Positions 1-10,743 of a stretch of DNA of 10,743 nucleotides are shown one piece after another. The stretch comes from Desulfocapsa sulfexigens (GTDB lineage: Bacteria > Desulfobacterota > Desulfobulbia > Desulfobulbales > Desulfocapsaceae), in assembly GCA_015661935.1 (NCBI GenBank), contig DQVD01000120.1, positions 1 through 10,743 on the forward strand, given 5' to 3'. Numbering within the stretch: the stretch's first letter is position 1; each line of letters starts with the position of its first letter. The notes below the pieces were generated by a model. That model searched no databases. It was not told where the DNA came from and saw nothing but the letters and a program-made list of their open reading frames with translations. The position numbers and the translations under genes were made by a program.

Positions 1-15
1 AATTCGTTCCCGTTC

Positions 16-471
16 CTAAAGTGTTAATCTGGCCTTTTTTATCTGATCCATCAAAAAACGGTCACTGATTCCGTCTTCAAATTGCAACTCAAATCCATGT
101 TCATCCGATGCTCCAATCAAACCGATAAATACTTTCTGACCTTCAATTGGATGCCTTAATTTAATACGAGCCTTTTTACCGACAAAGCGTTTAAAATCTG
201 CCATACTACGTAATGGCCGTTCAAGCCCCGGTGAAGAAACTTCCAGGTTAAACGCATGGGGAATCAAGTCCTCAACATCAAGAAAGAAACTTAATTCACG
301 GCTGACCTTGCTACACTTATCAATACTTATCCCGTCAGGCCCATCAAGAAAGAGACGGAGTACCCAACCTTCACCTTCCTGACGGTACTGTATTTCCACT
401 AATTCAAGATCCATTGAGGGCAGAAAACCTTCCACAAATTCCTGAATCTTTTCTATAACATAGTCTCTCAT
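16..471 (-). CDS. rimP: Ribosome maturation factor RimP
   Basis: RimP binds the 30S subunit late in assembly and is needed for efficient maturation; it acts in the cytoplasm. The product is recognised by its two-domain layout. The N-terminal alpha/beta domain (about residues 1-75) has the family pattern around DLELVEIQY and DGPDGISIDKCSKVSREL. It is followed by FNLEVSSPGLERPL, a RimP hallmark, and a C-terminal Sm-like barrel ending in DQIKKARL. Starting at the ATG at 471 gives 151 residues, the usual family length. An in-frame ATG at 513 would add 14 residues, but it directly follows the T-tract of a terminator and has no Shine-Dalgarno. The start at 471 has a weak AAGG about 9 nt upstream. 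In most bacteria rimP heads an operon with nusA and infB; here those would lie beyond the left edge. Identity is confident, the start moderately so. Confidence 0.93.
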   Translation of the reverse strand: MRDYVIEKIQEFVEGFLPSMDLELVEIQYRQEGEGWVLRLFLDGPDGISIDKCSKVSRELSFFLDVEDLIPHAFNLEVSSPGLERPLRSMADFKRFVGKKARIKLRHPIEGQKVFIGLIGASDEHGFELQFEDGISDRFLMDQIKKARLTL

Positions 472-513
472 AGCAGTCTGCCTTGTCGCCTGTCTGCACT
501 GAGCATCAGGCAT

Positions 514-539
514 AAAAAAAAGCGGGCATAGCCCACTTC
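514..539 (-). terminator. Rho-independent terminator downstream of the tRNA gene
   Basis: Read on the minus strand, AAGTGGGC and GCCCGCTT form an 8-bp stem (one G-T wobble) with a TAT loop, followed by a run of eight T. It lies about 70 nt downstream of tRNA-Gly and just upstream of rimP, so it most likely ends the tRNA transcript. Confidence 0.7.
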
Positions 540-610
540 ATAGCCACTTCCCCCTCAGGGTTGGTGGTATGGCATCAATGAGGAAAACTTAACAATCTCA
601 ATGACACTAC

Positions 611-686
611 TGGAGCGGACGGCGAGGTTTGAACTCGCGACCCCAAGCTTGGGAAGCTTGTACTCTACCAATTGAGCTACACCCGC
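611..686 (-). tRNA. tRNA-Gly (anticodon CCC)
   Basis: A complete 76-nt cloverleaf can be folded on the minus strand. It has a 7-bp acceptor stem (GCGGGTG with CGTCCGC, two wobbles) and a D-arm with GCTC/GAGT and GG in the loop. The anticodon stem CAAGC/GCTTG carries the loop TTCCCAA, which gives anticodon CCC reading GGG. A 5-nt variable loop precedes a perfect T-arm GCGAG-TTCAAAC-CTCGC. The discriminator base is U, as usual for bacterial tRNA-Gly, and the 3' CCA is encoded. It is followed by a terminator and preceded by a good promoter, so it is probably a single-gene transcript. Confidence 0.95.
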
Positions 687-708
687 ATACATCCTAATCT
701 TATAGAAC

Positions 709-737
709 TATAAAACATAAAAATTACTGCATGTCAA
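709..737 (-). promoter_or_regulatory. Sigma-70-type promoter of tRNA-Gly
   Basis: On the minus strand a consensus -35 TTGACA (737-732) is followed, after 17 nt, by the -10-like TTTATA (714-709). Overlapping TTATAG and TATAGT are alternative -10 registers. The inferred start near 700 lies about 15 nt ahead of the mature tRNA 5' end, as expected for a tRNA gene. Confidence 0.65.
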
Positions 738-813
738 GAAATTGCAGTTGATTCCTCCCTGCAATCTCAGGCTCAATTTCGCAATCTATAGAGCTTGTAA
801 CATGATTAAGAAA

Positions 814-951
814 TCACCTTAGAATCGGCAGGCTCGTTTTTTCAACCTGCTGAAGAAATTGTTCCCAACTTGGAGAAGCTGTTTTTATTTCAGCTCCTAT
901 CTGTTTCCCGGATGGAGTAACCAGTATCCATTTGAGAGAAACTACCCCTGT
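814..951 (-). pseudogene. Unidentified C-terminal coding remnant
   Basis: A 45-codon minus-strand frame is open between a TGA near 952 and a TGA at 814-816. Its sequence has real-protein character (SLKWILVTPSGKQIGAEI, then SPSWEQFLQQVEKTSLPILR) with an alternating hydrophobic strand pattern, and it has no ATG start. It lies just downstream, in that orientation, of the palindromic repeat at 977-1034 and of the PilZ remnant, so it may be the tail of a gene broken by insertion or decay. I do not recognise the family. It could also be a chance open frame. Confidence 0.3.
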
Positions 952-976
952 TCAGAAAGAGAGGCAGTTCACTGAA

Positions 977-1034
977 TAAGTGCCTTATCAGAAAATTTCT
1001 TTGAAAAAAAACAAGAAATTGTTCTGTAAGACAC
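977..1034. repeat. Palindromic (MITE-like) repeat, copy A
   Basis: This 58-bp element starts TAAGTGCCTTATCAGAA and ends TTGTTCTGTAAGACAC, and the two ends are imperfect inverted repeats of each other around an A/T-rich centre. A second copy with nearly identical ends lies at 10222-10279, more than 9 kb away, with unrelated flanks. It has no coding capacity, so it is best described as a small non-autonomous mobile or hairpin-forming repeat. Copy A lies between two decayed coding fragments. Confidence 0.6.
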
Positions 1035-1092
1035 CAATAATCGATGATCTTCCCCGTAGGCTCTTATAATTATCGTCAATTGCTCCATAGTA

Positions 1093-1320
1093 TCAAAAAA
1101 GCATATCCGGAATATTTTTAAAACAGATCCCCATACGGGAAATATCACAGATTAATCCGGTACAGCTTGTTGTTGCCACTATAATTTCAGTGGACACAAT
1201 CCGCCGGGGAACAAACCGTGGGTATACTCTTTTTTCGTCACGAAGCGATTTGCCGGGAATAACAAATAGGAGAACCAGGAATACAAAAATGATATAGGCA
1301 GGACTAAAAGGATTGGATAA
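1093..1320 (-). pseudogene. PilZ-domain protein remnant
   Basis: The minus-strand frame is open for 75 codons between in-frame stops, without an ATG start. It reads a hydrophobic stretch (YIIFVFLVLLFVI), then EKRVYPRFVPRRIV and LICDISRMGICFKNIPD, and then a TGA. RVYPR fits the RxxxR signature and DISRMG fits the DxSxxG signature of c-di-GMP-binding PilZ domains, in the right order and at a plausible distance. The second half of a PilZ barrel is missing because the frame stops soon after the DxSxxG strand. The missing start and truncated barrel indicate a decayed gene. An intact but not obviously related PilZ protein lies at 9592-9903. PilZ assignment is from motifs only. Confidence 0.5.
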
Positions 1321-1467
1321 TTATTTCTTTCCAGCTTCCTTAGAGAAAAAAATCAGACAAATAGCGATTGACAAACCGATAAGGGATTAATACAACATCT
1401 GCAACTTTAGTCATAAAAACGGATTGAGTTCAACAGAAAATCACTAATACCAAACCCGAATATTTCT

Positions 1468-1482
1468 TTATTGTGACAATAA
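1468..1482. promoter_or_regulatory. 15-bp palindrome, candidate operator upstream of the gene block
   Basis: TTATTGT-G-ACAATAA is a perfect 7-bp inverted repeat around one central base, about 48 bp ahead of the alpha/beta hydrolase start. A weak promoter can be drawn through it: TTGTGA at 1471-1476, 17 nt, TACACA at 1494-1499. This would place a transcription start near 1505. The overlap with the -35 suggests a regulator site, but no specific regulator is assigned. Confidence 0.3.
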
Positions 1483-1529
1483 CATATTGATTCTACACAT
1501 AGTTCAATCCTCACCAATGAAAATCCATT

Positions 1530-2135
1530 ATGCAATCAATCGAAAACAAAACAATCACTATAGACGGCGCACCTATCAATATATTGATGGCTGGAGATTT
1601 CTCCACGACTCCTTTTCTGTTTCTCCATGGAAAAGCATTCCAGGCTGAAACATGGAAGGAGCTTGGGACATTGCAAGCCGCAATCGAAGCAGGATATTCC
1701 ATACTTGCACTCGACCTGCCAGGCTTTGGAAAAGGCCCGGAATCAAGCGTCAGCCCTGAAGCTATAATTAATGGAGTAATTGAAGCAACTGGTATTAAAA
1801 GTGCTTTCCTGATCGCCCAATCAATGAGTGGCAGAATTGGGATAGAATTTTCACTTGCTAATCCTGAAAAAATTTCCGGTCTTGTTCTTATTGGAGCTGT
1901 AGGAGTTGAAGAGAACCGTGATCAACTGCACAACCTTCCAACAAAAACCCTTATTATATGGGGAGAAATTGATCAGATTTCAGATCCCTCAAATGCCCAA
2001 CTCCTACATGAAAAGATTAGAGGTTCTGAGCTCGTAATATTCCCGGGAGCAAAACATCCCTGCTATCTTGAACAGCCTGAATTCTGGCACCAAACATTGC
2101 TAAGTTTTGCAAAAAACATTGCAAACTCAAAATAA
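1530..2135 (+). CDS. ABHD14-like alpha/beta-hydrolase
   Basis: This is a compact 201-residue single-domain alpha/beta-hydrolase. The oxyanion-hole HG lies at 33-34, followed by ETWKELGTLQAAIEAGY and LALDLPGFGKGP. The nucleophile elbow is A-Q-S98-M-S-G rather than a standard GxSxG. The other triad candidates are D148 (WGEID) and H176 in GAKHPCYLEQPEFW. The GA-x-HPCYL-x-x-PE-x-WH signature and the atypical S-x-S nucleophile region match the eukaryotic ABHD14A/B group as I recall it. Human ABHD14B is reported to be a lysine deacetylase, but the bacterial substrate is unknown. There is no signal peptide, so it is cytoplasmic. No good Shine-Dalgarno precedes the ATG at 1530. Its stop overlaps the next start (TAATG), so it is probably translationally coupled to the topoisomerase. 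The fold is certain, the function open. Confidence 0.85.
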   Translation: MQSIENKTITIDGAPINILMAGDFSTTPFLFLHGKAFQAETWKELGTLQAAIEAGYSILALDLPGFGKGPESSVSPEAIINGVIEATGIKSAFLIAQSMSGRIGIEFSLANPEKISGLVLIGAVGVEENRDQLHNLPTKTLIIWGEIDQISDPSNAQLLHEKIRGSELVIFPGAKHPCYLEQPEFWHQTLLSFAKNIANSK

Positions 2136-4600
2136 TGACTGAAAAAACACTCATCATCGCTGAAAAACCCAGTGTGGCAGGAGATCTTACAAAGGCCCTG
2201 CCCGGGAAATTCAAAAAGCTAAAAACTCATTATGAAAGTGACTCTTATATCGTATCCTACGCCATTGGACATCTGGTTGCCATTCAGTATCCTGAGGAAA
2301 TTGATCCTAAATATAAGAGCTGGTCGCTTACTAATCTTCCGATAATCCCCGAGGGATTCCCCTTAAAAGGCTTACAGGGAACCAAGGGACAGCTCAATGC
2401 ACTGCAAAAACTGATACGACGCAAAGATGTCACAGAAATCATCAATGCCTGTGATGCCGGTCGTGAAGGTGAACTCATCTTCAAATATATTCTGCGCTAT
2501 GTATGGAATAAAAATGTAGCGAGAAAAAGTTTTAAACGATTATGGCTTCAATCCATGACAAAAGATGCCATTAAAGCGGGCTTTGCCAACCTGCGCGACA
2601 ATGAAGAAATGCACGCACTCGAGGATGCCGCATTATGCCGCTCTGAATCTGACTGGCTTATCGGTCTCAATGCCACACGAGCGCTCACCGGTTTTAATTC
2701 CAGGAAAGGCGGTTTTTTTCTTACTTCCTGTGGAAGAGTTCAAACTCCTACTCTATCGCTTCTTGTCAAACGTGAACAATTCCGCCTGGCCTTTGAACCA
2801 CGTGAGTATTTCACACTACTGGGAACATTTACCTTTAATGGCAGTAGTTACATCGGCAAGTGGATCGACCCGAACTTTAAAAAAGACCCTGACAATGAAC
2901 ATGCCCGAGCGGATAGAATCTGGATAGAAGCAGATGCCGACCAGCGCGCAGCTATTTGCACAGATAAACCGGCAACTGTCACCGAAACCAGCAGGAAATC
3001 GAGCCAGCGCGCGCCCGCTCTGTACGATCTCACCTCGCTGCAGCGTGAAGCAAATGGTCGTTTTGGCTTTTCTGCAAAGAACACATTATCAATTGCCCAG
3101 TCTTTATACGAACGGCATAAAGTTCTTACGTATCCTCGTACCGATAGCCGTCATCTTCCGGAAGATTATTTAAGTAGTGTGAAAAAAACTGTTGAGCAGC
3201 AGCAGAATTGGCAGCTCGGAATTCATGCCACAACAGCACTTGAAAAAGGGTACATCAGGAAAGATAAACAGATTTTTAATAACAGCAAAATTTCAGATCA
3301 TCATGCCATTATCCCCACCAATACCTTACCGAAAAGCCTAAGTGAACCTGAGCTGAAGATTTACACCATGGTGACCCAACGATTCCTGGCGGTTTTCTTT
3401 CCCCCTGCACGATATCTCAATACCAGAAGATTGTCTGTGGTGAGTGAAGAAACATTCCTTACTGAAGGAAAAATCCAGATTGATCCGGGTTGGAAAATCA
3501 TCTATCAGGGGAATGGAAATCAGGAGACTGATAAACTTCTGGTTGAGATCCCCAAGGGCACTGATGTTCGTTGTAAGGACGTAACTAAAGAACAATCTGA
3601 GACCAAGCCGCCACCACGATTCAACGAAGCAACTCTGCTCTCTGCCATGGAACACTCGGGCAAGTTTGTAGATGACGAAGAACTTGCCGAAGCTATGAAA
3701 GATCGCGGCCTGGGGACTCCTGCCACACGCGCTGCCATAATTGAAAAGCTCCTGAAGGAAAAATATATCGTTCGTGAAGGCAAGGAAATCACTCCAACAG
3801 GTAAAGCATTTGAGTTATTTGCACTCCTTGAAGCGTTGAAGATAGAAGTCCTGGCATCACCTCAAATGACAGGTGAATGGGAATTCAAACTCAATCAGAT
3901 CCTGCACGGAAAGTTCACAAGAGAACAGTTTATGGGTGAGATCCGCGAACTCACCGAGCATATTATCTCGCAGGTTCGTGCCTTTGAAAAATCTCCTACT
4001 ACAAAAGCAGCCCCTTTCAGCCCTGTTGGGGACATTCATTTTGTTGAAACCCCCACAGCCTATGTTTCAGAAAATGAAAAAATCACCCTTCGAAAGATTC
4101 TCGGTGGTAGAATAATGAGCCAGGATGAAATCGTGCGTATTATAAAGGGTGAAACACTAGGACCTTTCAGTGATTTCAGAAGTAAACGCGGCAAACCATT
4201 TACGGCCTCGGTTCGCTTAACTAACAACAAAATAGAATTTCTTTTTGCTGACTCCATTGATGAGCTCGATATTGAAGCCATTAAAAAGAGTGACCCCCTC
4301 GGCTCCTCACCTGTTGACGGGACTCCTGTTTTTGAAACCCCCGCAGCCTATATGTCAGCTTCAAAACTTGATGGTGATAAAGAAAAAGGATTACAGATCA
4401 GCAAGATTATTCTTGCACGGGCAATAACCAAAGACCATATCAGACAACTTCTTGAGGATGGAAAAACAGAGCTAATCACCAAATTTATCTCCAGGAAAAA
4501 ACGACCATTTGACGCTTACCTTCTTATGAATAAGTCAGGAAAAATAACTTTTGAATTTCCACCTCGTAAAAAGAAGGGACAGGCAAAGAGTAACAATTAA
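2135..4600 (+). CDS. topB: Type IA DNA topoisomerase (topoisomerase III, TopB-like)
   Basis: This 821-residue enzyme relaxes or decatenates DNA by single-strand passage through a 5'-phosphotyrosine link. The N-terminal Toprim domain has E10 (IIAEKPSVA) and the acidic motif CDAGREGEL with D107 and E111. The type IA core follows, with SCGRVQTPTL at 198-207 and the catalytic tyrosine Y333 in LTYPRTDSRHLP. SDHHAIIPT and RGLGTPATRAAIIEKL are further conserved core motifs. No cysteine zinc fingers follow. Instead, residues about 636-705 and 732-808 are two repeats of the 'topoisomerase C-terminal repeat' type, each opening with a near-identical ETP-x-AY motif. This architecture fits TopB rather than TopA. 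The start overlaps the hydrolase stop by 1 nt. The physiological role, such as chromosome decatenation or plasmid handling, is inferred from the family. Confidence 0.92.
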   Translation: MTEKTLIIAEKPSVAGDLTKALPGKFKKLKTHYESDSYIVSYAIGHLVAIQYPEEIDPKYKSWSLTNLPIIPEGFPLKGLQGTKGQLNALQKLIRRKDVTEIINACDAGREGELIFKYILRYVWNKNVARKSFKRLWLQSMTKDAIKAGFANLRDNEEMHALEDAALCRSESDWLIGLNATRALTGFNSRKGGFFLTSCGRVQTPTLSLLVKREQFRLAFEPREYFTLLGTFTFNGSSYIGKWIDPNFKKDPDNEHARADRIWIEADADQRAAICTDKPATVTETSRKSSQRAPALYDLTSLQREANGRFGFSAKNTLSIAQSLYERHKVLTYPRTDSRHLPEDYLSSVKKTVEQQQNWQLGIHATTALEKGYIRKDKQIFNNSKISDHHAIIPTNTLPKSLSEPELKIYTMVTQRFLAVFFPPARYLNTRRLSVVSEETFLTEGKIQIDPGWKIIYQGNGNQETDKLLVEIPKGTDVRCKDVTKEQSETKPPPRFNEATLLSAMEHSGKFVDDEELAEAMKDRGLGTPATRAAIIEKLLKEKYIVREGKEITPTGKAFELFALLEALKIEVLASPQMTGEWEFKLNQILHGKFTREQFMGEIRELTEHIISQVRAFEKSPTTKAAPFSPVGDIHFVETPTAYVSENEKITLRKILGGRIMSQDEIVRIIKGETLGPFSDFRSKRGKPFTASVRLTNNKIEFLFADSIDELDIEAIKKSDPLGSSPVDGTPVFETPAAYMSASKLDGDKEKGLQISKIILARAITKDHIRQLLEDGKTELITKFISRKKRPFDAYLLMNKSGKITFEFPPRKKKGQAKSNN

Positions 4601-4624
4601 GAGGACATACTCTCCCGACATATT

Positions 4625-5002
4625 ATGAAAAAACTAAAAAAAGAACTTCAAGACAAGAGCAGCCTGGAACTGGCCACAGTCTGTGCCAACGCAGCCCTTG
4701 ATACCAAAGCAGAAGACCTGGTCGTACTCGACGTACAAGGTCTCTCCTCCTTCACCGATTATTTTATCATCATGAGCGGCAGATCAAGCCGCCACGTACA
4801 AGGCCTTGCAGAAGCCATGGAAAAAGCAATGAGATCCAAGAGAATCAGTGTAGCCAAGGCGGAGGGAATCAAGGAAGGTATGTGGGTTCTTCTTGACTTT
4901 GCCGACGTAGTCGTTCATATTTTCTATCATGAGCAGCGATCTTTTTATAATCTGGAAGGGCTGTGGCACGATGCCCCAAGAGTTGAAATAAACGAGAACT
5001 AA
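4625..5002 (+). CDS. rsfS: Ribosomal silencing factor RsfS (YbeB/Iojap family)
   Basis: RsfS binds large-subunit protein uL14 and blocks subunit joining when nutrients are scarce. The 125-residue product has the whole family signature: ALDTKAEDLVVLDVQGLSSFTDYFIIMSGRS, then HVQGLAEAMEKAM, GMWVLLDFADVVVHIF and, at the end, YNLEGLW-DAP. This is the usual length. In many bacteria rsfS sits with nadD, obgE or rlmH. Here it lies between topB (25 bp upstream) and thrC (3 bp downstream), an unusual setting. A GAGGA about 20 nt upstream is too far to be an ideal ribosome site for the ATG at 4625, yet no better start is seen. Confidence 0.95.
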   Translation: MKKLKKELQDKSSLELATVCANAALDTKAEDLVVLDVQGLSSFTDYFIIMSGRSSRHVQGLAEAMEKAMRSKRISVAKAEGIKEGMWVLLDFADVVVHIFYHEQRSFYNLEGLWHDAPRVEINEN

Positions 5003-5005
5003 CAC

Positions 5006-6403
5006 ATGCAATATATCAGTACACGTGGCGGTATCGATCCCGTCTCCTTCACCGAAGCCGTATTGATGGGACTGGCAACTGACGGTGGTCTCATTCTCCC
5101 CAGAACTATTCCCCGGATCGGAAGTGAAACCTATACTGAATGGAAAGAACTTTCCTATCAGGAACTGGCCCTTGAAGTTATGTCACGTTTTATTGATGAC
5201 ATCCCCGAGGCAGAACTGCGAGACTTGATTTCCCGATCCTACGCATCCTTTGACTCTGAAGAAGTAATTCCTCTTGTTCACCAGGGATCTCTTCATATTA
5301 TTGAACTTTTCCATGGCCCGACCCTGGCATTTAAAGATGTGGCTCTGCAGTTTTTAGGCAACATCTTTGAATACCTTCTGGAGAAGAACGATTCAGTGAT
5401 GAATATCCTCGGCGCAACCTCAGGCGACACCGGCAGTGCTGCCATTTATGGTGTTCGGGGAAAAGAGCGAATTAACATCTTCATCCTGCACCCACATAAA
5501 AGGGTGAGCAAGATTCAGGAAAAACAGATGACATGCGTTACAGACAGCAATGTGTTCAACATTGCTATCCGCGGTACCTTCGACGATGGTCAGGCCATTG
5601 TTAAATCCATCTTCAACGACTTGGATTTCAAAGAACAACAACACCTCGGCGCCATCAATTCCATTAACTGGGCCAGGGTTCTTGCACAAGTTGTCTATTA
5701 TGTCCATGCGTGCCTGCATATCTCCTGTCACGAGAATGATAAAGCTACGGATTTCTCTGTACCCACTGGAAATTTCGGCGACATTTTCGCAGGATATATT
5801 GCAAAACGAATGCTTCCCGAAGGAACTATCCGAAAACTGCTCCTGGCAACAAACTCCAATGATATCCTTTCGCGTATGGTACAGGATGGTGATTATTCGC
5901 TTAGTGAAGTTGTACACACCTCAAGCCCTTCAATGGATATCCAGTCAGCCTCTAATTTTGAACGGTATTTATACTATCTTCTTGATGAGGATCCCAATCG
6001 CACAAATCAGGCCATGACCCGGTTTGGAGAAACCGGGAAGATTGATCTCACGGATTTCCAGGATCAGATTCAGAGGGATTTTATAGCAGAAAGAGCAACA
6101 GAGAGTGATGTCACTTCCTGTATATCAGCGCTTTACAAGGAACATGGATACATCATGGATCCTCATACCGCTGTTGGTGTACACTGTGCATTGAAACATC
6201 AGAAAAAAGGTATCCCAATATGCTGCCTTGCCACTGCCCATCCCGGGAAATTTGGTGATACAGTGGAGGCAGCCATCGAAAAACCTCTCGAATTACCAGA
6301 GTCCATACAAGATTTGATGGATAAAGAGTCCCGCTGCGAACTCATGGATGCAGACAGAAACCTGATTAAGGATTTCGTCAAAAAACATGCAAAACACAAT
6401 TAA
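5006..6403 (+). CDS. thrC: Threonine synthase
   Basis: It converts O-phosphohomoserine to L-threonine and phosphate using pyridoxal 5'-phosphate, the last step of threonine synthesis. The N-terminal YISTRGG and LATDGGLILP are typical of the longer E. coli/yeast-type threonine synthases. K110 in HGPTLAFKDVALQFLGN is the PLP Schiff-base lysine. ATSGDTGSAA (137-146) and PTGNFGDIFAGY (253-264) are substrate and cofactor-phosphate binding loops, and LATAHPGKF (408-416) is the conserved C-terminal motif. At 465 residues it is full length. It starts 3 bp after rsfS and runs up to the nucleoside phosphorylase gene, so it is co-transcribed. Its neighbours are not other threonine-pathway genes. Confidence 0.96.
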   Translation: MQYISTRGGIDPVSFTEAVLMGLATDGGLILPRTIPRIGSETYTEWKELSYQELALEVMSRFIDDIPEAELRDLISRSYASFDSEEVIPLVHQGSLHIIELFHGPTLAFKDVALQFLGNIFEYLLEKNDSVMNILGATSGDTGSAAIYGVRGKERINIFILHPHKRVSKIQEKQMTCVTDSNVFNIAIRGTFDDGQAIVKSIFNDLDFKEQQHLGAINSINWARVLAQVVYYVHACLHISCHENDKATDFSVPTGNFGDIFAGYIAKRMLPEGTIRKLLLATNSNDILSRMVQDGDYSLSEVVHTSSPSMDIQSASNFERYLYYLLDEDPNRTNQAMTRFGETGKIDLTDFQDQIQRDFIAERATESDVTSCISALYKEHGYIMDPHTAVGVHCALKHQKKGIPICCLATAHPGKFGDTVEAAIEKPLELPESIQDLMDKESRCELMDADRNLIKDFVKKHAKHN

Positions 6404-6419
6404 TACAACTATGGAAAAC

Positions 6420-7244
6420 ATGGGAGAACATCAGCAACAAGTAGAACAATGTGTTTCTTTTTTGCGTGATGCCCTCCCCTTTTCTCCTGACATTGTAATT
6501 CAACTTGGGACTGGCCTTGGTCATTTCGGTGATACTATTGAAAGTGTCCTCAGCCTGCCCTATAGTGATATCCCTCATTTTCCAAAATCCACCGTCGCCA
6601 GCCATAAAGGCAACCTGGTTCTTGGATATCTTGGAGAAAAAAAAGTAGCCATTCTTCAAGGAAGATTTCACTTCTACGAAGGATACTCCACCAAAGAAGT
6701 CACCTTCCCCATTCGGGTACTTTCTCTTCTTGGTGCAAAAACACTCATTCTCACAAATGCGGCGGGTGGACTAAACCCACTTTTTCTTCCCGGCTCCATC
6801 ATGATCCTCCGGGATCATCTTAATTTTCTAGGAGAAAATCCTCTACGCGGGCCAAATGTAGACAACTGGGGTCCCCGTTTCCCTGATTTTTCCATCCCTT
6901 ATCATCCTGGGCTGATAAAACTCGCACTGGATAGTGCGAGCCGTTGTAAAATCCAAAATGTTATCAGTGGAGTGTATGTTTGTATCCCGGGCCCAAGCCT
7001 TGAGACACCTGCTGAAACCAGATGGCTAAGAGAATGTGGTGCCGATGCAGTTGGCATGTCTTCCGTTCCTGAATGTATTGTGGCAAAACATGCCGGCATG
7101 GATATTCTTGGTTTGTCAGTTGTTTCCAATGTCAACGATCCCGATAATTTTGAACCCATCATCCTGGAAGACATTATCGCCACAGCAGAAGCCATGGAGG
7201 CAAAACTTGCGCAATTGCTTATAGAGATTGCAATAAATATATAA
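6420..7244 (+). CDS. Purine nucleoside phosphorylase (trimeric PNP/MTAP family), probably 6-oxopurine type
   Basis: It cleaves a purine nucleoside with phosphate to base and ribose-1-phosphate. The trimeric PNP/MTAP signatures are all present: LGTGLGHFGD (phosphate loop), SHKGNL, QGRFHFYEGY, LTNAAGGLNP, CIPGPSLETPAE with the base-binding Glu, GMSSVPE, and VVSNVND with the Asn that reads a 6-oxo group in human PNP. Human MTAP instead has Asp here for adenine. The position matching the human PNP His257 that contacts the 5'-OH appears to be Leu, which could accommodate a 5'-methylthio group. The deaminase gene next to it makes methylthioinosine (or inosine) a logical substrate. Other in-frame ATGs are at 6387 (inside thrC) and 6411; none has a strong ribosome site. 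The one at 6420 is chosen because it gives a normal N-terminus. Family sure, exact substrate inferred. Confidence 0.88.
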   Translation: MGEHQQQVEQCVSFLRDALPFSPDIVIQLGTGLGHFGDTIESVLSLPYSDIPHFPKSTVASHKGNLVLGYLGEKKVAILQGRFHFYEGYSTKEVTFPIRVLSLLGAKTLILTNAAGGLNPLFLPGSIMILRDHLNFLGENPLRGPNVDNWGPRFPDFSIPYHPGLIKLALDSASRCKIQNVISGVYVCIPGPSLETPAETRWLRECGADAVGMSSVPECIVAKHAGMDILGLSVVSNVNDPDNFEPIILEDIIATAEAMEAKLAQLLIEIAINI

Positions 7245-7269
7245 CCTTTTCATCCCTCGTGCTTTCAAT

Positions 7270-8595
7270 ATGAGACAAGAAACGGATCTTATCATTTCGG
7301 GAAGTTATCTCCTGCCGGATGCCAACCATAAAAGTCTCATTTCCAATGGCGCCATCGCGATAATTGGCGACACTATTACAGCCATCGGCACAAAAGAAAC
7401 AATTCTTTCTGAATTCTGTACCAGCCGGCATATCCATACAGATCACGGCCTCATCATGCCTGGCCTTATCAATACCCACACCCATGCTGCCATGGCATGT
7501 TTTCGCGGACTTGCTGATGATTTGCCGCTTATGACCTGGCTTGAAGAGCATATCTTTCCGGTGGAAGCGCGCTGGACACCGGAAATGGTTTATCAATCCA
7601 CCCTGCTCTCAATAGCAGAAATGATCAAATCCGGAACCACCAGCTTTTGCGATATGTATCTCTTTTCCAAAGAGGTGGCACGTGCCACTGAGGAATCCGG
7701 TATGCGTGCCTGGATAGGCGAAGTGCTTTATGACTTTCCGTCCCCTTGTTATGGAGAACTGGAAAATGGCTTTTCGTATACAGATGAGCTTTTTTCCCAA
7801 TATAAAAACCATCCGTTAATTTCGATCACTACTGATCCCCATGCAGTTTATACCTGCTCACCTGAACTGCTCTCAAGGCTTGGGCAAGTTGCACAGGATT
7901 ATGATTCTCTATACGTAATTCATCTTTCCGAAAACGAAGATGAAGTCAAAAGTTGCAAAGAACGCTACAATTGCAGCCCGGTAGAACATCTTGAACATTT
8001 AGGCCTTCTTGGCCCGAAAACCTTGGCTGTCCATTGCGTAATGCTTGATAATAAAGAAATAGAACTTCTTGCAGAACGTAAAGTTAAAGTATCCCACTGT
8101 CCGGAATCCAACATGAAACTGGCATCGGGTACTGCACCAATTGTTAAGATGCTGAAAGCCGGAATCACTGTTGGAATTGGAACTGACGGGGCAGCGTCCA
8201 ACAACGATGTGGATATGTTTGGGGAAATGAACACCGTTGCCAAAATCCATAAAGTCGCACACATGGATCCAACTGCCATGAATGCCGAGCAAACTCTTCA
8301 TGCAGCAACTCTTGCAGGGGCTAGATCTTTAAGTGCTGAAAAACAGATCGGTTCTCTTGAAGTTGGGAAAAAAGCCGACATGATTGTACTGAATATGAAT
8401 CAGCCTCATCTTACGCCATTGTATAACATTCCATCTCATCTGGTTTATGCTGCAAGGGGTGTTGATGTTATTCATTCAATCATTAACGGACGTGTTGTCA
8501 TGGAATCAAGAGAGTTAAAAACCCTTGACGAAAACAGGATTCTTGCTCAGATGCGTGAAATAGGGCAAAACATTGCCAACCATGGAAAGGATTGA
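7270..8595 (+). CDS. mtaD: Amidohydrolase: 5-methylthioadenosine/S-adenosylhomocysteine deaminase type
   Basis: This 441-residue metal-dependent amidohydrolase is predicted to deaminate 5'-methylthioadenosine, S-adenosylhomocysteine or a related adenosine derivative to the inosine form. The N- and C-terminal beta-sandwich segments (LIISGSYLLPD; GKKADMIVLN) flank a TIM barrel. Metal and catalytic residues are visible in order: H70 and H72 in GLINTHTHAAM, H218 and E221 in VIHLSENEDE, H255 in AVHCV, H276 in SHCPESNMKLASG, and D306 in GTDGAASNN. The SHCPESNMKLASG-x-AP and GTDGAASNN-x-DMFGEM motifs are typical of the MTA/SAH deaminase branch. It follows the phosphorylase by 25 bp. The substrate cannot be fixed from sequence alone, because related enzymes prefer adenosine, 5'-deoxyadenosine or other analogues. 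There is no strong Shine-Dalgarno. Confidence 0.88.
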   Translation: MRQETDLIISGSYLLPDANHKSLISNGAIAIIGDTITAIGTKETILSEFCTSRHIHTDHGLIMPGLINTHTHAAMACFRGLADDLPLMTWLEEHIFPVEARWTPEMVYQSTLLSIAEMIKSGTTSFCDMYLFSKEVARATEESGMRAWIGEVLYDFPSPCYGELENGFSYTDELFSQYKNHPLISITTDPHAVYTCSPELLSRLGQVAQDYDSLYVIHLSENEDEVKSCKERYNCSPVEHLEHLGLLGPKTLAVHCVMLDNKEIELLAERKVKVSHCPESNMKLASGTAPIVKMLKAGITVGIGTDGAASNNDVDMFGEMNTVAKIHKVAHMDPTAMNAEQTLHAATLAGARSLSAEKQIGSLEVGKKADMIVLNMNQPHLTPLYNIPSHLVYAARGVDVIHSIINGRVVMESRELKTLDENRILAQMREIGQNIANHGKD

Positions 8596-8670
8596 CATTC
8601 TGGCATTACTGCTCTACATTTAAGATTCTGAAAAAAAGTAGCTAAATTTGATTTTATATGAGGTATTATT

Positions 8671-8856
8671 ATGTTTGGACTCGGCATGCCGGAATTGATT
8701 GTAATCCTGGTCATCATCGTCATTATATTTGGTGCTGGTAAACTTCCCGAGATAGGTTCAGGAATTGGTAAGGGTATCAAGAACTTTAAAGATGCCACAA
8801 AAAAAGAAGAGCCACAAAAAATTGATGACGACACCAAAGGTGACACACAGGCCTGA
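8671..8856 (+). CDS. tatA: Sec-independent (Tat) translocase subunit TatA, copy 1
   Basis: TatA oligomers form the pore-like element of the twin-arginine export system in the inner membrane. The 61-residue product shows the full pattern: FGLGMPEL at the N-terminus, one hydrophobic helix ([14 protein letters not shown]), the hinge with [17 protein letters not shown] forming the amphipathic helix, and a short charged tail. A GAGGT 6 nt before the ATG supports the start. It follows the deaminase by 75 bp and is followed by a second TatA. No tatB or tatC is in the window, so the partner TatC must be encoded elsewhere. Confidence 0.95.
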
Positions 8857-8903
8857 GCCAGCAGTTCAACGTCATTAACCACTTTTTTTAATTGGAGAAG
8901 CCC

Positions 8904-9149
8904 ATGTTTGGACTAGGAACTCCCGAATTAGTAGTCATCTTAGGAATTGCGGTACTTGTTTTTGGCGGAAAAAAGCTGCCAGAGATCGGTTCCGGCCTGG
9001 GAAAAGCCATCTCTTCTTTCAAAAATGGCATAAGTGACATTGAAGAGGGTGGAAAAAACATCCTGGAAGATGTACCCGGTGTAAAAGAAGTTGCTGCTGT
9101 AAAAGATAAAGTTGATGCAGTAAAAAATATGGGAAAAATTCTTAAATGA
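8904..9149 (+). CDS. tatA: Sec-independent (Tat) translocase subunit TatA, copy 2
   Basis: This is a second TatA/TatE-type protein of 81 residues. It shares FGLGTPEL, a membrane helix (VVILGIAVLVFGG) and [20 protein letters not shown] with copy 1, then has a longer tail with lysine/alanine-rich amphipathic character (VKEVAAVKDKVDAVKNMGKIL). The ATG at 8904 has GGAG 6 nt upstream; a TTG at 8892 overlaps that ribosome site and is not the start. The absence of a TatB-like long coiled tail argues for TatA over TatB, although division of labour between the two copies is possible. The gene ends 15 bp before a strong terminator. Confidence 0.95.
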   Translation: MFGLGTPELVVILGIAVLVFGGKKLPEIGSGLGKAISSFKNGISDIEEGGKNILEDVPGVKEVAAVKDKVDAVKNMGKILK

Positions 9150-9164
9150 TTTGCTGAAGTTATC

Positions 9165-9194
9165 AGGAGAGCCCTAAGTGGCTCTCCTTTTTTT
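9165..9194 (+). terminator. Strong rho-independent terminator after the tatA pair
   Basis: AGGAGAGCC and GGCTCTCCT form a perfect 9-bp GC-rich stem with a 6-nt loop (CTAAGT) followed by a run of T to 9194. It closes the plus-strand gene block that starts at 1530. Confidence 0.92.
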
Positions 9195-9218
9195 GCCCGC
9201 CTACGCACACAAGTGTTC

Positions 9219-9248
9219 TTGACAAGGGACTCGTTTTCATCATATCCT
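9219..9248 (+). promoter_or_regulatory. Candidate promoter for the PilZ gene
   Basis: A consensus -35 TTGACA (9219-9224) is separated by 18 nt from TATCCT (9243-9248), a fair -10. It lies directly after the terminator of the preceding operon. A start near 9255 would give a leader of about 335 nt before the PilZ coding start. Confidence 0.4.
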
Positions 9249-9591
9249 AAAAGAAAAGCTCATTTCCCCGACGTAAGTATTCGTATTGCAGCTAAATTTG
9301 TGATTAATTCGGTACTTGAAAATGTTTGGATAGTGGCTCAGGTTTGTTCGAATTGCCATGCGAACAATATTTGTTCATATGTATGTATCGAAAAAAAACA
9401 AAGTTTCTGTGTGAATCATTCTCGGAACTGGATACCAGATGGAAACCAACTGTAGTTATTTCAGCCGCAGTCTGCTAACTATTCTGGTTTCTGTCCTCTG
9501 GTTTCTGTCTTCTGAATATGCCCGCAGGGAATCATGTACGAGTAGGCCGATTCGGACAAAGATGGATTTCTCCTCTAACAAAAGGTGCACG
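9249..9591. other. Long leader/intergenic region with inverted TTGTTCG motifs and TCTG heptads
   Basis: No convincing gene is seen here. TTGTTCG at 9344-9350 pairs with CGAACAA at 9361-9367 (7-bp stem, 10-nt loop). The latter can instead pair with TTGTTC at 9371-9376 (6-bp stem, 3-nt loop), so two alternative hairpins exist. At 9483-9517 five consecutive in-phase heptads begin with TCTG (TCTGGTT, TCTGTCC, TCTGGTT, TCTGTCT, TCTGAAT). The PilZ frame is open upstream to 9439 and encodes a hydrophobic stretch there, which is discussed with that gene. Confidence 0.45.
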
Positions 9592-9903
9592 ATGAAAAAC
9601 CGCCGCGACTATGAACGTCTTCTAATTCGCAAATTCGCACTTCTCAAACTTGCCAATGGTGAAATAATTGAAGGACAGACCCGTGATATGAGTGTGGGAG
9701 GTGCCTTTATTGAATGTGAACCGGACGTTGATTTGTCGGAAGGTACAGAATGTACAATCAGGCTGATGCTTGATGAAGAAGGCAGAGAGCTGACAACAGA
9801 AATATACGGTACTATCACACACAGCGACAGTGAAGGATTAGGGTGTCATTTCCTGAAGGTAAATGCCATCTATTACCAGTTCATCGGGGCGCTCTATGAC
9901 TGA
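9592..9903 (+). CDS. Small PilZ-domain protein, likely c-di-GMP binding
   Basis: This 103-residue single-domain protein has both PilZ nucleotide-binding motifs: RxxxR (R5-D-Y-E-R9) and DxSxxG (D32-M-S-V-G-G). The barrel strands that follow (AFIECEPDVDLSEGTECTIRL, TTEIYGTITHSDSEGLGCHF) complete the domain. It is a probable cytoplasmic c-di-GMP receptor that would act on a partner such as a flagellar, pilus or exopolysaccharide component; the partner is unknown. The ATG at 9592 is preceded by AAAGGTG at close spacing. In-frame ATGs at 9562 and 9439 would add 10 or 51 residues. The longest form would carry a hydrophobic N-terminal segment encoded partly by the TCTG heptads, which I judge an artefact. 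It stands alone between a terminator and a decayed region. Confidence 0.8.
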   Translation: MKNRRDYERLLIRKFALLKLANGEIIEGQTRDMSVGGAFIECEPDVDLSEGTECTIRLMLDEEGRELTTEIYGTITHSDSEGLGCHFLKVNAIYYQFIGALYD

Positions 9904-9973
9904 GTCCACCTTCAACGCGATCAGAAGAAACCAATACCTGCAAGTTCCCTCCTCTACCTCAGGCTGATGATAA

Positions 9974-10220
9974 CGCGCCCTGCTGAGGTCCCAAACCAGA
10001 ACCTCGGGCCGGGTTCACAATCATGCGGGCTATACCATCCAGCCATTTGTTTCCACTTTCCTTGTAACACTGGTGGGTGCAGTTCCCCAGGTAGCCACAC
10101 TTCCGACTATTCGGAATACACTTGGGACAATTTCAACTCGAATCGGACCGATCAGAAACAACTACAAAGTAACTCCGGGATGTTACGCTGTGGGTAATCC
10201 CAATGCGGGATTTCCGGTTC
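9974..10220 (+). pseudogene. Decayed N-terminal fragment of an HgcA / corrinoid iron-sulfur protein-like gene
   Basis: The frame open from 9974 (just after a TAA at 9971) reads HNHAGYTIQPFVSTF, then GAVPQVATL, TLGTISTRIGPIRNNYKV and TPGCYAVGNPNAGFPV. This resembles the N-terminal part of HgcA, the corrinoid protein of mercury methylation, and its CdhD/CFeSP-like relatives. There the consensus, as I recall it, is G-x-VP-x-V-x-T, R-x-G-x-x-R-x-x-Y-x-V-x-PGLYAVG-x-P, then SPVLVTANYK. Differences such as PGC for PGL and FPV for SPV suggest drift. The signature cap-helix motif NVWCAAGK and the C-terminal membrane domain are absent. The frame runs straight into the palindromic repeat at 10222 and ends at 10318. 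No start codon or ribosome site is seen. It is a non-functional remnant. HgcA itself and an HgcA-like paralogue cannot be told apart from this fragment. Confidence 0.55.
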
Positions 10221-10221
10221 C

Positions 10222-10279
10222 TAAGTGCCTTATCAGAATTTTTTTGAGAAAAATAAGATATTGTTCCGTAAGACACTTA
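10222..10279. repeat. Palindromic (MITE-like) repeat, copy B
   Basis: This 58-bp element begins TAAGTGCCTTATCAGAA and ends TTGTTCCGTAAGACACTTA. Its outer six bases TAAGTG/CACTTA are a perfect inverted repeat, and an imperfect stem extends inward to an A/T-rich centre. The left end matches copy A over 17 of 17 bases and the right end over 15 of 16. GTTC occurs directly before it (10217-10220) and after it (10281-10284), a possible 4-bp target duplication if one extra base on each side belongs to the element. It interrupts the HgcA-like remnant. Confidence 0.62.
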
Positions 10280-10516
10280 TGTTCTGCCAACGCATCCATG
10301 CTGATCTGTGAAGTGTGAATTTTCATCTTACTCCTCCTGCGTCCACTTATTATGGCCGGTGACCAGTTTTTCTCTCCAGAAAAACGCTCTTTGGAAAAGA
10401 TTTCGTTTACTCTTATCGGCATATTTAAAAAATTGTTAATAGCTCCACTGCCCTTTCATCTTGACAAGAAACGTCTTACGGTGTAAGCATCTGGGTCCGC
10501 CTATTCTTTTTGTATC

Positions 10517-10535
10517 TTACCTCTAGATAAGGTAA
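10517..10535. promoter_or_regulatory. Palindrome upstream of the amidotransferase gene
   Basis: TTACCT and AGGTAA form a 6-bp inverted repeat around CTAGATA. ATTCTTT (10503-10509) and AAAGAAT (10536-10542) could extend it, with a bulge on the left arm. It lies about 84 bp before the start codon, so it may be an operator or a leader hairpin. There is no run of T after it that would make it a terminator. Confidence 0.3.
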
Positions 10536-10618
10536 AAAGAATCTTAAATACAACACGAAAATAATCCTGTCGGTTTTTTCAAATCAACAGGTCTCTTTTA
10601 ACTAATCAGGAGTAATGC

Positions 10619-10743
10619 ATGTGTCGTTTAGCCCTGAAAACCGCCAGTGAGGCCTTCTCGCCGTATGAAGTGCTTCAGGGGATGGAGGCAATGCAGGAAG
10701 GTTACGATGGATCCGGCCTTGGACTTCTTCTGCGCGGTCTTGA
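10619..10743 (+). CDS. Class II glutamine amidotransferase (GltB-type glutaminase domain), 5' part
   Basis: The gene is cut by the right window edge; 41 complete codons are present. The product starts Met-Cys-Arg-Leu-Ala-Leu. After Met removal the Cys would be the N-terminal nucleophile that releases ammonia from glutamine in the Ntn-hydrolase amidotransferases. Later residues (GMEAMQEGYDGSGLGLLLRG) fit the N-terminal part of the glutaminase domain seen in split, archaeal-type glutamate synthase subunits. The ATG at 10619 is preceded by AGGAG with 6-nt spacing. An out-of-frame ATG at 10615 is not used. It probably heads an operon with the other glutamate synthase subunits, which cannot be seen here. 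Confidence 0.75.
   Translation, partial: MCRLALKTASEAFSPYEVLQGMEAMQEGYDGSGLGLLLRGL

What the first reader, a model, noticed from the sequence alone, without database searches (positions are those of the whole stretch)
9974..10318. Decayed HgcA/CFeSP-like corrinoid gene fragment
The plus-strand frame reads GYTIQPFVSTF, GAVPQVATL, RIGPIRNNYKV and PGCYAVGNPN in the order found at the start of HgcA, the mercury-methylating corrinoid protein, or its uncharacterised relatives. The cap-helix NVWCAAGK and the membrane domain are missing, and no start codon is visible. A relic of this gene would document loss of Hg methylation or of a related C1 function in this lineage.
Basis: partly seen in the sequence, partly recalled or inferred. 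Interest (0 to 1): 0.72.

Follow-up and report, generated by a model that had tools for sequence, protein, structure and literature searches.

The report
Relic of a mercury-methylation gene (hgcA)
This bacterium carries the broken front end of hgcA, a gene that makes toxic methylmercury and that in close relatives appears to use the rare amino acid selenocysteine; it marks a place where this lineage lost the gene, and sister species carry other scraps at the same spot.

Summary
A 69-codon block (10013-10219) in the quoted frame is 55-67% identical to HgcA of four same-genus genomes and matches the NCBIfam HgcA profile (E 5e-8). Those four orthologs are full HgcA (422-428 bits, cut-off 275) next to HgcB, between the same neighbour genes as in the window (G018, G006; G011 and G002 fit in part). 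The window copy is dead: no ATG/GTG/TTG before its N-terminal motif, a frame break, and loss of the last ~280 codons, hgcB and more. A dispersed ~56-bp repeat sits at the junction, followed by the first 17 codons of a gene that lies 5-6 kb away in relatives. Sister species G015 and G004 (weaker: G014) keep different hgcB scraps at this site; G015 also has an intact hgcAB of another HgcA lineage elsewhere. So this is a syntenic relic of a selenoprotein-type hgcA, with at least two separate deletions in the genus. Loss of mercury methylation is inferred only; the genome is 78% complete.

The parts
9592..9903 (+). pilZ gene, left anchor
   Evidence: PF07238 E 2.5e-11 (scanned from 9439); left of hgcA in G018 and G006, partial match in G011
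9960..10013 (+). hgcA relic, N-terminal piece ADDNAPC-TGA-GPKPEPRAG (TGC 9981-9983, TGA 9984-9986), in another frame from the next piece; its frame runs back to a stop at 9897-9899 without ATG/GTG/TTG
   Evidence: translation of three frames and 12 relatives; codons
10013..10219 (+). hgcA relic, 69-codon block; start of the corrinoid domain, ends about 78 codons after the Sec site
10222..10277 (.). core of a dispersed palindromic repeat at the junction (a few bases on either side may belong to it)
10276..10341 (-). 5' stub of the conserved 431-aa gene (ATG at 10324-10326, 17 codons) with its upstream bases
   Evidence: 77.8% identity over 27 aa, E 1.45e-8, the last five aa lie in the repeat
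   Evidence: 95-100% identity over 41 aa in G018, G011, G002, G006

Best explanation
The stretch is a dead remnant of hgcA of the selenoprotein type that stood between pilZ and the right anchor in an ancestor within this genus (shown by homology and synteny). The intact gene's product would be a membrane corrinoid protein that, with HgcB, methylates mercury (known for the family, not assayed for these orthologs); its N-terminal Cys-Sec pair is predicted, not proved. In this species the copy has no usable start, has a frame break, and is cut about 78 codons after the Sec site; a deletion of roughly 5 kb (4.8-5.6 kb measured on three relatives) removed the rest of hgcA, hgcB, a flavin oxidoreductase gene and most of a 431-aa gene, and a dispersed repeat lies at the join. 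That recombination between repeat copies made the deletion is inference; the repeat may have inserted later. I propose no function for the remnant: it is expected to give no working HgcA.
For: HgcA profile match; 66% identity to a same-genus ortholog; orthologs are full HgcA, 422-428 bits, with HgcB beside them; same gene order; Cys-TGA-Gly-Pro motif in the window and in 11 of 12 relatives inspected, Cys-Cys in others; no start codon; two frames; 431-aa gene stub beyond the repeat; different scraps in G015 and G004 at the same site.
Against: Substitution patterns do not show decay: pN/pS 0.25-0.38 against 0.17-0.40 in intact pairs, and 1 of 11 near-invariant positions changed, as in 22 of 98 controls. 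RNAalifold found no consensus SECIS. tRNA-Sec above cut-off is not seen in this genome. A single MAG contig; no second assembly of the relic was found.
Confidence: 0.92

Rival explanations
1. Assembly artefact: the organism has an intact hgcA and the contig is mis-joined or mis-called.
For: The genome is a fragmented assembly (435 contigs, 78.1% complete), and a repeat present at many places lies exactly at the junction.
Against: The right side is the 5' end of a gene that stands in the right order and orientation in G018, G002 and G006, so the join looks like a plain internal deletion. Even if two repeat copies had been wrongly merged, hgcA would still run into a repeat at codon 78. The missing start and the frame break lie outside the repeat. 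G015 and G004 show scars of their own at this site.
Confidence: 0.05
2. Relic of an HgcA-like or CFeSP-like corrinoid protein with another C1 function, not of mercury methylation.
For: HgcA and the CFeSP gamma subunit share the corrinoid domain: the seven relatives scanned reach 77-84 bits with PRK04165.
Against: The same seven pass the HgcA equivalog cut-off (411.7-428.2 against 275) and stay far under that of PRK04165 (306); NVWCA is present in the four same-genus orthologs and HgcB lies next to them. None was assayed here, so another natural substrate stays possible.
Confidence: 0.04
3. The open 81-codon frame from GTG 10073 is a live short gene that reuses the hgcA front end.
For: The frame is still open and differences from G018 fall mostly on third codon positions (15, 14, 46).
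Against: Its end is repeat sequence; a search of about 5.8 billion proteins found no homologue of this ORF (limited to proteins of similar length); third-position bias is also what a formerly live gene would show.
Confidence: 0.02

Closest known systems
HgcA, mercury methylation corrinoid protein (NCBIfam NF040863), with HgcB (NF040864)
   Same: The fragment matches the first 46 profile positions; orthologs at the same site pass the cut-offs for HgcA and HgcB
   Different: The window copy lacks start, frame, cap-helix motif, membrane part and hgcB
Selenoprotein forms of HgcA (motif CU) and HgcB (motif GVGU)
   Same: Cys-TGA-Gly-Pro-Lys at 9981-9995 as in the intact Sec-type relatives; the form is listed in a review table (PMC13188914, passages seen) and cited to Haft and Gwadz 2023 (PMC11588087, passages seen; the paper itself is not held)
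   Different: Here the gene is a pseudogene; published work is on intact predictions as far as seen
Patchy loss of hgcAB in Desulfobulbus and others (PMC7862947)
   Same: Distribution said to be driven by transfer and loss (one passage seen)
   Different: Here physical remnants are seen at one syntenic site in several species

Membership tests
HgcA, working member | NF040863 score over the curated cut-off of 275 bits | tested here: not met
   32.4 bits for the fragment; the four same-genus orthologs 422.3-427.5
HgcA, working member | cap-helix motif NVWCAAGK | tested here: not met
   absent from the window's reading frames there; present in the four orthologs
HgcA, working member | C-terminal membrane domain | tested here: not met
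   homology ends after about 78 codons
HgcA, working member | hgcB next door | tested here: not met
   none in the window; no HgcB over cut-off in this genome; present beside four orthologs
Remnant of hgcA (homology and synteny) | significant match to HgcA and same neighbours as intact orthologs | tested here: met
Selenoprotein-type HgcA (ancestral state) | in-frame TGA between conserved coding stretches, with Cys homologues | tested here: met
   11 of 12 relatives TGC-TGA, one Cys-Cys; Cys at the place in many of 119 loci
Selenoprotein-type HgcA (ancestral state) | SECIS hairpin after the TGA | tested here: inconclusive
   a chosen 6-pair helix is paired in 0.73 of cells in 28 Sec rows, 0.38 in 37 Cys rows, at most 0.52 in 100 shuffles; RNAalifold gave no structure
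Selenoprotein-type HgcA (ancestral state) | Sec insertion machinery in the genome | tested here: inconclusive
   SelB present, 372.4 bits; no tRNA-Sec over cut-off in this genome, 61 of 136 candidates scored
Selenoprotein-type HgcA (ancestral state) | Sec in the protein | not testable with these tools
   needs mass spectrometry or 75Se labelling
CFeSP / CdhD corrinoid subunit | match above cut-off to an acetyl-CoA synthase corrinoid subunit | tested here: not met
   no such match for the fragment; seven relatives at 77-84 bits against 306

The most novel reading that the evidence does not exclude
In this Desulfocapsa-like genus the Sec-type hgcAB beside pilZ is a place of repeated loss: at least two, perhaps three or four, separate deletions left different scraps in sister species, and at least one of these (G015) now holds an intact HgcAB of a deep, separate lineage without the Cys-Sec motif elsewhere in its genome, so that a selenium-dependent mercury methylation system was lost and a selenium-independent one gained.
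Probability: 0.45. Interest if true: 0.62.

Novelty: new member of a known kind. Interest (0 to 1): 0.5.

Why it matters
The natural role of hgcAB and the reason for its patchy distribution are open. Physical scars at one syntenic site show the direction (loss rather than absence of gain), and a set of sister species with intact, broken and apparently replaced copies makes it testable what goes along with loss. It also warns that hgcA fragments in metagenomes can come from dead copies, and that a gene finder that does not read TGA would shorten selenoprotein-type hgcA.

Tried and rejected
Plasmid collection, blastn of 9904-10620: no match. Solved structures for the fragment: 0. Pfam on the fragment: 0. 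Protein search of the 81-aa ORF 10073-10315: no homologue. Substitution tests of decay did not separate the relic from live genes. RNAalifold on the stretch after the TGA gave no structure, and shuffled columns did as well or better; a fixed-helix count followed, the helix being the best of many, with shuffles searched in the same way as control. Promoter/terminator scan 9880-10743: 2 promoter-like sites against 1.1 in shuffles, 0 terminators against 1.0. The CFeSP reading was rejected. The 8 weak extra matches of the fragment in the own genome are all copies of the repeat, not hgcA. G014 as a further relic: E 5e-4 to 0.003, while 1 of 20 shuffled sets reached 0.001: suggestive only. G004: its protein match alone is noise (E 0.05-0.1).

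Rows dropped and limits: 3 of 119 HgcA rows for shortness and 18 as duplicates, leaving 98; 95 of 99 rows in the fragment tree. Sec/Cys/none labels come from a text pattern and mislabel some rows (L076 and L126 have Cys-Cys but count as none). The printout hid rows whose letters contain WIN, which removed some rows of one hgcB query; its values are taken. One search scored 16 of 93 candidates in the own genome, so its count is a lower bound.

Full report
What is there. It matches the NCBIfam HgcA profile NF040863 at E 5.2e-8 over profile positions 1-46 and nothing in Pfam. A search of 56 genomes (the own one and 55 relatives) found matches at E<=0.01 in 28 of 56; the best outside the own genome are 360-362-codon open frames in four genomes of the same genus, G018 (E 6.9e-26), G011 (3.4e-24), G002 (1.3e-23) and G006 (2.5e-21). 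The core homology is an ungapped block of 69 codons, 10013-10219.

What the gene was. Seven relatives were scanned, the four same-genus orthologs among them: all 7 pass the HgcA equivalog cut-off (411.7-428.2 bits against 275), and none that of the CFeSP gamma model. Beside the four same-genus orthologs lies HgcB, 120.7-125.3 bits against a cut-off of 99. G018 and G006 have, in order, deaminase, tatA, tatA, pilZ, hgcA, hgcB, a flavin oxidoreductase (PF00724, scanned in G018), a short protein with a CxxCH motif (no Pfam match), a 431-aa gene (no Pfam match) and the right anchor; G011 has the same order with only a partial pilZ match and no match to the 431-aa gene; in G002 hgcA lies at a contig end beside the same right-hand genes, and pilZ at the end of another contig. 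G018 and G002 have one more gene in between. The window has the left anchors, the relic and the right anchor: it is the orthologous site.

In front of the relatives' 360-codon frames stands TGC TGA, preceded by an open frame: 11 of 12 relatives inspected have TGC TGA followed by Gly-Pro; the twelfth, L019, has Cys-Cys-Gly-Gly. The window has TGC TGA GGT CCC AAA at 9981-9995, in a different frame from the 69-codon block and preceded by DDNAP. Over 119 HgcA loci the place is held by TGA or by a Cys codon, or the motif is missing; by script label 30 Sec, 40 Cys and 28 neither in 98 non-redundant rows, 27 of the 30 Sec rows in one clade with support 100/97. A helix after the TGA is paired in 0.73 of cells in 28 Sec rows, 0.38 in 37 Cys rows and at most 0.52 in 100 shuffles, but RNAalifold found no consensus. 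This is the predicted selenoprotein form of HgcA: a review table lists HgcA with motif CU and HgcB with GVGU (PMC13188914, passages seen), and PMC11588087 (passages seen) cites Haft and Gwadz 2023 for it; that paper is not held. The Sec form is therefore not new.

Why the copy is dead. (a) In the frame of the Cys-TGA motif there is a stop at 9897-9899 and no ATG, GTG or TTG in the 27 codons before TGC. (b) The piece with the motif and the 69-codon block lie in different frames. (c) Homology stops about 78 codons after the Sec site; what follows is a dispersed repeat, core 10222-10277. One search lists 16 places in this genome, this one included, the other 15 at 80-88% identity (16 of 93 candidates scored), and matches in 9 of the 55 other genomes; one search adds 7 more places in this genome, one of them in the window itself at about 977-1034; 15 copies are aligned with the window's. 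(d) Beyond the repeat, on the minus strand, is the start of the 431-aa gene (27 residues, 77.8% identity, E 1.45e-8, the last five in the repeat). In G018, G002 and G006 the two end points lie about 5.6, 5.4 and 4.8 kb apart (my arithmetic from coordinates). Substitution statistics do not show decay; this fits a loss that is recent compared with the divergence, or too few sites.

Is the function elsewhere in the genome? The HgcA profile finds only the relic, and no HgcB reaches the cut-off in G000, against 26 of 56 genomes that have one. The genome is 78.1% complete in 435 contigs, so another copy could be missing. SelB is present; tRNA-Sec over cut-off is seen in 49 of 56 genomes but not in G000.

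Sister species. All 20 genomes of the genus, the own one included, have the tatA anchor. The site was fetched in the 19 others and compared. In 4 of 19 intact hgcA stands there (G018, G011, G006; G002 at a contig end). In 8 of 19 the stretch from pilZ to the right anchor is spanned and holds no intact hgcA (G001, G003, G004, G007, G008, G010, G012, G016). In G014 no pilZ match was found and the stretch from tatA to the right anchor holds no intact hgcA. In 6 of 19 (G005, G009, G013, G015, G017, G019) the contig ends or the fetched stretch does not reach both anchors. Scraps: G015 has hgcB pieces (25 residues, 64-76% identity, E 1.5e-8 to 1.4e-9, with further pieces in another frame), preceded by TGCTGAGGTTCTAAA, 13 of 15 bases like the window's hgcA motif (the BLAST match there, 14 of 16 bases, has E 2.3 on its own). 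G004 keeps what looks like the last codons of hgcB right after pilZ: the protein match alone is noise (E 0.05-0.1), but its DNA is 78% identical over 145 bases to the G015 scrap and what follows (E 2e-26; alignment), of which only about 30 bases are hgcB. G014 has a weak match. The window keeps hgcA codons that were not found in G015, and G015 keeps hgcB that the window lacks; neither state can come from the other, so at least two deletions happened, and the common ancestor still had both genes at least in part. A tree of four neighbour genes, rooted at the midpoint, puts the four intact genomes together (support 62; 99 without G011) and the window in a neighbouring group (88) with G003, G004, G007, G008, G009, G010, G014, G015 and G017; inner branches are weak, 40-55 in places, and the branch joining the two groups has 45. 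A tree of the fragment alone puts the window with L010-L013 (G018, G011, G002, G006; support 50) and with these plus L059 and L062 (95).

Replacement. G001, G005, G007 and G015 carry other HgcA, 409.7-430.1 bits, labelled as without the Cys-Sec motif, in a deep clade (100/99) with G027, G033 and the long-branched L028, which does have Cys-TGA-Gly-Gly. The G007 locus starts 10 residues before the match, so its N-terminus is not seen. HgcB over cut-off is on the same contig in all four. G012 has a Sec-type hgcA on contig C25 while its pilZ site on C69 holds none. For G015 this means scar plus intact pair of another lineage; that the second pair came by transfer is inference.

Taxon. G018's contig has the length 91584 of JAQYVF010000004.1, Desulfocapsa sp. 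MAG Sva_acohol_bin16; NCBI places Desulfocapsa in Desulfocapsaceae, Desulfobulbales.

Literature. Ten searches (hgcA with selenocysteine, selenoprotein, pseudogene, Desulfocapsa, vertical inheritance plus loss, methylmercury plus remnant, and mercury methylation plus gene loss plus phylogeny; hgcAB with gene loss plus horizontal gene transfer, with selenocysteine, and with methylmercury plus pseudogen) listed no paper whose title or start of abstract reports an hgcA pseudogene. Passages of four of the listed papers were checked and speak of other things; the rest were seen as listings only. The library holds open-licence papers only, so this is a weak negative. PMC7862947 (one passage seen) states that hgcAB distribution appears driven by transfer and loss.

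Verdict. A genuine syntenic relic of a selenoprotein-type hgcA, one of at least two separate deletions in its genus. A pseudogene of a known gene is an ordinary kind of thing; the set of scars at one site, and the apparent replacement in G015, are the part of interest.

Noticed in passing
window 10222-10277 and about 977-1034; L002-L008, L153-L167: A palindromic repeat of about 56 bp, at 23 places at least in this genome; most aligned copies share a further conserved stretch to the left that the window's junction copy lacks. It resembles a MITE or REP element (by eye); family not determined.
   Followed up: partly
L144 (G015) 2150-2310; L138 (G004) 1823-1870; L137 (G014) about 6900-6960: Scraps of hgcB, and in G015 perhaps of the hgcA Cys-TGA motif, at the syntenic site; the G014 one is weak.
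   Followed up: partly
L038 (G015), L039 (G005), L040 (G001), L043 (G007): Intact HgcA of a deep, separate lineage in the same genus, at other contigs, with HgcB nearby.
   Followed up: partly
L023 (G050) and L066: HgcA with a further in-frame TGA about 60 residues after the match start: a broken gene, a sequencing error or a second Sec.
   Followed up: no
G027:C95, G033:C1, G001:C32: HgcB matches over the cut-off with a TGA inside the frame, possibly the published GVGU selenoprotein form of HgcB.
   Followed up: no
L030 (G011) 8427-8543: pilZ of G011 gives only a partial match of 39 residues, and G014 gives none at this site, so pilZ itself may be decaying there.
   Followed up: no
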